Assembly (NCBI GenBank): GCA_018820315.1
Contig: JAHJOQ010000012.1
Coordinates: forward strand, 1 to 47,380
From: Candidatus Zixiibacteriota bacterium
Lineage (GTDB): Bacteria > Zixibacteria > MSB-5A5 > JAABVY01 > JAHJOQ01
Direction: 5' to 3'
Length of the DNA stretch: 47,380 nt
Positions 1-47,380 of the stretch are shown one piece after another. The position numbers and the translations under genes were made by a program. The notes under the pieces were generated by a model that saw only the letters and a program-made list of their open reading frames with translations, was not told the DNA's origin and made no database searches. Position 1 is the first letter of the stretch. The number at the start of each line of letters is the position of its first letter.

Positions 1-1
1 C

Positions 2-139
2 CTCGCTTGCGGTATCTGTGAAGTCAGAATCCCTGAGATCCCACACATCAAATGGGCTTTTGCCTTGACACAGTTTCACAAGAGCGGTATTCTGGGTTGA
101 ATTCGACAAACCAAATGTGACGAAGGGCACAGAAATCAC
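2..139 (-). CDS. Possible partial CDS running off the left edge
   Basis: An uninterrupted reading frame on the minus strand from a GTG at 139 to the window edge gives 46 residues, with a mixed hydrophobic/charged composition typical of coding sequence (for example the stretch GKSPFDVWDLRDSDF). No good ribosome site precedes the GTG, and the same stretch is also open for about 35 codons on the plus strand. It would be divergent to the gene at 155. I cannot assign a family, and the frame may be chance. Confidence 0.22.
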   Translation of the reverse strand, partial: MISVPFVTFGLSNSTQNTALVKLCQGKSPFDVWDLRDSDFTDTASE

Positions 140-154
140 CGTAGGAATGGCACT

Positions 155-628
155 ATGGAGCAGATTTCGGAATACTTCTCAAAATATATCTCAATAATGA
201 CTGCATTGGTCACACCAATTATCGGAGCAATAGTGGCTTACATTGCGTATCAGCAATATCGAATCAGGCGTTATGAAGTTCGCATGTCGATGTATGACAA
301 ACGCTATGCAGTGTTTGAAACTGTGATGGAATATCTCGCTAGCGTAGTTGAGCACGGCAAGGCCGATGCTGATAAGGCAAGGCTCCTTCTCCGATCTGCC
401 GCAGAGGCGCAATTTCTATTTGATGAAGAGATTGAAAAGTTCATAAAGGACGTATACCATCATGCGCTTGAAGATAACACGCTTCAATGGCGCTTTGATA
501 AGGCACAGACTCCAGAGCTGAGAGATCCCATAATCGAAAAGCAGAATCAAGTTCTCGATTGGTTCGAATGTGAACTACACCACGCCAAGTTGCTTTTCGA
601 TCCATATCTCAAACTGGGGAGATTCTGA
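155..628 (+). CDS. Small membrane-anchored protein of unknown function
   Basis: This is a 157-residue protein. One hydrophobic segment (about residues 14-34, ending YIAYQQY) is followed by a basic stretch (RIRRYEVR) and a long charged helical region to the C-terminus, so it is probably anchored by its N-terminus with a cytoplasmic helical tail. The RRYE..MSMYDKRYAVFE style resembles short uncharacterised bacterial membrane proteins with an N-terminal anchor and coiled domain, but I do not recognise a named family. It is followed after 34 nt by another small gene on the same strand, which suggests co-transcription. No strong ribosome site is visible before the ATG, so the start is only moderately secure. 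Confidence 0.7.
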   Translation: MEQISEYFSKYISIMTALVTPIIGAIVAYIAYQQYRIRRYEVRMSMYDKRYAVFETVMEYLASVVEHGKADADKARLLLRSAAEAQFLFDEEIEKFIKDVYHHALEDNTLQWRFDKAQTPELRDPIIEKQNQVLDWFECELHHAKLLFDPYLKLGRF

Positions 629-662
629 GTCATCCCAAGCTGTAGCGGAGGTTCATTGTATA

Positions 663-1109
663 ATGCTTGATTTCTTCAAGAGAAGACTGTTCCGAAAGAT
701 GATTACATACGTAGATGCGGTGAAAGTCGCAATCTATGCGAAGCTGAGGTCAGAGCTTGAAAGTCAATATGATGGAGAACAAGCAGGAAGACTCTCGGCT
801 GCTGTTGTAAACCGGCTGTTTGCGAGCGACAGATCGCCCGTGCATGCAGATTTATCTGCAACGCAGATTGAGAAACTCGCGATGGACTTCCTTTGCAACG
901 AAACAGACAAGGATATACATTGTAGTATCGTGATGTCACTGCGGACTCTCATGACTATCGAAACCGATGCCGGCAATACAGAGGCAACAGACAGAATAAC
1001 AAATGCCGTGCAGTGGATAAAGACAATAAGACCCCTTCCCCCTGAAGCTCCTAACCCCAAAATGATGGCAGATTTGGCCACATTGCTGCAGGCACGATAT
1101 TGTGAATAG
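663..1109 (+). CDS. Hypothetical helical protein
   Basis: This is a 148-residue protein of unknown function. The frame is open further upstream (from 570), but that part overlaps the preceding gene. The ATG at 663 follows a GGAG about 13 nt upstream and begins MLDFFKRRLFRKM, so I prefer it. The sequence is predicted mostly helical, with a basic amphipathic N-terminus and no transmembrane segment, signal peptide or recognisable catalytic motif. The middle (about residues 20-120) alternates charged and hydrophobic residues like a helical-repeat or all-alpha domain. It probably forms a two-gene unit with the upstream membrane-anchored protein. Confidence 0.6.
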   Translation: MLDFFKRRLFRKMITYVDAVKVAIYAKLRSELESQYDGEQAGRLSAAVVNRLFASDRSPVHADLSATQIEKLAMDFLCNETDKDIHCSIVMSLRTLMTIETDAGNTEATDRITNAVQWIKTIRPLPPEAPNPKMMADLATLLQARYCE

Positions 1110-1180
1110 TCAGCGTGAGCCGTCACGCTCTCCGACCACGGTTCGACGAAAGCAGTGTAGGTCAAGGCCCAGAGCGAGGG

Positions 1181-1570
1181 CGCCTGGCCGCGATCACTGA
1201 TCGCGGTTCGATGAAGTCGATTCAGTTTAGATGCCGAAATCACAATGGTTTGACCTGCAAAGCCCCTAACACCACCATAACGGCGTATCCTGCGGTCGTT
1301 ATTGGACTTATCCGCTTTCCCCATCGCTTCATCCATCGTGTAGCACACTTACATCCTCTCAATGTGGCCTCCCAACGCCCCATTGTAAGCTTACATTGCT
1401 GTAATGTAAGTTAGCATTGCTGCGATGTAAGTTAGCATTGCCGCGATGTATATTCGCACTGTCACGGTGTAGACTGACATTCCCCCAATGTAAGCTTGCG
1501 CTGCGTCGATGCTAATTTACATTGTCCAGCCGCGTGCCCGTGATCTCTGATCGCGGTTCTGCGATGTCGA
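1181..1570. repeat. Pair of 40-bp direct repeats flanking the 21-bp array
   Basis: Copies at 1181-1220 and 1531-1570 match at about 32 of 40 positions, sharing the core TGATCGCGGTTC and the end GTCGA. The first copy contains the perfect inverted repeat CCGCGATCA-C-TGATCGCGG (1188-1206), which has decayed on one side in the second. A weaker third match to CGGTTCGAyGAA lies around 1138-1150. The repeats bracket the 21-bp tandem array, so the whole block may have expanded or inserted as a unit. Confidence 0.6.
1380..1526. repeat. Degenerate tandem array, seven units of 21 bp
   Basis: Units start at 1380, 1401, 1422, 1443, 1464, 1485 and 1506, each exactly 21 bp. The consensus is roughly NCGATGTAAGTTAGCATTGCN (for example unit 3 at 1422-1442). 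A further decayed unit may precede at 1359-1379. Each unit carries AATGTAA and TTACATT halves; in unit 1 they form the 12-bp palindrome TGTAAGCTTACA. Since 21 is a multiple of three, the minus strand reads as a heptapeptide repeat of the type (S/G/D)N(A/V)(N/S)LH(R/Y/W), interrupted by a stop in the unit at 1506. Confidence 0.8.
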
Positions 1571-1628
1571 CTGCGGCGTGGGAACCAAGCTGTCAGGAAA
1601 GGATTCCTGACAGCGCGAGAAGCAGGTC

Positions 1629-2663
1629 CTACCACGGCGGATTGCAGCAGTCTGCTGTCGGGGCAGCACCGTTCGTAAAGATATAAAACAGCACGTACAC
1701 TACATCATCAATATCAGTGCCCCCGCTGCCGTCCGCATCGCCGATACATGCCCCGGGATACAGTGCGTCGCCTCCGGTGAATATGTAGGCGATGAGATAG
1801 ACCACGTCATCGATGTCGACCTGCCATGAATAATCGGCGTCACCGCAGCGATGGTTATGCCTAATCATGAGCGGATACGGATCAGAGTTGTCGCCTCCGG
1901 GAATACTATATGGCACATCGCCGATACCGTCGTCGTCGCCGTCTTCGCCTGTATAGCCAAGCCAGTAGTTGCCGCCGCTCGGATACCCGTCATCCCATGT
2001 ATTGTCGCCTTCATCAATCGCCGACTCTCCGTTGGAGAGGAAATCATTATGGAAGATCTGGTTATCGGTTGCCTCCGGCATCACATGCAAACCGTAGACG
2101 GATGCAAATGAGATTGTATTTTCCGTGATGCTGTTGCTGACAGCATATGGCTCAATGACTATTCCGTAGTCGCACATTTCTATCGAGTTGCTGTTGATAA
2201 CATTCCCCGAGCTGCCGCCTCCGAGGAAAATGCCGACATCGTTATATGACAGCATATTTCTCTGGATGTAGTTCGAGGATCCATCGAGACAGATGCCACG
2301 GGTGTTCTGCAGAAATTCGTTATCTTTAATCGTGTCACTTATTGCACAATCTACTCCGCAGAAAGCATTCCTGATAATGAAACCTGTCACTGTCACGCCT
2401 TGAGATGCAATGTTGATGACATATAGTCCTCCGCTCCCGTCAATGGTAGGGCGGCGCCATCCTCCATCTCCAACGAGCCAGATCGCTTTGTCTATGACGA
2501 TGTTTTCGTAGTACGTGTCCCAGCCTACATGAACTTCATCACCCGGCTGAGCGACGTTGATCGCCTTTTGGATGGTCGGGTAGTCAGTGGGCACCACGAT
2601 AACGTCGGCTGAGCACACTTGCACAGCAGCCAGCAATGCGAAAAGCACAAAGACTGTTTTCAT
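1629..2663 (-). CDS. Secreted beta-helix (NosD-like) protein with C-terminal dockerin-like module
   Basis: This 344-residue exported protein starts at the ATG at 2663, preceded by AGGAGGAG; upstream in-frame codons lack a ribosome site and would spoil the signal peptide. Residues 1-19 form a signal peptide (MKTVFVLFALLAAVQVCSA). Residues about 20-250 carry the PTDYPTIQKAIN..A.PGD opening and N-rich turns (NxI..N.I...YGI) of right-handed parallel beta-helix proteins of the NosD/pectate-lyase-like type. About residues 268-335 hold two dockerin-like calcium-loop halves (GDADYSWQVDIDDVVYLIAYIF and GDADGSGGTDIDDVVYVLFYIF). It ends CCNPPW like its neighbour at 2702, a tandem paralog 38 nt upstream. 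A carbohydrate or surface role is likely but unproven. Confidence 0.85.
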   Translation of the reverse strand: MKTVFVLFALLAAVQVCSADVIVVPTDYPTIQKAINVAQPGDEVHVGWDTYYENIVIDKAIWLVGDGGWRRPTIDGSGGLYVINIASQGVTVTGFIIRNAFCGVDCAISDTIKDNEFLQNTRGICLDGSSNYIQRNMLSYNDVGIFLGGGSSGNVINSNSIEMCDYGIVIEPYAVSNSITENTISFASVYGLHVMPEATDNQIFHNDFLSNGESAIDEGDNTWDDGYPSGGNYWLGYTGEDGDDDGIGDVPYSIPGGDNSDPYPLMIRHNHRCGDADYSWQVDIDDVVYLIAYIFTGGDALYPGACIGDADGSGGTDIDDVVYVLFYIFTNGAAPTADCCNPPW

Positions 2664-2701
2664 CGCTCTCCTCCTGGCAGACGATCTGCAGTTCATTCTA
2701 T

Positions 2702-3832
2702 TTACCACGGCGGATTGCAGCAGTCAATCACCGGCACGGGTCCCTGAATAAAGATGTACTCGATAAGGTACACGACGTCATCGATGTCGACGCCGAAACT
2801 GCCGTCAGCGTCCATGTGGCAAATTAGTCCCGGACCGGGGCCGGTGAATATGTAAGCTATGAGATACACAACGTCATCTATGTCAACCTGACCACTGACG
2901 TCAGCGTCTCCACAGACAGGGTTGTAGCGACTCATCAGAGGATAGTGATCCTGGCTTGTGCCGCCGGGGATGTCGTATGGCGTGTCGCCAATCCCATCAC
3001 TGTCGCCATCGGTACCAGTGTAGTCGCTCCAGTAGTTGCCGCCGGGGGGGTAGCCGTCATCCCAGATGGACGCGGAAGCGTCGATCTCCAGTGCGTTTCT
3101 CAAGCTGTTAACAAAGTCATTGTGATAGACTACATGCGGCTCCATTCCCAATGACTGGGAGATTTCGATACCCCTGGAGTTGCCCGCAATCATATTGTCT
3201 GTTATCTGTGTACTTTCGCTGTAATCGGCATTTATGCCCAGCATATTGTTGGTGATCACATTACCGGAGATCGTATTATTTCGAATGAAGAGCGACATAC
3301 CGAACAGCCAGATTCCGGTGCCATTCCCTCTGATTATGTTTTCCGAAATCGCATTGCATTCTGTGTATGGATCGCCTGCAGCAGCACCTCTGGCTCCGCG
3401 AGACGATAGGGGGGGTTCTGCCGAGTCCTTATCAAAGTCCTCATAGAATACGCCGACTATGAGACCGGTGCCGCAGTCGTGCAGAATATTGCGTGAGACA
3501 TCACAATTCGATACCGAGGTCATCCACAAGGCTATTGTAGAGCCCTTGAGATCGAATCCGCGTACTGTGACCCAATCGGCGTCAATCTTCACAGCAGACC
3601 AATCATCGCCGCGTACTATCGCTCTCATCTCCTGCACCGCTAAGAGCGAAATGCTCTTGCCGATGACTACGCTTTCATAGTATGTGCCCGAAGAAACTTG
3701 AACCGAGTCCCCGATTGCCGCCGCATCGACCGCTTCCTGAATCGTGGGATAATCTGCCGGTACTTCAATGGTCCCGCCTATTCCGACCGATACGACCAGG
3801 CTGGTTACCAATGCTACAAGGACTGTTCTCAT
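2702..3832 (-). CDS. Secreted beta-helix (NosD-like) protein with dockerin-like module, paralog of the next gene
   Basis: This 376-residue exported protein begins with a signal peptide (MRTVLVALVTSLVVSVGIGG) and has a GAGAGGTGAG ribosome site before the ATG. The pattern EVPADYPTIQEAVDAA.IGDSVQVSSGTYYESVVI is the classic entry coil of right-handed parallel beta-helix proteins; repeated N-x-I/N-T-I turns run to about residue 245. A loop WDDGYPPGGNYWSDYTGTDGDSDGIGDTPY is shared with the downstream paralog. Two dockerin-like halves with DIDDVVYLI follow at about 308-365. It is the first gene of a tandem pair behind a sigma70-like promoter. No catalytic residues for a lyase are identifiable, so binding or structural roles remain possible. 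Confidence 0.87.
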   Translation of the reverse strand: MRTVLVALVTSLVVSVGIGGTIEVPADYPTIQEAVDAAAIGDSVQVSSGTYYESVVIGKSISLLAVQEMRAIVRGDDWSAVKIDADWVTVRGFDLKGSTIALWMTSVSNCDVSRNILHDCGTGLIVGVFYEDFDKDSAEPPLSSRGARGAAAGDPYTECNAISENIIRGNGTGIWLFGMSLFIRNNTISGNVITNNMLGINADYSESTQITDNMIAGNSRGIEISQSLGMEPHVVYHNDFVNSLRNALEIDASASIWDDGYPPGGNYWSDYTGTDGDSDGIGDTPYDIPGGTSQDHYPLMSRYNPVCGDADVSGQVDIDDVVYLIAYIFTGPGPGLICHMDADGSFGVDIDDVVYLIEYIFIQGPVPVIDCCNPPW

Positions 3833-3925
3833 CGCTCACCTCTCGTTTTGTGGCGCGAGTACAAAATCTCTCTCCTCAATAGGAGGCTGAATCATTCACG
3901 ATGTACTAAGAAAGGGGCTATTGTT

Positions 3926-3954
3926 AGTTTAAGGATATAGCAGAAGTTTGTCAA
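3926..3954 (-). promoter_or_regulatory. Sigma70-like promoter of the beta-helix pair
   Basis: On the minus strand the sequence reads TTGACA (3949-3954), a 17-nt spacer, then TAAACT (3926-3931), about 90 nt upstream of the start at 3832. The -35 box is a perfect consensus match. Confidence 0.55.
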
Positions 3955-4008
3955 GGCATAAATTGAGCAGTCCATCTATCTTCAGACAGGTCGGGTGGAG
4001 CACCGAAG

Positions 4009-4995
4009 TTACCTTGCGAGTGCTTCAGGGTTGAGTGCATAACGCGGAAGCTCACCTCGCAAACCCGCCAGGAGACTCTCAGCAGCCATCACAGACATCC
4101 TATCCCGCGTCGCGACAGTCGCGCTGCCGATGTGCGGCACTATGATGCAATTGTCAAGCGTCAGGAGCTTGTGGTCGGGCGGAACCGGCTCCGGGTCGCA
4201 GACGTCGAGAGCCGCATAGGCAATCTCGCCATCTCTCAGGGCGTCATACAATGCGTCGGTGTCGACCACCTGCCCGCGTGCGGTGTTGATCAAAATAGCA
4301 GTTCTCTTCATTTTGCGGAACGCACTCGCATCTATCAACTTATCCGTCTCAGATGTAAGTGGCACATGAATGCTGATGAAATCGGATTCCGCAAGCAAGG
4401 CATCGAACGTTTCGATTCTGCGAGCACCGGCAGACTCAATATTTTCCTGAGATGCATGCGGATCATAGCAGATTACATTCATGCTAAAACCGCTGGCGCG
4501 TCTCGCGACCGCACCGCCGATCCGTCCCATGCCGATCAGCCCGAGAGTCGCACGGTGGACATCGTGACCGAGCAGCAGCATCGGCCCCCATGTTTTCCAT
4601 TTGCCGCCGCGAACAAAATCGACACCTTCGTTCAGCCGTCTTGCAGCCGCAAGCAACAAAGCGAATGCCAGGTCGGCCGTCGTTTCAGTCAACACATCGG
4701 GCGTATTGCAAACGAGAATGCCGCGCTCGGTGGCGGCGGCCAGATCGACATTATCGAAACCGACGGCGTAGTTGCTGATGACCTTGAGTTGTGGACCGGC
4801 AATATCCATCAGCGGGGCATCTATACGATCGCTCAGCAGGCTGAGCACCCCATCAGCACCGCGAATCTTCTCCTCCAGAATCTCACGCGGGACTGCGCGA
4901 TCGTCCGACCAGACTTCCGCATCGCAGGCGTCGAGAATCATGTTCATGCCCGATTCGGGAATCAGCCGAGTTATGTATACTTTTGGTTTGCTCAT
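4009..4995 (-). CDS. D-2-hydroxyacid dehydrogenase (glyoxylate/hydroxypyruvate reductase type)
   Basis: This 328-residue cytosolic enzyme of the D-isomer-specific 2-hydroxyacid dehydrogenase family reduces a 2-oxoacid such as glyoxylate or hydroxypyruvate with NAD(P)H. Visible motifs are the substrate loop SNYAVGFDNVD (74-84), the Rossmann glycines GMGRIG (155-160), an acidic residue after the second strand (D178 in CYDPH, favouring NADH), catalytic R240 (NTARGQVVD), E269 (DPEP) and H288 (PHIGSA). The length is normal for GyaR/GhrB-type reductases. The ATG at 4995 follows GAGGTGAGGAA. It is transcribed alone or as the tail of the TonB_C-TPR gene upstream. The exact substrate cannot be read from sequence, so I give no gene symbol. 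Confidence 0.9.
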   Translation of the reverse strand: MSKPKVYITRLIPESGMNMILDACDAEVWSDDRAVPREILEEKIRGADGVLSLLSDRIDAPLMDIAGPQLKVISNYAVGFDNVDLAAATERGILVCNTPDVLTETTADLAFALLLAAARRLNEGVDFVRGGKWKTWGPMLLLGHDVHRATLGLIGMGRIGGAVARRASGFSMNVICYDPHASQENIESAGARRIETFDALLAESDFISIHVPLTSETDKLIDASAFRKMKRTAILINTARGQVVDTDALYDALRDGEIAYAALDVCDPEPVPPDHKLLTLDNCIIVPHIGSATVATRDRMSVMAAESLLAGLRGELPRYALNPEALAR

Positions 4996-5097
4996 TCTTC
5001 CTCACCTCGATCTTTATCGACGCCAGCGTTCAGGATTATGGTTGAAGTATCACTCAAAGCAGTCTTAGGGATCAGGCCCGAAATTCGTACTGATTCG

Positions 5098-5114
5098 CAG
5101 GAGCATAGCTCCTG
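5098..5114. other. Perfect 7-bp-stem inverted repeat upstream of the dehydrogenase
   Basis: CAGGAGC-ATA-GCTCCTG lies between the dehydrogenase start (4995) and the 3' end of the TonB_C-TPR gene (5137). There is no T-run on the minus strand, so it may be a weak terminator, a leader hairpin or an operator. Confidence 0.4.
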
Positions 5115-5136
5115 AGTACGCATGTAAACTTGCAGG

Positions 5137-6492
5137 CTATTCGACCCTGCTCTTCAACTCCTCGATCTGGCCGAGAAGCTTCTTGTAACCATCCGGATCC
5201 CATTCAGGCATCTGTTCCGCTTTCAGCTTATCCTCTGCAATGACAAGATGTTCCAAGGCTGACTTGAAGTTCTTGTTTATGATGTCAATCTCTCCGAGCT
5301 CTTTATGCGACCAGCCGACAAACTCTGCATTTTCAATCCGTTCGCACCAAGCAAGCACCGGACGGAGCCACTTTGCGGCTTCATCATAATTGCCAGCCAA
5401 ACGGTAAGCATGCCCTACCGCCCAGTCGGCAATCATCTTGTTAGTCTCGGTACCATATTGCCAGTGGTATTCACGCGCCTTAATGTATGCGTTTAATGCA
5501 TCATCGTAACGCATTAAAGTTTCATAGGTTGCCCCGAGATTATTCCAGAGCGGACCGAGCCATCCGGTGACATTGCCAGCCTCAGCCTCTTTGATTCCTT
5601 TCAGCCCCCATTCGACCTGCTGTTCCGGCGATCCGGTGATAGCGACCATGTGCGCCGCATCGATCGCGCGGTCATGCAGCTTTTGTCCGGAGCAATATTC
5701 GTACATCTCTTTGAACGTGGCGGTAGCCTTTTCGAGCTCTTCATCCTGCCACTCGAACCGCCCCCTGACGCCGAGATAGCGAGACCATCCGAGAGGTTCA
5801 TCAGGAGTGGCGATCTCGGCGGCTTTGGTGATCCATACACGCCCCTCTTCCTTCTTGTCGGTGATCAGATAACAGCGGGCGATCTGTGAGTAGCTTTCGG
5901 TTAGCTCAGAGTTCTGCCCATCCTCCGTCGCCTTCTCCATTGCTTTCATGTAGATCTCGCGCGACTTATCATACTCGCGGGACTTGAACAGCTTGTCAGC
6001 TTCTGTGATATAGTCATTAGCCATAATCTTGAACTCTACTTTGTAAGCCACCCAGCATTCCACTGGACGCTCTCTGAGAATCGCAGGAGACCATCTCCCC
6101 CAATACGCTGCTTGGATAGCAGCATCTTCAAATCCGGCTCCCTGGCCTGATTCCTTTTCTATAACTGCATCTACTACTTGACCTGACGTATCAATCATCA
6201 CCCTCAGCCAGACAGTTCCTTCGATTCCCGCCAGCAATGCGCTATGAGGATATTCAGGTTCCGGTATATGAATGGGATCCGGCACCTCCTCTACAGCTAC
6301 GAAATCATCAGCTCTGAGAGATGGGACTGCGGACTGTTTATCGCCAGCGTCCGACTGTGCCAGCGTTATTGCGTCGAGAGATGTGACGTTCTTGGCGGCC
6401 TGGTCAGCAAGTGAGTTCTGAAAGAGCAAACTGGCGAAAAGGCCGGCGAGCAGCACCAGGGCTGGAACTACTGCATTAGATACTCCTCTCAT
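5137..6492 (-). CDS. Exported TonB C-terminal domain fused to a TPR protein
   Basis: This 451-residue protein has an unusual order. A signal peptide or N-terminal anchor (about 1-30, VVPALVLLAGLFASLLF) is followed by a complete TonB_C domain (about 62-160), then a long C-terminal tetratricopeptide region (about 165-445). The TonB_C part (IHIPEPEYPHSALLAGIEGTVWLRVMID, then IEKESG.GAGFEDAAIQAA) closely matches the neighbouring TonB proteins, but the proline-rich periplasm spanner and the usual C-terminal position are lost. Two adjacent ATGs (6495, 6492) sit behind AGGAGG; I choose 6492 for 7-nt spacing. TPRs normally bind proteins, so it may be a periplasmic adaptor for the nearby ExbBD system (inference). 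Confidence 0.8.
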   Translation of the reverse strand: MRGVSNAVVPALVLLAGLFASLLFQNSLADQAAKNVTSLDAITLAQSDAGDKQSAVPSLRADDFVAVEEVPDPIHIPEPEYPHSALLAGIEGTVWLRVMIDTSGQVVDAVIEKESGQGAGFEDAAIQAAYWGRWSPAILRERPVECWVAYKVEFKIMANDYITEADKLFKSREYDKSREIYMKAMEKATEDGQNSELTESYSQIARCYLITDKKEEGRVWITKAAEIATPDEPLGWSRYLGVRGRFEWQDEELEKATATFKEMYEYCSGQKLHDRAIDAAHMVAITGSPEQQVEWGLKGIKEAEAGNVTGWLGPLWNNLGATYETLMRYDDALNAYIKAREYHWQYGTETNKMIADWAVGHAYRLAGNYDEAAKWLRPVLAWCERIENAEFVGWSHKELGEIDIINKNFKSALEHLVIAEDKLKAEQMPEWDPDGYKKLLGQIEELKSRVE

Positions 6493-6569
6493 CATGCAAC
6501 CTCCTACCATCGTCATTCTGATACCTATCGCATGAACAAAGCCCCTGCGTTCTATCGGGGACTCTGTCT

Positions 6570-6598
6570 ATTATGAACGAGTCCACCTGCATTGTCAA
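6570..6598 (-). promoter_or_regulatory. Sigma70-like promoter of the TonB_C-TPR gene
   Basis: On the minus strand, TTGACA (6593-6598), a 17-nt spacer and CATAAT (6570-6575) lie about 75 nt upstream of the chosen start. The fit in both boxes suggests the gene has its own promoter rather than relying on the upstream TonB gene. Confidence 0.6.
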
Positions 6599-6709
6599 GC
6601 GGAATATTGACCGAATAGGTACTCAATCGACAAGCCCACCACTATAACGGGCGTGTTAGCGGTGAGAGAGCTTATGAGAGGCTCACATTCGAGCCGAATA
6701 TTATCTACT

Positions 6710-7453
6710 TCAATCGAGACTGAAGACAACCGTATACGACACCCAGCACATGACCGGATTGTCATTGACCAGCGCGGGAGTCCATTTTCCCTTGAGGGCT
6801 GCGTCAATCGCAGCTTGCTCGAAACCAACATTTGTTGATGACGATTTCATAATGACGGCTTTGATAGGATTGCCTTCGACATCCACCAGAACTCGTATTA
6901 CAAGTGTTGCCTCAAATCCCGCTCTCCGCGCCATCTCAGGATAAACCGGCGTCTCAAGATAGATGTGCTCAGGGTCCCTGTCCACGTAGAAGAAGCTGTC
7001 AATCGGAGGTGCCAGCCCAACTCCAGGTATGCGAACGTCAATTGACCCATAACCGCTGCCACCGTCACCGCCCGGTCCGACAATGATTCTGTCAAAGATC
7101 TGAATATCGGCAGATCTGGCAAGAGCCCCGGGGTCCACCGCGTCGCCGTCGAAGTCATCGACCGGTTCAGGTATGCCGATCAGCGGTATCGTAGGACGCG
7201 CAATTTCAATCGGCCCGATAATTGGATCAGACGGCGCAGTTGGAAATGTCGGCAGATCAACTGGACCAACGTGGATGACAGGTCCACCAACAGGAGGCGC
7301 GACGACCTCCATACCTGACAAGAACAAGTATGAGCCCAGTGCCGACAGATGGAGCGTGACACCGACCAGCAGCGCGATCACCATGTTCTTCTGGTACGAT
7401 TGCTTTAGATACAGCGTACCCTGAATCGCCGAGTAATTCATATTGCTAACCAT
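6710..7453 (-). CDS. TonB-family energy transducer
   Basis: This 247-residue protein starts at the ATG at 7453, which follows GGAGAGGAGG; a longer frame upstream has no ribosome site. A short cytoplasmic segment is followed by one transmembrane helix (about 24-47, MVIALLVGVTLHLSALGSYLFL), a proline-rich periplasmic spacer (about 50-160) and a TonB_C domain (about 165-247: YPEMARRAGFEATLVIRVLVD, SSSTNVGFEQAAIDAALKGKW, CWVSYTVVF). It would couple inner-membrane proton-motive force, via ExbB/ExbD, to outer-membrane receptors or another envelope machine. It lies downstream of the ExbBD-TonB operon but beyond a terminator, so it is probably a separately expressed alternative transducer. Confidence 0.88.
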   Translation of the reverse strand: MVSNMNYSAIQGTLYLKQSYQKNMVIALLVGVTLHLSALGSYLFLSGMEVVAPPVGGPVIHVGPVDLPTFPTAPSDPIIGPIEIARPTIPLIGIPEPVDDFDGDAVDPGALARSADIQIFDRIIVGPGGDGGSGYGSIDVRIPGVGLAPPIDSFFYVDRDPEHIYLETPVYPEMARRAGFEATLVIRVLVDVEGNPIKAVIMKSSSTNVGFEQAAIDAALKGKWTPALVNDNPVMCWVSYTVVFSLD

Positions 7454-7574
7454 GACGCTCCTCCTCTCCAGGTGCGAGACTGCACAATTCCGGACGGTTG
7501 GCAGAACCACTACGCTACGGGATTCTGCTCTGCCTCCTACTTCAATACAACGCAGAGGCTCTGATATTCCATGA

Positions 7575-7696
7575 TGTCGAAACCACAGGGGTTTCAACCT
7601 ACGGTTCCAAGCGGGGATGGTTGACTTTGGCGGTTGCGACGTGCCTCAGAGTGTCAAAACCGCAGGGTCTTTGACCTACGATACGAAGACGGATGA
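7575..7696. repeat. Two REP-like 45-bp imperfect direct repeats
   Basis: Copies at 7575-7620 and 7652-7696 share the pattern TGTCrAAACCrCAGGG then TTyrACCTACG then GAAG/GG. Each can fold: GAAACC..GGTTTC in the first, TCAAA..TTTGA in the second. They resemble dispersed intergenic palindromic elements; no further copy was noticed in this window. Confidence 0.6.
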
Positions 7697-7721
7697 GACT
7701 GCGATATGTTCAACTCACGCA

Positions 7722-7752
7722 ATAAGAAACGCCGGGGTGAATACCCCGGCGT
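7722..7752 (-). terminator. Rho-independent terminator of the ExbBD-TonB operon
   Basis: The hairpin ACGCCGGGGT-GAAT-ACCCCGGCGT (7729-7752) is followed on the minus strand by TTCTTATT. It lies 28 nt past the stop of the TonB gene at 7780. Confidence 0.88.
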
Positions 7753-7779
7753 GTATATTTCGACTGTCTAAACGACTGC

Positions 7780-8514
7780 TTAGAAGATAAACTCAACCTT
7801 GTAGGACACCCAGCACGGTACCGGCTGGTTGTTCTGCATGGCGGGAGTCCACTTGCCCCCAAGAGCGGCCTTCTTGGCAGCCTCTTCGAATCCGGCGTTC
7901 GAGCCTGATTCCTTCTCAATGATAGCGTCGCGCACATTGCCTTCTTTATCGACAAGCACACGAATCCAGACTACGCCCGTGATACCCGCCTTGCGAGCCA
8001 TCTCAGGAAAGTCCGGCTCAGGGATAAAGATGGCGGACGGAATTTCCTCCACCGCCACGAATTCATCTGAGGCCGGGAAGAAATCTTCATCGCCGATCTC
8101 GATCACCATACCGTCTCCGTCAGAGCCATCTCCCGTGCCAACGTCCGGCTGGGAGATATCCGCAAGCTGGTCCTGAGTCGCGAGGACAACGTTTTCCTCG
8201 GCTTCCTCATCCGGTACAGGCTCGGGAATACCGATCTTCGGTGCAGCGATTTTTGGAGCGTCGATCTTGACCGCCGGCGGCTTCTTGACAAGCGATGGCG
8301 GCGGAGCCAGATCGGAAATGTCCTTTATCCGGATCACGTTTGTGGTCTCCGGCATAGGATCAGTCAGAATCCATTTGACACTAAACCAGGCACCCATCGC
8401 GAGCAGATGCAAGCCCGCGCCGAAAAGAATCGCGATTGCCATGTTCCGTTGGTAGGTCTTCTTCAGCTCAAAAGCACCATAGTCAACCTTGATTACGCCA
8501 GTTCCCAGCTTCAT
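7780..8514 (-). CDS. TonB-family energy transducer of the ExbBD operon
   Basis: This is a 244-residue inner-membrane-anchored TonB protein. Its N-terminal cytoplasmic segment (VDYGAFELKKTYQRN) is followed by one transmembrane helix (about 24-48) and a spacer rich in Pro, Lys and acidic residues (APPPSLVKKPPAVKIDAPKI, about 70-150). The TonB_C domain (about 155-244) has FPEMARKAGITGVVWIRVLVD, IIEKESGSNAGFEEAAKKAA and the final CWVSYKVEFIF. Its start codon overlaps the stop of the preceding exbD gene by 4 nt (ATGA), indicating translational coupling, and a strong terminator follows. It is the last gene of a six-gene operon. Its outer-membrane partner is not encoded in the window. Confidence 0.92.
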   Translation of the reverse strand: MKLGTGVIKVDYGAFELKKTYQRNMAIAILFGAGLHLLAMGAWFSVKWILTDPMPETTNVIRIKDISDLAPPPSLVKKPPAVKIDAPKIAAPKIGIPEPVPDEEAEENVVLATQDQLADISQPDVGTGDGSDGDGMVIEIGDEDFFPASDEFVAVEEIPSAIFIPEPDFPEMARKAGITGVVWIRVLVDKEGNVRDAIIEKESGSNAGFEEAAKKAALGGKWTPAMQNNQPVPCWVSYKVEFIF

Positions 8515-9113
8515 GAGCCACCCCCTCCCAATAGCGAACCAGACTTAGCCTTCTCTATCTTAGCGTCGTCCTTCGGGTCCCACGGCTTTGTCGAATAGCG
8601 ATACGAGAACGTTGCGCTCTCAGCCAGCACATCCTTATTCGCCTCCCTATAATACGCGACAAATTCTTCGTCTTCTCGGAGAACATATTCAACAACTTCG
8701 ATCTCATCGAGAATGTTAACGAAGTCATTGTATTTCGCGTCAGGATGAATGACAATCAGTGTGCTAAGCTTAGGATTATCCTTGTTAGTGGAATAAAACA
8801 GCGTACGCAGAGAATCCTCCTTGAACTGAATGGGCCCGTCCTCGCATAATGACCACCAATAACCGTCAGCGCCGTCGACATGAACGATCAGAAGATCACA
8901 TTTCTTTATCTTGATCGGCTCATCTGAATCCTCCGGCAGATTGATCTCCATCGCCTGCGGTGCAGCGAAGACGGTGGTGACCATATAGAAGATAAGCAGG
9001 AGGAACGCGATATCGACCATAGGGGTCATATCGATCCTGATCCCTATCCGTCTTTTTTTCTTTTTTCCTTTTCCACCAGAATCCGCTTTTTGCGGAGTGT
9101 CAACTGCTCCCAT
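8511..9113 (-). CDS. exbD: ExbD/TolR-family biopolymer transport protein (long variant)
   Basis: This 200-residue inner-membrane protein carries the ExbD signature: a basic cytoplasmic N-terminus (GKGKKKKRRIGIR), then DMTPMVDIAFLLLIFYMVTT (about 28-47). The aspartate in MVDIAF is the proton-path residue known from ExbD/TolR. The periplasmic domain is longer than usual (about 50-200), with acidic and aromatic insertions and a Gly-rich end (SLLGGGGS). It is the second exbD-like gene in tandem, 17 nt after the first, and overlaps the next TonB start by 4 nt. Paired ExbD paralogs are common where the motor uses an ExbD heterodimer; this is inferred here. Confidence 0.92.
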   Translation of the reverse strand: MGAVDTPQKADSGGKGKKKKRRIGIRIDMTPMVDIAFLLLIFYMVTTVFAAPQAMEINLPEDSDEPIKIKKCDLLIVHVDGADGYWWSLCEDGPIQFKEDSLRTLFYSTNKDNPKLSTLIVIHPDAKYNDFVNILDEIEVVEYVLREDEEFVAYYREANKDVLAESATFSYRYSTKPWDPKDDAKIEKAKSGSLLGGGGS

Positions 9114-9130
9114 CTATCTCACCACCTCTC

Positions 9131-9613
9131 CTAAATATCCGCTTCAGATTCGAATTCAGTCACGATCTGAAATGTCCTGAGGAAGTTCTTCTTGAGAGAT
9201 TCCATTATCGTTTCCATTGTTCCGTACTTGGTGTTCCTGTCGGCCTTCACAATCAGCATCGCTCCCAGCAACCCCTTCTTTGTACGAACCCACTGCACCG
9301 TCTCCCCGACTTGTGAGGCCATAACACTCTCGTCGACGAAGACCGGTATCACTACGGGCTCACCATCGACGATGGTAGTATCCTTCACAACATACTCGAG
9401 GAACACCGAATCATCTTCAGTCACGGTGACGAGGATCTTGCCCTTATCCGGCAGATTGACCTGCGAATGCGAAGTCGGCAGTGTGACCTCCTTCTTCTCC
9501 GGAGGCTTGAACTGCGTAGTGGCCATGTAGAAAATCAACAGCAGGAACGCGATATCGACCATAGGCGTCATATCGAGTGTGATGTTGACTCTACGTTTCT
9601 TCTTAATCTTCAT
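9131..9613 (-). CDS. exbD: ExbD/TolR-family biopolymer transport protein
   Basis: This is a 160-residue protein with a short basic N-terminus (MKIKKKRRVNI), one transmembrane helix carrying DMTPMVDIAFLLLIFYMATT (about 14-33) and a periplasmic domain. The conserved aspartate in VDIAF is present. It starts 3 nt after the ExbB stop with its ribosome site inside the exbB end, typical of a tightly coupled motor operon. It is closer to standard ExbD length than its downstream paralog and differs strongly from it outside the membrane segment. Confidence 0.93.
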   Translation of the reverse strand: MKIKKKRRVNITLDMTPMVDIAFLLLIFYMATTQFKPPEKKEVTLPTSHSQVNLPDKGKILVTVTEDDSVFLEYVVKDTTIVDGEPVVIPVFVDESVMASQVGETVQWVRTKKGLLGAMLIVKADRNTKYGTMETIMESLKKNFLRTFQIVTEFESEADI

Positions 9614-9616
9614 ACC

Positions 9617-10342
9617 TTACTTCACCTCTTTAGCTTTGATAAGCTGCAGAATCTCGTATGAAGCTTCATCGACCGTGTAGTTGAAGCTGTCGACCTTGTT
9701 CACGAAAAAGTTGTACGCTACAATACCAACGATGGCGTTGAAGAGACCACCGGCTGTATTGACCAGTGCCTCGGAAATACCGGTAGCAAGACTTGTGGCG
9801 TCGATAACACCGCCCGATGCGTGACCGGTGGCGTTGAACGCGCGGATCATACCAATGGTTGTTCCAAGAAGCCCTACCATCGTGGCAATCGATGCAATCG
9901 AGGAGAGCACGATCAGGTTACGTTCCAACAGCGGAACTTCAAGAGCGTTTGCCTCTTCGATGGCTCTCTGCGTCTCTTCGAGTTTTTTTTCGGATGTTAT
10001 ACCGGAATCCCTTATCTGGCCATAACGATCGATACCTGCACGGAGAACATTCGCGCAGGATCCTCGCTGCTTGTCGCAGGCCGCGAGCGCGCCACCGAAG
10101 TCGCCTTCCTGAACAAGCGTGACCACTTTCTTGAAGAACGATTGAATGGATGCTCTTCCCTTTGCCTTGCGCAGGGATATCAGTCTTTCAGCAATAAACG
10201 ACAAGAGCATTACTGACAATGCAATCAGGATTGCAACGAGCGGGCCACCCTCCTGCAAATAGGCTGGCAGCTGAGTCCAGATGATAAAGCCTGTTGCGAG
10301 CGAGACCACCAAAACGATCGTTACGAATACAGACTGTTTCAC
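9617..10342 (-). CDS. exbB: ExbB/MotA/TolQ-family proton channel protein
   Basis: This is a 241-residue protein with an N-terminal transmembrane helix (about 6-24), a second (about 33-53), a cytoplasmic helical domain, and the paired C-terminal helices of the MotA/TolQ/ExbB fold (about 143-166 and 190-215). Diagnostic residues include LLERNLIVLSSIASIATMVGLLGTTIGMIRAF and SLATGISEALVNTAGGLFNAIVGIVAYNFF. It forms the pentameric stator of the proton-driven TonB motor with ExbD. It sits in the order TPR, four-TM protein, ExbB, ExbD, ExbD, TonB. The ribosome site GGAGG lies just before the ATG. Confidence 0.94.
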   Translation of the reverse strand: MKQSVFVTIVLVVSLATGFIIWTQLPAYLQEGGPLVAILIALSVMLLSFIAERLISLRKAKGRASIQSFFKKVVTLVQEGDFGGALAACDKQRGSCANVLRAGIDRYGQIRDSGITSEKKLEETQRAIEEANALEVPLLERNLIVLSSIASIATMVGLLGTTIGMIRAFNATGHASGGVIDATSLATGISEALVNTAGGLFNAIVGIVAYNFFVNKVDSFNYTVDEASYEILQLIKAKEVK

Positions 10343-10399
10343 GATTTATCTCCTCCAGAAACTACGTGAATTTTATTCCATTACTAAAGCCCACCTCGC

Positions 10400-11128
10400 C
10401 TACAAATCGTTCGACTTGACGCAATTAACAATCAAGCTCGCAAAAGTAAGCCAAAGTGCAGGCTGAGCAAAGGCCCAGAAAGTTACGATGTTGAACCGCG
10501 GTCCGAGCCCGCGAACCATATAGATGTTCGAAATCTCCTCTCCAAACGGAATTGTAATGCCCACGATAAGGTAGGCGAAAAGTCCAAACCAGGCTATTAG
10601 CGGAAGATACTGCCAACCCAGAACGTGCTTCAAACGAGACAGTCCGGCTTCTCTGTCCTTGGAAGGCATGTACAACATCACAAGTGTCAGAACGCCGAAT
10701 AGCACGCTCGCTACTGCTAACCCCGTAAATACGTAAACCAGAACTGCGAACATGCCAGAGAAATTAGACAGAACCCCCATCAAATCCGAGATTGCCGAGA
10801 AAGTAGTCACCCCCACGATCTTTCTATCTCCGTAGATCGAGCTGACCGAGAACCAGGGCAAAAGGCTCCCGGCTATCAGTCCGAGGGATGTCAGTGTCAG
10901 GACAATCTTGTTTGAGGTTGGCAGAAGATTCTTGGCTACTTCGGTGCCACTGCGTATAGACGAGTAATGGGACTTACCGTAGTCCTCCACCGCCTGTTCG
11001 TGAAGTTTCTTCTCCTCCTCAGACTTAAAAAACTTCTTGACCTTAGATCCATAGACATCGAACCCGATGTACTTGTACCTGAGATCAGAGCCTTCCGCTG
11101 ATGATTCCTTTGATTCGTTTTGTACCAT
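10400..11128 (-). CDS. Four-TM membrane protein of the TonB operon, unknown function
   Basis: This 242-residue protein has a charged cytoplasmic N-terminus (about 1-68) with YKYIGFDVYGSKVKKFFKSEEEKK, then four hydrophobic helices (about 75-95, 120-148, 172-195 and 215-235). I recognise no named family; the N-terminal motif is typical of small proteins co-encoded with ExbBD in FCB genomes (impression only). It lies 20 nt after the TPR gene and 57 nt before exbB on the same strand, so it is very likely in the operon and may help assemble the motor. Confidence 0.82.
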   Translation of the reverse strand: MVQNESKESSAEGSDLRYKYIGFDVYGSKVKKFFKSEEEKKLHEQAVEDYGKSHYSSIRSGTEVAKNLLPTSNKIVLTLTSLGLIAGSLLPWFSVSSIYGDRKIVGVTTFSAISDLMGVLSNFSGMFAVLVYVFTGLAVASVLFGVLTLVMLYMPSKDREAGLSRLKHVLGWQYLPLIAWFGLFAYLIVGITIPFGEEISNIYMVRGLGPRFNIVTFWAFAQPALWLTFASLIVNCVKSNDL

Positions 11129-11148
11129 AGATGATTCCCAAGTTTCAC

Positions 11149-12927
11149 TTAGTACGCGTCCAGAGCCTCCTGAACGCTTGGTTTTAATTCATTCAGAGTT
11201 TTGGAATTGGGATCACAACGCAATCCCTTGTTTATCCAGTTCATTGATTTCTCATATTGTTTGGCTAACGCATATCCCTGCGCGATCCACGTCACCACAT
11301 CCTTGTCGTCACAGTCCGCCATCTCAAACGCCATCATCTGGTTGTATGACTTCATCAAATGAGTGACGGCACTGTTCCCATCCGGCGGTTTTGATACAAG
11401 ATATGTGAATCCGATCCACTTCTCAGCTTCGTATGTGGTCGAATCGCAGGCTCCCCACTTCTCGTAAAACTCACGGCTCTCGTCGTACTTCTTCTGCTGC
11501 GAAAGACTCGAAGCGATCAGCTTGTTGACATCGCAGTTTTCAGGGTCAAGCGCAGTAACTCTCTTGAGATAGTCCGCCGTCATTCCCCAGTCTTTCATTC
11601 GCATGTAACAGTACGCTGCATTAAGCCAGGAGCGGGCATTTGTGGTATCCAGCGCTATTTTCCTCTCGAAAGTCGCGAGCGCAGGCACATAGGCAGTTGA
11701 GTCAAACTTGCCGAGATAGTAATAGTTGAATCCGATATCATTCAGCCAGGAAACATCACTGGAATCGAGTGACCAGGCTCTTTCAAAATCTGCCGCAGCC
11801 TCAGTCCTCGACAGCGAGTCTGACATTCCGGCATATGCTTTCGCCCTTTCATAAAACATAGCGGCGTCATCCTTGGTCCACTCGTAACCAGGATCCTCAG
11901 CGAGCAGGTTCTTTTCATACTCAAGCAGTCTCTCGACAGCCTTGTCAAACTGTCCCGCCTTGGCATACATCTTTCCGACATCCAGAGCGAGGTCGCCACG
12001 TACATATCCTGCCGTCATAGCCGATTCGAAATGCTGCACTGCGCTGTCGGCATAGCCGAGCGCCTGGAATGCTTTGGCAATATAATACTCAGCCTCACCA
12101 GCTTCATCGGTCAGCCCGATAAACTTCCGGAACATCCAGATTGAACTCGTATACTTCTGAACTGCCGCCTGCTGATCTTTTGAAGACATCGCAGCAAGTA
12201 TGTATATCTTTCCGGCGAGATTGTATGCTTCCACATATCCTGAATCAAGCCTGATGGCATTGCCCAAATCACCGAGAGCCTTGGTATATTCTCGTTGTGC
12301 AACATATGATTTGCCGAGCCGGAAGTAGAGCTTTTCGTTCAGCGAATCGCACTCTGTCAGCACTTTTGTATAGGAAGTGATTGCCAGTGCATATGCGCCT
12401 TTCTCGTAGTTTGCATCGCCAAGATGCATCGAGTATTCGCAATTTCCAGGATCGAGAAACTGAGCGGTCCGGAATTTCTTGTCCGCCTGGCTGTAGTCCT
12501 TCAAATAGAGGTAATAATATCCGAGCCCGTCCTCGAACATCGCCTTCTCTTCGTCCTTCTTGGCCTTACTCAGCCCTGTTTCGAAGTACCCTTTCGCCTC
12601 TTCGAGTCTGGTAGAGTCCTTGACGACGAGCATGCCGAGGTTGTAGAGTGAAGGAAGGTGCTTATCTTTGATCTTAAGTGCCTTCTTGTAGAACTCTTCG
12701 GCTTTGGCGTTTTTGAGCATCTTCTCGTAGCAAGTGCCGATGAAGTATGGAAGGTCTGCGTCCCTCTTCTTCTTCTCCATCTGACCGGTTGCTTTCTCGA
12801 TAGCCTCATTGAGCTTGCCCTGCTCATAAAGCTGGGTCAGCTCTGACGGCACTCCCGCCGACTTAGCAGAAATAGGCAGAAACACCAACAACGCGGTTAC
12901 AATAGATATTATCCTGAAGGCTCTCAT
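11149..12927 (-). CDS. Exported TPR-repeat protein, first gene of the ExbBD-TonB operon
   Basis: This 592-residue protein is built almost entirely of tetratricopeptide repeats (about residues 30-585; units such as PSLYNLGMLVVKDSTRLEEAKGYF and WLNAAYCYMRMKDWGMTADYL). An N-terminal signal peptide (RIISIVTALLVFLPISAKSAG) places it in the periplasm or outer-membrane face. I chose the ATG at 12927 because AGAGGAAACC precedes it and the signal peptide starts there; the longer frame adds ten residues with no site. It heads the motor operon behind a good promoter and could scaffold the TonB complex or an attached secretion or import machine. TPR sequence alone does not give the partner. Confidence 0.88.
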   Translation of the reverse strand: MRAFRIISIVTALLVFLPISAKSAGVPSELTQLYEQGKLNEAIEKATGQMEKKKRDADLPYFIGTCYEKMLKNAKAEEFYKKALKIKDKHLPSLYNLGMLVVKDSTRLEEAKGYFETGLSKAKKDEEKAMFEDGLGYYYLYLKDYSQADKKFRTAQFLDPGNCEYSMHLGDANYEKGAYALAITSYTKVLTECDSLNEKLYFRLGKSYVAQREYTKALGDLGNAIRLDSGYVEAYNLAGKIYILAAMSSKDQQAAVQKYTSSIWMFRKFIGLTDEAGEAEYYIAKAFQALGYADSAVQHFESAMTAGYVRGDLALDVGKMYAKAGQFDKAVERLLEYEKNLLAEDPGYEWTKDDAAMFYERAKAYAGMSDSLSRTEAAADFERAWSLDSSDVSWLNDIGFNYYYLGKFDSTAYVPALATFERKIALDTTNARSWLNAAYCYMRMKDWGMTADYLKRVTALDPENCDVNKLIASSLSQQKKYDESREFYEKWGACDSTTYEAEKWIGFTYLVSKPPDGNSAVTHLMKSYNQMMAFEMADCDDKDVVTWIAQGYALAKQYEKSMNWINKGLRCDPNSKTLNELKPSVQEALDAY

Positions 12928-12984
12928 TTGGTTTCCTCTGCTGATCGCTTGCGTCAAGCGGATGTCACACTACACAGAATAATA

Positions 12985-13013
12985 TGTATATGCAAACTGT
13001 TCCGCCAAGTCAA
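12985..13013 (-). promoter_or_regulatory. Sigma70-like promoter of the ExbBD-TonB operon
   Basis: On the minus strand, TTGACT (13008-13013), a 17-nt spacer and TATACA (12985-12990) lie about 58 nt upstream of the first gene. Two GCTTGAC matches nearby (12950-12962 and here) could be alternative -35 boxes. Confidence 0.6.
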
Positions 13014-13049
13014 GCGTTTTCACAATCCATATATGCTTCCGCAGTTTGT

Positions 13050-13268
13050 CTAATCCTCGCCTGTGTCCCGATACCTGAGCATCGATCTGGGCTTTGATTT
13101 GTGAGTCATTATCTTCACCCTGATAATCACATACAGGGCGATCACGATCCCGATCCCGATCCTCATCTTCAGGTCGAACTCCAGAAAAAGCCCGCTTACT
13201 ATGGCAATTCCGAAAAGCAGAATGATCGAAATCGCCACGTATGAGATTATACGACCAGGGTCAATCAT
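13050..13268 (-). CDS. Small two-TM membrane protein
   Basis: This is a 72-residue protein with two predicted transmembrane helices (about 8-28 and 36-52: YVAISIILLFGIAIVSGLF and IGIGIVIALYVIIRV) and a short basic/acidic tail (SKPRSMLRYRDTGED). An excellent AGGAGGT ribosome site lies 6 nt before the ATG. Small proteins of this type are common in FCB genomes without known function. It is 264 nt downstream of the helicase gene, with a hairpin between, so it probably has its own promoter. Confidence 0.75.
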   Translation of the reverse strand: MIDPGRIISYVAISIILLFGIAIVSGLFLEFDLKMRIGIGIVIALYVIIRVKIMTHKSKPRSMLRYRDTGED

Positions 13269-13439
13269 TTTTCACCTCCTAGGGATTATACACGCCGCAT
13301 GGCCTGCTATTCCCGGAGCGATGCTCTACTCCATCAACGTTATCCAAAAAACGTGCCGGAAGCCAGCGCCAATTCACTTAGGTTAAGTTATTACAAAACA
13401 ACATATTACAATATAGCCATGAGGCCAGCCGCAGATTTG

Positions 13440-13465
13440 CGCAGGATTGCCGCGCAGATCCTGCG
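13440..13465 (-). terminator. Hairpin downstream of the helicase gene, possible terminator
   Basis: CGCAGGAT (13440-13447) and ATCCTGCG (13458-13465) form a perfect 8-bp stem with a 10-nt loop, 70 nt past the helicase stop on the minus strand. There is no good T-run, so termination is uncertain. Confidence 0.4.
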
Positions 13466-13534
13466 TTTGACAGGGAACTTCCACGGCTAAATTCCTCAGG
13501 ATGCTTAAGATCACCGCGTGTTCCTTGCGCTTCA

Positions 13535-16264
13535 TCAGGTGCCCTGCAGGAAATCGACCGCGTTTTCCACCTCCTCCCAGGATGACGCTATCTCGATCTC
13601 GGATGGGACCGAGTTAAGGAATACCTGTCCGAACGAGGATTTCACAAGGCGGTTGTCAGTTACAATAATCACTCCCTGATCAGTGCTGGATCTTATGAGT
13701 CGTCCGAAACCCTGTTTGAATCTCAAAACCGCCGATGGAAGGGAGTATGACACAAACGAATTGGCTCCCTTTTTCTCAACGAGTTCCATCCGCGCAGAAT
13801 CAATCGGATCGCCCGGCACCGAAAATGGTAGCCGCGTGATCACCAGCACTTCAAGTAGCTTGCCGGGAAGATCTACTCCCTGCCAAAAACTTTCGGTACC
13901 GAACAGGATCGCCGGTCTGAGCTGCACGAAATCGTGGAGAGCCTTATCAGCCGAATCGGCCCCTTCCTGAACCAGTAGTTTTGGAAATTGGCCAGCCAGA
14001 TCACGCACGGTCTGCTGCAATGTCTGATAGGAAGTGAACAGCACCAATGTATTCGTCTCGACCTTACGGAATAGAGTTCGGAGAAAGCCGGATAGCTTCT
14101 TCTGGTAGTAATCGCTCCGTGGAGAGGGCAGATATGCACTGCACACAAACCTGACCTGTGACCGAAAGTCGTACGAGCTTCCAAACACGGCTGTTCTCTT
14201 TGCTTCCGACGGTATCCTGTCAAGGCCGAGACGTTCCTCGATATATTCAAAACTGCGCTCTACCGTCATGGTCGCCGACGTCAATAGGAGTCTCTGATAT
14301 TTTTCGTAGACCAGTTTGTTCAGCATCTCTCCGATTTCGACAGGCGCAATCTTGACCGAGCACCACCCCGACGGCGTTACCTCCAGCCATCGCACCCATT
14401 TATCATCCTCCCGCTCGCGCAGGTTGTCTATGTGAGCGCAGAACCCGCGAACAGACGCAATCACATTCTGAATCGATTCCGCTTCGACTACCTCATCAGT
14501 CTCGAGCTCCGATGGATCGAGTTGCTGCAGCAATCTTGTCATTGTCTGCTCCAGATTCCGAAAGACATCGTGGAGCTCTGAGAGAATGGGAATGATCTTG
14601 TCGAGAAGCGGGTGCTGTGCGACCAGCCTGTCTCTGCGCGAATACCCGGATGGAATAAGCCTGTAATCAGCTACATACTTATCAATTGTTATGAATAGCG
14701 AGTTGATTGCCGAATGAGCTTCAGCAATCAGAGCACTGCAATCGGAGCCTGCTTTCTGAGCCGTCTTGACAGCAGTTTCATCATCAGTCGCGCGGACGAT
14801 CATGCCCGTCACAGTCTGTAGCCGGTCCGGCATCGCCGGATCGCGCGATTCGAGCGGATCGAATATAGACGATAGTGTCGAGCGGGAGAGTTCTCCCGTG
14901 AGGCTGTCCGTGGCAACCCGTTCTATCTGGTGAGCTTCATCGAATACGATCACGCTCGGTTTGCCGAGAATCTCCGATTCAGATAGCAGATCCGAGAAAA
15001 AGAGAGCATGGTTAGTGACGATTACGTCAGATTTGGCTGCCGCCTTTCGCGCTCTGAAAAAGAAGCAGTCGCGATAGTGAGCACACATTGGCCCGGGACA
15101 GAATCCAGCATCACAATCAACCTCTCTCTTAACCTCGCGCGACAAGCCCCCAAGCTCGGAAAGATCGCCGGACTGCGAAAGGTCCTTCCAGATCAGAACA
15201 GACGCCATCTCCAGGAGTTGCCTTGAGTCGAAGAGGCGCGATGCATTCGCCCGCGCAATATGCATCTTGAGAAGGCAAAGGTAGTTCGAGCGACCCTTGA
15301 GAAGCAGTGATGAGAAGCTCGTATTGGTCAGTTTCTCTGCCTGCACGAGGTCTTTGTAGTAGAGCTGGTTCTGAAGATTGCGTGTGTGTGTGGAGACCAC
15401 AACTCCGGCCAAATGTTGCAGACTGTAGAGAAGTGATGGGATGAGGTACGCCAGCGACTTCCCGGTGCCCGTGCCCGCTTCTGCAAGAAAACATTCATCA
15501 CTGCTGAGCGCGCGAAGGAACTGCCGCGCGAACTTCACCTGTTCGGGACGGCGCTCATAACCGGGGATGATCTCGGCGGCACGCCCCTCTTGCGAGAAAA
15601 TCGATACGACAGACTTGTCAGAGAAATCTATGGATTGGCCTCCAGCATCTCGATCACCGGTTCTGATATTGTCCGGCAGACGGTAGATCTCATCCGTACG
15701 CCGCACCGCAACCCGGCTCAGCTTGCCGAGCCATTCAGTCACCGCGGGCATCTCCATCGACAGTAGCATCGCCACATCCTGTTTCGACTTCAGTTCGAGA
15801 GAGGCGACGAATGTCGACAGATCGCGCAGCACTATCGCAGCGGGATCGTCCGTGAAGGAATCGCCGGCAGGGACATAGATACTCAGGAACTCCAGCAGCT
15901 CGGTCAGGTTGCGAAATGTCTTTCCCGGAATGAAGAGCCGCACAATTTCCGATATTTCGAGGAGACGCCTTCGGTTGTTTGTGTGATAAGTTTCCAGTAT
16001 GTCGGTCGGCCAGAACTCTTCGAGCTCCCAAAAGGAGAACATTACCAGTGATCCGTCTCCCACAAGCTCCGTGAATTTATCCCACTGCGGCCTGTTCTTG
16101 ACACTGTCGCGGCCAGTGAGGCGAGTCAAGGTAAACGACCGCTTCTCTTTCGCTGTCATGTGATGATAGACCGTGCATGTCAGTGTGTAGACTTCCATCC
16201 TCACGCCAAGTTCGACACTGCGCTTGAGAGAAGCCGTTACAAGATCGGAATACTGAATACTCAT
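13535..16264 (-). CDS. DinG/XPD-type Fe-S ATP-dependent helicase with degenerate exonuclease domain
   Basis: This 909-residue superfamily-2 helicase probably acts in DNA repair or replication. Walker A is AEAGTGTGKS (261-270), the DEAH box VFDEAH (440-445), and the nucleic-acid motif VIVTNHALFFSDLL is present. Cysteines at 330, 389, 394 and 400 fit the [4Fe-4S] cluster site between motifs I and II. The C-terminal half has TSATMTVE, ILFGTESFWQGVDLPG (motif V) and FKQGFGRLIRS (motif VI). Residues about 1-180 resemble a DnaQ-like exonuclease by pattern (a LLEISEIVRLFIPG segment), but the catalytic DEDD acids are mostly missing. It starts 5 nt after a lipoprotein gene. Function in the DinG family is well supported; the exact substrate is unknown. 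Confidence 0.92.
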   Translation of the reverse strand: MSIQYSDLVTASLKRSVELGVRMEVYTLTCTVYHHMTAKEKRSFTLTRLTGRDSVKNRPQWDKFTELVGDGSLVMFSFWELEEFWPTDILETYHTNNRRRLLEISEIVRLFIPGKTFRNLTELLEFLSIYVPAGDSFTDDPAAIVLRDLSTFVASLELKSKQDVAMLLSMEMPAVTEWLGKLSRVAVRRTDEIYRLPDNIRTGDRDAGGQSIDFSDKSVVSIFSQEGRAAEIIPGYERRPEQVKFARQFLRALSSDECFLAEAGTGTGKSLAYLIPSLLYSLQHLAGVVVSTHTRNLQNQLYYKDLVQAEKLTNTSFSSLLLKGRSNYLCLLKMHIARANASRLFDSRQLLEMASVLIWKDLSQSGDLSELGGLSREVKREVDCDAGFCPGPMCAHYRDCFFFRARKAAAKSDVIVTNHALFFSDLLSESEILGKPSVIVFDEAHQIERVATDSLTGELSRSTLSSIFDPLESRDPAMPDRLQTVTGMIVRATDDETAVKTAQKAGSDCSALIAEAHSAINSLFITIDKYVADYRLIPSGYSRRDRLVAQHPLLDKIIPILSELHDVFRNLEQTMTRLLQQLDPSELETDEVVEAESIQNVIASVRGFCAHIDNLREREDDKWVRWLEVTPSGWCSVKIAPVEIGEMLNKLVYEKYQRLLLTSATMTVERSFEYIEERLGLDRIPSEAKRTAVFGSSYDFRSQVRFVCSAYLPSPRSDYYQKKLSGFLRTLFRKVETNTLVLFTSYQTLQQTVRDLAGQFPKLLVQEGADSADKALHDFVQLRPAILFGTESFWQGVDLPGKLLEVLVITRLPFSVPGDPIDSARMELVEKKGANSFVSYSLPSAVLRFKQGFGRLIRSSTDQGVIIVTDNRLVKSSFGQVFLNSVPSEIEIASSWEEVENAVDFLQGT

Positions 16265-16269
16265 TCGAT

Positions 16270-17109
16270 TTAGAAATCTATTCTGCCCGGCACCGGCATG
16301 AAGCTGTAGTCGAGAGTGATCCTGCGATCATCGCCGGTCCCGGAGAAGCCTTTCACAATAATCTTGGCATATTGTCCCGAGGAAGTCTTCAGCAGACAAC
16401 TTCCTCCCTTTTTCGCTCTGATCTTATCGGCTCCCGGACCTTGAGGTTCTCTTATACGGTCTTTCAGAGACGTAATACTCGATGAGAGAAACTCGACCGA
16501 AGGCAGAATCGCATCGATTCGGGATGGTGACACCAGATAGTCCTCACCCTGAATCTGCGTGAAATAAACCTGATTGTCGAGAGCATCGGTCGCCACATAT
16601 TCCTGCCTCGCGAACGAGTAGCCATCCCGTTCTCCGCTGTAGCTTCTGTTCAGGGTGATCTCTCCATGCGGATGACACACAAACTTGATGGCATTCGATG
16701 GCTTGCTCTCCTTGTCGCCCGGGAAGACTATCGTGACAGCGGCGAAATACTTGACGCCATCTTCGAGGTCATTAGCGTCAAATGTTTCGAACTCGATTTC
16801 CGCATCGGTATCGCCGGGATACGTGTCTGGATTGAAGGGCACCGCTCCGGCTGCTATCATCGCACTGTCGTCACCGACTGGATTTCCTGATGCGATGTAG
16901 ATATTGTATCCCCTGATCGGCACGTTGCCGCGGTTTGTTTTCCATGTCAGGAAAGCGTAGTTGTGATTGACATCTACGGTCAGATCAGTTGGAAAAACAT
17001 CCACGTACTTGGATACGTCAATGTCAATCTGTTTGGATGGAGCGCACGAGAGCAAAGTGATCGTCGCACCAACGAACAGTACGAATACGATTCTTCTATC
17101 GACATGCAT
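16270..17109 (-). CDS. Lipoprotein with fibronectin-III-like domain
   Basis: This 279-residue protein has a lipoprotein signal peptide (RRIVFVLFVGATITLLSC, lipobox cysteine at 22), so it is likely anchored to a membrane facing the periplasm. Residues about 42-145 look like one fibronectin type III fold (AFLTWKTNRGN.PIRGYNIYIA, then DGVKYFAAVTIVFPGDKESKPSN). The C-terminal half (about 150-279) is a separate region with no family I recognise. It sits between the citryl-CoA-lyase-like gene (53 nt upstream) and the helicase (5 nt downstream), suggesting an operon without an obvious functional link. Confidence 0.8.
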   Translation of the reverse strand: MHVDRRIVFVLFVGATITLLSCAPSKQIDIDVSKYVDVFPTDLTVDVNHNYAFLTWKTNRGNVPIRGYNIYIASGNPVGDDSAMIAAGAVPFNPDTYPGDTDAEIEFETFDANDLEDGVKYFAAVTIVFPGDKESKPSNAIKFVCHPHGEITLNRSYSGERDGYSFARQEYVATDALDNQVYFTQIQGEDYLVSPSRIDAILPSVEFLSSSITSLKDRIREPQGPGADKIRAKKGGSCLLKTSSGQYAKIIVKGFSGTGDDRRITLDYSFMPVPGRIDF

Positions 17110-17162
17110 TACTAACGCACCAAATCCACTGAGAGATGTTCAGGACCGCACCGCAGCCAGGA

Positions 17163-17927
17163 TTACACGTCTCGTCTTTGCGGTCCGGTATATTCGGAAT
17201 TCGTATCGCCGAGTTTGCGCATCGGGCGCTGGGTTGTCCACTCTTCGAATGCGTGCGCGATCAGGCCTGCGGTTCTGCTCATTATGAAGAAACCCTTTCC
17301 GAGTCTGTAGTCGAATCCCATATCCGACACAACCGCAGCAATAGCACCGTCGACATTGATCGGCAACCGTTTGCCGGTCTTAGCTTCCAGTGCATTCTCG
17401 ATCTCCTTGCACAGGTCAATGTGCCGCCCGCTGAAATCGAGTCGATCAGCCTTCTCGAACAGCTTGATTGTCCGCGGATCAGTCGTATGTAATCGGTGCC
17501 CGAACCCGGGCATTCTGACTTTTCTGGCGGAGAGATCCTCCACAAGCTGCGCCGCGAGTTCCGCAGGACTTCCCTCTTTACCGGCCCATTCCTGCATGAT
17601 CTTTGCCGAACGCTCGATTGCGCCGCCGTGGACATCGCCGATAGAAAGTACTCCCGCGGCGACGGCGGCATTCAACTGATTACCTGCCGAAATACTGTTA
17701 CGCGCGCCGAGCACCGATGGCGGCGAGACGCCGTGGTCTACAGAAGACACGAGAATCGCCTCGAACATCTCCGCTTCGGCGGGATTCGGAAGTTCGCCCT
17801 TGAGCACCAGGAAGATGGTCTCTGCAAAAGTCTTCTTCTCCATCAACTGCTCAATCGGATAACCCCGGACTTCGATCTTGCCCGGTCCGATATTGGTTAT
17901 ACTCGTCGTCCAGCTATTCTCCATCAT
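17163..17927 (-). CDS. Citryl-CoA lyase / short citrate-synthase-family enzyme
   Basis: This 254-residue protein of the citrate synthase superfamily is much shorter than true citrate synthases (about 370-430 residues) and similar in size to citryl-CoA lyase, which splits citryl-CoA into acetyl-CoA and oxaloacetate. Catalytic-type residues are present: His in GDVHGGAIE, His in MPGFGHRLHTTDPR, Asp in INVDGAIAAVVSD, and the C-terminal RPMRKLGDTNSEYTGPQ CoA/anion-binding segment. Its start overlaps the upstream lipoprotein stop by 14 nt. It is divergent to a 2-oxoacid oxidoreductase operon, which would fit reductive-TCA or acetyl-CoA metabolism, but no citryl-CoA synthetase is in the window. A citrate-synthase-like lyase of other specificity is the alternative. 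Confidence 0.78.
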   Translation of the reverse strand: MMENSWTTSITNIGPGKIEVRGYPIEQLMEKKTFAETIFLVLKGELPNPAEAEMFEAILVSSVDHGVSPPSVLGARNSISAGNQLNAAVAAGVLSIGDVHGGAIERSAKIMQEWAGKEGSPAELAAQLVEDLSARKVRMPGFGHRLHTTDPRTIKLFEKADRLDFSGRHIDLCKEIENALEAKTGKRLPINVDGAIAAVVSDMGFDYRLGKGFFIMSRTAGLIAHAFEEWTTQRPMRKLGDTNSEYTGPQRRDV

Positions 17928-18774
17928 CTTCCTGCCTCTGCTGTGCTTTGATCAGCGCCGAGTCCGGCTGCGCAAGATATGCAAGCGTCGATTTCCATTC
18001 ATGCGCCAGTATTTCAAGGCTTCTCTTGGTAGACATCATCATAGCACCGTGCAACGACATATCCCGCTTGAGCAATCCGAGGAGGGGCGCCGAGCCATAG
18101 TTCTTTGTCAGAAATCCGATGAACGATGCCGCCTGTTCTCTGCGTTGTTGATACGGCTGCCTTAGGTAGAAATCGTTGTTGACCAGACTGTCGATTTCGA
18201 ACGCGGTCCCATTCTCGACGTGCTGGAGCACATTTTCATGATAGTTCTCGCCGGAGAAGTCGAGCAGCGTCGGGAATCCCTCATTGACAAAGGCATACTG
18301 CGAGCCCTCCGGAGCAACGCGCTTCATCATCAGCTCTGTGATTGGCGCACCGATAGGTGCGAAAATCTCATAGAAGATCGTGTCATTGGAAACAAACGGC
18401 ACCTGTCGCCCAAACAGTCCTTCAGCCTCGACCTGGTTGTCGAATATCATCATGTAGACGGTCTCAGGAGGTCTCATCCTCAGCATTTGAGACAGCAGAG
18501 CCATGATCTGATCGCACTTGTTGCCGATATCAGGGGCCCGTTCTCGAAGATCTTCTCTCGGGGGATACCTGAGCTCGAAAATCTGACTCCTGTACTTCAG
18601 CCAATCTGCGAAATACTCGCGGCTGTATGCCTTGGATTGATCAGCGGCACCAGCCTTCTCATCGTTCTTCTCACCACACCCAGTCGACACGGCCAAAACA
18701 GCTATCAGGAAAGCACAAATAAGAATAGATGGCAGTGTCGATATGTGGAAGGTTGAAAATCTCTTGAAATTCAT
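17914..18774 (-). CDS. Lipoprotein, DUF4837-like or degenerate peptidase-MA-like
   Basis: This 286-residue lipoprotein has a signal peptide from the ATG at 18774 (GAGGA ribosome site) and a lipobox (VSTGC). The body (about 55-275) is a soluble alpha/beta domain. Around residues 135-175 the pattern ITELMMKR then QYAFVNEGFPTLLDF resembles the HExxH...NEG arrangement of gluzincin (peptidase-MA-like) proteins, but both zinc histidines are missing, so it would be inactive as a protease. The length and N-terminal domain also recall uncharacterised DUF4837 lipoproteins; I cannot decide. It is the first gene of the minus-strand cluster and overlaps the next gene by 14 nt. Confidence 0.72.
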   Translation of the reverse strand: MNFKRFSTFHISTLPSILICAFLIAVLAVSTGCGEKNDEKAGAADQSKAYSREYFADWLKYRSQIFELRYPPREDLRERAPDIGNKCDQIMALLSQMLRMRPPETVYMMIFDNQVEAEGLFGRQVPFVSNDTIFYEIFAPIGAPITELMMKRVAPEGSQYAFVNEGFPTLLDFSGENYHENVLQHVENGTAFEIDSLVNNDFYLRQPYQQRREQAASFIGFLTKNYGSAPLLGLLKRDMSLHGAMMMSTKRSLEILAHEWKSTLAYLAQPDSALIKAQQRQEDDGE

Positions 18775-18888
18775 AAGTCCTCGCTTATATACGTGTTTAC
18801 AGATCATTTTAGTTCTCAAACTGTTATAGGTTTCATCTGTTAAATATAATTTTGCTGCGCAGAAGTGTCAACCACTTTGATAGTGACA

Positions 18889-18956
18889 AATTTCACATAA
18901 AACTTGACTTCGATCATCTCATAAATATATTTATGTTTGTTGAGTCTTGTGAAATT
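18889..18956 (+). promoter_or_regulatory. Promoter of the 2-oxoacid oxidoreductase operon inside a 9-bp inverted repeat
   Basis: TTGACT (18904-18909), a 16-nt spacer and TATATT (18926-18931) form a promoter about 35 nt upstream of the first start. It is flanked by a perfect inverted repeat, AATTTCACA (18889-18897) and TGTGAAATT (18948-18956), placed like two operator half-sites that could regulate transcription by looping or dimer binding. Confidence 0.55.
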
Positions 18957-18971
18957 GAATGGAGTCCCCTT

Positions 18972-19520
18972 ATGGTTGAAATCATCATCCACGGTCGCGG
19001 AGGCCAGGGAGTCGTGATAGCGTCGGAGGTCCTTGCTTCAGCCCTGTTTAAAGAGGGCAAACACGTGCAGGCATTTCCTTCCTTCGGAGCGGAACGACGA
19101 GGCGCAGCCGTGGCAGCCTATCTCCGGTTCGATGACGAACCGATACAACTCAGATGTCAAATCTATCATCCCGATCACGTTATCGTACTCGATGAAACCC
19201 TGCTCGCAGATCAGGCAACTACCCGCACTTTGAAGGAAGGCGGTTCTGTAGTTGTCAACAGCAGGAGAAACTACGATGACAGCAAGTTGAAGAAGAAGTT
19301 TGCTGTGGCGACTGTCGACGCGATCACGATTGCGGTACGACATCGTCTCGGGAGCCCATCCGCACCTATAGTCAACACCGCCATCCTGGGTGCATTCTCA
19401 AAGGCAACAGGTTTGGTCAGTCTCGACTCAATCGAGAAGACAATCGAAGAATTCGTTCCGACCAATCAGGCGGATAATGTGGCGGCCACGAGGGCTGCCT
19501 TCAACTTGGTCAAGTTTTAG
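18972..19520 (+). CDS. 2-oxoacid:acceptor oxidoreductase, gamma subunit
   Basis: This 182-residue gamma subunit belongs to a pyruvate/2-oxoacid:ferredoxin oxidoreductase (CoA-dependent oxidative decarboxylation; cytosolic). The signature HGRGGQGVVIASEVLASALF at the start, AFPSFGAERRGAAVAAYLR (about 34-52) and GAFSKATGLVSLDSIEKTI (about 139-157) are family hallmarks. The frame is open upstream of this start, but the ATG at 18972 is the one preceded by GGAG and where homology begins. Seven nt separate it from the next gene; the four subunit genes form one operon (gamma, fused delta, alpha, beta). Confidence 0.93.
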   Translation: MVEIIIHGRGGQGVVIASEVLASALFKEGKHVQAFPSFGAERRGAAVAAYLRFDDEPIQLRCQIYHPDHVIVLDETLLADQATTRTLKEGGSVVVNSRRNYDDSKLKKKFAVATVDAITIAVRHRLGSPSAPIVNTAILGAFSKATGLVSLDSIEKTIEEFVPTNQADNVAATRAAFNLVKF

Positions 19521-19527
19521 GTAGCAT

Positions 19528-21216
19528 ATGTCTAAGAAAATCACATACAAAGGTGAAAAGGAGATGCCGCCATTCGCCATCTCCGAAGGACACATGAACT
19601 GGAACAAGACTGGAGCGTGGAGCTATGTCAATCCGATTCATAAAGACAATCTCTCTCCATGCAATTATGCTTGCCCTGCCAGGGAAGACATCCAGGGATA
19701 TATCCAGCTTGTCCTCAAAGAGAAGTATCGCGAGGCGTGGGAGAAGATCAGGGAGACAAATCCCCTTCCCTCCGTCTGCGGCCGTGTCTGCTATCATCCC
19801 TGTGAGCATAACTGCAACAGGAAAGAGTATGACGAGGCGGTGTCCATACACTATATCGAGAGATTCATCGGTGACTGGGGTCTCAAGAACGCGAAGATCA
19901 AGCGCCTCAAGACCGACCCATCGAAAGGTGAGGTAGCGGTAATAGGCGCAGGACCAGCCGGACTATCATGTGCATATCACCTTATTCGTGCCGGACACCC
20001 GGTTACGATATTCGATTCCATGCCCAAGGCAGGCGGAATGCTCAGAATCGGTATTCCCGAATACCGACTGCCTCGAAAGATTCTCGACGCTGAAATCAAG
20101 TCCATCCTCGACCTCGGAATAAAGTTTGTACCCAGGACAGAAATAGGAATCGACCTTCCTTTCTCCGAACTCAACAAATTTGCTGCGACATTCATCGCGG
20201 TCGGAGCGCATAAGAGCAAGCGAATGGGCATTCCCGGTGAGGACATATCCGGCATCCTGCCGGGGCTGACATTCCTCCGTGATGTCAACTTTGGTAAGAG
20301 GCCAAAACTGCGAGGAAAGGTCGCTGTCATCGGAGGTGGTAACACCGCCATCGATGTTGCACGGTGCGTGCTGCGACTTGGCGGCAAGCCGCTGATACTA
20401 TACCGGAGATCATACGAGGAAATGCCGGCAATTCGCGAGGAGATCCATGAGGCAGAGCATGAGGGCATCGAGATTCAGTTCCTCACAGCGCCGTTGGAAA
20501 TTCGCAAACGCGGAAGGATGCTGTCGCTGACCACTCAGAAAATGAAACTCGGCGGAAAGGATTCTTCGGGAAGACGGCGTCCGGTTCCGGTGAAGGGATC
20601 GGAGATTACTACTCCGTACAGCATGATTCTTACCGCGATTGGTGAAGACCCGAACATCGCATTCCTGCCGGAGGATCTCCGCCATGAGCGGTGGGGAATT
20701 GAGACCGACGAAGCCCAGCGGACATCGATGGATGATGTCTTTGCAGGGGGCGACGCAGGAATCGACAAGCGCGCGGTAACCGACGCCGTCGGTGCGGGAC
20801 ATCGCGCCGCGACCGCAATCAGCCAGCACCTCGCCGGCAGAGATGTCGCAATCCAGGAGATCGATCTGGCCGTGACGCATTTGAACGATCTCCGTCTCGA
20901 TTACTTCGACACATCGCGTTCGGTCAATAAGAAAAAGATTTCAGACACGGTTCGACCGAAGTCTTTTCGTGAAGTGAATATCGGGCTTGGAGAGCGTGAT
21001 GCTGAAGCCGAAGCTAATCGCTGTTTCTCCTGCGGAGTCTGCAATAGCTGCGACAACTGCTGGATATACTGCCCCGATATTGCAATTTCGCGCTCCAACG
21101 GCAAATACACTGTCAATTATGACTACTGCAAAGGCTGCGGAATCTGCGTCAACGAATGCCCTCGCAGCGCGATACATCTGGAAGTCAAGCAAGCCGATGG
21201 CAAGGAAGTCAAATAG
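19528..21216 (+). CDS. GltD-like NAD(P)/FAD oxidoreductase fused to a 2[4Fe-4S] ferredoxin (delta subunit)
   Basis: This 562-residue flavoprotein electron-transfer subunit has an N-terminal helical Fe-S region of the glutamate-synthase-small-subunit type (CNYACPAREDIQGYI, then CGRVCYHPCEHNCNR). The FAD site follows (VAVIGAGPAGLSCAYHL, about 132-148), then the NAD(P) site (VAVIGGGNTAIDVARC, about 267-282). The C-terminal ferredoxin domain has CFSCGVCNSCDNCWIYCPD and YDYCKGCGICVNECPRSA (about 495-553). The last part corresponds to the delta subunit of 2-oxoacid:ferredoxin oxidoreductases. The fusion suggests electrons from 2-oxoacid oxidation can pass to (or come from) NAD(P)H directly. Start ATG 8 nt after the gamma stop, with TAGGTAG before it. 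Confidence 0.92.
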   Translation: MSKKITYKGEKEMPPFAISEGHMNWNKTGAWSYVNPIHKDNLSPCNYACPAREDIQGYIQLVLKEKYREAWEKIRETNPLPSVCGRVCYHPCEHNCNRKEYDEAVSIHYIERFIGDWGLKNAKIKRLKTDPSKGEVAVIGAGPAGLSCAYHLIRAGHPVTIFDSMPKAGGMLRIGIPEYRLPRKILDAEIKSILDLGIKFVPRTEIGIDLPFSELNKFAATFIAVGAHKSKRMGIPGEDISGILPGLTFLRDVNFGKRPKLRGKVAVIGGGNTAIDVARCVLRLGGKPLILYRRSYEEMPAIREEIHEAEHEGIEIQFLTAPLEIRKRGRMLSLTTQKMKLGGKDSSGRRRPVPVKGSEITTPYSMILTAIGEDPNIAFLPEDLRHERWGIETDEAQRTSMDDVFAGGDAGIDKRAVTDAVGAGHRAATAISQHLAGRDVAIQEIDLAVTHLNDLRLDYFDTSRSVNKKKISDTVRPKSFREVNIGLGERDAEAEANRCFSCGVCNSCDNCWIYCPDIAISRSNGKYTVNYDYCKGCGICVNECPRSAIHLEVKQADGKEVK

Positions 21217-21231
21217 CTCAGTGAGGTTAGT

Positions 21232-22386
21232 ATGTACAAAGTAATATCCGGAAGTCACTCGGTGAGCCATGCGGTCAGACTTGCACGCGCCCAGGTCATC
21301 ACGGCGTATCCTATCACACCGCAGACTTCTGTCGTCGAAAAGCTGTCCGAATTTTGCGCTGACGGTTCGCTTGATGCCAAGTTTATCAAGGTTGAGTCTG
21401 AGCATTCGGCAATGGCGTCGTTGATAGGAGCCTCGGCTGTCGGCGCGCGATGTTTCACAGCTACGTCATCGCATGGTCTTGCGCTGATGCACGAGATGCT
21501 CCACTGGGCAGCCGGTGACCGTCTTCCGATAGTCATGGCAAACGTCAATCGTGCAATGGGTGCTCCCTGGTCGATATGGGTCGATCATTCGGACAGCCTG
21601 TCGCAGCGCGATACCGGCTGGATGCAGCTATATGTCGAATCGAATCAGGAAATCATCGATACGGTTATCCAGGCATTTAAAATAGCCGAAACCGTTCATC
21701 TGCCGATTATCGTGAATCTCGATGGGTTCTTCCTTTCGCACACGGTCGAAGAAGTGGACATTCCCGAGCAATCAGATGTTGACTCTTTCCTGCCTCCGTA
21801 CGAAGCAGAGCACAAGCTTGATGTCAACGATCCGAGATCGATCGGCAATCTAACGACTCCGGACCATTTCTATGAATTCCGTCACATGGCTCATGACGCC
21901 GCTCAGCGTGCTTTGAAGTTGATCGAGGAGGTCGGCGCGGAGTACGGCGAGAAATTCGGAAGGCGCTACGGTATCATTGATTCCTACATGATGGATGATG
22001 CGGAGATCGCGCTCGTGGCTTACGCGACAGCGGCATCTACGACGCGGGCCACAGTCAAAGAGATGCGTGCCGAAGGCAAAAAAGTTGGCATGGTCAAGAT
22101 TAGATCGTTCCGTCCATTTCCTGCCGAAGCTCTGATCAGCGCACTCAGAAATGTGCCGAAAATAGCTGTGCTTGACAGAAATGTCAGTATCGGATCAACG
22201 GGCATCTTCTGTCAGGAGGTCAAGGCCGCTTTGTACGATGCCAGCCTTCACAACCAGATATTCGGCTTCGTAGTCGGACTGGGTGGCCGCGATATCACTC
22301 CGGACGTTGTCAGGAATATCACTGCGCAGGTCGAGGGAAAGCAGGCTCCCGAGTCAGCAATATATTGGGAGGGGTTGAAAGTATGA
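21232..22386 (+). CDS. 2-oxoacid:acceptor oxidoreductase, alpha subunit
   Basis: This is the 384-residue alpha subunit (PorA/VorA type). The N-terminal motif ITAYPITPQTSVVEKLSEF (about 24-42), ESEHSAMASLIGASAVGARCFTATSSHGLALMHEML (about 57-92) and MVKIRSFRPFPAEAL, LDRNVSIGSTG (about 285-326) match the family. It binds and positions CoA and the substrate carboxylate next to the thiamine-diphosphate beta subunit. The sequence resembles pyruvate or branched-chain 2-oxoacid enzymes more than 2-oxoglutarate ones, but substrate choice is not certain. A GAGGT ribosome site lies 4 nt before the ATG; the stop overlaps the beta start by 4 nt. Confidence 0.93.
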   Translation: MYKVISGSHSVSHAVRLARAQVITAYPITPQTSVVEKLSEFCADGSLDAKFIKVESEHSAMASLIGASAVGARCFTATSSHGLALMHEMLHWAAGDRLPIVMANVNRAMGAPWSIWVDHSDSLSQRDTGWMQLYVESNQEIIDTVIQAFKIAETVHLPIIVNLDGFFLSHTVEEVDIPEQSDVDSFLPPYEAEHKLDVNDPRSIGNLTTPDHFYEFRHMAHDAAQRALKLIEEVGAEYGEKFGRRYGIIDSYMMDDAEIALVAYATAASTTRATVKEMRAEGKKVGMVKIRSFRPFPAEALISALRNVPKIAVLDRNVSIGSTGIFCQEVKAALYDASLHNQIFGFVVGLGGRDITPDVVRNITAQVEGKQAPESAIYWEGLKV

Positions 22387-23285
22387 ATACGCAATCATTA
22401 TTCACAGCACCTGACTGTGAGTTGGTTGAGTGTGGACATCTCGCCTGTTCCGGTTGCGGCGAAGCGCTCGGACTGCGGCTTGTCCTCAAGGTACTCGGCA
22501 AGCGCACGGTTATGGTGATACCGGCGTGTTGCGCGACTGTGGTTGACGGTGTGTGGCCGCATTCATCGGTTGATGTTCCACTTCTACACACCGCATTCGA
22601 AACCGCGGCAGCGACTGCCGCTGGGGTTCGGGCTGCACTCGATCACAAAGGTGAAAAGGATGTGAACGTACTTGCATGGGCAGGCGACGGCGGAACGTTC
22701 GACATCGGCATTCAGGCACTCTCCTCGACAGCGGAGCGTAACGAGAATTACATATACATCTGCTATGACAATGAAGCCTATATGAACACTGGAATCCAGA
22801 GGTCTTCCGCGACACCCCTTGGCTCCTGGACCACCACCACACCCGTGAAGAATCCGAAGACTGAGCCGAAGAAAAATATCATAGATATTCTCGCCGCCCA
22901 TCGCGTACCCTACCTTGCGACAGCGACCGTCGGGCATCCGGACGATCTACTAAACAAGGTGAAGAAGGCGAAGAAAACCAAGGGGTTCCGTTTTATCCAT
23001 TTTCTGTCACCCTGTCCTCCCGGCTGGAAATCCCCAGCGGACAAATCGATTGAATTGTGCCGTCTCGCAGTCGAGGCGAGAGTTTTTCCACTGATCGAAG
23101 TCCACAATGGGCGGAAATACGTGCTGAACTATGAGCCGAAGAAACAGGTGTCTGTGGAGGAATACATCCACCTTCAGGGACGGTTTAAGCACTTGAAAAA
23201 GCGTCAGATAGCGACAATCCAGGACAATGTGGATCGCGAATGGGATTTTCTGTTGAAGAGAGTCGAGTTTTCGCGCGGATTATGA
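22383..23285 (+). CDS. 2-oxoacid:acceptor oxidoreductase, beta subunit (thiamine diphosphate binding)
   Basis: This is a 300-residue beta subunit. I start it at the ATG at 22383, 8 nt after GGGAGGGG and overlapping the alpha stop (ATGA). Conserved cysteines are in CGHLACSGCGEALGLRL, PACCATVV and SPCPPGWK, which ligate the [4Fe-4S] cluster. The thiamine-diphosphate motif is WAGDGGTFDIGIQALSSTAERN continuing to the YDNEAYMNTGIQRS loop (about 99-145). The protein pairs with the alpha subunit for decarboxylation of a 2-oxoacid to an acyl-CoA. It is the last gene of the operon and is followed by a strong terminator at 23411. Confidence 0.94.
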   Translation: MNTQSLFTAPDCELVECGHLACSGCGEALGLRLVLKVLGKRTVMVIPACCATVVDGVWPHSSVDVPLLHTAFETAAATAAGVRAALDHKGEKDVNVLAWAGDGGTFDIGIQALSSTAERNENYIYICYDNEAYMNTGIQRSSATPLGSWTTTTPVKNPKTEPKKNIIDILAAHRVPYLATATVGHPDDLLNKVKKAKKTKGFRFIHFLSPCPPGWKSPADKSIELCRLAVEARVFPLIEVHNGRKYVLNYEPKKQVSVEEYIHLQGRFKHLKKRQIATIQDNVDREWDFLLKRVEFSRGL

Positions 23286-23647
23286 GCCACAAAAAAGGCA
23301 GAAAAATAGCGGGAAACCAGATAACTTTGGAACAAATTTAGTAGTTGCAGGTTAAAAAGGATGCAAGGCGTTATTCGCTGAGCGATCCTTCTTTTCGTGC
23401 GTTTCATGGGCTCCGGGCTTGTTTCAGGCCCGGAGTTAATTTTTGGGGTAATCACACGTTTCCAAATCACACCACAAAATTCTGATCGCAACCACTTCAA
23501 TTTTCTATCAATCCTCCGAAATACACATTATAGAGAGCCGATCATGCTGTCAGTATAAGTCTCAACACCTTTTCGCACATCGACATCCAATCTGACGGCT
23601 GAGAAAGACGCTATCAATAATCTGTATTTTCTAATAACGGAGGAATT
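23286..23647. other. 362-bp spacer between the oxidoreductase operon and the pilin gene
   Basis: The spacer contains one weak hairpin (AAGGAT..ATCCTT, about 23359-23391), a strong terminator at 23411-23444 and, on the plus side, the leader of the pilin-like gene with its GGAGG site. No gene is seen, and no clear -35/-10 pair for the pilin. Confidence 0.5.
23411..23444 (+). terminator. Rho-independent terminator of the 2-oxoacid oxidoreductase operon
   Basis: CTCCGGGC (23411-23418) pairs with GCCCGGAG (23428-23435) in a perfect 8-bp GC-rich stem, followed by TTAATTTTT. It lies about 125 nt past the beta-subunit stop. Confidence 0.9.
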
Positions 23648-24136
23648 ATGCTCGCGAGAAATCTCAAAGGTAGGCAAGGTTTCACTCTTATCGAACTGGT
23701 CGTAATTATCGTAGTGCTTGGCATCTTGGCGGCGATTGCGATTCCGAAACTGTTCAGCGTGACCGAAGAAGCCGAGAAAGCGACGGTGGCCACAATGGTC
23801 GCAAATCTCGAGTCTTCATTGTCGATTTACACTGCCAAGCAATTCGTCAACGGCTCGCCGATTGCAACTCACAATCCATTTGATGATCTTTCAAACGTAC
23901 CGAGCAATTACAAAGGACCGAACGATCCGGTGACCACTGCAAACACTCCGGATGGAAACTGGTCATGGAGACCGACCGGCAACTGGATCATGTACAATCC
24001 GAGAACGAATGTCTCGGGCGGGTGGCTCAACGGCGGCGAAAGATTCATTATCTACCAGGTGCAGGCAGTAGTAGAGGGTACCGACACAGTTGGTCTTCGC
24101 CTAACGACGACGCCGGCATACGCGTATACCTGGTAG
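23648..24136 (+). CDS. Type IV pilin / type II pseudopilin-like protein
   Basis: This 162-residue prepilin-like protein carries the cleavage signature GFTLIELVVIIVVLGILAAIAIP (G-FTLIE, with the conserved Glu at mature position 5) after a short basic leader (ARNLKGRQ). It is followed by the hydrophobic helix and a charged segment (EEAEKATVATMVANLESSLSIY). The C-terminal globular domain is Gly/Asn/Trp-rich (about 70-162) and ends YTW. A GGAGG site lies 5 nt before the ATG. Exported by a pilus or type II-like assembly system, it could be a major pilin or a GspG-like pseudopilin. No other pilus genes lie nearby, and a terminator hairpin follows. Confidence 0.9.
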   Translation: MLARNLKGRQGFTLIELVVIIVVLGILAAIAIPKLFSVTEEAEKATVATMVANLESSLSIYTAKQFVNGSPIATHNPFDDLSNVPSNYKGPNDPVTTANTPDGNWSWRPTGNWIMYNPRTNVSGGWLNGGERFIIYQVQAVVEGTDTVGLRLTTTPAYAYTW

Positions 24137-24229
24137 GTTTGACAAGAATCTGACAGAAATCCTGTGGGGGTAGATGGTCTCAGGACTCCTGAGTTTCGAA
24201 GGATCTGTCCCCAACCGCATTCCGATTGA

Positions 24230-24256
24230 GGGCGATGCATATAGCATCGCCCTTTG
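24230..24256 (+). terminator. Terminator of the pilin-like gene
   Basis: GGGCGATGC-ATATA-GCATCGCCC (24230-24252) is a perfect 9-bp stem followed by TTTGCAT, about 94 nt past the pilin stop. Confidence 0.8.
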
Positions 24257-24363
24257 CATATTGCACCCATTATCACACCCCCTTGCCGGAAGACATATAA
24301 ACTTGACATAGTCCCGCCTGGCACGTTTTGTTGATTAATATCTACAATGCGAAAGGCATCACT

Positions 24364-24627
24364 GTGGGATTCCGGAAGAGACCGTTTCTATTCTCGGCTA
24401 TTGTCGGACAAGAGAAACTCAAGACGGCATATCTCGCCAATATCGTCAATCCCGGCATCGGCGGCCTTCTGATATCTGGACCAAAGGGCACCGGCAAAAG
24501 CACAGTCGTGCATTCAATCACCACGGTATTGCCGGACTATGACGCTGTCGAGGACTGCGATTTCAATTGCGATCCCGACAGACCGGACAGATTCTGCACG
24601 CTCTGCCATGAGAGATCAGACGACTGA
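24364..24627 (+). pseudogene. Truncated Mg-chelatase-type (BchI/ChlI-like) AAA+ ATPase fragment
   Basis: The reading frame gives only the first 87 residues of a BchI/ChlI-like AAA+ ATPase. It has RKRPFLFSAIVGQEKLKTAYL, the Walker A loop SGPKGTGKSTVVHSI and the cysteine-rich CDFNCDPDRP.RFCTLC element, then stops at 24627. A complete BchI subunit is over 330 residues, so Walker B, sensors and the C-terminal domain are missing. I place the start at GTG 24364, where homology begins; an earlier TTG at 24328 is possible. TTGACA at 24303-24308 could be the old -35 box. It abuts an oppositely oriented truncated gene, and the two share a break at about 24616-24627. Not expected to be functional. Confidence 0.8.
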
Positions 24628-24747
24628 CATGTCAGTAGCCGCCCGCAGATCGATTCTCGCCAGGGAATACTCCTGCCCCGCCAACGCTGTGTTTGCGAAC
24701 ACGAGAGCGATCAGGGACACTATAAGACACAGTACACGTAGGTTCAT
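24616..24747 (-). pseudogene. 5' fragment of a secreted protein gene
   Basis: A minus-strand start ATG at 24747 with GGAGG 8 nt upstream begins a textbook signal peptide (MNLRVLCLIVSLIALVFANTALAG) followed by only about 19 more residues (QEYSLARIDLRAATDMSVV) before a stop. A real translation-initiation region and signal sequence with almost no mature protein indicate a gene cut off after its 5' end. The break coincides with the end of the convergent ATPase fragment, so both lost their 3' parts in one event. A TTGACA-like box is present upstream near 24829-24834 (minus strand). Confidence 0.7.
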
Positions 24748-25080
24748 CTCGAAATCCTCCTAATCATGTCTGGTTAGACCTTGGGCGGTAACGATAGCCA
24801 AGCACTCAGAAGTATAAGACGGACAAACTTGTCAATTGTTGCAAGAAAGGCGAGGCAGGCAGGATACTACTTCTGGAATCCACAGTTTACGGACATTGGC
24901 CTGAATAGCGGCATAATTGTCTGCGCGGCTTGAGCACCGGTCACGCAGTGGTGAAATGCCTGTGTGGATCACCTTACTGCACAATCCTTGCCTCTTGAAT
25001 TGTCTGCTAAAGGGCATACATAACCAAGGGAAAGAGCACGAATTGAGTCCATCAGCAATCTCCGGCTCGCCTCGCGCATA
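24748..25080. other. 333-bp intergenic region
   Basis: The left end carries the leader of the truncated secreted gene (AGGAGG, and a possible promoter containing TTGACAAG on the minus strand around 24828-24834). The remainder, up to the 3' end of the membrane-protein gene at 25081, shows no gene, strong hairpin or repeat. Confidence 0.5.
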
Positions 25081-25995
25081 TCAGAAAAAGTCAAAAAGAT
25101 CGTTGAGCGACACAGCTGTGCTAACTGCTGATACCAAGACCATGATGATTACAGCTATGTATTCTATGGCTAAATGGACTTCACCAAAAACAAACATCAC
25201 GAGCTGCTGGACTAAGGGAATGTGGGAGCCTGTCCCATGGAGCAGTCCATAAGTCGCGAGACTGAGAATAATGCCTGAAGCAAGCGGTCCAGCCAGTCCT
25301 TTGACGAGGAGCAGTCCTGCAAGAAGCAATCCCGCTGAGAAGAAGTGCCAAAAGTGCCCATTGTCAGAGGAAAGCAGAGCGTACGTAAGGCAGCCCAGGA
25401 ATGCAACCCCAGCCGATAGGGTCGGTATCGCCATCCTGTCTTTCACTCTGGCTACCATCAGATACCAAATCGCGAGAGTGATAATCACACCGTATCCCAA
25501 GATTTCGAGCGCGATTAACATCGCATGGTCTGGACCGATACTTGATCGGAGAATCCACAATATGAATACGTATATAAAATAAGAGGCCGTACTCCACCGC
25601 ACAGCCAACCTCGCCGCGTTGCTGTCTCCGAGGTTTACATGGCGCATCGCCGCTCTTCGATAAGAATACGGATCCCGTTGTATTGGTAATGTGACTGGAA
25701 TGTCCTCAAACTTCGGCAAAGGCAAAGAGGGTAAATCAAAGGATGTATCTCTGAATATCGGCAGGGAGGGCAGGGAGGAAGGCACTTTTGGTTTGATGTG
25801 AGGTGTCTCCTTGTTTGCTCTCCAGTACTTCAACTCTGAATGCAACCAAATGAGTGGGATAAGCAAGATTACAATCAGGATCACGATCTCCATCTCTGGT
25901 GGAGGAGGCGGATACGTTTTTAGCAAACGCACCAGGATGACCACCAGCAGGATTGACAGTAATCTGAGACTCCAGATCCTTGTCCGGTCAGTCAT
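25081..25995 (-). CDS. Multipass membrane protein downstream of the TIR gene
   Basis: This 304-residue integral membrane protein has about eight hydrophobic helices (approximately 9-25, 35-52, 138-157, 165-184, 193-212, 219-245, 248-268 and 278-296). A Pro-rich loop (KTYPPPPPEME) lies after the first helix, and a cytoplasmic-type segment (about 55-130) is rich in Pro, Leu and acidic residues. I recognise no family. It starts 63 nt after the TIR gene stop on the same strand, with GGAAG before the ATG, so the two are probably co-transcribed. Multipass proteins beside TIR domains occur as membrane partners in defence operons, but that role is inference here. Confidence 0.72.
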   Translation of the reverse strand: MTDRTRIWSLRLLSILLVVILVRLLKTYPPPPPEMEIVILIVILLIPLIWLHSELKYWRANKETPHIKPKVPSSLPSLPIFRDTSFDLPSLPLPKFEDIPVTLPIQRDPYSYRRAAMRHVNLGDSNAARLAVRWSTASYFIYVFILWILRSSIGPDHAMLIALEILGYGVIITLAIWYLMVARVKDRMAIPTLSAGVAFLGCLTYALLSSDNGHFWHFFSAGLLLAGLLLVKGLAGPLASGIILSLATYGLLHGTGSHIPLVQQLVMFVFGEVHLAIEYIAVIIMVLVSAVSTAVSLNDLFDFF

Positions 25996-26058
25996 GATTC
26001 TTCCAGCCTTTCGCCTCTCTCACGCCCTCAGCTCCTCCACCGGCCCGTTGAAGGCCGC

Positions 26059-27204
26059 CTACAGCAGAGAATTCGGCGGTCGTTCTCGATCTTCTCCATC
26101 TGCCCGCAGTGCCTTCTTGATTCTAGCAATTGAGTTCTGTAGTTTCGACCTGTCTTTCTTCCAGCCAACAAGATTTTCAGCATGTCTGTCAGTCAATAAT
26201 GATGCCCGGCTGTTCTGCCAGTCAAAAAGATAACCATCCAGGTTCAGGGGAATCATGGCGAGTGTCTTCTGGTTTCGCTCCTTCCATAGTTGCTCTTCTT
26301 TCCTTAGCGCTTTGTCGATCTCCGTGTTGACCCAGTAACTTTCCAGTGACGATTTGGAGCAGCAAAGAATCACCTTGTCCCACCTGCTGATGCCCCTATC
26401 TATCTGATCTCGAATGTCGTCGCCCGGCAGTATCTGGTGCCTGTCTAGCCAACATCGAATGCCTTCGTTCTGCAGGGCATCAAAGAGATGAGTAGCGAAC
26501 TCCTTGTCATCGTGACTGTAGCTGATGAAGCAGGAGTAGTACTCGCTGGCCTTGGTGTGCAGGAGTTTGTACCAGTCGATCAGGCTGTCCGGAAGGCCGC
26601 AGCCGCGGAGGAACACATCGGGAAGCCCCTTGGACTTGATCAGTGTCTGATAGTCTACAGAGCTCGCTGACATGTGCTTGCACATATCAAGTCCAAATGC
26701 ATCGGTTAGGTTTACTGACAGGAATCGTGCTTGATAGAGGTAGGCTCCTGTGAAATCTGCTCCAGTTAGATCAGTCGCAGAGAAAATCGTCCCAGTTAAA
26801 CCGGCCTGTATTAGTACAGCGCCGAACAAGTCGGCTCCTGAGAAATCTGTGAGATAACAGTGTGATTTGATGAGTCGAGCATTCCGGAGATTTGTAGAGT
26901 GAAATTCCGCTTCCAACAGAAATGCGCTGGAAAGGTCGGAATTGCTTAGATTCGCCGCCTCGAACTCCGTGCGCCCCTCGACAAAAGTGAGCCTCTTGCC
27001 AAAATGCGCAGCAGTCAGTATTGTTGACTTCAAATTCGCGTCAGATAAGTTGATCCCCTGTAGGTTCCTTCCATTTAGATTTGCGCCATGCAATTCGTAA
27101 TTGTCTGCACCAAAGTCTGGCTTCAGCGTCGGATTCTCCTTCCTCCACTTATTCCAAGCTTCAACGCCCTGCTTCAAGATCTTCACATGCTCTTCATTCG
27201 CCAT
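26059..27204 (-). CDS. Pentapeptide-repeat protein with C-terminal TIR domain
   Basis: This is a 381-residue protein with two modules. Residues about 35-180 are pentapeptide repeats (A(N/D)LxG..L series such as GANLNGRNLQGINLSDANLK and SGADLFGAVLIQAGL), a right-handed beta-helix. Residues about 222-345 are a TIR domain: CFISYSHDDKEFATHLFDALQNEGIRCWLD, GDDIRDQIDRGISRWDKVILCCSKS, then SYWVNTEIDKAL. The glutamate in VNTE corresponds to the catalytic Glu of TIR NADases. TIR enzymes of bacterial immunity degrade NAD+ or make signalling nucleotides; the pentapeptide part may sense or assemble. The ATG at 27204 has GGAGG about 11 nt upstream. It sits among broken genes, as expected for an accessory locus. 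Confidence 0.88.
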   Translation of the reverse strand: MANEEHVKILKQGVEAWNKWRKENPTLKPDFGADNYELHGANLNGRNLQGINLSDANLKSTILTAAHFGKRLTFVEGRTEFEAANLSNSDLSSAFLLEAEFHSTNLRNARLIKSHCYLTDFSGADLFGAVLIQAGLTGTIFSATDLTGADFTGAYLYQARFLSVNLTDAFGLDMCKHMSASSVDYQTLIKSKGLPDVFLRGCGLPDSLIDWYKLLHTKASEYYSCFISYSHDDKEFATHLFDALQNEGIRCWLDRHQILPGDDIRDQIDRGISRWDKVILCCSKSSLESYWVNTEIDKALRKEEQLWKERNQKTLAMIPLNLDGYLFDWQNSRASLLTDRHAENLVGWKKDRSKLQNSIARIKKALRADGEDRERPPNSLL

Positions 27205-27334
27205 TGTCTGCTATTCCTCCGCTGCCCGCCCCACAAAAAAACTCCCAGCCCGTAATCTCCTCGAGCTTCTCAATTCCGATCTCGTAATCGTAGGGACTGC
27301 CCGGCAAAATCTCCGACTGATTCTGAAAACACAT
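27194..27334 (-). CDS. Possible small protein overlapping the TIR gene start
   Basis: A 46-codon minus-strand frame has coding-like composition (acidic and aromatic; for example PGSPYDYEIGIEKLEEITGWEF) and stops 11 nt inside the TIR gene. It has no good ribosome site at its ATG (27334). A competing frame from an ATG with AAAGGGGAG (27361) is Arg-rich and looks non-coding. It could be a small upstream protein of the TIR operon or the tail of a degraded gene. Low confidence. Confidence 0.25.
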   Translation of the reverse strand: MCFQNQSEILPGSPYDYEIGIEKLEEITGWEFFCGAGSGGIADNGE

Positions 27335-27358
27335 TGTACGGTTGTATCGAACGGATCC

Positions 27359-27721
27359 ATGGTCTCCCCTTTAGCTATCATCAACATACACTCAGAGCTA
27401 CAGTCTGTCAACTGGAAACCCAACCAACTCGGTCGCCGCAACCTTCAGCCGTACCAACGCGCCGAACTTGCCCTCAAGCTGGAAGATGTTTTCAGGGAGA
27501 AGGCGAAAGAGAATCAAAAGGTTCATGGCGGGACAGCGCCAGGCCGAACACTTTCGCAGATATCGGCAGAACCGATCGACACACGATCCGAACTCGCCCG
27601 AGTCGCTGGCGCATCCCTCACTCAAATCTCTGCAATTACTTTGATATGTCCAAATCAGCAGTCGGGAAATTCATCGCCGTTCGAGTCTCCCGGTGCGGGT
27701 CCTCCTGCAAAGATGTATTGA
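27359..27721 (+). pseudogene. Fragment of a ParB-like / plasmid-replication-type DNA-binding protein
   Basis: A plus-strand frame contains NQLGRRNLQPYQRAELALKL then EDVFREKAKENQ, and further on AEPIDTRSELARVAGAS (about 27420-27640). This is the NQLGRRNL...AKENQ...ELAKVAGVS pattern of ParB-related proteins encoded on plasmids and integrative elements, known from general experience. The N-terminal nuclease-like/ParB domain and everything after the helix-turn-helix start are missing. The frame then runs into sequence antisense to a dockerin tail. The fragment is therefore about 75 residues of a longer gene and marks an old mobile-element insertion or deletion. Confidence 0.6.
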
Positions 27722-27768
27722 ATCAAGTATAGAACGTCATCGACGTCAATCGCGCAAAAACCACTCGT
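27655..27768 (-). pseudogene. Orphan 3' tail of a dockerin-type gene
   Basis: A minus-strand frame ending at TGA 27655 reads SGFCAIDVDDVLYLIQYIF then AGGPAPGDSNGDEFPDC. It is a single dockerin-like half with normal C-terminal ending, matching the modules of neighbouring secreted proteins. Upstream the frame loses similarity after about 27768 and meets a stop at about 27808. No signal peptide or main domain remains. It is the surviving end of a gene removed by a rearrangement whose other edge is the ParB-like fragment near 27640-27655. Confidence 0.75.
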
Positions 27769-28064
27769 GAAGAGAATTATCTCTTCAAAGACAGATGAAC
27801 TTTATCCTTGACTAGTCAGCGACTGTACGTTTTCAGACAAAGTGGACATTCTGACTTGAAAGTCAAAACACAGTTTATCTCATGGAAATCAGTCTCCAGC
27901 TGTCCCGGCTCCAGAAGAATCCGGCATTGACTGATAGAATGATCCGATCACTACTCAGGGATCACGCCTTCAGTGTATTTGTCTGTGTCACTTTCTGTGT
28001 CAGTGCTTTCTCTCGTCAACTTGCGGGATGATGATTGTGAGGCAGCAGGCAGCACATAAACAAT
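27769..28064. other. Non-coding stretch with possible insertion-element remnant
   Basis: No gene is seen. Around 27821-27868 the sequence has GTACGTTTTCAGACAAAGTGG then ACATTCTGACTTGAAAGTCA, including the palindrome TGACTT-GA-AAGTCA. AAAGTGGACAxxxTGACTTG reminds me of IS21-family end sequences, but no transposase or second end is visible, so I treat it only as a possible remnant. Confidence 0.3.
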
Positions 28065-28092
28065 CAGGCGGCCGAGAGAACCCGACCGCCTG
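28065..28092 (-). terminator. Terminator of the astacin-like gene
   Basis: CAGGCGG (28065-28071) pairs with CCGCCTG (28086-28092), with further pairing inside. On the minus strand it is followed by ATTGTTTATG, 27 nt beyond the gene's stop. Confidence 0.78.
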
Positions 28093-28118
28093 TGTCGCGA
28101 GAAATCTGGGGAGATGAT

Positions 28119-30569
28119 CTATTTCATGAGCACCATCTTTCTGGCGTCAGTGAAGTCGTCCGCCGATATCGTGTAGAAATAGATACCGGATGATACCGGC
28201 TCGCCGTCGTCGGTCGTACCATGCCATGTGACATTGTGCTCTCCGGCCTGCATGATGTCGTCGACGAGTGTAGCGACACTCTGGCCCATGATGTTGTAAA
28301 CTGCGAGCGTGACGCGCGAGTCCTTCGGCAGGCTAAAGCTGATCTGTGTTGTCGGATTGAACGGGTTGGGATAGTTCTGATTGAGTGCGTAACTACCCGG
28401 TATCATACGGCCCTCGGTCTGCCTGTTGAGTTGCGTTTCGAGCCTGCCGCCGCCCTCGGCGACAGCGGCCGAATTGACAAGTTCCAACTTACCATCACCT
28501 TCGTATGAGATACTGATGATGTCGATCCCACCTGCGGGGATCATGTTCTGACCGTAGATGTCGATCAACCCAACCTTGAACATACCGTCAGTTTCGCTGA
28601 AGAAGACGCCAACACCATCGATTAGACTTCTTGCCTCCAGTTTCGAAACATCTCCGGAGGCCGCGAACTCGAACTGGGCAGCCTGCACCTCTCGATCTGC
28701 ATCCAGCGACAGCGTAAACGAATTTCCGCCGTCGTGGCCATCACTCATGACCACTCCGACGCTGCCAACCACTGTCTTGGGTGGTGCGGACTTGCCACCA
28801 CCGCAGTCTCCCGGTGCCGGTCCACCGGCGAATATGAACTCGATGAGGTAGACTACGTCATCGATATCGACTGTGCCGGAGCAGTCAGCGTCACCAGCCT
28901 CGTAGGGAATTGGCGGCTGGCCGCCTGCGAAGATGTATTCAATCGAGAAGACGACATCGTCGATATCGACAGCACCGTTGCCATCGGCGTCGCCATCCAC
29001 GTAAGTACCTTCGTATACAGCATCCCAGATCGACTGGCCAATAATCGGAGGAACAGTCGAACCATCCTTGTACGTTATTCCGGCAGGCGTCATGCTTGTC
29101 GACGTAACCGGGACGCATGCGGGCGATCTAGTGTATTGATCATAGTTAACACTGACAGACCCCCAGTTGAGATTCCAGCTAGCTGTCAAGTCGATAAGAT
29201 CGACTGACTGACCCGGTGTCAGATGGAGCGGATCGGCGTTTGATCCGTCAAAAGCGCGAATGAGGAGAATACAATTTTGTTCAACACTCCCTTGAGTCGA
29301 GATGTTGCGAACTGTTGTGGACGTTCCGGGAGCAGACAGTCCGTTGCTCCACGTATAGCTGATGGAACCCTGAGATCCCCCGACGATGGGCAGTTCAATC
29401 GGGATTGTCACCATCCAGACATACATATCGTCCCAGGTGTTGTTTCTCAGACGAATCGTAACCGTGCTGGAGCCACTTCCTGTCGCCGTTATCGGACTGG
29501 GAAACAGGACTTGAAGACCGGATTGACTCGGCACCTCAACCGGATGAGGAACTGTCAGGAGTTGGTCTATTCCCGATAGGAAATAGAGGCTGAATTGTAA
29601 AGCATCGCCATAGGTCGGTTGGCAGGAGAAGAAGGGATTCGCCCAGCCGTCATACTCCCAACTGGCTGTAACAGAGGAGGGGACAGGCTGGGGGTTGTTG
29701 CTGGTAAGGTAAGATATCATATAGACCAGGTCTGCAACAGACAGCACCAAGCCATCATTGTTCGGATCCCACTTGTGGCCATTGAAGCAACTCGCTTCGC
29801 CGTACAAATTCGACATAGTCAACTGGTCAACGAAACTCAGCATTTCACGCTGTCCAATGACGTCCTGAAAATACTCGTACGGAGGCAATACATCAATTGT
29901 TGGGAGGCCGTTCTTACTGAATGCGTCATCATTATAGTGCATCACCGACATGAAGTCGTACGGGCCGAACATGAAGCCTACCCATGTCGAGTCGGGCGAG
30001 TGAATGTAGAAATTGGATTCTCGACCCGCTTCGATGTTTCCCCAGTTGATCTGCACGAAATCATCGCGATCTTCGCGACTCTGTTCGTGCCAGAGTCCGA
30101 GCGCATGTCCGAGCTCATGTGTGATGATGAATTCCCAGGTCCAGTTGAAGATGTTAACAACCTGCTCTCCCCCGATACAACCGACAAATGAGTTGTTACC
30201 GGTTGAACTCTGAATATGGATGTAATCGGCCTGTGTAGTTCGAGGAATGAAATCTACTCCAGAGACTTCCTCCCAATTTGACATCGCCTGGAGTGCCCTA
30301 GTCCGATTCGTCGAGTTTACATTTGCGTCGAACTCGTAGGGTACCACTCCATTGACCCACAACTCGTTGTACATACAGCCGAGTGTCATCTGATCTTCAA
30401 AATCGATGGGAACTATGATGTCCCCTTCTATGATCTTGCATCCCTCAGGGACACCGTCGATTCTCTCGCCGGAACCGGGGGTTCCGCCTGCAAATGCAAT
30501 GCATGTCAGCAGCGAAATCATTGTCGCAACGACAATCATCTGCCTGGTAGTTGTTGTTACGAAGTTCAT
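28119..30569 (-). CDS. Secreted astacin-family (M12A) metalloprotease with dockerin-like and T9SS-type C-terminal domains
   Basis: This 816-residue protein starts at the ATG at 30569, after GGGAGAGAG; a longer frame lacks a site. A signal peptide (about 1-27) is followed by an astacin catalytic domain (about 70-285). The zinc motif HELGHALGLWHEQ has ligands H151, H155 and H161; the Met-turn SVMHY is at 208-212, followed by the astacin-typical DDAFSKNGLPTI. A middle region (about 290-560) contains beta-rich adhesion-like sequence. Two dockerin-like halves (GDADGNGAVDIDDVVFSIEYIF and GDADCSGTVDIDDVVYLIEFIF) lie at about 580-640. The C-terminal NQNYPNPFNPTTQI...KKMVLMK domain (about 730-816) is the FlgD/T9SS-type sorting end. 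Probably a secreted or surface endopeptidase. Confidence 0.94.
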   Translation of the reverse strand: MNFVTTTTRQMIVVATMISLLTCIAFAGGTPGSGERIDGVPEGCKIIEGDIIVPIDFEDQMTLGCMYNELWVNGVVPYEFDANVNSTNRTRALQAMSNWEEVSGVDFIPRTTQADYIHIQSSTGNNSFVGCIGGEQVVNIFNWTWEFIITHELGHALGLWHEQSREDRDDFVQINWGNIEAGRESNFYIHSPDSTWVGFMFGPYDFMSVMHYNDDAFSKNGLPTIDVLPPYEYFQDVIGQREMLSFVDQLTMSNLYGEASCFNGHKWDPNNDGLVLSVADLVYMISYLTSNNPQPVPSSVTASWEYDGWANPFFSCQPTYGDALQFSLYFLSGIDQLLTVPHPVEVPSQSGLQVLFPSPITATGSGSSTVTIRLRNNTWDDMYVWMVTIPIELPIVGGSQGSISYTWSNGLSAPGTSTTVRNISTQGSVEQNCILLIRAFDGSNADPLHLTPGQSVDLIDLTASWNLNWGSVSVNYDQYTRSPACVPVTSTSMTPAGITYKDGSTVPPIIGQSIWDAVYEGTYVDGDADGNGAVDIDDVVFSIEYIFAGGQPPIPYEAGDADCSGTVDIDDVVYLIEFIFAGGPAPGDCGGGKSAPPKTVVGSVGVVMSDGHDGGNSFTLSLDADREVQAAQFEFAASGDVSKLEARSLIDGVGVFFSETDGMFKVGLIDIYGQNMIPAGGIDIISISYEGDGKLELVNSAAVAEGGGRLETQLNRQTEGRMIPGSYALNQNYPNPFNPTTQISFSLPKDSRVTLAVYNIMGQSVATLVDDIMQAGEHNVTWHGTTDDGEPVSSGIYFYTISADDFTDARKMVLMK

Positions 30570-30888
30570 TTTTTCTCTCTCCCATTCAAGTCTGTTTTGT
30601 GAATTGTCCAGGAACTGTCGCCTGGATTGTCTGTGCGGTAATATATTGCCGCACTGTGCGTTTCCTCTCCATCCTGTCTCCTTCCCTCTTGCTTGATAGT
30701 GATTCTCTGTATCCGGGTTTCTCATCTCTAATCTCCACTTTATGTCGTTCACTTATCCCAACGATCGGGGATTGCTTTTTCGGAGATGATGGGGAGAATT
30801 TCGTGAGATGTGCACTCAGGATGGGATATTAGTGTAAGCGGGGAGCTTTGTGCAGTATGAGGCTACAACTGGGCACCCGCGCATACAG
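30570..30888 (-). promoter_or_regulatory. Leader of the astacin-like gene with two hairpins
   Basis: This 319-bp region upstream of the astacin-like gene (359 bp to the tRNA, including the terminator at 30889) has no gene. Two adjacent palindromes lie 38-85 nt upstream of the ATG. TCCAGG (30607-30612) pairs with CCTGGA (30621-30626), and GTGCGG (30633-30638) pairs with CCGCAC (30649-30654) around AATATATT. They could be mRNA hairpins or operator sites. I do not recognise a known riboswitch, and no confident promoter was found. Confidence 0.4.
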
Positions 30889-30919
30889 AAAGGCCCGCAT
30901 GCAATGCTTGCGAGCCTTT
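30889..30919 (-). terminator. Terminator-like hairpin after tRNA-Leu
   Basis: A near-palindrome, AAAGGC..CGCA..TGCG..GCCTTT (30889-30919), begins 9 nt past the tRNA 3' end on the minus strand. It likely terminates or processes the tRNA transcript. Confidence 0.65.
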
Positions 30920-30928
30920 GTATCTTTG

Positions 30929-31012
30929 TGCCGAAGGGGGGATTTGAACCCCCACGCCCGTAAGGACACTGCGCCCTGAACACAGCGTGTCTACCAGTTC
31001 CACCACTTCGGC
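30929..31012 (-). tRNA. tRNA-Leu(CAG)
   Basis: An 84-nt class II tRNA lies on the minus strand. The acceptor stem GCCGAAG/CTTCGGC has discriminator A; the D-arm contains GGTAGACAC, and the anticodon stem CTGTG/CGCAG encloses loop TTCAGGG (anticodon CAG at 30976-30978). The long variable arm (TGTCCTTACGGGCGT) is typical of tRNA-Leu, and the T-loop is GGTTCAAATCC. CCA is not encoded (CAA follows the discriminator base). It decodes CUG. Confidence 0.96.
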
Positions 31013-31205
31013 ATCTCAGGTCGTACAATATAATCTGTCGGCACAAAGTCGCAAGATTTTTCTGGATTAAACGCCCCTTTTCGGTTAGCCTTATATCAGG
31101 AGTGAAGTCATTCCCTCGACATTCTGTTAAACAGGTGGAGGGTGTAAGCGTCTCTAGTTCGAGATTAATTGCGATCCGAAAAGCTAATAACGGGGGAGGA
31201 ATGCC

Positions 31206-31823
31206 GTGAGACTAGTGCACGTGCTGATCATAATCGCTGTCACGGCATCAAACCTCATTGCCGCAGATATCGGCGTGATCGGCGCGAAAACCTGGACGGA
31301 TGATGCTGACATTGGTGATCCGGAAGGGCTGGGAATTTTCGTCACTGATCGAGTTTCCGAACATTTCAGACTTCAGCTCGAATACCGCTATTTCCGTCAT
31401 GAAAGGGAGGTCCTGGGATGGATCACCAGCCAGTGGCAACCGGTCTACGGTGATCCAGAGTTGCTTAAGAGCGTCACTACATATAACGCATTCGATGCCG
31501 ATGTGCTGGTGGAAATTTGGCGGCTCGGCAGATTTGGAATCGAATGCGGACCCGGAATCAGCATGAACAACGTCAGCCTCAAGAGGATAAGCACCGATGT
31601 AAATCCTACCAGCGACGATAGGTCAGTAAGCAGGTTGGGTCTATCATTCACGACACGGGTCTCAACGCGACCTGTGAGCACTTCACCATTCCGACTTAAT
31701 CTGTCTTTCAAAGCCAAGCACATACGCGCGGACAAGACTCAATTGCAGGACTCCTGGACCCCCTACGAAGACGGCCTGGGCATCTATGAGCTAAGCATCG
31801 GGCTTGCATACATCTTCGACTGA
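31206..31823 (+). CDS. Exported outer-membrane-type beta-barrel protein
   Basis: This 205-residue protein starts at GTG 31206, preceded by GGGGGAGGA (a nearby ATG runs straight into a stop). The signal peptide LVHVLIIIAVTASNLIAA is followed by alternating hydrophobic/polar strands (GIFVTDRVSEHFRLQLEYRYF, GRFGIECGPGISM, PFRLNLSFKAKHI) and ends YELSIGLAYIFD, a terminal aromatic beta-signal. This is the profile of small eight-strand outer-membrane barrels (OmpA-like/OprF N-domain). Its ligand or role is unknown. It stands alone between tRNA-Leu (opposite strand) and a bidirectional terminator. Confidence 0.8.
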   Translation: MRLVHVLIIIAVTASNLIAADIGVIGAKTWTDDADIGDPEGLGIFVTDRVSEHFRLQLEYRYFRHEREVLGWITSQWQPVYGDPELLKSVTTYNAFDADVLVEIWRLGRFGIECGPGISMNNVSLKRISTDVNPTSDDRSVSRLGLSFTTRVSTRPVSTSPFRLNLSFKAKHIRADKTQLQDSWTPYEDGLGIYELSIGLAYIFD

Positions 31824-31854
31824 TCCAATCTCAACCGCTCCGAAATACTGAATC

Positions 31855-31896
31855 ACAAAAAAAGCCTCTTCCCTGTCTCAAGGGAAGAGGCTTTGT
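31855..31896. terminator. Bidirectional terminator between convergent genes
   Basis: AAAGCCTCTTCCCT (31861-31874) pairs with AGGGAAGAGGCTTT (31881-31894), a perfect 14-bp stem with loop GTCTCA. It has an A-run on its left (T-run for the minus strand) and TTTGT on its right. It serves the outer-membrane gene and the giant surface-protein gene. Confidence 0.93.
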
Positions 31897-31916
31897 ATCG
31901 TCTTTAATACATCCTG

Positions 31917-34900
31917 CTACTTCATCAACACCATCTTCTTCGTGACTGAGAAGTCACCAGCAGAAACCCGGTAGAAGTATATGCCGGATGCAGCATCGCC
32001 ACCGGTTTCGTCAAAGCCGTCCCATATCACAGAAACTTCTCCGGCCGCGCTGGATCCCTTGTAAGATCGGACTTTCTGGCCGGCGATGTTGTAAATCGTG
32101 ACACTCCAATCCGATGCATGCGGCAAGGAGAGGAGTATCTCGGTCACCGGATTAAATGGGTTCGGGAAGTTCTGAGTGACCGTGAATTGGGTCGGCAGCA
32201 CGATGTCCTTCACCAATACAGTCAGATCATTGCCATAGTAATCGACAACTTCATGGCCGATCAGTTCCATATCACCGTTAGAAGTAACTGTCAGAATCTC
32301 ATTCTCACCCGCTGCAATCCGGTTGCCTTTGAGGCTGTACACCAGCACTCGAAGCTGACCGTCAACAACGTCTGAAAGCACGGTCATGCCGTCGACATCA
32401 TCAGCAACCCTCACTTCGACTGCCTCGGCTGGATCATTGAGGTCGAATACGAATCGCGCAGCACCTATATCGACAATCGATTTTGCTGTCAGGCTATACA
32501 CATCAGCGGATCGGCCAACATTCAACTCAATACCATTCGCATATGGCGTCAACTTGGCAATCGGGAGAGCATCGCCGGTGATGATTCTGATCAGGTAGAC
32601 CAGGTCTCCTACTGTCAGGATTCTTCCGTCGTTATTAACATCCGATGCAGCTATTTGACCCTCAGGTCTCACCGTGAATACCGAAAGCCCATATATGAAG
32701 TAGTTGGTGTAGAGAACACCATCGGCGATTTCGTTGGCAACATCATTGAGGTTAAGGTCACCGCGCGCATCGATCGAATCTGCACAAACGATGTCGATTC
32801 CGCCGAATTGGAATTCGAGGAATCGGATCGCGCTCGGCTTTTCCGGATCCGGGTTGAGACAGTAGTCACGAGCGCCCAGTCCGATTGGACGAGCATCTTC
32901 CGGGAATTGATCGTCATCATCCTCGTCCCAGATCAGACCAATGTCGTAAGCGTAAATCCTGGAATCGATGTACAGCACATCACCATCAACGCTCGATATC
33001 GAGTTATCACCACAGTCGCTCCAATAGAACTTGATCGGAACGTATTGACACTCAAAAGACCGGTCGTTGGTGACATAGAACTTCATCACCACTAATTCAT
33101 GCGGATCCGTGTCCGGAGGGCCAAAGCAGTCGGGATGATTCGGGCCGTTGTTTGTCTCGGCAAGTGCGACTATGCGCAACAGACCGGATGGGCAGGGACC
33201 TTCACAGTTCCCCTGCACGCCGAAACGATATGTGAAGTACTCCCAGCCGCAATCTTCAAGAAGTTGACCCGGCAGCGCTTCCATAGGCGTCAATGCAGAG
33301 GCGTCGTACGTAATCAGGAAATCGAACCCACCCATTTGGATCGGGTTGTTTCCCAGAGTTATAGAAACATACTCGTAATGCCCCTGATAGGTGTCATGGG
33401 TCTTCTCAATCGTCACTACAGGCGGGATGCAATATATTTCGTCAATAACGAACTCGATCTGGAAGCTCTGCTCACAGGTCTCCCCGCAGGCATCGGTGCA
33501 CAGCATGGTGACATTCACTGTTTCACTACCTGTTGGAGTGTAGTGCCAGAATCCTCCCACAAGATCGCCCGGGCTCCCCCCCACCAACGCGCATGAGGTA
33601 AGGTTGTTGTCCACATCAGTTCCATAGGCCTGCAAACTCACAGGGGTAGGCTCACATTGACCTATCTGCGTGTAGGTCGGCAGATGGCAGACTGGAGCTG
33701 AGTTGCGTGTAACTTCTATATTAACGGTGCCGCCGCAAGTCGCACCGCATTCATCCCCACACTCGAATGTACCGGAGTACATGCCTGTTGCTGCGGCTGT
33801 GAATGTCCAGGTGGAACCGTCAAACGTACCGGGCCCTGACACCTTCGAACAGCCAACCAGGTTGCCGTCTGGATCGATCGCCGAGATTGGGATATTGAAT
33901 GTCGTATCACCGCAGATGAAATAGCTGGCGTCATCGGGCAGATCGCACGAAGGTGCAGCATTGTAGTGTACGGTCATGGTCGCCGAACCCGTACACGTCT
34001 CACCGCAGGCGTCCACACATTCGAACGTCGCACTGTAGGTGTTCGATTCCGATGTTTCGAATGTCCACGTCGAGCCATCGAATGAGCCGACACCCGACAT
34101 CATCGCGCAGCCAACAAGATTACCATCTGGATCAACCGCCAAGATGGGAAAGTTGAACGTCGTATCACCACAGACGAGGAATGTCTGATCTCCGGGGATT
34201 TCGCAAACAGGAGCGCTATTGAGTTCAACGGCAATAGTAACCGTACTTGTGCAACTGGCGCCGCATTCGTCCGTGCACTCTATGTCGGCGCTATATACAC
34301 CCGGTCCGATCGTCGTGAATGTCCATTCGCCATCCGCATAAGCACCCGGACCGGAAATCAACTCGCAAGCCGCGAGATTGTCGTCAGCATCAAAGATTGC
34401 AACCGGCAAAACAAATGTAGTGTCTGAGCAGATGAATACCGTGCCCAAATCAGAATCAGTGCACAGAGGGGCATCATTCATGTCGAAGATGATTGTGAAA
34501 ACACCCTCACAGGTGGCACCGCAATCATCGACGCAAACAATCGTCACGGTTACAGTATCATTTCCCGTTGGTGTGTAATTCCAGTTCCCTCCAACAAGAT
34601 CACCGGGACCGGAGTCTATCGAGCATTCTACAAGGTTATCTTCTGCATCGGTTGCCGAGACCGGCAAAGAGATCGGGGTCGGCACACACTGGAATATTGT
34701 CATATCTCCCGGCACACTACAAACTGGGGCGCTGTTGACAGCGACTGTGATAGTCACCGTACCACCGCAGGTTTCGCCACAGGCATCGACACACTCGAAT
34801 GTACCGGTGTATGTGCCTGTTGCTGTGGCTGTGAATGTCCACGTAGAACCATCGAATGAACCGTCACCTGAAGTCATCGTGCAGCCGACAAGATTAGCGT

Positions 34901-37900
34901 CAATATCTGTAGCTGAAACCGGGAAAGCGAATGTCGAATCACCACACACGAAGTAACTGCCGTCTGATGGAAAATTGCAGACCGGAGCAGTGTTCTCCTC
35001 GACTGTGATAGTCACCGTACCACCGCAGGTTTCACCACAGGCATCGACGCACTCGAATGTACCGGTGTATGTGCCTGTTGCTGTGGCTGTGAATGTCCAC
35101 GTAGATCCGTCGAATGAGCCATCACCCGAAGTCATCGTGCAACCGACAAGGTTACCATCGACATCTGAAGCAGAAACCGGGAATGCAAATGTCGTGTCAC
35201 CGCAGGCGAAGTACGAATTATCGCTTGGCAGAGTGCAGACCGGGGCGCTGTTATAGCCAACGGTGATGGTGACCGTCCCGCCGCAGGTCTCTCCACAGGC
35301 ATCAACACACTCGAATGTTCCGGTATATGTCCCCGGACCGTTGGTGGTAAATGTCCATGTCGAGCCGTCGAACGAACCGTCACCGGAGGTCATCGTGCAG
35401 CCGACAAGATTGTCGTCGGTCGCAGAAATCAGATAGCTGAATGTAGTATCGCCACAGACGAAGAAAGATGCATCGTCAGGCAGATTGCAGACCGGAGGCA
35501 CGTTATAGTCAACCGTAATCGACACTGAACCTGTGCATGTCTCACCGCACTCATCGATACATTCGAAGCTCGCAGAGTATGTTCCCGGACCGGTCGCTGT
35601 GAACGTCCAGTTGGAACCATCAAATGAACCGTCACCCGAAGTCTTCGTACAGCCCACTAGATTGCCATCGGAATCTGTAGCCGAGACTGGGAATGTAAAA
35701 GTCGAATCTCCACAGAGGAAGTAAGTTGCATCGTCCGGAATGACACAAACAGGGGCGCTGTTCTGTGTTATGGTGATGCTGGTAGTTCCTCCGCAAGTCA
35801 GACCATATTCGTCAACGCATTCGAACTCAGCAGTATAAACGCCGGGACCGCTAGTGGTAAACGTCCAGCTGCTGCCATCGAAGGTACCGGGACCGGAAAG
35901 CACTGAACATCCAACGAGATTATCATCGGGATCAGTCGCAGAGACCGGGAAAGTGAACGTTGTGTCGCCACAAAGGAAGAACGATGCGTCACCAGGGATG
36001 TCGCAAACCGGCGGCAGATTATAGATGACTGCAATATTGACTGTGCAGCTCTTAGTATCCGTTGCACCGCACTCATCAACGCATTCGAATGTAGCCGTAT
36101 AGACTCCGCCCGGATAGGTCGATGTGAATGTCCATGTGCTGCCATCAAATGTACCGGGACCGGAGAGCATTGTACAACCTACCAGATTGCCATCGATATC
36201 GCTAGATATGATAGAGAAGTTAAATGTCGTGTCTGCCCCAATGAAGAATGTGGTATCATTCGGTACTACGCACACCGGAGGAGTATTGTACGTGACAGTC
36301 ATATCTACCGTGCCGCCACATGTCGCACCACACTCATCGATACACTCGAAGGTCGCCTTATATAGCCCTGGGCCCGATGTTGTGAATATCCACGTCGAGC
36401 CGTCGAATGAACCGTCACCTGAAGTCATCGTGCAACCGACAAGATTAGCGTCAATATCTGTAGCTGAAACCGGGAAAGCAAACGTCGAATCACCGCATAT
36501 GAAATATGAGCCGTCACTCGGCAGATTACAAACCGGCGGAGTGTTCTCCTCGACTGTGATAGTCACCGTACCACCGCAGGTCTCGCCACAGGCATCGACA
36601 CACTCGAATGTACCGGTGTATGTGCCTGTTGCTGTGGCTGTGAATGTCCACGTAGAACCATCGAATGAACCGTCACCTGAAGTCATCGTGCAGCCGACAA
36701 GATTACCGTCAGCATCTGTTGCTGAAACCGGGAATGCGAATGTCGAATCACCACACACGAAGTAGCTGCCATCGGAAGGCAAGCTGCAGACCGGTGCGCT
36801 GTTCATTACAATCGTGACGTCAATGCTGCAGGTGTCCGCCTCGCCGCACTCATTCGTGCAAATTAGAGTGATGGTATTCAACCCTGCTGTCGGTGTGAAG
36901 CATACAGAATTGCCGTTCAGGTATCCGCCAAGCACAGTAGCCGTATGTGTACAACCGAAACCGGGGAGACATATCTCATTGAGATTGCAGACGAGAATGG
37001 TGGTATCATTTGGACAGGTAGCCACTGGCGGGTCACAGCAGTTACCCACCTGAAGCTCCACAGTTTTTTCGCTACAGCAGTAATCGCCAGGGCAGCCAGA
37101 TTGATCATTGCAGGCGTACAGACTGACTGTGACATATCCGCCGTAGGCAGCGGTGACCGTGTAAGTGATCGAATTCGTTCCCTGACCACTGACGATTGTC
37201 CCGCCAGTCACCGTCCAGTCATAGCTGGTGGCGCCGGTATCGGCCTCGCATGTATAAGTTGATCCAGTGCAGACCGTGTCAGATGAGCATGTAATGGCAA
37301 CGTTGGGTGGCGTGCACAGAGCGGTATTTTGGATGCTCCGATCCATTCCGCCTCCGCCGCCACCATCGAGTTCAAGCGCTCTCATGTGATATGAAGCGCC
37401 TCCTATTGAGCCGGAGCCATTGCCTGTTCCCCATGTATCTGAGGTGCTCTCCGCGAGATGGCCACCCCAGAAAAATCCGACGCTGCCAGTGCTTCCGACC
37501 GTGAAGTAGACTTTTACGTTGAATTCATAATTGGGATCGCTGCCCGTGAACCAGTAGTCACTCAGTGAATCAATGGTGACATTGTAAGCCTGAAGGTTCA
37601 TCGGCGTGTCGAGGCCGAAACCCGATTGGAAGAAATTCGCGGGCAAAGCGCCGGTGTAATTGGCTGGATTTGTTGGATCGGGAAAAGCGAATGACTCTGT
37701 CGGTGAGGTGCATCCCGGTGGAGGTGAAGTGGAGATTGTGCCACACACGCCTCCGGCACTTGCAATGCCATCCGCTTCGGAAATGTCGTAGTCGGCGAAG
37801 TAATCATATGCGTGCAGGCCGTTCTTGGTCCACTCACACTGAATCGTGAAAAAGTGCTCAGTGCTTGCATCCGTGCTTTTGATGAAATAACGGAACGGAA

Positions 37901-38354
37901 CCAGTCTTCCCTCGCTGTAGCATGAATTGGACGAATTGATGTTCCCATTTGACCATGAAGGGCCTGTCGTGCTTGTACCGTTCTGCAGTTGATTTAAATA
38001 AGTCTTGAGTCCCAGAGTCACGGTCGTGCTTGGTACCGGTTCCTTGTCTGGCACCACTCCCTCGATCAGCATCGTGTCAGGAATAATGGCGTCTATTGGA
38101 ATTTCCCACGATGTTGTGAAACTGCCGTATTGATCGGCAGTAACATCCCATGGCTCCAGGTCATGTGCACCAAGCAGAGGCGTGATTTGAATAGTTACAA
38201 CTTGATCGGGCTGGTATCCGGAGCCCGAAATTAGAGCAGTGTCGCCTGGAGCATAGTAGGAAGTGTCGGTCACCACCTCCGCACCAAATATGGCTGACGT
38301 CAATGATGCAAGCAGCAATCCTACGAATCCCATCAACAGTAGAGTGCGTTTCAT
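31917..38354 (-). CDS. Giant secreted surface protein with about 13 cysteine-rich repeats and T9SS-type C-terminus
   Basis: This is a 2145-residue protein. A signal peptide (about 1-25) is followed by a unique N-terminal region (about 30-350), a PKD-like domain (about 355-430: SYDWTVTGGTIVSGQGTNSI) and a HYR-like unit (about 435-515). Then come some 13 tandem repeats of about 84 residues (about 517-1635), each with pattern (S/T)APVCxLPxDxSYFxCGD(S/T)TF and NLVGC, FEC(V/I)D and CGETCGG elements and six cysteines. A cohesin-like domain (about 1643-1790), a dockerin-like calcium-loop region (about 1850-1930) and the NQNFPNPFNP...KKMVLMK sorting domain (about 2055-2145) complete it. Repeats of this kind are extracellular adhesion-type Ig-like domains stabilised by disulfides. 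GGGAG lies 5 nt before the ATG, with a strong promoter about 260 nt upstream. Confidence 0.9.
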   Translation of the reverse strand: MKRTLLLMGFVGLLLASLTSAIFGAEVVTDTSYYAPGDTALISGSGYQPDQVVTIQITPLLGAHDLEPWDVTADQYGSFTTSWEIPIDAIIPDTMLIEGVVPDKEPVPSTTVTLGLKTYLNQLQNGTSTTGPSWSNGNINSSNSCYSEGRLVPFRYFIKSTDASTEHFFTIQCEWTKNGLHAYDYFADYDISEADGIASAGGVCGTISTSPPPGCTSPTESFAFPDPTNPANYTGALPANFFQSGFGLDTPMNLQAYNVTIDSLSDYWFTGSDPNYEFNVKVYFTVGSTGSVGFFWGGHLAESTSDTWGTGNGSGSIGGASYHMRALELDGGGGGGMDRSIQNTALCTPPNVAITCSSDTVCTGSTYTCEADTGATSYDWTVTGGTIVSGQGTNSITYTVTAAYGGYVTVSLYACNDQSGCPGDYCCSEKTVELQVGNCCDPPVATCPNDTTILVCNLNEICLPGFGCTHTATVLGGYLNGNSVCFTPTAGLNTITLICTNECGEADTCSIDVTIVMNSAPVCSLPSDGSYFVCGDSTFAFPVSATDADGNLVGCTMTSGDGSFDGSTWTFTATATGTYTGTFECVDACGETCGGTVTITVEENTPPVCNLPSDGSYFICGDSTFAFPVSATDIDANLVGCTMTSGDGSFDGSTWIFTTSGPGLYKATFECIDECGATCGGTVDMTVTYNTPPVCVVPNDTTFFIGADTTFNFSIISSDIDGNLVGCTMLSGPGTFDGSTWTFTSTYPGGVYTATFECVDECGATDTKSCTVNIAVIYNLPPVCDIPGDASFFLCGDTTFTFPVSATDPDDNLVGCSVLSGPGTFDGSSWTFTTSGPGVYTAEFECVDEYGLTCGGTTSITITQNSAPVCVIPDDATYFLCGDSTFTFPVSATDSDGNLVGCTKTSGDGSFDGSNWTFTATGPGTYSASFECIDECGETCTGSVSITVDYNVPPVCNLPDDASFFVCGDTTFSYLISATDDNLVGCTMTSGDGSFDGSTWTFTTNGPGTYTGTFECVDACGETCGGTVTITVGYNSAPVCTLPSDNSYFACGDTTFAFPVSASDVDGNLVGCTMTSGDGSFDGSTWTFTATATGTYTGTFECVDACGETCGGTVTITVEENTAPVCNFPSDGSYFVCGDSTFAFPVSATDIDANLVGCTMTSGDGSFDGSTWTFTATATGTYTGTFECVDACGETCGGTVTITVAVNSAPVCSVPGDMTIFQCVPTPISLPVSATDAEDNLVECSIDSGPGDLVGGNWNYTPTGNDTVTVTIVCVDDCGATCEGVFTIIFDMNDAPLCTDSDLGTVFICSDTTFVLPVAIFDADDNLAACELISGPGAYADGEWTFTTIGPGVYSADIECTDECGASCTSTVTIAVELNSAPVCEIPGDQTFLVCGDTTFNFPILAVDPDGNLVGCAMMSGVGSFDGSTWTFETSESNTYSATFECVDACGETCTGSATMTVHYNAAPSCDLPDDASYFICGDTTFNIPISAIDPDGNLVGCSKVSGPGTFDGSTWTFTAAATGMYSGTFECGDECGATCGGTVNIEVTRNSAPVCHLPTYTQIGQCEPTPVSLQAYGTDVDNNLTSCALVGGSPGDLVGGFWHYTPTGSETVNVTMLCTDACGETCEQSFQIEFVIDEIYCIPPVVTIEKTHDTYQGHYEYVSITLGNNPIQMGGFDFLITYDASALTPMEALPGQLLEDCGWEYFTYRFGVQGNCEGPCPSGLLRIVALAETNNGPNHPDCFGPPDTDPHELVVMKFYVTNDRSFECQYVPIKFYWSDCGDNSISSVDGDVLYIDSRIYAYDIGLIWDEDDDDQFPEDARPIGLGARDYCLNPDPEKPSAIRFLEFQFGGIDIVCADSIDARGDLNLNDVANEIADGVLYTNYFIYGLSVFTVRPEGQIAASDVNNDGRILTVGDLVYLIRIITGDALPIAKLTPYANGIELNVGRSADVYSLTAKSIVDIGAARFVFDLNDPAEAVEVRVADDVDGMTVLSDVVDGQLRVLVYSLKGNRIAAGENEILTVTSNGDMELIGHEVVDYYGNDLTVLVKDIVLPTQFTVTQNFPNPFNPVTEILLSLPHASDWSVTIYNIAGQKVRSYKGSSAAGEVSVIWDGFDETGGDAASGIYFYRVSAGDFSVTKKMVLMK
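33440..36806 (-). repeat. Coding tandem repeat array, about 13 units of 250-265 bp
   Basis: The array encodes the cysteine-rich repeats of the giant protein. Most units differ by 20-40 percent at the DNA level. But 36557-36710 and 34743-34896 differ at one position in about 154, and 34998-35146 differs from both at only a few positions. The flanking segment GATTAGCGTCAATATCTGTA (34891-34910) also recurs in the unit around 36440, so a block of two neighbouring units appears twice, separated by four diverged units. Confidence 0.9.
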
Positions 38355-38882
38355 AGAATCTCCCGGTATACCATGACATGAAATGAATAGTAGAAATTTC
38401 TGTTAGTATCGATTCCGAGCGTTACGGAAAGTGCGATCACACCTGGGATGCATCAGATAGAGTACAGCCGATGGCGCCTGGAACAACCGCACAAGTACAT
38501 CGCTCTCCCCCACAAGAGAGCAATTCAGCCCACGTATAGCTGCCCCGTGTCATACCGAAAAAAACAAATCATGCAGGCATAAAATCCCTGCGTGTTAGAT
38601 GAGTAAATAATCTATAAGAATGTACCACGTTCACATCCCATTGTCAAGTTGTTTCTCGCGTCGGAAATGACTAAAGTGATTGAACGGGAACACAATAGGC
38701 CATGTTTGTCCGGATATTGTGGCCTCACATACCCAATATAAGTGGGTGAGCGAATATTCTGGGAGTTGAGCGGCAAGTTTGTGCTCGGATTCCCAGCCCT
38801 CACCATGTTATATTGTGGGATTTTCAAGACTTGAATCGGGAGCGGCGTCACGACTACTTACACCGGAGAACTTGCAGCCCTC
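38355..38882. other. 528-bp intergenic region with a long leader of the giant gene
   Basis: Minus side: a promoter at 38619-38647 implies a 5' leader of about 255 nt for the giant gene. The leader includes a weak hairpin GCAGG..CCTGC (about 38573-38593), followed on the minus strand by TTTGTTTTTTT, which could act as an attenuator. Plus side (38650-38882): an AT-richer stretch presumably holding the promoter of the transporter gene; no clear box is seen. No gene is identified. Confidence 0.5.
38619..38647 (-). promoter_or_regulatory. Sigma70-like promoter of the giant surface-protein gene
   Basis: On the minus strand, TTGACA (38642-38647), a 17-nt spacer and TACATT (38619-38624) precede the start at 38354 by about 260 nt. 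Confidence 0.6.
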
Positions 38883-39761
38883 TTGACGGCTTTCCTGTGG
38901 GCATTCACAGCCATATTTTTCACGAGCGCATCCAAACGCATCGGTTCGTTCATTGTTAATATGATACGCATCCCTATGGCGTTGATAATCATAGCTACCA
39001 CCCTCGCATTTACGACCGGAAGGTTGTTCCCTCACGTGGACTCATCCGGTCAAATATACTGGCTTGTTGCGAGCGGCATTGTTGGGCTTGTTCTTGGCGA
39101 TACATTCCTGTTCAGGTCATTCATCATCCTCGGCCCTCGCCTCGGTTCACTCATATTCGCGAGTTGGCCGATAATGACCGCTGTCATGTCCTGGTTCTTC
39201 TTAACCGAAATCCTCAGCCCTACTGCAATAGCTGGCATAGCCATCGCATCCGCAGGCATTGTCTGGGTGACAAATGAACGGAAGACAGAGTGGCAAACCG
39301 AGATGGTCTCAGCAGATGAAGGCTCCAAGAAACTTGGCGTCATATATGCACTACTCGGTGCGATTGGCCAGTCTTCGGGGCTTGTGATGGCAAAATACGC
39401 CATGGGGGAAACTCTTGAACCTCTAGAAGCAAGTTATGTGCGTATGATTGCCGCTTGCATCGCGATATGGATATATGGGGGACTTGCCGGGCATTTGCCT
39501 GCAGTCGTGTCGGCAATGAGAAAAGGCAAGGCGATGATGTACGCTCTCGGCGGATCGATCTCCGGCCCGTTTCTCGGAATCTGGATGTCGCTTGTTGCTG
39601 TGAAACATGCAGAAACCGGAGTCGCCGCCGCAATAATGGCCTCGGTACCGGTGGTGATAATCCCAGTGACGATTTTTGTCTACAGACAGAAACCCTCAGG
39701 GAGGGCAATGGCCGGTGCTATTGTGACAGCAGCTGGAATTGCGCTGCTGTTCATGCGCTGA
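38883..39761 (+). CDS. DMT-superfamily (EamA-type) inner-membrane transporter
   Basis: This protein of about 292 residues or more has ten predicted transmembrane helices in two homologous EamA halves (first half about 1-130; second about 145-292). Features include GLVLGDTFLFRSFIILGPRLGSLIFASWPIMTAV and the second-half MASVPVVIIPVTIFVYRQ. EamA proteins export metabolites or amino acids; the substrate is not predictable. I start at TTG 38883, the first standard start codon in frame, but eleven residues of strong family similarity (TTYTGELAALL) lie upstream, reaching an ACG at 38850 with GGGAG 7 nt before it. The true start may be that non-standard codon. Convergent with the amidase gene. Confidence 0.88.
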   Translation: MTAFLWAFTAIFFTSASKRIGSFIVNMIRIPMALIIIATTLAFTTGRLFPHVDSSGQIYWLVASGIVGLVLGDTFLFRSFIILGPRLGSLIFASWPIMTAVMSWFFLTEILSPTAIAGIAIASAGIVWVTNERKTEWQTEMVSADEGSKKLGVIYALLGAIGQSSGLVMAKYAMGETLEPLEASYVRMIAACIAIWIYGGLAGHLPAVVSAMRKGKAMMYALGGSISGPFLGIWMSLVAVKHAETGVAAAIMASVPVVIIPVTIFVYRQKPSGRAMAGAIVTAAGIALLFMR

Positions 39762-39791
39762 CTCTCTCCTCCGATATCTCCGGAAATGCGG

Positions 39792-40379
39792 TCAATCATT
39801 CAACGCATACAAGCCGTCTGTCAGGATATATTCCGCCCTATGCAGCGTCTGTTCGGCGAATTCAGCCTCCAGACCTCCGCCGTAAACCGCCGCGCCTCTG
39901 TCGTTCGGTTCTGACCTCTTGTACTTGTGCCCCACACTGAATGCTACAAGCCCCCCCTCCGGAAATGCCCAGAGAATGCTGTCTACAAGCGCCCTCGCCA
40001 GGCGAGCCTGACCGAATTCACTCTTGACAATTTCAGCCTGGGTGGGGTTTGACACAAAGAGAGGTTCGAGCAGGATCGCCTTCATGTCAGTATAGTAGAG
40101 ATTCCCATCACCCCGGCCTCCTGGCTCCGGTTGCAGCAAGCCGTCATCGCCACCGAGCTTGGTGCCAAACTCGAGGGCTACTCGCTTGGCATACCATCTT
40201 CCCCATTCGCAGGATTTCTTCGATGCATTTGATCCCACCACTGCGAGACTATAATCTGCCGACGGGTCCGTCCAACTGTTGAAGTGGTGCTCAACATAGC
40301 AGACAGCATGATCGTCATTAGCAGTCTCCTGTCTCTCGCGGTAATCCCCCTTGTAGAATCTAACCTCATATCGGTACAT
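39792..40379 (-). CDS. N-acetylmuramoyl-L-alanine amidase (Amidase_3-like), apparently circularly permuted
   Basis: This 195-residue protein starts at the ATG at 40379, where GGAGGT lies 6 nt upstream. Its motifs match Amidase_3 peptidoglycan amidases, but in an unusual order. First come ERQETANDDHAVCYVEHHFNS (zinc His 31/32) and AILLEPLFVSNPTQAEIV (catalytic Glu 105). Only then, near the C-terminus, come SVGHKYKRSEPNDRGAAVYG (His 151) and GLEAEFAEQTL (Glu 171/173), which in normal family members form the N-terminal strand with the first two zinc ligands. No signal peptide is seen, so it may act in the cytosol or be released by another route. Start and end are well defined, so the order is not an annotation artefact. 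Confidence 0.75.
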   Translation of the reverse strand: MYRYEVRFYKGDYRERQETANDDHAVCYVEHHFNSWTDPSADYSLAVVGSNASKKSCEWGRWYAKRVALEFGTKLGGDDGLLQPEPGGRGDGNLYYTDMKAILLEPLFVSNPTQAEIVKSEFGQARLARALVDSILWAFPEGGLVAFSVGHKYKRSEPNDRGAAVYGGGLEAEFAEQTLHRAEYILTDGLYALND

Positions 40380-40493
40380 AGCCGCACCTCCTTTGCACAA
40401 CTGACTCTGTTCGGATCTGAGGACTCTGACTGTATCACAAGGAAGTGGATCCCGACGTATTTGTCAATGCTTTCTGAAGAATCTCAATGTGAA

Positions 40494-40516
40494 TAATGTG
40501 TCGCTGCGACACATTA
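40494..40516. promoter_or_regulatory. Perfect 23-bp palindrome, probable operator
   Basis: TAATGTGTCGC-T-GCGACACATTA has 11-bp arms around one central base. It lies between the divergent amidase (start 40379) and Ocnus-like (start 40603) genes, and a further half-site, TGCGACA, lies at 40521-40527. The size and symmetry fit binding of a dimeric helix-turn-helix or BlaI-type repressor; the regulator is unknown. Confidence 0.6.
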
Positions 40517-40602
40517 ACCGTGCGACAACTTTTTCATTGCAGCATCGCACTGCTGGCGGTATGTTGGATCCGAAGCCGCAACCGGATCGGAGATACAATC
40601 GG

Positions 40603-40998
40603 ATGACCCATTTCATAGACCTGTCGCGTGAGTCACAAGAATGCGCCGCGGACGATGCACCGCTTGCCTCCTGCGAAGGGAAATTCGTTCAGATTCGAAA
40701 TGACGCAGATGAGTACCTGGTTTTTGCTTCGAAAGGGCTCTGCAAGTATCATTCGCACATAGTGGAGACGTTCGCATCTCTTCGGAATATCGACGTCAGA
40801 GAGAACAGCAAAGGAGATGCGGTCTACTTCGTCGACCCGATGTGGGAAGTCGTTGGGGGCGGCAAGATGAAAATAGACAGAGACAATCGGTCTGTCGAAC
40901 TCGCAGGATCGTCTCAGGCTTATGGCCCATTTGATACGGTCGGTTTGAAGTCGAGGCTGACACCATCATTTGACGGCTATACGATAAACGTAGCATGA
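40603..40998 (+). CDS. Janus/Ocnus family protein (phosphohistidine-phosphatase-like)
   Basis: This is a 131-residue protein. The pattern KFVQIRNDADEYLVFASKGL, CKYHSHIVETF, VVGGGKMKIDRDNRSVELAGSSQAYGPFD, LKSRLT matches the eukaryotic Janus/Ocnus fold of the 14-kDa phosphohistidine phosphatase. It conserves the catalytic-type histidine in KYHSHIV and the GGGKM and AYGP elements. In animals the enzyme removes phosphate from protein histidines; a bacterial role is unproven. I use the ATG at 40603, which begins MTHFIDL; a GGAG lies about 11 nt upstream. The frame is open further upstream, but that part lies across the palindrome and looks non-coding. Confidence 0.78.
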   Translation: MTHFIDLSRESQECAADDAPLASCEGKFVQIRNDADEYLVFASKGLCKYHSHIVETFASLRNIDVRENSKGDAVYFVDPMWEVVGGGKMKIDRDNRSVELAGSSQAYGPFDTVGLKSRLTPSFDGYTINVA

Positions 40999-41113
40999 CA
41001 ATCATCGCGGTGAATTCTGTGAATCGGATTGAGTGCACAGGCGTATCATATGATACAGGATGGGCAACGATCACAACGATATATCGACGAAGTGAACATA
41101 AAGGAAGATATCT

Positions 41114-41725
41114 ATGCGGTACATTCTGATGACAATATTCTCTACCATACTCCTCGCAGGCTGCAGCGGAGATGGCAAGCCGTTCTTCATGGAAGGCAGG
41201 ATGTCCGACTATTTCCCGATGCAAGTCGGAGACACATGGTACTACACTGCTGACGGGGAGACTATAGTCGTCAGAAGAATCGGTGACGAGATAGACCTTT
41301 CCGGCATCAATTGCATGCCCGTGCTGACAAGCCTTCCTCCCGTGGTGACAGATACTCTCGAAGAGTGCTGGGGAATCAGCGAAACCGCCTTCTCGCTGTA
41401 CCTGATCGCATACAGATACTATCCCGACCCACCACTGATCGTGCCATTTGACCTGACTTCAAATTCCCCGTATATGTATGACTCGTTCGCCAAGAAAGAC
41501 AACAATCCAAACTCGGGATTCCGAATCAAGGGGACGCTATCATTTGAAGGACTTGTGACCAGGACCGTCCCTGCCGGTACATTTAAGAACTGTCTCAAGC
41601 TGCGTTACGATGACGGTAGCGAGCCGTATGACGAATACTACGCTCCCGGCGTCGGCCTTCTCGACAACGGCGACATCATCCTCGATTCAGCAGTTGTCGG
41701 CGGAGTAAAGTACGGCGGGCAATAG
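41114..41725 (+). CDS. Lipoprotein of unknown function
   Basis: This 203-residue protein has a lipoprotein signal (MRYILMTIFSTILLAGC, cysteine 17) and an AAGGAAG ribosome site. The mature part contains SDYFPMQVGDTWYYTADGE, the YFPL.VG..W.Y motif of a widespread but uncharacterised group of bacterial lipoproteins. Later elements are FEGLVTRTVPAGTFKNCLKL and YAPGVGLLDNG; a V..PAGTFk.C..v..YyApGvG pattern is also typical of that group. It is presumably attached to a membrane, facing the periplasm. It stands alone between the Ocnus-like gene and the PRTase gene. Confidence 0.82.
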   Translation: MRYILMTIFSTILLAGCSGDGKPFFMEGRMSDYFPMQVGDTWYYTADGETIVVRRIGDEIDLSGINCMPVLTSLPPVVTDTLEECWGISETAFSLYLIAYRYYPDPPLIVPFDLTSNSPYMYDSFAKKDNNPNSGFRIKGTLSFEGLVTRTVPAGTFKNCLKLRYDDGSEPYDEYYAPGVGLLDNGDIILDSAVVGGVKYGGQ

Positions 41726-41866
41726 GGATAACGACCCATAGAAAGCACATTGAGTTCATTACCCCACATTAATGATTGACATGGTCTTGCACATCCTGTA
41801 GTTTCGATGTGATGACACTGTGTGATCGGGAAGTCACATTGGACTTCCGAGCCAAAGGGGAAAACC

Positions 41867-42736
41867 ATGTTCAAGTTACAGTGCAGGCATCGACGCCAGT
41901 TGGACTGGCATGTATTCGAACAAAAGCAATCAGGAGATTGGTTTCTGAGCTTGCTACCCGAGTATGCCGAGCTCTTTGAAAAACTGGAACCCGACCTTAT
42001 GCGGAAAGCACGTTCGCCCTGGAAAGAATCATCCAGCAGAAAGGCAATGAATCTCGTCCTAAGTGGGCTCACCGATATTGATATCGAAAGAGTTGAGAGT
42101 TTCATCGGTGACTTCAAGCGACATGTAGTTCTCGGTGCGAGCAGACACATCGAACCATACTTCACAAACGAAGTAGACTTCTGCCTGGCTCTCGACTTCA
42201 ATTTCGCATCTGTGGAAGAGGGGCGGTACACAGAGATTGGAAAGCTGGAGTACGTTGCCAAGTACCAAGGTTCGACATCAGCAGGAGATGAGATTGCAGA
42301 ACGAATGGCATCCGCATTTCACCGAATTCCCGCAGCTGACAAGTCTCTGGACTGTTGTCTGACATATATACCTCCGTCACCCGACAAAGAATACTATCTT
42401 CCGAGATACCTGGCGGAAAAAATCATGTCTCATCCGGAAATGGTCTGCCGAATGCGAACGGTGAACCCGCTTGTAAGGGCCGAATTGCGAACGAAGAAAC
42501 CGAATATCAAAGAGATCAGATTCATGCAGAAGATCAAGAAGTGCGAGAGGATATATTCTGTTGAAAACGTAAGTCTTTCAGCTCCGGTACGAGGGTGCTG
42601 TGTGTATGTGATAGATGATCTATATAAGTCGGGCGTATCCATCTGGTCATTTGCGAGATGTCTCAAAGATGCCGGCGCCAAATCAGTCATGTGCCTTGTC
42701 TGCGTGAAATCGTGCGGGGACAGGGATTCGTCATGA
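41867..42736 (+). CDS. Phosphoribosyltransferase-fold protein paired with DprA
   Basis: This is a 289-residue protein starting at ATG 41867 after AAAGGGGAAAACC. The C-terminal part (about 190-289) has a PRPP-binding-type loop, VYVIDDLYKSGVSIWSFARC, followed by AGAKSVMCLVCVKS: the type I phosphoribosyltransferase fold as in ComF-like or orphan PRTases. The N-terminal half (about 1-170) shows no recognised domain and contains several cysteines. Its stop overlaps the DprA-like start by 4 nt, so the two are translationally coupled. PRTases beside DprA have been noted in comparative surveys of conflict and DNA-handling systems (from memory, not verified). Catalytic activity is unknown. Confidence 0.78.
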   Translation: MFKLQCRHRRQLDWHVFEQKQSGDWFLSLLPEYAELFEKLEPDLMRKARSPWKESSSRKAMNLVLSGLTDIDIERVESFIGDFKRHVVLGASRHIEPYFTNEVDFCLALDFNFASVEEGRYTEIGKLEYVAKYQGSTSAGDEIAERMASAFHRIPAADKSLDCCLTYIPPSPDKEYYLPRYLAEKIMSHPEMVCRMRTVNPLVRAELRTKKPNIKEIRFMQKIKKCERIYSVENVSLSAPVRGCCVYVIDDLYKSGVSIWSFARCLKDAGAKSVMCLVCVKSCGDRDSS

Positions 42737-43695
42737 TGCACGGAACTGCATATCTGCAACTGATGCTCGCCTATGGCATTGGACCGAAGGGAATCATGCG
42801 TCTGCTGGGCAGACTGCAAAGAGAGGATCGCTCGATCGAAGACTTCATCGATGCGCCGGTATCCGAGTTGACAACTGACTACGGACTCGGCTCAGACACA
42901 GCAGCCTCAATCGGTGAAATGCGGCAGGAGTCTGAATTGATCGCGCAGGAACTGGAAAGCAACCAAATTCACACATTGGTTAGAGGACTAGAGGGATACC
43001 CAATCAGACTCGAACATGTTCTTGGGCAGGATGCTCCACCAATAATCTTCGCGGCAGGCAATCTGAATATCATGGAGCTGAAGAGTGTCGGAATTTGCGG
43101 CGGCAGAAAAGCGACTGACCGAGGCTGCGAAGTCGCAAGGAAATGCGCCGAAGTGTTCTCCCGGGCAGACGTTAATATTGTAAGTGGCAATGCGCCCGGC
43201 GTCGACATATCGGCCCATTACGGGGCGCTGGCCGCAGGTGGCACTACGACGTTTGTTCTCGCTACCGGCATACTCCATTTCACAGCGAGGTCAGGATTTG
43301 AAGACGTTATCGGTGATGACAACTACTTGGTAATGTCCGAATTCTCGCCTCGAACCGGTTGGCACGCACATAACGCGATGCAGCGAAACAAGACCGTATG
43401 TGGGATGTCCAATGCTATTATTCTGGTTGAGCCTGCACTGAAAGGCGGGACTTTCGCCGCCGGGACAGCAGCACTACAACTTCAGCGTCCTCTGTTTGTT
43501 GTAGACTACGATGATGCGCGGAGTATCGCCAAAGGGAACATGTACTTTATCGACCGAGGCGCACGCACTCTCGACTCCGACAGAATCGGAAGTGAAGAGC
43601 TGGCAATAGTCGTGTCTTCGCTCGATACCAAACTCGATCGGCCGGTGCAGTCATCACTGTTTGACAGTCTTGACTCAAATGATCCTCAGACATGA
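42733..43695 (+). CDS. DprA/Smf-like DNA-processing protein
   Basis: This is a 320-residue Rossmann-like DprA protein. The N-terminal helix-hairpin-like part (about 1-90: LMLAYGIGPKGIMRLLGRL) is followed by the DprA core (about 100-300). Core motifs are GICGGRKATDRGCEVARKCAE, IVSGNAPGVDISAHYGALAAGGTTTFVLATGI, EFSPRTGWHAHNAMQRNKTVCGMSNAIILVE and KGGTFAAGTAALQLQRPLFVVD. It is shorter than typical DprA proteins, and no winged-helix end is seen. Classic DprA loads RecA on incoming single-stranded DNA; here its tight coupling to a PRTase suggests a variant role in mobile-element or phage conflict. The ATG overlaps the PRTase stop (ATGA). Confidence 0.85.
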   Translation: MMHGTAYLQLMLAYGIGPKGIMRLLGRLQREDRSIEDFIDAPVSELTTDYGLGSDTAASIGEMRQESELIAQELESNQIHTLVRGLEGYPIRLEHVLGQDAPPIIFAAGNLNIMELKSVGICGGRKATDRGCEVARKCAEVFSRADVNIVSGNAPGVDISAHYGALAAGGTTTFVLATGILHFTARSGFEDVIGDDNYLVMSEFSPRTGWHAHNAMQRNKTVCGMSNAIILVEPALKGGTFAAGTAALQLQRPLFVVDYDDARSIAKGNMYFIDRGARTLDSDRIGSEELAIVVSSLDTKLDRPVQSSLFDSLDSNDPQT

Positions 43696-43714
43696 GCGGA
43701 TCAGAGAACTAGCT

Positions 43715-45277
43715 TCAGACCTGCCTCAGTCTTCCATCGTCGAGCGAATACAATTTGTCCGCGACATTCGCTACGAACGACCGATCATGACTGATTAGCA
43801 GAAATCCCCCGCGGAAATCCTGCAAGAGCTGCTCAAGGACTTCGATTGACTCGATATCCAAGTGCGATGTCGGTTCATCAAGAAATAGAAACTCCGCCTT
43901 CTCCAGAATGCATTTCACGATTGCAGCGCGCATCAACTCGCCATACGAGAAATTTCCGATTGGCTCGCAGACTTTTTCTTTTCGCAATAGCGCAGCACCG
44001 AGATACTGCCTGATTGTGGTTTCATCACACCCGCAGCTGTCGAAGTTGTCCAGCAGGTTCTCTTTCTGATAGAAACCAGCCAGCCCCTGCGGAACATAGG
44101 CATTCTTCACTCCGCCAGTGAGGCGACATTCCCCACGAGTCGGCTGCAAATCCTGCAAAGCCAGCGCAATCATCGTCGACTTTCCGGAACCATTGGTGCC
44201 CATCAGGCAGACTTTGTCCCTTGTTGATGCCGAGATACTTATCTCGTGAAGTAGGAAATCATCTCTGTCATCTTCGCCACTTGCACGAGTCTCATAGCGA
44301 AACGAGACATCCCTGAGAGAGAACACTTCACGATTCCGGACATCATACTCCGGAAAGTGGAGATTCAGCACTTTGGGAATGTATGGTCTCGTTTTCTCAA
44401 GTTTCTCGATTTGCCCGGTTGCCCGAGCCTGCATCGCTTTGGCGCGTTTGGCCATCTTCGCAGAGAGCCTGCTGATATGCCCTTTTGCACTACCTGCACC
44501 GATCTTGGACTTCTCTTTAGCGGCAGCCCAGCCCGCCTTCGCTCGCGCATCATTTTGCAGTTTCCGAATTCTGACTCTGATGTCTTTCGCTTGTCTCCGC
44601 CGGGATTCATAATCACCGGTCTTGATAGCCCATGCTGCAGTCGCACCACCTTCTGTATGGAATATCCCGCTCTTTGTAATGAAAACAGTCTGGTCAGCCA
44701 GCGTATCGGTCAACGTTCGATCATGCGTGATGAGCAACACCCCCCTGCCCTTCCGCTTCAGCCGTTCGACATGCCGCTCGAATGCGGTTATCCCGGCGAT
44801 GTCGAGATAATTCGTCGGCTCATCGAACAGATAGAGTTCATGATCTCCAGCCAATGTGGTTATGATCGCTCGTTTCTGCAACTCGCCATCAGACAGCTTG
44901 TCCAATGGCCTTTCGAATGGAACGGCGCCGAAGTCACGGCAGAGCCCAGCCATGATCCGACGAGTTTCATCGGAGTTCTGCTTACTATCGAGTAGAATTC
45001 CCTCGTTGCCGCGAAGCATCTGAGGAAGATACGCAATATCGATTCCGGGCTGGACGAAGATGTCACCCTTCACCCTGAAATCGGGCAAACCGAAAGGTTC
45101 GCGTGTCGCCGACTGCTGATGCAGAATTAGCTTGAGGATCGTAGTCTTGCCGCAGCCGTTAGCGCCTACTAAAGCCAACAGCTTCCCGCCCTGTATCGAG
45201 AGAGAAAGTCCTTCGAAGAGCGGATTATCGTGGAGAGTGACTGTAACCTTTTTGAAATTAACCAGCATCCTGGGCAT
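43715..45277 (-). CDS. ABC-F-family dual ATPase
   Basis: This 520-residue soluble protein has two ABC nucleotide-binding domains and no membrane segments. Domain 1 has Walker A GANGCGKTT (about 38-46), signature LSDGELQKRA and Walker B LYLFDEPTNYLD. Domain 2 has GTNGSGKST, signature-like FSYGELMRAA and FLFLDEPTSHLD. A charged, Lys/Arg-rich linker (about 220-315: RRRQAKDIRVRIRKL, KRAKAMQARATG) matches the ribosome-interacting arm or linker of ABC-F proteins, which protect or regulate the ribosome. Its subfamily (housekeeping or resistance type) cannot be set from sequence alone. The ATG at 45277 has CAGGAG 6 nt upstream. Convergent with dprA. Confidence 0.92.
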   Translation of the reverse strand: MPRMLVNFKKVTVTLHDNPLFEGLSLSIQGGKLLALVGANGCGKTTILKLILHQQSATREPFGLPDFRVKGDIFVQPGIDIAYLPQMLRGNEGILLDSKQNSDETRRIMAGLCRDFGAVPFERPLDKLSDGELQKRAIITTLAGDHELYLFDEPTNYLDIAGITAFERHVERLKRKGRGVLLITHDRTLTDTLADQTVFITKSGIFHTEGGATAAWAIKTGDYESRRRQAKDIRVRIRKLQNDARAKAGWAAAKEKSKIGAGSAKGHISRLSAKMAKRAKAMQARATGQIEKLEKTRPYIPKVLNLHFPEYDVRNREVFSLRDVSFRYETRASGEDDRDDFLLHEISISASTRDKVCLMGTNGSGKSTMIALALQDLQPTRGECRLTGGVKNAYVPQGLAGFYQKENLLDNFDSCGCDETTIRQYLGAALLRKEKVCEPIGNFSYGELMRAAIVKCILEKAEFLFLDEPTSHLDIESIEVLEQLLQDFRGGFLLISHDRSFVANVADKLYSLDDGRLRQV

Positions 45278-45603
45278 ACCGACTCCTGGATTGGGATTGA
45301 TGAGTTAGCTGCCACAAATATGTCCGCAAGCCGCCCACGTTTCAGGTTGGACAGAGGGCTTTGGTATGGCAACTCTTGTCGGAATTGGATACTGATTTAC
45401 CTCATCGCGATCTTTCCGCTGAAGGTTTACACTTCTAAGATAATCAGTGAACAGATGTTGTAAACACCTTTTTCTAGTTCGCAGGCAGTCGATCTTATAC
45501 GCTTGTTGGCGTAGTCCATGATCTCAATTAGTCTTGACACTCAAGAAGGGCAGTGTATATTTCAGGCAGAGAGTACGCCCCACCGCCGGAACGGAGCATT
45601 ACG
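45278..45603. other. 326-bp divergent spacer
   Basis: The spacer holds the upstream region of the ABC-F gene (minus strand; no obvious promoter boxes) and, at 45534-45561, a good promoter for the dockerin protein on the plus strand. No gene is seen. Confidence 0.5.
45534..45561 (+). promoter_or_regulatory. Sigma70-like promoter of the dockerin-protein gene
   Basis: TTGACA (45534-45539), a 16-nt spacer and TATATT (45556-45561) lie about 40 nt upstream of the ATG at 45604. Confidence 0.68.
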
Positions 45604-46587
45604 ATGAAGATCACGTCATTGTGGATCACAGTGTTTGTGGTGGTTTCCTCTTTGGTCTATGCACAGGATACCGGTGTCATAGATACTTGCCGGATGTCAT
45701 CGGGTGTGTGGGGTCTTGAGATACCCGATGATTCCTCATTCTCAGTTCCGATTCACGTATGGTCAGACGATCAGGTCATTGCGGCGACAATATGCCTCGC
45801 GCTCAACACCAGCGGGATGGGCTGGGATCATGCTCTCGATTCGCTGCTGACCGTAGACACGTTCATTGTCGACCCCGGTTTTGATGCCGGAACTTTCATT
45901 TTCAGGCGAAGCGTTATCAAGAATGAATTCTACGTCGGGGATCCGAACACGGATTTCAACTTCGGCTTCAACGGCGTATATCTCCTCTTCTTTGGTGGCA
46001 TTGATCAGCCATCACTCTTCCCTGCCGGCACACCGATAAAAGTCGGTGACCTCGTGCTGAAAGTCAGGCATAGAGAGCGCATCCACTCCAGATTCACTAT
46101 TGACATCGACAGCATCTTCTATCCTCCAGCAGGTTGGCTCAAATTCTCCGGAACACAGATGTCTCATGTGCCCGTGCTGGTCAAATCTGAGGTGGAAGTC
46201 ATCAAGTGCACTGGTTTCATGTGCATGGATTCCGATTATGATTGCTATGGAGACCCGGAATTTAGCGAAGGCAATATCTGTGAAACTGATAATTGCCCCC
46301 AAGTCTTCAACCCATTTCAGGAAGATTCTGACGGAGATGGGATAGGCGATGCTTGCGATTTTCTGTGCGGCGATGCCGATGCAAGTGGGCATATCGATAT
46401 TGATGATGTTGTCTTCGCGATAAGTTACATATTTGTCGGAGGTGATCCTCCGGTTCCGATCGCGAGTGGAGACGTCGATTGCTCTGGTGAGATAGACATT
46501 GATGATGTTATGTACCTGATCCAGTACATTTTTACTGGGGGGAATCAGCCATGCGACGCCGACAACGACGGCACGCCTGATTGTTGA
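45604..46587 (+). CDS. Secreted protein with TSP3-type repeat and dockerin-like module
   Basis: This 327-residue protein starts at ATG 45604, with CGGAG before it, and has a signal peptide ending VYAQ (KITSLWITVFVVVSSL...). Residues about 30-200 form a beta-sandwich-like domain (SVPIHVWSDDQVIAATICLAL) resembling cohesin-type or Ig-like domains. A calcium-binding thrombospondin type-3 repeat follows (CETDNCPQVFNPFQEDSDGDGIGDAC, about 236-261), then two dockerin-like halves (GDADASGHIDIDDVVFAISYIF and GDVDCSGEIDIDDVMYLIQYIF), ending CDADNDGTPDC. It has a strong promoter of its own. Extracellular; binding function unknown. Confidence 0.88.
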   Translation: MKITSLWITVFVVVSSLVYAQDTGVIDTCRMSSGVWGLEIPDDSSFSVPIHVWSDDQVIAATICLALNTSGMGWDHALDSLLTVDTFIVDPGFDAGTFIFRRSVIKNEFYVGDPNTDFNFGFNGVYLLFFGGIDQPSLFPAGTPIKVGDLVLKVRHRERIHSRFTIDIDSIFYPPAGWLKFSGTQMSHVPVLVKSEVEVIKCTGFMCMDSDYDCYGDPEFSEGNICETDNCPQVFNPFQEDSDGDGIGDACDFLCGDADASGHIDIDDVVFAISYIFVGGDPPVPIASGDVDCSGEIDIDDVMYLIQYIFTGGNQPCDADNDGTPDC

Positions 46588-46629
46588 TCGACTGATCGCA
46601 CAGCACCGTCAGAGATGGGGATTGATTCG

Positions 46630-46863
46630 GTGACTGACAAGCCATTGCATTGCTGGGAATACAACGATTGCCCTGAATCGCTCTGCGCCGAATGCCCGGT
46701 GTTTGTCGACAAGGCAATCAAGTGTTGGGAATACGAAGACACCCGCTGCTCGGCAATTCTCGGTTTTGAACCAGATTGCCGGAAGTGCCGCTATTATCGC
46801 GCGGCGGCAGAACCAGTTTCTAGACCAATCCGCAATAGCGCGGAAGACAAAACTGAGCAATAG
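46630..46863 (+). CDS. Small CW-type cysteine-rich protein
   Basis: This protein of about 77 residues has two CWEY motifs: HCWEYNDCPESLCAECPV and KCWEYEDTRCSAILGFEPDCRKCRYY. The spacing of Cys and Trp suggests two small metal- or cluster-binding knuckles; similar 'two-CW' elements occur at the ends of bacterial signalling proteins. I prefer GTG 46630 because GGGG lies 8 nt before it; an in-frame ATG at 46615 has no ribosome site. No signal peptide or TM segment, so it is cytosolic. A possible redox or metal-sensing role is inference. Confidence 0.68.
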   Translation: MTDKPLHCWEYNDCPESLCAECPVFVDKAIKCWEYEDTRCSAILGFEPDCRKCRYYRAAAEPVSRPIRNSAEDKTEQ

Positions 46864-46945
46864 CTGTTTCCGATATATGCACATGAGCCGGCGCGGAAAT
46901 CCGCGGAATCAGTCGACACCGGTCATTTGAAGTTGAGGGCATTTC

Positions 46946-47290
46946 ATGGGACACATGGTCGGAAAAGATGCGTTTCGCAAACTTGCGAAGAAAATCGATG
47001 GTCTGACAGTCCGGGTTCCATACAATGAAACTCTTCATGCCATACTTGTGGAGTTGTACACTCCCGAAGAGGCTGAACTGCTTGTCAAAATGCCTTACGG
47101 CTTGTCTACACTCGATGATATTGAGCGTGTGACAAAACAGGGGCGCGCCGAACTGCAGCGATTGCTGGACAGCCTTTCCTCCAAGGGATTGGTCATGGAT
47201 CTGAATGTCGGTGGGGAGTATCGCTACATCATATCTCCGCTAGGAGTCTGTCGGAATACCCTACCTGGATTTCGAATTTATGTGGTTTAG
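46946..47290 (+). pseudogene. Truncated or frameshifted ferredoxin-like protein N-terminus
   Basis: The first about 98 residues (GHMVGKDAFRKLAKKIDGLT, then YNETLHAILVELYTPEEAELLVKMPYGLSTLDDIE and QGRAELQRLLDSLSSKGLVMDL) match the N-terminal helical domain of a family of [4Fe-4S] ferredoxin-type proteins in which GEY.Y..SPL is normally followed by VIGIFEFTMMR. Here the frame continues into a non-matching tail (GVCRNTLPGFRIYVV) and stops. In another frame just downstream lies VGIPYLDFEFMWFRF, which could be the continuation after a small insertion. The usual ferredoxin cysteines are absent. It is either a decayed gene or a very short variant. Confidence 0.6.
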
Positions 47291-47380
47291 ATTTGTGATT
47301 TTGACTGGATTGTGGGATTTTTCGTTGGGAAGGTAAGTTTCAGCCTGATTGCACTTCGGATGAATCTCTCCCCGGCAGGC
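47291..47380. other. Right-edge remainder
   Basis: This 90-nt stretch may hold part of a frameshifted continuation of the preceding gene. No independent feature is visible, and the window ends. Confidence 0.3.

Follow-up and report, generated by a model that had tools for sequence, protein, structure and literature searches.

The stretch of DNA analysed here (the window, 47,380 nt) carries on its minus strand a gene for a pentapeptide-repeat/TIR protein followed by a gene for a multi-span membrane protein (Table 1). The open reading frames, their lengths, their strand and the 63-nt spacing are all as described in an earlier, sequence-only reading of the window, which had put the two genes forward as a candidate defence pair. 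The start of the TIR gene has GGAGGA just 5' of it, and that of the membrane ORF a GGAAG-type ribosome site in the same position; no terminator-like site was found inside the gap. Seven promoter-like sites were detected in the region against 3.4 expected, the best of them being the one upstream of the TIR gene, and the two genes are probably co-transcribed. Both genes are atypical in their synonymous codons, as expected of acquired DNA: the TIR gene scores -0.003 and the membrane gene -0.026, against a range of 0.016 to 0.126 among 27 other long ORFs in the window. Orientation, spacing, the upstream promoter-like site and this similarly atypical codon usage are the only links between the two genes.

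Table 1. Features of the TIR gene, the membrane-protein gene and their surroundings (nucleotide positions refer to the window)
Feature	Position	Strand	Remarks
AAA/Mg-chelatase-type ATPase fragment	24328-24627	plus	99 aa; Pfam; gene remnant downstream of the pair
Orphan membrane-protein gene	25081-25995	minus	304 aa; downstream of the TIR gene
Intergenic gap, TIR gene/membrane gene	25996-26058	minus	63 nt
Pentapeptide-repeat/TIR gene	26059-27204	minus	381 aa
Codon of putative catalytic Glu295 (SYWVNTE)	26320-26322	minus	computed from residue 295
Endonuclease-tail remnant	about 27236-27425	minus	just upstream of the TIR gene; resembles a 99-aa ORF elsewhere in the genome
Promoter-like site TTGACA-17-TATGTT	27383-27411	minus	upstream of the TIR gene; 10/12, consensus match only
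TIR protein, N-cap helices	residues 4-23
TIR protein, pentapeptide beta-helix	residues about 36-170
TIR protein, FLRGCGLPD linker	residues about 185-221		conserved
TIR protein, TIR domain	residues 223-366		W291 and E295

The description of the surroundings as a patch of broken genes was broadly right, since the pair is flanked by an AAA/Mg-chelatase-like fragment and an endonuclease-tail fragment. The latter shares two blocks of 86% identity with L157:3684-4006 on contig C30 of the same genome, where the 99-aa ORF matches the tail of a DNA/RNA non-specific endonuclease. On that contig the endonuclease tail is followed by different genes, whose products are likewise orphans and probably have a membrane anchor. 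A short repeat at window positions 27692-27755, which reads like dockerin-repeat coding sequence, recurs with 76-84% identity on several other contigs and at window positions 28805-28864. Synteny with relatives was of no help, since within the order the oxidoreductase gene next to the pair has only distant paralogues. The gene pair, its atypical codons and the flanking remnants would fit a small acquired cassette in an accessory-gene spot.

The 381-residue protein had been read as a pentapeptide helix joined to a TIR domain with a catalytic-type glutamate, and Pfam bears out both parts (TIR_2, E 2e-24, residues 226-329; Pentapeptide, E 4e-20), the glutamate being E295. W291 and E295 stand in the W-x-x-x-E spacing that is typical of NAD-cleaving TIRs, where it lies in TIR helix C. 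An AlphaFold model built with 41 sequences reached a pLDDT of 86.6, with the cap, rod, linker helices and TIR domain all confident; low confidence was confined mainly to loops, chiefly residues 256-272, and to the C-terminal tail. A structure search with the protein returned mainly pentapeptide rods, plus one TLR1 TIR domain, and among the PDB entries related in sequence to the TIR domain is the NAD+ hydrolase AbTIR.

Scanning genomes with an alignment of four sequences yielded 113 relatives, 80 of which were kept, and a viral set added six more. When the window protein was aligned with 94 further members of the family (95 chains in all), the plan proved constant: an N-terminal cap, a pentapeptide rod, a FLRGCGxPD linker and a TIR domain, all of which the window protein has within one chain. 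In the linker, F198 and G203 are invariant and G201 is conserved at 95%; in the TIR domain, position 295 is Glu in 94/95 chains, position 291 is Trp in 97% and E303 is invariant. Because Glu295 and Trp291 are conserved, the TIR protein is likely to be an NAD-processing enzyme, and this half of the earlier interpretation gains from the comparison. The family is widespread, with hosts among the Acidobacteria, Anaerolineae and other Chloroflexi, Planctomycetes, Verrucomicrobia, Chlorobi, proteobacteria and cyanobacteria and in one archaeal bin, and some members stand in tandem. It has no name: we found no dedicated NCBIfam or PADLOC model spanning its full length, and in the literature searched neither a paper treating the family nor enzymatic or phage data for it. 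Two related loci depart from the plan. In a genome of the same class (G017, L005:1438-2254), the copy is apparently broken, its pentapeptide and TIR parts being encoded in different frames that overlap. In a further genome (G066, L004:847-1974), the same N-cap and pentapeptide rod end in hydrophobic helices instead of a TIR domain, which suggests that the rod is common to different effector ends.

The genomic surroundings of the family were compared by a PADLOC scan of genes within 1.5 kb of family members and genes lying beyond 3 kb (145 each, the far set being an imperfect control). Both sets gave mostly single-protein hits, with no recurring defence family and no clear enrichment in the near set, so that we infer a defence role for the TIR protein from the type of its TIR domain only. 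The genome of the window holds a second strong TIR gene, a Mrr_cat-TIR fusion followed by a DUF4062 gene (L036:3560-4915, contig C95), and a stand-alone SIR2-domain (SIR2_2) gene of 299 aa (L162:1165-2064, contig C32). A STALD scan of the genome, looking for a ThsA away from the TIR gene, gave no match, and control genomes likewise gave none.

The second gene of the pair encodes an orphan. Its product had been described as an eight-helix protein with a Pro-rich loop and no recognised family, and we obtain the same picture: between seven and nine hydrophobic segments as the threshold is varied (eight at 1.2), ordered as two N-terminal helices, a Pro-rich loop at about residues 60-115 with 11 Pro, and about six further helices. 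By the positive-inside rule, the loop is predicted to face the cytosol. In 1000 Markov shuffles of positions 24601-26060, the longest open frame reached 290 codons (mean 117); the membrane ORF is longer than the maxima of all the shuffles, and an open frame of this length is therefore unexpected by chance. The protein had no family match in Pfam, PADLOC, NCBIfam or PHROGs, no recognised macro, SLOG, SIR2 or other ligand-binding domain, and nothing meaningful in the PDB, plasmids, phages or IMG/VR. No convincing relative was found in about 85,000 species genomes by a scan that detects close relatives only; distant homologues may thus exist beyond the sensitivity of such collection scans. Across the 133 genomes of its phylum set, there were only short, weak matches, the best of which (E 0.0013) lies in a frame with stops. 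The 50 genomes carrying the TIR family likewise gave no convincing relative. Weak matches in three TIR-family genomes (E 0.003-0.008) did not hold up: in two of them the match was confined to 74 residues of a protein with nine segments, which, on our own reading of its motifs, looks like a FecCD-type permease, and the third had no tblastn hit. Foldseek matches were disregarded, as the single-sequence AlphaFold model was poor (pLDDT 53.5) and the best match had an E value of 0.77.

We asked whether the membrane gene recurs beside the TIR family at 85 family loci, taking as neighbour the first gene downstream that encodes 100 aa or more and calling genes by a simple longest-ORF heuristic. The next gene was on the same strand in 42 loci and on the opposite strand in 37; at the other 6 the contig ended first. 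At 21/85 loci a gene on the same strand lay no more than 200 nt away, and only three of these 21 genes encode at least three TM segments. Two of the three read to us as transporters, one MFS-type and one sodium:alanine-type, and the third is a 146-aa protein; none is a relative of the window's membrane protein. About 7% of all neighbouring genes have at least four segments, so that two of 21 is near background. The membrane gene thus recurred at 0/85 loci, and no membrane gene follows the TIR gene of G085, which has the closest full-length relative in a search of 98 related genomes. Since the downstream neighbour varies from locus to locus, the pentapeptide-TIR family occurs without this membrane partner, and the membrane gene is not a shared partner of this type of TIR protein. 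Within the scope of the searches, it was never found beside a TIR gene in another genome. The sequence-only reading therefore divides: its TIR enzyme stands, while its two-gene defence pair is not borne out, and a two-gene defence system extending beyond one genome is not supported.

The locus is probably best explained as a single-gene TIR effector whose pentapeptide part is a sensor or scaffold, accompanied by a lineage-specific membrane passenger or accessory. The TIR gene product would be a self-sufficient cytosolic effector of the widespread pentapeptide-TIR family, in which the rod and its capping helices may serve as sensor or scaffold. Engagement of the rod or cap would bring TIR domains together, an activation by assembly, and the TIR domain would then use Glu295 to cleave NAD+ or to make an NAD-derived signal; either would most plausibly serve an abortive response, whether to phage or to another stress. 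The downstream gene, though probably transcribed with the TIR gene, would stand outside any conserved two-gene system. One could instead suppose that the TIR domain serves as an adaptor without enzymatic activity, and that the pentapeptide protein works outside defence, in housekeeping or regulation. The lack of defence-gene enrichment nearby and the tandem arrangement of several family members are compatible with such a role, but an adaptor would not need Glu295 and Trp291, which are conserved across phyla, and we consider it unlikely.

The remaining alternatives give the membrane protein a part to play, and the compact co-directional layout and similar codon bias do leave room for a true lineage-specific pair. 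In a two-gene defence system, a nucleotide signal from the TIR enzyme, or binding to the Pro-rich loop, would cause the membrane protein to open or disrupt the membrane. Two genes on the same strand, 63 nt apart, with a promoter-like site upstream, no terminator-like site between them and similarly atypical codons would accord with such a system, and Thoeris systems with TM-macro ThsA effectors (PMC11204291) offer a precedent. However, the membrane protein was not found elsewhere, no membrane partner recurs in the 85 family loci and no macro, SLOG, SIR2 or other ligand-binding domain is recognised in it, which together make this system rather unlikely. A lineage-restricted immune module, in which the pentapeptide-TIR enzyme would control a new multi-span membrane effector through the Pro-rich cytosolic loop, seems to us quite improbable. 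The membrane protein might also act in the opposite sense, as an antitoxin-like inhibitor or anchor restraining the TIR protein; its downstream accessory position and the predicted cytosolic location of the loop would accord with this, but other family members exist without any such gene, and we hold this to be very improbable. We thus return to the single-gene effector with a membrane passenger or accessory. The family to which it belongs is common across environmental bacteria, with the catalytic-type Glu and a distinctive linker conserved, and for a study of TIR function beyond the known systems the pentapeptide-TIR protein is a sensible single-gene choice; as long as no relative of the membrane protein has turned up, that protein contributes little.

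Among known systems, the arrangement of the two genes recalls Thoeris, since forms with TM-macro ThsA effectors exist (PMC11204291) in which, as in the window, a TIR gene lies beside a gene for a membrane protein. Unlike TM-macro ThsA, the window's membrane protein has many spans, no recognised macro domain and no match to a ThsA-type model. A Thoeris-like TM effector was rejected: no ligand-binding domain is recognised in the membrane protein, which cannot be placed with ThsA (SIR2-SLOG, TM-macro or other) and matches nothing in Pfam, PADLOC, NCBIfam or PHROGs. HetL, MfpA and Qnr share with the TIR protein a right-handed beta-helix rod, but the window protein scores far below their curated cut-offs, and the matches cover the rod only and not the TIR domain. 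AbTIR (8g83), an NAD+ hydrolase, matches residues 219-303 (E 4e-8) and, as is generally known, has the same W-x-x-x-E spacing; its matched chain (184 aa), unlike the window protein, has neither a pentapeptide rod nor a FLRGCG linker. On plasmid pSR-5 of Skermanella rosea, a pentapeptide-repeat gene lies upstream of the TIR part on the same strand; unlike in the window, an IS256 pair stands between the two parts and no membrane gene comes after. The TIR part itself (WP_228435692.1), annotated by type as a 'toll/interleukin-1 receptor domain-containing protein', has the same linker and TIR domain as the window protein, with a match of 53% over residues 182-381.
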